This document shows, in pieces, positions 1-5,498 of a stretch of 5,498 nt of DNA. Origin of the DNA: an uncultured Faecalibacterium sp. (GTDB taxonomy: Bacteria; Bacillota; Clostridia; Oscillospirales; Ruminococcaceae). Under the pieces are notes generated by a model. That model made no database searches. It saw only the letters and a list, made by a program, of their open reading frames with translations, and had not been told where the DNA came from. The stretch lies in the NCBI GenBank assembly GCA_934525325.1, contig CAKSZE010000079.1:1-5498 (forward strand), written 5' to 3'. How positions within the stretch are numbered: position 1 is the first letter of the stretch; every line of letters begins with the position of its first letter. A program made the position numbers and the translations under genes.

Positions 1-918
1 GGCATCATGGAGCAGGTGGAGCGCACCGGCGTGCACTCCGGCGACTCCATCTGTGTCTACCCGGCACAGCACCTGACGCAGGACGAGATCGACACCATGG
101 TGGACTACACCGGCCGCTTTGCCCGCGAGCTGCACGTCACCGGTCTGGTCAACGTGCAGTACGCCGTCTCCCATGGCCGTGTGTACGTCATCGAGGTGAA
201 CCCCCGCTCCTCCCGTACCGTGCCGTATATCTCCAAGGTCACCGGTGTGCCCATGGTGGATCTGGCCGTGCGCTGCTGCTTGGGCGAGAAGCTGGCAGAT
301 ATGGGCTACGGCACCGGTCTGCACCCCAACGCCCCCTATGTGGCGGTCAAGGTGCCCGTGTTCAGCTTTGAAAAGCTGCACGCCGTGGATACCCAGTTCG
401 GCCCCGAGATGAAGTCCACCGGCGAGGTGCTGGGCATTGCGCCCAACTACCACGATGCCCTGCTCAAGGGTCTGATCGGTGCAGGCTATACCTTTAAGAC
501 CCCCGGCCCGGGCAGCTGCTGCATCTTCACCGTGAAGGACAGCGACAAGCCTGAGTTCGTGGATATTGCATGGAAGCTGAAGGATATGGGCTATAAGCTC
601 TACGGTACCTCCGGCACCTGTGCATGGCTCAACAAGCACATGGTCCCCTGCAACGAGGTGCGCAACATCTCCGGCGAAGCTCCCAACATCGTGGACCTGC
701 TGCAGAGCGGTCTGGTGGACTATGTGTTCTCCACCAGCGCCAAGGGTCGTGACCCCCGGCGCGATTCCGTCCGCCTGCGCCGCAAGGCCGTGGAGCTGAG
801 CATCCCCTGCATCACCGCAGTGGATACCGCCGCTTCTCTGGTGGACTGCCTGCGCAGTGAACACAGCTTGGCTAACATCCCGCTGGTGGATATTGCCACC
901 CTGTACCGCGGAAAATAA
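1..918 (+). CDS. carB: Carbamoyl-phosphate synthase large subunit, C-terminal part (5' end outside window)
   Basis: This subunit makes carbamoyl phosphate from ammonia (delivered by the small subunit from glutamine), bicarbonate and two ATP, feeding pyrimidine and arginine synthesis in the cytoplasm. The reading frame is open from base 1, so the gene is cut by the window edge. About 305 residues of a protein usually near 1,070 residues are visible. Numbering from the Met at base 7, residues 1-80 are the end of the second ATP-grasp domain: GVHSGDS (8-14), Q51, and the metal-binding E63 and N65 in EVNPRSSRTVP. Residues 131-142 (FGPEMKSTGEVL) are a strongly conserved CarB block. Residues from about 173 to 285 form the MGS-like allosteric domain, with GTSGT at 200-204 and the basic stretch RRDSVRLRRKA at 251-261. 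The stop TAA is at 916-918. The upstream partner carA cannot be seen. No defect is visible in this portion. Confidence 0.97.
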   Translation, partial: GIMEQVERTGVHSGDSICVYPAQHLTQDEIDTMVDYTGRFARELHVTGLVNVQYAVSHGRVYVIEVNPRSSRTVPYISKVTGVPMVDLAVRCCLGEKLADMGYGTGLHPNAPYVAVKVPVFSFEKLHAVDTQFGPEMKSTGEVLGIAPNYHDALLKGLIGAGYTFKTPGPGSCCIFTVKDSDKPEFVDIAWKLKDMGYKLYGTSGTCAWLNKHMVPCNEVRNISGEAPNIVDLLQSGLVDYVFSTSAKGRDPRRDSVRLRRKAVELSIPCITAVDTAASLVDCLRSEHSLANIPLVDIATLYRGK

Positions 919-947
919 GCCGTAACACCCGCATAAAACAGCTCTTT

Positions 948-980
948 ACAGCGCCTGCCGAAACGGTGGGCGCTGTATTT
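948..980 (+). terminator. Probable intrinsic terminator of carB
   Basis: The hairpin spans 948-976. ACAGCGCC pairs with GGCGCTGT (8 bp), continues through two tandem G-T wobbles (TG against TG), and closes with CCG-AAA-CGG, giving a 13-bp stem. The following tract is weak (ATTTGTG), so termination may be incomplete. It sits 29 bases after the carB stop. Confidence 0.65.
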
Positions 981-1007
981 GTGCGGAGTGCACGGAACTG
1001 AATGTGG

Positions 1008-1057
1008 TTCGTGCGCAATAAGCTACATTTCGTGCGCAATCCATCGAAAACAGTGCG
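1008..1057 (+). repeat. Direct repeats with a 21-bp period upstream of the HU-type gene
   Basis: TTCGTGCGCAAT occurs exactly at 1008-1019 and again at 1029-1040. The core GTGCG recurs at 1011, 1032 and 1053, so three copies lie exactly 21 bp apart, which is two DNA helical turns. A fourth, looser copy (GTGCAC) is at 988. The array runs through the -35 region of the promoter that follows. Three same-face copies suggest a protein binding array, but the binder is unknown. Confidence 0.6.
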
Positions 1058-1073
1058 AGAAATATGTTATACT
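1044..1073 (+). promoter_or_regulatory. Extended -10 promoter for the HU-type gene
   Basis: The -10 box is TATACT at 1068-1073, preceded by TG at 1065-1066, which makes it an extended -10 promoter. The best -35 is a weak TCGAAA at 1044-1049 (4 of 6 matches) with an 18-bp spacer. Transcription should start near 1080, leaving a leader of about 54 bases. The weak -35 overlaps the 21-bp-period repeat array, which fits control by a bound protein. Confidence 0.65.
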
Positions 1074-1080
1074 CAACAAC

Positions 1081-1110
1081 GCAAAATTTGCCAAAAGACG
1101 TTACTTTTGG
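1081..1110 (+). promoter_or_regulatory. Palindrome and hairpin in the leader of the HU-type gene
   Basis: At the predicted transcript start lies the near-palindrome GCAAA-A-TTTGC (1081-1091). It abuts a perfect 7-bp hairpin, CCAAAAG (1091-1097), loop ACGTTA, CTTTTGG (1104-1110), which ends 7 bases before the AGGAGG ribosome binding site at 1118-1123. It could stabilise the 5' end, tune translation, or act as a DNA operator. The sequence does not decide which. Confidence 0.5.
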
Positions 1111-1133
1111 ACATTCCAGGAGGATATCGATAC

Positions 1134-1436
1134 ATGACCCGTTCCCAGATGATCGAAACCGTGGCACGCAAGACCGGCTTTACCGAAGCTCAGGTCGAGA
1201 CCACGATGGATGCAATGTTTGACCAGATCGCGGACTGCCTGCGTGCTGACGAAAAGGTGACCATCGCCGGCTTTGGCCGCTTTGAGATGCGCCCCCGCAA
1301 GCCGAAGGCTTACACCAACCCCAAGACCAAGGTCTCCAGCCAGCTGGAGTCCACCTCCATCCCCGGCTTCAAGGCCAGCGGCCGCTTCAAGCAGAAGCTG
1401 GAGACCGGCAAGAAGAGCGTGGAAGAGACCGCCTGA
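1134..1436 (+). CDS. hup: HU family DNA-binding protein
   Basis: This is a small nucleoid-associated protein of the HU/IHF family. Such proteins form dimers that bend DNA by wrapping it with two beta-ribbon arms and inserting a proline. It is 100 residues long, against about 90 for typical HU. The N-terminal helices fit the dimer core, GFGRF at 46-50 is the family hallmark, TNPKT at 61-65 holds the probable intercalating P63, and PGFKASGRFK at 77-86 matches the C-terminal helix entry. The arm is divergent: the usual RNP.TGE motif is replaced by a TNPKTK stretch rich in Ser and Thr, so DNA preference may differ from housekeeping HU. I chose the ATG at 1134 because AGGAGG lies at 1118-1123, 10 bases upstream; the in-frame ATG at 1002 lies upstream of the promoter. 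The gene stands alone with its own promoter and terminator. An IHF-like or specialised HU paralogue is the main alternative. Confidence 0.92.
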   Translation: MTRSQMIETVARKTGFTEAQVETTMDAMFDQIADCLRADEKVTIAGFGRFEMRPRKPKAYTNPKTKVSSQLESTSIPGFKASGRFKQKLETGKKSVEETA

Positions 1437-1447
1437 TCCGCACACTG

Positions 1448-1483
1448 AGAACCGTACCCGTGACCCCGGGTGCGGTTCTTTTT
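1448..1483 (+). terminator. Intrinsic terminator of the HU-type gene
   Basis: The stem AGAACCGTACCC pairs with GGGTGCGGTTCT (one T-G wobble) around an 8-base loop, followed directly by a T-run ending at 1483. It lies 11 bases after the stop codon. Next to it, CTTGC-GT-GCAAG (1485-1496) forms a small separate palindrome. Confidence 0.88.
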
Positions 1484-1499
1484 GCTTGCGTGCAAGAGA

Positions 1500-1545
1500 A
1501 CGATTTGGAATGCCCTCCGCGTTGCTCTGGGCATAATCAGCGGAA
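1500..1545 (+). repeat. Left inverted arm of the 333-bp element
   Basis: Of its 46 bases, 41 pair with the right arm at 1786-1832 in blocks of 21, 11 and 9 bp. A 3-against-4 base internal loop and a 2-against-2 mismatch separate the blocks. Further inward both arms are AT-rich and only loosely complementary. Confidence 0.85.
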
Positions 1546-1559
1546 TTTTATTATAATTT

Positions 1560-1595
1560 GCGATTCGGGAAAATCTGCGGATTTTCCCGAATCGC
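1560..1595. repeat. Perfect 16-bp hairpin, loop TGCG (left half of element)
   Basis: GCGATTCGGGAAAATC (1560-1575) pairs without mismatch with 1580-1595 around the loop TGCG. CTTTTC follows, so a transcript could also terminate weakly here. Confidence 0.85.
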
Positions 1596-1616
1596 CTTTT
1601 CACGGGGAGGGCCGTA

Positions 1617-1661
1617 AAGGTAATCGGCATTTGCTTTTTGTCCCACTGAAAAAATGACCTT
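1617..1661. repeat. Imperfect AT-rich hairpin within the element
   Basis: AAGGT (1617-1621) pairs with ACCTT (1657-1661), CATTT (1629-1633) pairs with AAATG (1652-1656), and TTT then pairs with AAA further inward, with asymmetric loops. An alternative pairing uses GGGAGGG (1605-1611) with CCTTCCC (1658-1664), so this region could switch between folds. Confidence 0.5.
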
Positions 1662-1664
1662 CCC

Positions 1665-1697
1665 GCAGTGCCGCGCTTCCGCAGGAAGCGGCACTGC
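1665..1697. repeat. 14-bp hairpin with one bulge, loop GCA (centre of element)
   Basis: GCAGTGCC (1665-1672) pairs with GGCACTGC (1690-1697). After a 2-base bulge (GC), GCTTCC (1675-1680) pairs with GGAAGC (1684-1689) around the loop GCA. Confidence 0.8.
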
Positions 1698-1733
1698 AAT
1701 ACCGTTTCCCGTCACGACCCCTGCTGTGAAGAT

Positions 1734-1769
1734 GGAATATCGGAACGCCCGCAGGCGTTCCGATATTCC
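1734..1769. repeat. Perfect 16-bp hairpin, loop CGCA (right half of element)
   Basis: GGAATATCGGAACGCC (1734-1749) pairs without mismatch with 1754-1769 around the loop CGCA. This loop is the reverse complement of the TGCG loop in the left hairpin. Confidence 0.85.
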
Positions 1770-1785
1770 GAAATTTAAAATCATT

Positions 1786-1832
1786 TTCCGCTGAAAATGC
1801 CCAGAGCGCAAGCGGAGGGCATTCCAAATCGT
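1786..1832 (-). repeat. Right inverted arm of the 333-bp element
   Basis: Reverse-complement partner of the arm at 1500-1545. The outermost 21 bases (1812-1832) are a perfect match. It ends 41 bp before the -35 box of the helicase promoter. Confidence 0.85.
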
Positions 1833-1873
1833 CCTGCCCTGCGTGCGGCGCATGGCATCTTTTTGTTTCTCTG

Positions 1874-1902
1874 CTGACAAGCGCGGCATTTCATGCTATA
1901 CT
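1874..1902 (+). promoter_or_regulatory. Sigma-A type promoter of the DEAD-box helicase gene
   Basis: The -35 box CTGACA (1874-1879, 5 of 6 matches), a 17-bp spacer and the -10 box TATACT (1897-1902) preceded by TG at 1894-1895 make a strong extended promoter. Transcription should start near 1909. The leader of about 37 bases is too short for a cold-shock-type structured leader. Confidence 0.82.
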
Positions 1903-1945
1903 TGTTGCAACGAGAAAAAACGCCACAAAGAACGGAGTTGTCCAA

Positions 1946-3133
1946 ATGCTTTACAGCGAGTTGCAGTGCAGCGAAGCCATCCACAAGGCTGTGGAACGCA
2001 TGGGCTTTGCCGAAATGACCGAAATTCAGGAAAAGACCATCCCCCTCATGCTGGCAGGGCATGATGTCATTGCCAAGGCACCCACCGGCACCGGTAAGAC
2101 CTGTGCCTTTGGCATCCCGGTGGTGGAGCATATCCAGCCGGAAAATAAATACCCGCAGGCCGTCATCATGGCACCCACCCGGGAGCTTGCTCAGCAGATC
2201 GCCGAGGAGCTGACCAACCTTACCTACTTTATGCCCGAGGTGCAGGTGGCCTGCGTGTACGGCGGCGCCAATATGGAAAAGCAGGCAAAGCGTCTGGCGG
2301 AGGGCTGCCAGATCGTGGTAGCCACGCCGGGACGGCTGATGGATCACTACAAGCACCACAGCATCGATATCTCCCATGTGACCCAGATCGTGCTGGACGA
2401 AGCCGACGAGATGCTGAACATGGGCTTTTATAAGGATGTGCGCCACATCATCGAGATGATGAAGGCGCGCAAGGCGCTGTCCATGTTCTCTGCCACCATC
2501 AGCCGCGAGGTGATGGATATCGGCTGGCTGTACCAGCACAACGCCGAGGAGATCACCGTGCAGCCCCGGGAGGAGAGCCAGCCCAAGATCACCCAGTATA
2601 TGCTGGAGACCTCCGGCCGCAACAAGCTGTCGGATCTGGCACAGATCATCATCGGCGAGGGCTACAAGCGGGTGATGGTGTTCTGCGATACCAAGTTCAA
2701 CACCGCCACGCTGGCAAACCAGCTGGCACGGCTGGGCTTCTCGGTGGACTGCCTGCACGGCGACCTCTCCCAGAAGGAGCGCAACCAGATCATGCAGGCC
2801 TTCCGGGATGGCAAGCTGGCCATTCTGGTGGCTACGGACGTGGCCGCCCGCGGCATTGACGTCTCGGACGTGGATGCTGTCATCAACTACGATGTGCCCA
2901 GCGAGAACGAGCACTACACCCACCGCATCGGTCGCACCGGACGCGCGAAAAAAGAGGGCGTGAGCTACCTGTTCTATGTGCCGGAGGAGAAAAAGCGTGT
3001 GCAGGAGCTGCTGCGCCTGACCCGCAACACCGACCTGTGCACCCCGGTGCACTTCGACTTCAACCACGAGCATATCGTGGTGGAGAAAAAGCAGGACAAC
3101 GCCGACCGTTTCCAGATCAAGTGCTATTTTTAA
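1946..3133 (+). CDS. DEAD-box ATP-dependent RNA helicase, minimal core form
   Basis: This cytoplasmic enzyme unwinds short RNA duplexes or remodels RNA-protein complexes using ATP. Likely roles are ribosome assembly, RNA decay or cold adaptation, as for the DeaD/CshA/RhlE families. All core motifs are intact: Q motif (F21 to Q28), Walker A APTGTGKT (45-52), Ia PTRELA (77-82), GG (106-107), Ib TPGR (127-130), II DEAD (151-154), III SAT (182-184), IV VMVFCDT (243-249), V ATDVAARGID (296-305) and VI HRIGRTGR (326-333). Only about 60 residues follow motif VI, and they lack the basic, Gly-rich or DbpA-type RNA-binding tail common in bacterial members, so target choice probably depends on partners. 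The ATG at 1946 fits GGAG at 1934-1937 (8-base spacing) and a normal domain start. The gene is monocistronic. The exact subfamily cannot be assigned from sequence alone. Confidence 0.96.
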   Translation: MLYSELQCSEAIHKAVERMGFAEMTEIQEKTIPLMLAGHDVIAKAPTGTGKTCAFGIPVVEHIQPENKYPQAVIMAPTRELAQQIAEELTNLTYFMPEVQVACVYGGANMEKQAKRLAEGCQIVVATPGRLMDHYKHHSIDISHVTQIVLDEADEMLNMGFYKDVRHIIEMMKARKALSMFSATISREVMDIGWLYQHNAEEITVQPREESQPKITQYMLETSGRNKLSDLAQIIIGEGYKRVMVFCDTKFNTATLANQLARLGFSVDCLHGDLSQKERNQIMQAFRDGKLAILVATDVAARGIDVSDVDAVINYDVPSENEHYTHRIGRTGRAKKEGVSYLFYVPEEKKRVQELLRLTRNTDLCTPVHFDFNHEHIVVEKKQDNADRFQIKCYF

Positions 3134-3139
3134 AGGAAG

Positions 3140-3174
3140 GAGCTGCTGTACGACCTTGTGCGGCAGCTCTTTTT
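3140..3174 (+). terminator. Intrinsic terminator of the helicase gene
   Basis: GAGCTGCTGTAC pairs with GTGCGGCAGCTC (12 bp with two T-G wobbles) around the loop GACCTT, followed by TTTTT at 3170-3174. It begins only 6 bases after the stop codon. Confidence 0.9.
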
Positions 3175-3184
3175 GCAAAAAGGC

Positions 3185-3215
3185 TTGACCTTCCCCTTTG
3201 TGGAAGGTGTAAAAT
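3185..3215 (+). promoter_or_regulatory. MerR-type promoter and operator for the regulator-ybjQ-CPBP operon
   Basis: The -35 box TTGACC (3185-3190) and the -10 box TAAAAT (3210-3215) are separated by 19 bp, the over-long spacer typical of promoters activated by MerR proteins, which untwist the DNA. Between them lies a perfect dyad, ACCTTCC (3188-3194), 7 bases, GGAAGGT (3202-3208). From memory, the layout and arms closely match CueR-type operators. Transcription should start near 3222. The first gene encodes the MerR protein, so autoregulation is very likely. Confidence 0.88.
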
Positions 3216-3230
3216 ACTCCCGTAAGGAGG

Positions 3231-3242
3231 GGGTCGTGACCC
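3231..3242 (+). promoter_or_regulatory. Palindrome between ribosome binding site and start codon of the MerR gene
   Basis: GGGTC-GT-GACCC fills the gap between AGGAGG (3225-3230) and the ATG at 3243. The linear spacing of 12 bases is long. Folding this small hairpin (GGGT-CGTG-ACCC in RNA) would bring the two sites closer or partly mask them. Confidence 0.4.
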
Positions 3243-3896
3243 ATGAAGATCAACGAAGTGGAAGCCGCCGTCGGCGTGACCAAAAAGAACATCCGCTTTT
3301 ACGAGGAAGAGGGGCTCATCAGCCCCAGCCGGGAGCCGGGCAACGGCTACCGCAGCTACTCGCAGGCGGATGTGGAGCGCTTGCGCCGCATCAAGCTGCT
3401 GCGCAAGCTGGACGTGCCGCTGGCAGAGATCCGGGAGATGCTGGAGGGGCAGCGCACGCTGGCTGAGGGCATGAGCCAGCAGCTGGAACGTCTGCGCAGC
3501 CGCCGCGCCGACTTGGAAGAAGCAATCGGTTTCTGCACGCTGCTGCAACAGGAGAACGGCCCTCTGGAACAACTGGATGTGGAGCAGACGCTGGCGCGCC
3601 TGACCGCACGGGAAGAACAGGGAGTGACTTTTGTGAACATTGAACGGACCGACCAAAAGACCCGCCGCATCCGGGGCGCCTGCATCGGTGCCGCCCTTTT
3701 TGTGACCATGATGGCTTTTGTAATGGCTATCATGGGCTGGGCAATCTACACCGACCCGCAGGATGCCCCGCCGCTGCCGCTGCTGGTGGTGATGTTCGGC
3801 ATCCCGGCGGGCTGCATCGTGGGCACCCTGAAGGTGCTGCTGGATCGGATCGAAGAGATCGGAAAGGGAGAAGAAGATGCTTATCGTAACTATTAA
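3243..3896 (+). CDS. MerR-family transcriptional regulator with two C-terminal transmembrane helices
   Basis: The N-terminus is a clear MerR winged helix: residues 1-70 include the helix-turn-helix (MKINEVEAAVGVTKKNIRFY), the wing (GLISPSR..GNGYRSYS) and the second helix pair (VERLRRIKLLRKLDVPLAEIREMLEG). Residues 72-105 are a probable dimerising coiled coil. Instead of a metal- or drug-binding domain, residues about 145-169 and 177-200 form two hydrophobic helices joined by a short loop (TDPQDAPP), with a charged tail to residue 217. The protein is predicted to be membrane-anchored with its DNA-binding end in the cytoplasm. Cysteines occur only at 98, 147 and 191, so no CueR-like metal-binding pair is evident. 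The start has AGGAGG 12 bases upstream. It heads an operon, overlapping the next gene by 20 bases, and its promoter carries a MerR operator. It probably senses a membrane-associated signal. The inducer is unknown. Confidence 0.93.
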   Translation: MKINEVEAAVGVTKKNIRFYEEEGLISPSREPGNGYRSYSQADVERLRRIKLLRKLDVPLAEIREMLEGQRTLAEGMSQQLERLRSRRADLEEAIGFCTLLQQENGPLEQLDVEQTLARLTAREEQGVTFVNIERTDQKTRRIRGACIGAALFVTMMAFVMAIMGWAIYTDPQDAPPLPLLVVMFGIPAGCIVGTLKVLLDRIEEIGKGEEDAYRNY

Positions 3897-4188
3897 CGAG
3901 ATCCCGGGCAAAAAGCTGGAGGCGCTGGGCGTGGTGCGGGGTAGCACGGTGCAGAGCCGCAACCTTGGCCACGACATGATGGCCGGTTTCCGCACCCTTG
4001 TGGGCGGCGAGGTGACCGACTACGCCGATATGCTCACCGAAGCGCGGCAGATCGCCACCGGACGCATGGTCAAGGACGCCGAAGGGCTTGGCGCAGATGC
4101 CATTGTGGGGATGCGGTACGCCTCTGCCAGCGTCATGCAGGGCGCGGCAGAGGTCATTGCTTACGGAACGGCGGTGAGATTCATATGA
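3877..4188 (+). CDS. YbjQ/UPF0145 family protein (putative heavy-metal-binding domain)
   Basis: A 103-residue protein covering the whole UPF0145 (DUF74) family, whose E. coli member YbjQ has about the same length. The family is annotated as heavy-metal-binding by structure, but no biochemical role is firmly established; members are thought to form pentamers. Visible family features are a beta-rich start (MLIVTINEIPGKK), GVVRGSTVQSRNLGHDMMAGFRTLVGG-type central sequence with G35-like glycines, the helix EARQIATGRMVKDAEGLGAD, and the closing strand VIAYGTAVRF. There is no signal peptide or membrane segment, so it is cytoplasmic. The start ATG lies inside the 3' end of the regulator gene, with GGGAG at 3866-3870, and its stop overlaps the next start. 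Translational coupling and context tie its job to the membrane regulator and protease homologue beside it. Confidence 0.93.
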   Translation: MLIVTINEIPGKKLEALGVVRGSTVQSRNLGHDMMAGFRTLVGGEVTDYADMLTEARQIATGRMVKDAEGLGADAIVGMRYASASVMQGAAEVIAYGTAVRFI

Positions 4189-5093
4189 CAGCAAAAGAAA
4201 AACAGAGTTTCGGTCTGTACTTTTTGTTCGCCTTCGGCACGGCATGGCTGTGTCAGGTGGGCGGCTGCATGGCGCTTTTGCAGCAGAATAACGCGGTGCT
4301 GTATCAGCTGGCGCTCATCGTTACCATGTTCTGTCCGCTGCTGGCTGTACTGCTGGTGCAAAAGGCCTTTCTGCGCCAGCCCACCGGCATCGGCTGGAAG
4401 GTGCAGGGCAAGCGGCGGTTCTGGCTGGCGGCATGGTTCGGCCCGGCAGTGCTCACCCTGCTGGGTGCAGTGCTGTATTTTGCCGTGTTCCCCTCCCGGC
4501 TGGACTTTTCCTGCAGCTGGCTGGTTGCCGCCTACGGCGGCGAGATGGACGCCCAGACCCTGCGCAGCGAGCTGGGTGTTTCTACCCTCAGCTATCTGTT
4601 GCAAAACGGGCTGTTTGCGGTGCTCCTTGCCCCGGCCATCAATATGTTCCCCGCACTGGGCGAGGAAGTCGGCTGGCGTGGCTACATGATGCCCCGCCTG
4701 AAGGAGCGGTTCGGTCTGCTGAACGGCCGTCTGCTGGGCGGCGTTGTGTGGGGCATCTGGCACTGGCCGCTGATGCTGCTGGTGGGCTACGAGTACGGCA
4801 CCAACTACTTAGGCGCACCCCTGCTGGGTCTGGTGGTGTGGTGCGTGGTCTGCTTTGCCCTCAACACCCTGTTGGATATCCTCTACGAGAAAACGGAGTG
4901 CATCTGGGTGCCTGCCATTGCGCATGGAGCATTCAACGCCATTGCGGCGCTGCCGCAGGTGCTGGTCACCCCGGCAGATGCTTATTATAATGTACTGGGT
5001 CCCATGCCCATTGGTCTGATCGCTGCGCTGCCGATGCTGGCGGCAGCGGTCTGGCTGACCCTGCGGGAAATGAAGCAGGAAGAAAAGAACTGA
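4185..5093 (+). CDS. CPBP family intramembrane metalloprotease homologue (Abi/CAAX-protease type)
   Basis: A 302-residue polytopic membrane protein with about seven or eight hydrophobic segments (roughly 10-30, 40-58, 78-101, 138-156, 183-201, 209-231, 243-258 and 272-293). It has the conserved active-site motifs of the CPBP (Rce1-like) family: EEVGWR at 160-165 (E160, E161, R165), H193 in WGIWHWP, and H247 with N251 in HGAFN. All putative metal-binding or catalytic residues are present, so it may be active. Bacterial members have been linked to bacteriocin self-immunity, prenyl-protein-like processing and envelope maintenance, but most have no known substrate. The start ATG overlaps the preceding TGA (ATGA at 4185-4188), implying translational coupling. 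It is the last gene of the operon and is followed by a strong terminator. Proteolysis of the membrane-bound regulator encoded first in the operon is a conceivable role, but only an inference. Confidence 0.93.
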   Translation: MTAKEKQSFGLYFLFAFGTAWLCQVGGCMALLQQNNAVLYQLALIVTMFCPLLAVLLVQKAFLRQPTGIGWKVQGKRRFWLAAWFGPAVLTLLGAVLYFAVFPSRLDFSCSWLVAAYGGEMDAQTLRSELGVSTLSYLLQNGLFAVLLAPAINMFPALGEEVGWRGYMMPRLKERFGLLNGRLLGGVVWGIWHWPLMLLVGYEYGTNYLGAPLLGLVVWCVVCFALNTLLDILYEKTECIWVPAIAHGAFNAIAALPQVLVTPADAYYNVLGPMPIGLIAALPMLAAAVWLTLREMKQEEKN

Positions 5094-5104
5094 ATTTACA
5101 AGGC

Positions 5105-5140
5105 AACAGCCGCTGCACGTTTTGTGCGGCGGCTGTTTTT
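5105..5140 (+). terminator. Intrinsic terminator of the MerR-ybjQ-CPBP operon
   Basis: ACAGCCGCTGCAC pairs with GTGCGGCGGCTGT (13 bp, one T-G wobble) around the loop GTTTT, with an added A-T pair outside and a T-run to 5140. It starts 11 bases after the CPBP stop. Confidence 0.92.
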
Positions 5141-5215
5141 GCGCAGAAATAGTGGAAGAAAGGTCAAAACAACCCCCGAAACCGGGCGAAAAACTAGCTG
5201 ATGTATACAAAGCGC

Positions 5216-5242
5216 AAAAAAAGGCGAAAAAAATGTAAAAAA
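5216..5242 (+). promoter_or_regulatory. Helically phased A-tracts (UP-element-like) upstream of the first tandem promoter
   Basis: Three A-runs start at 5216 (7 A), 5227 (7 A) and 5237 (6 A), spaced 11 and 10 bp, ending 3 bases before the -35 box. Phased A-tracts bend DNA, and A-rich DNA at this position contacts the RNA polymerase alpha subunits, as at rRNA promoters. Confidence 0.65.
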
Positions 5243-5245
5243 GGC

Positions 5246-5274
5246 TTGCAAAAGTAGTTGCGGTATGGTACTAT
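5246..5274 (+). promoter_or_regulatory. Tandem promoter P1, probably of a stable-RNA operon
   Basis: The -35 box is TTGCAA (5246-5251), the spacer is 17 bp, and the -10 box is TACTAT (5269-5274). The start is expected near 5281, right at the small dyad AGCGC-CAA-GCGCT (5280-5292). A-tracts lie immediately upstream. Confidence 0.75.
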
Positions 5275-5431
5275 ATGTGAGCGCCAAGCGCTGAGACAAA
5301 AGAATGACTTCTGAAGTCCCAGCAGGAAGCCCTTGAAAAGAACCAATAGACGCTGAAAAGTTCCGGTTAGCACCGAGAAACTTAAAGCGCTCCAAGTTCA
5401 CAAAACTTCAAAAGCTTCTCAAAAAAAGTGC
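5275..5431 (+). promoter_or_regulatory. Structured untranslated leader between the two tandem promoters
   Basis: No gene is seen here. Dyads include AGCGC-CAA-GCGCT (5280-5292), GACTTC-T-GAAGTC (5306-5318), a two-part stem AAGTT/AACTT (5358-5362 with 5379-5383) topped by CGGT-TAGC-ACCG (5364-5375), and AAGTT-CACAA-AACTT (5394-5408). A-runs at 5402, 5410 and 5421 precede P2. Such a leader fits rRNA or tRNA operon upstream regions. Confidence 0.5.
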
Positions 5432-5460
5432 TTGACAAAAAACCGCTTCTGTGGTAAAAT
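5432..5460 (+). promoter_or_regulatory. Tandem promoter P2, near-consensus, probably of an rRNA or tRNA operon
   Basis: The -35 box TTGACA is perfect (5432-5437), the spacer is 17 bp, and the -10 box is TAAAAT (5455-5460, 5 of 6 matches). A 7-A run lies 4 bases upstream of the -35. The strength, tandem arrangement, and absence of an obvious ribosome binding site or start codon before the window ends favour a stable-RNA operon. A highly expressed protein gene further downstream is not excluded. Confidence 0.82.
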
Positions 5461-5470
5461 AATCAAGTCG

Positions 5471-5486
5471 TCAGCCGCAAGGCTGA
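5471..5486 (+). other. GCAA-tetraloop hairpin at the start of the P2 transcript
   Basis: TCAGCC-GCAA-GGCTGA is a perfect 6-bp stem with a GNRA tetraloop, beginning about 4 bases after the expected P2 start near 5467. It may protect the 5' end or belong to the processing or antitermination leader of the downstream operon. Confidence 0.6.
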
Positions 5487-5498
5487 GGCGCACAGGAC

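Follow-up and report, generated by a model that had tools for sequence, protein, structure and literature searches.

The 333-bp block between positions 1500 and 1832 of the window (the whole stretch of 5,498 nucleotides analysed here) belongs to a dispersed repeat, of which it is one copy. This repeat has an end motif, ACGATTTNNAATGNNCTCCGC, that was found at up to two mismatches 38-116 times in 8 of the 31 genomes of the genus and 0-5 times in the other 23, and the reversed pattern, used as a control, gave 0-1 matches per strand in the same 31 genomes. A non-autonomous, REPIN/MITE-like fold-back element is the best reading of the block. Our fuller proposal, in which we place about as much belief as doubt, is a gene-free fold-back repeat that is likely moved in trans, has its stems kept perfect by template switching, and acts as a two-way terminator.

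The repeat copy in the window

The helicase protein of the window is 100% identical to those in L001-L003, and the window is thus Faecalibacterium DNA. The repeat block lies between the genes for HU and the DEAD-box helicase and has at each end a module with a stem-loop (H1) and a hairpin (H2). In the following list, A1 is an alignment of such ends, R1 a covariance model of them, and the strand is given where a feature has one.

1-918: end of the gene for the carbamoyl-phosphate synthase large chain (Pfam)
1134-1436: HU gene (Pfam)
1447..1480, + strand: intrinsic terminator hairpin of the HU gene, the upstream border of the insertion; 14 pairs and a T-rich tail, kept in L001-L003 and L005
1477..1484: TCTTTTTG, left copy of an 8-bp direct repeat bordering the insertion, from sequence comparison with the empty sites L001, L002, L003 and L005
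1485..1865: inserted segment relative to relatives, 381 bp with the right TCTTTTTG copy counted in
1500..1832: repeat element proper, exactly ACGATTT...AAATCGT, from inverted repeats, folding and genome matches; both end modules found by R1
1500..1601, + strand: left end module (end motif, stem-loop H1, AT-rich spacer, hairpin H2, TTTTC tail), aligned in A1 and scoring 107.8 bits with R1, which was built from 43 ends including both window ends and does not score these independently
1510..1534, + strand: left stem-loop H1 (ATGCCC...GGGCAT); A1 helix 1, with 99.6% of cells paired and double changes in 3 of 6 pairs
1560..1595, + strand: left hairpin H2, 16 bp, loop TGCG, followed by CTTTTC; A1 helix 3, with double changes in 15 of 16 pairs
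1665..1697, + strand: central GC-rich hairpin, also in half-length copies; arms 1665-1674/1688-1697, 10 bp, 100% paired, similar in L092, L096, L100 and others
1728..1832, - strand: right end module, built like the left one on the opposite strand; 111.8 bits with R1, likewise not an independent score
1734..1769, - strand: right hairpin H2, 16 bp, with loop TGCG and then ATCTTC on that strand (repeat search; A1)
1797..1822, - strand: right stem-loop H1, planned as on the left (from sequence)
1858..1865: TCTTTTTG, right copy of the direct repeat, from sequence comparison with the empty sites
1874..1902, + strand: sigma-70-like promoter of the DEAD-box helicase gene (CTGACA-17-TATACT), just outside the insertion and identical in sequence in relatives
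1946-3133: DEAD-box helicase gene (Pfam)
3243-3896: MerR regulator gene (Pfam)
3877-4188: YbjQ gene (Pfam)
4185-5093: CAAX-type protease gene (Pfam)

The original prediction of a block with perfect 21-bp inverted ends and two perfect 16-bp hairpins agrees in position with our repeat search. The outer arms (1497-1520/1812-1835, 24 nt) are 96% complementary, being perfect over 1500-1520 and 1812-1832, the inner arms (1524-1562/1769-1807, 39 nt) are 79% complementary, and the hairpins at 1560-1595 and 1734-1769 each have 16 bp, 100% paired, around 4-nt loops. The claim that this much pairing is beyond chance was also borne out, as the folding energy of 1490-1845 was -192.8 kcal/mol on the + strand against a shuffle mean of -109.1 (z -15.5) and -207.9 kcal/mol on the - strand against a mean of -113.0 (z -17.3), and none of the 100 shuffles on either strand folded as well.

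The empty sites in L001, L002, L003 and L005 read GGTTCTTTTTG joined to TTTCTCTGCTG, and the window has an additional 381 bp that ends with a second TCTTTTTG. The window copy is an insertion relative to these four relatives, adjoining the HU terminator. The predicted extent of the element is exact for its core, 1500-1832, and falls short of the segment inserted relative to relatives, which covers 381 bp from 1485 to 1865; the 8-bp direct repeat at 1477-1484 and 1858-1865, which borders the insertion, went unnoticed in that prediction. The element had no BLAST match in 80 helicase loci, some of which are too short to reach the upstream gap. We also observed a different, GAGGGAG-rich repeat at the HU terminator in L004 (about 4825-4930), the same place as the element of the window, and, farther along the window, an AT-rich leader-like region at 5265-5498, where a strong sigma-70-like promoter (5432-5460) stands at the edge of the window and what it drives lies beyond.

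A dispersed repeat built from end modules

On the complete chromosome G001, 122 end motifs were found at up to three mismatches, as against seven for the reversed pattern, and among the 197 family genomes drawn only G001 (105) and G006 (5) exceed four end motifs. A BLAST search with the block returned 70-75 matches per genome in four genomes and 0-2 per genome in eight more, with at most 40 first-look candidates scored per genome and with several matches possible from one copy. The block is not a single copy devoid of homologues and covariation. The top-scoring copy pairs among the 69 G001 ends compared show 90-93% identity over about 180 nt, with shorter stretches of up to 97%, and no very recent burst of copies is seen among these ends. 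A phage or plasmid origin was considered and rejected: none of 72,556 plasmid records matched, and the 20 matching phage records out of 50,697 are all unannotated human faecal contigs of 4.0-11.7 kb. The exact end motif occurs in seven IMG/VR contigs, two of which (L232, L233) have strong model matches, and the copy in L233 lies beyond a serine-recombinase gene, likely in the host flank.

The copies are one-ended, two-ended (264-652 bp in the fetched G001 loci) or shorter, and their constant unit is an end module of about 105 nt, made up of the end motif, H1, an AT-rich spacer, H2 and a T-rich tail ending in C. H1 follows the pattern ATGNNC...GNNCAT, and H2 is a 16-bp hairpin with the loop TGCG. 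We examined the 69 G001 ends that lie in fetched loci, out of 122 in the genome. A 6/6 H1 stem, in several sequence types, is present in 54 of them, and H2 with at most four mismatches in 50, of which 35 are perfect; these comprise 34 distinct hairpins, with the loop TGCG in 48 of the 50. The remaining 19 ends, without a scored H2, carry other modules, insertions or variants.

Unlike H1 types stand at the two ends in seven of the eight two-ended G001 copies from fetched loci that have both H1 intact (L113, L121, L135, L137, L138, L147 and L150), and the same type only in L128. Going by H1-type frequencies, about a quarter of random end pairs would be expected to match, so the unlike ends show a lack of constraint and not avoidance. 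The conserved unit is each end, and not the long end-to-end pairing; the long perfect terminal repeat of the window comes from two ends with one H1 type in common. Long perfect terminal pairing is accordingly not a feature of the family.

Other sequences interrupt the module at several loci. A nested sequence beginning GAGCTTGTCGGGGCAAAGCCCC, or a variant of it, lies either way round inside the H2 loop at L136:1230-1330, L140:770-860, L082, L204 and L238, and a second repeat therefore seems to target that loop. A shared module beginning GGGTTGCGGCACCCAGCATCCGC interrupts H1 of several ends (L115:2998-3130, L141, L150, L203), and a 93-bp insertion 16 bp before the end motif (L210:1044-1138) is found in G013 and not in G001 at that site. 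We also considered a pseudoknot in the end module, with CCGC...GCGG crossing H1, and rejected it: it shows no double changes in A1 and frequent mismatches in 70 distinct ends, and RNAalifold favours the inner pairs 21-28/22-27 over it.

Presence in strains, possible mobilisation and known repeats

Of 11 sites that are two-ended in G001, 10 lack the element in G002, where the flanks overlap or lie no more than 37 bp from each other; in G013, seven of the 11 carry end modules, three carry other repeats and one carries nothing. The presence of the element is polymorphic between strains, with empty sites both for the window copy, in the four relatives named above, and for the G001 copies, in G002. 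On our proposal, the repeat would spread by transposition or copying in trans by some enzyme, and not only by recombination of its flanks. We tentatively entertain, as a possibility, a selfish repeat that would be recognised by the shape of its hairpins and not by their sequence, whose 16-bp stems would drift and be re-perfected arm-to-arm, and which would flip by strand switching.

An unlikely alternative is that presence, absence and mosaic copies arise only from homologous recombination of the flanking genes, the repeat itself now being immobile. A target duplication of constant length was not found (8 bp in the window, loss of 1 bp at L136/L196, none or unclear at the other sites), the sequence beside the ends often differs as well, and there are no near-identical full copies among the G001 ends compared, all of which would fit such recombination; however, at the window site and at L136/L196 little other than the element itself has changed, which argues against it.

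We recognised no transposase or recombinase in four G001 intervals of 1.5-3.8 kb that separate facing ends, a selection made from 100 of the 122 ends. The genes in these intervals are those of a lipoprotein-like transporter component (from ORF translation), an Na/Pi cotransporter, a PTS and CstA, along with several ORFs without a Pfam match. The suggestion of a non-autonomous MITE-like or REPIN-like repeat is upheld by the many copies, the empty sites and the mosaic copies; with no transposase recognised in those intervals and no consistent target duplication across sites, a MITE in the strict sense is unproven. Like bacterial MITEs, the repeat has terminal inverted ends, no recognised coding capacity, a high copy number and empty sites in relatives; unlike them, it has no consistent target duplication, the two ends of one copy often differ, and no parental IS was found in the four G001 intervals.

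REPINs are inverted doublets of palindromic REPs that form hairpins, as described in PMC3116915, and the repeat resembles them in being an inverted doublet of hairpin-forming palindromes at high copy number. This would suit a REPIN-type element moved by a RAYT or IS200-like Y1 transposase that acts on single-stranded hairpins, an idea to which we give little weight. Y1 matches over the whole domain occur in G001, G002, G004 and G013, and none in the repeat-poor G005-G007; against this, the only Y1 match of G013 has an internal stop codon, the repeat-rich G003 (66 ends) has a short remnant only, and the repeat-poor G008 and G009 have partial matches. A RAYT gene flanked by the repeat was not found at 13 Y1 loci in the 10 genomes searched, within about 1.5 kb on each side, where one end (L223) was detected by the end-motif scan, one H2 (L226) by the hairpin scan, and the element in L216 by reading. 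The product of the Y1 gene examined in L216 is IS200-like, these Y1 copies have IS ends of their own, and the copies that touch the repeat (L216, L223, L226) look like insertions into or beside it. IS200 was thus rejected as the main mobiliser. As a separate observation, IS200-like copies lie after a terminator-like T-run (L216, L222), after H2 and its tail (L223), and as a fragment inside an element (L226), and in L216, L217, L222, L223 and L226 they are placed as if a hairpin with TTTTC were an IS200-like target.

REPINs are the closest of the known systems in behaviour, and membership fails on RAYT. As with REPINs, the Faecalibacterium repeat is dispersed, gene-free and of high copy number, with inverted palindromic ends that fold back and with many single ends. 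However, its end modules are about 105 nt with two hairpins, and not short REPs, whose cores carry a GTAG or CGTC tag; two-ended copies are 264-652 bp with mosaic interiors, no RAYT lies beside the ends at the 13 Y1 loci examined, and the stem sequence varies widely between copies. BOX, RUP and NEMIS/Correia are clade-restricted, modular, hairpin-forming repeats between genes. The present repeat is likened to them by description only, and its marks are the flipped interiors and the free drift of a perfect 16-bp stem. We found no account of such a Faecalibacterium repeat family in the open-access literature searched, which is not all literature.

Stem changes, flipped hairpins and a possible role in termination

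A1 consists of 43 ends, namely 41 of the 50 G001 hairpin ends, selected to have no more than one mismatch and a normal spacer, and the two window ends. In it, 98.1% of 1161 pair cells are paired, compared with 34-43% in slid controls, and 246 cells show double changes, compared with a shuffle mean of 69.5 and with none of 500 shuffles reaching 246. Double changes occur in 18 of 27 pairs, with only three cells changed on one side and four G-U cells among the 1161. The number of further pair types, 39, is attained in 54 of 500 shuffles and so lies within their range. The wider, 50-hairpin set of 800 cells contains 772 Watson-Crick, 5 G-T and 23 other cells. The check for covariation proposed for the block found it within the end-module stems H1 and H2 (A1). 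The idea of the whole block as one large structured RNA finds no support, since end-to-end pairing varies among copies and the covariation lies inside the end modules with almost no G-U.

We also think it improbable that the end modules belong to a functional structured RNA that is selected for pairing and carried on the repeat. The strong covariation in H1 and H2 and the TGCG loop in 48 of 50 hairpins would agree with such an RNA. G-U pairs, however, are commoner in RNA families than the 4 in 1161 cells of the filtered set and the 5 in 800 of the wider one; the two end modules of a copy lie on opposite strands, facing one another, a high copy number is limited to one clade, and no Rfam family reaches its gathering threshold in the window, where the only match to the block is GA-cis at 21.9 bits as against 34.7.

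In 13 of 20 orthologous hairpin pairs the stems are identical, and in one of these (L125/L186) the loop is inverted from TGCG to CGCA while the stem is unchanged; the other seven pairs show six one-sided and 11 double changes, ten of the doubles coming from two whole-hairpin swaps. Nine sites have at least one H2 that different strains have in common or carry in near-identical form. Three of these (L121, L138 and, on near-identical hairpins, L137) show the hairpins on opposite sides and six (L128, L135, L235, L150, L113, L114) on the same side, with a single shared hairpin at L150, L113 and L114 and a common one at L150. The hairpin GTAAATCGGGAAAATC of L121 is on opposite sides in different strains, including G001 and a 2.99-Mb contig of G023, and since G001 is a complete chromosome, draft assembly is not the cause there. 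The same holds between strains for GCATTTCAGCCAAGCC at L138, and each of these two hairpins is found at one place only among 40 fetched G001 loci. At L137, hairpins with one pair differing in each are swapped and the end markers agree, and the apparent flip there rests on near-identical, not unique, hairpins. Interiors at L121, L137, L115 and L119 (in one of two strains) resemble other G001 copies more closely than the one at their own site, and what looks like inversion can therefore come from replacement or independent insertion. The inversions at L119 and L115 are ambiguous for us, and we rejected a count of five inverted sites in favour of those with support from hairpin identity.

Least probable is an inverton, whose interior would be flipped, in the manner of a switch, by a dedicated recombinase that recognises the end motif. 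The flipped sites do have 260-570 bp enclosed by inverted ends of about 21 bp, in both orientations between strains, with hairpins on opposite sides at three of nine sites and an exchange within AATG at L137. Unlike in invertons, exchange points vary by site; the flip at L138 is not reciprocal and leaves one side with an extra end, and 122 end motifs lie on one chromosome. The main text of an inverton survey (PMC11892184) does not contain the word prausnitzii.

Of single processes, template switching between inverted arms would most simply account for stems that are perfect whatever their sequence, for double changes that involve no G-U, and for inverted loops and flips. In our proposal, the copying of one stem arm from the other would give rise to compensatory changes and flips. 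Template switching is described as homogenising the arms of inverted repeats and inverting the spacer (PMC8604942), and as able to fix and maintain hairpin stems (PMC8794818). A flip of several hundred bases by this process would be an extrapolation, as the spacer inversions described in the parts of these two papers drawn on here are of a few bases only (PMC8604942, PMC8794818).

The third part of our proposal concerns transcription, where H2 with its short T-rich tail may stop transcripts entering from either side. Such two-way termination would explain copies at the 3' ends of genes and, at one site, in place of a plain terminator. Ends lie directly after a called stop codon in L113, L119 and apparently also L235, where the element occupies the spot that in L301 and L292 is taken, between the flanking genes, by a terminator hairpin. 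Terminator-like hairpins occur within 70 nt outside 22 of 69 ends and in 172 of 2000 random 70-mers, random positions being a weak control because gene 3' ends are rich in terminators; when the same flanks are read on the other strand, the figure is 20 of 69. Against such a role, H2 is followed by only a short T tail and was not picked up by the terminator scan. Rough ORF calls place 37 of 57 G001 elements outside ORFs, and those that contain the other 20 are likely often spurious. A preference for convergent genes was considered and rejected, as 14 of the 37 elements are convergent against a background of only 22 gene pairs (6 convergent) from rough ORF calls.

Faecalibacterium is a major genus of the human gut. 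With 38-116 end motifs in each of eight genomes, stems that change in a near-wholly Watson-Crick manner and hairpins that have swapped sides at some orthologous sites, the repeat could make template switching countable in natural bacterial genomes. If the tentative reading of a selfish repeat recognised by hairpin shape were true, roughly a hundred ends in each genome would be a record of template switching in a gut bacterium. As its hairpins differ between copies and are still almost perfectly paired, the family would lend itself well to studying how palindromes are kept perfect when DNA is copied. It also carries a warning that covariation alone is no proof of a functional RNA, as the compensatory change seen here may stem from a mutation process.
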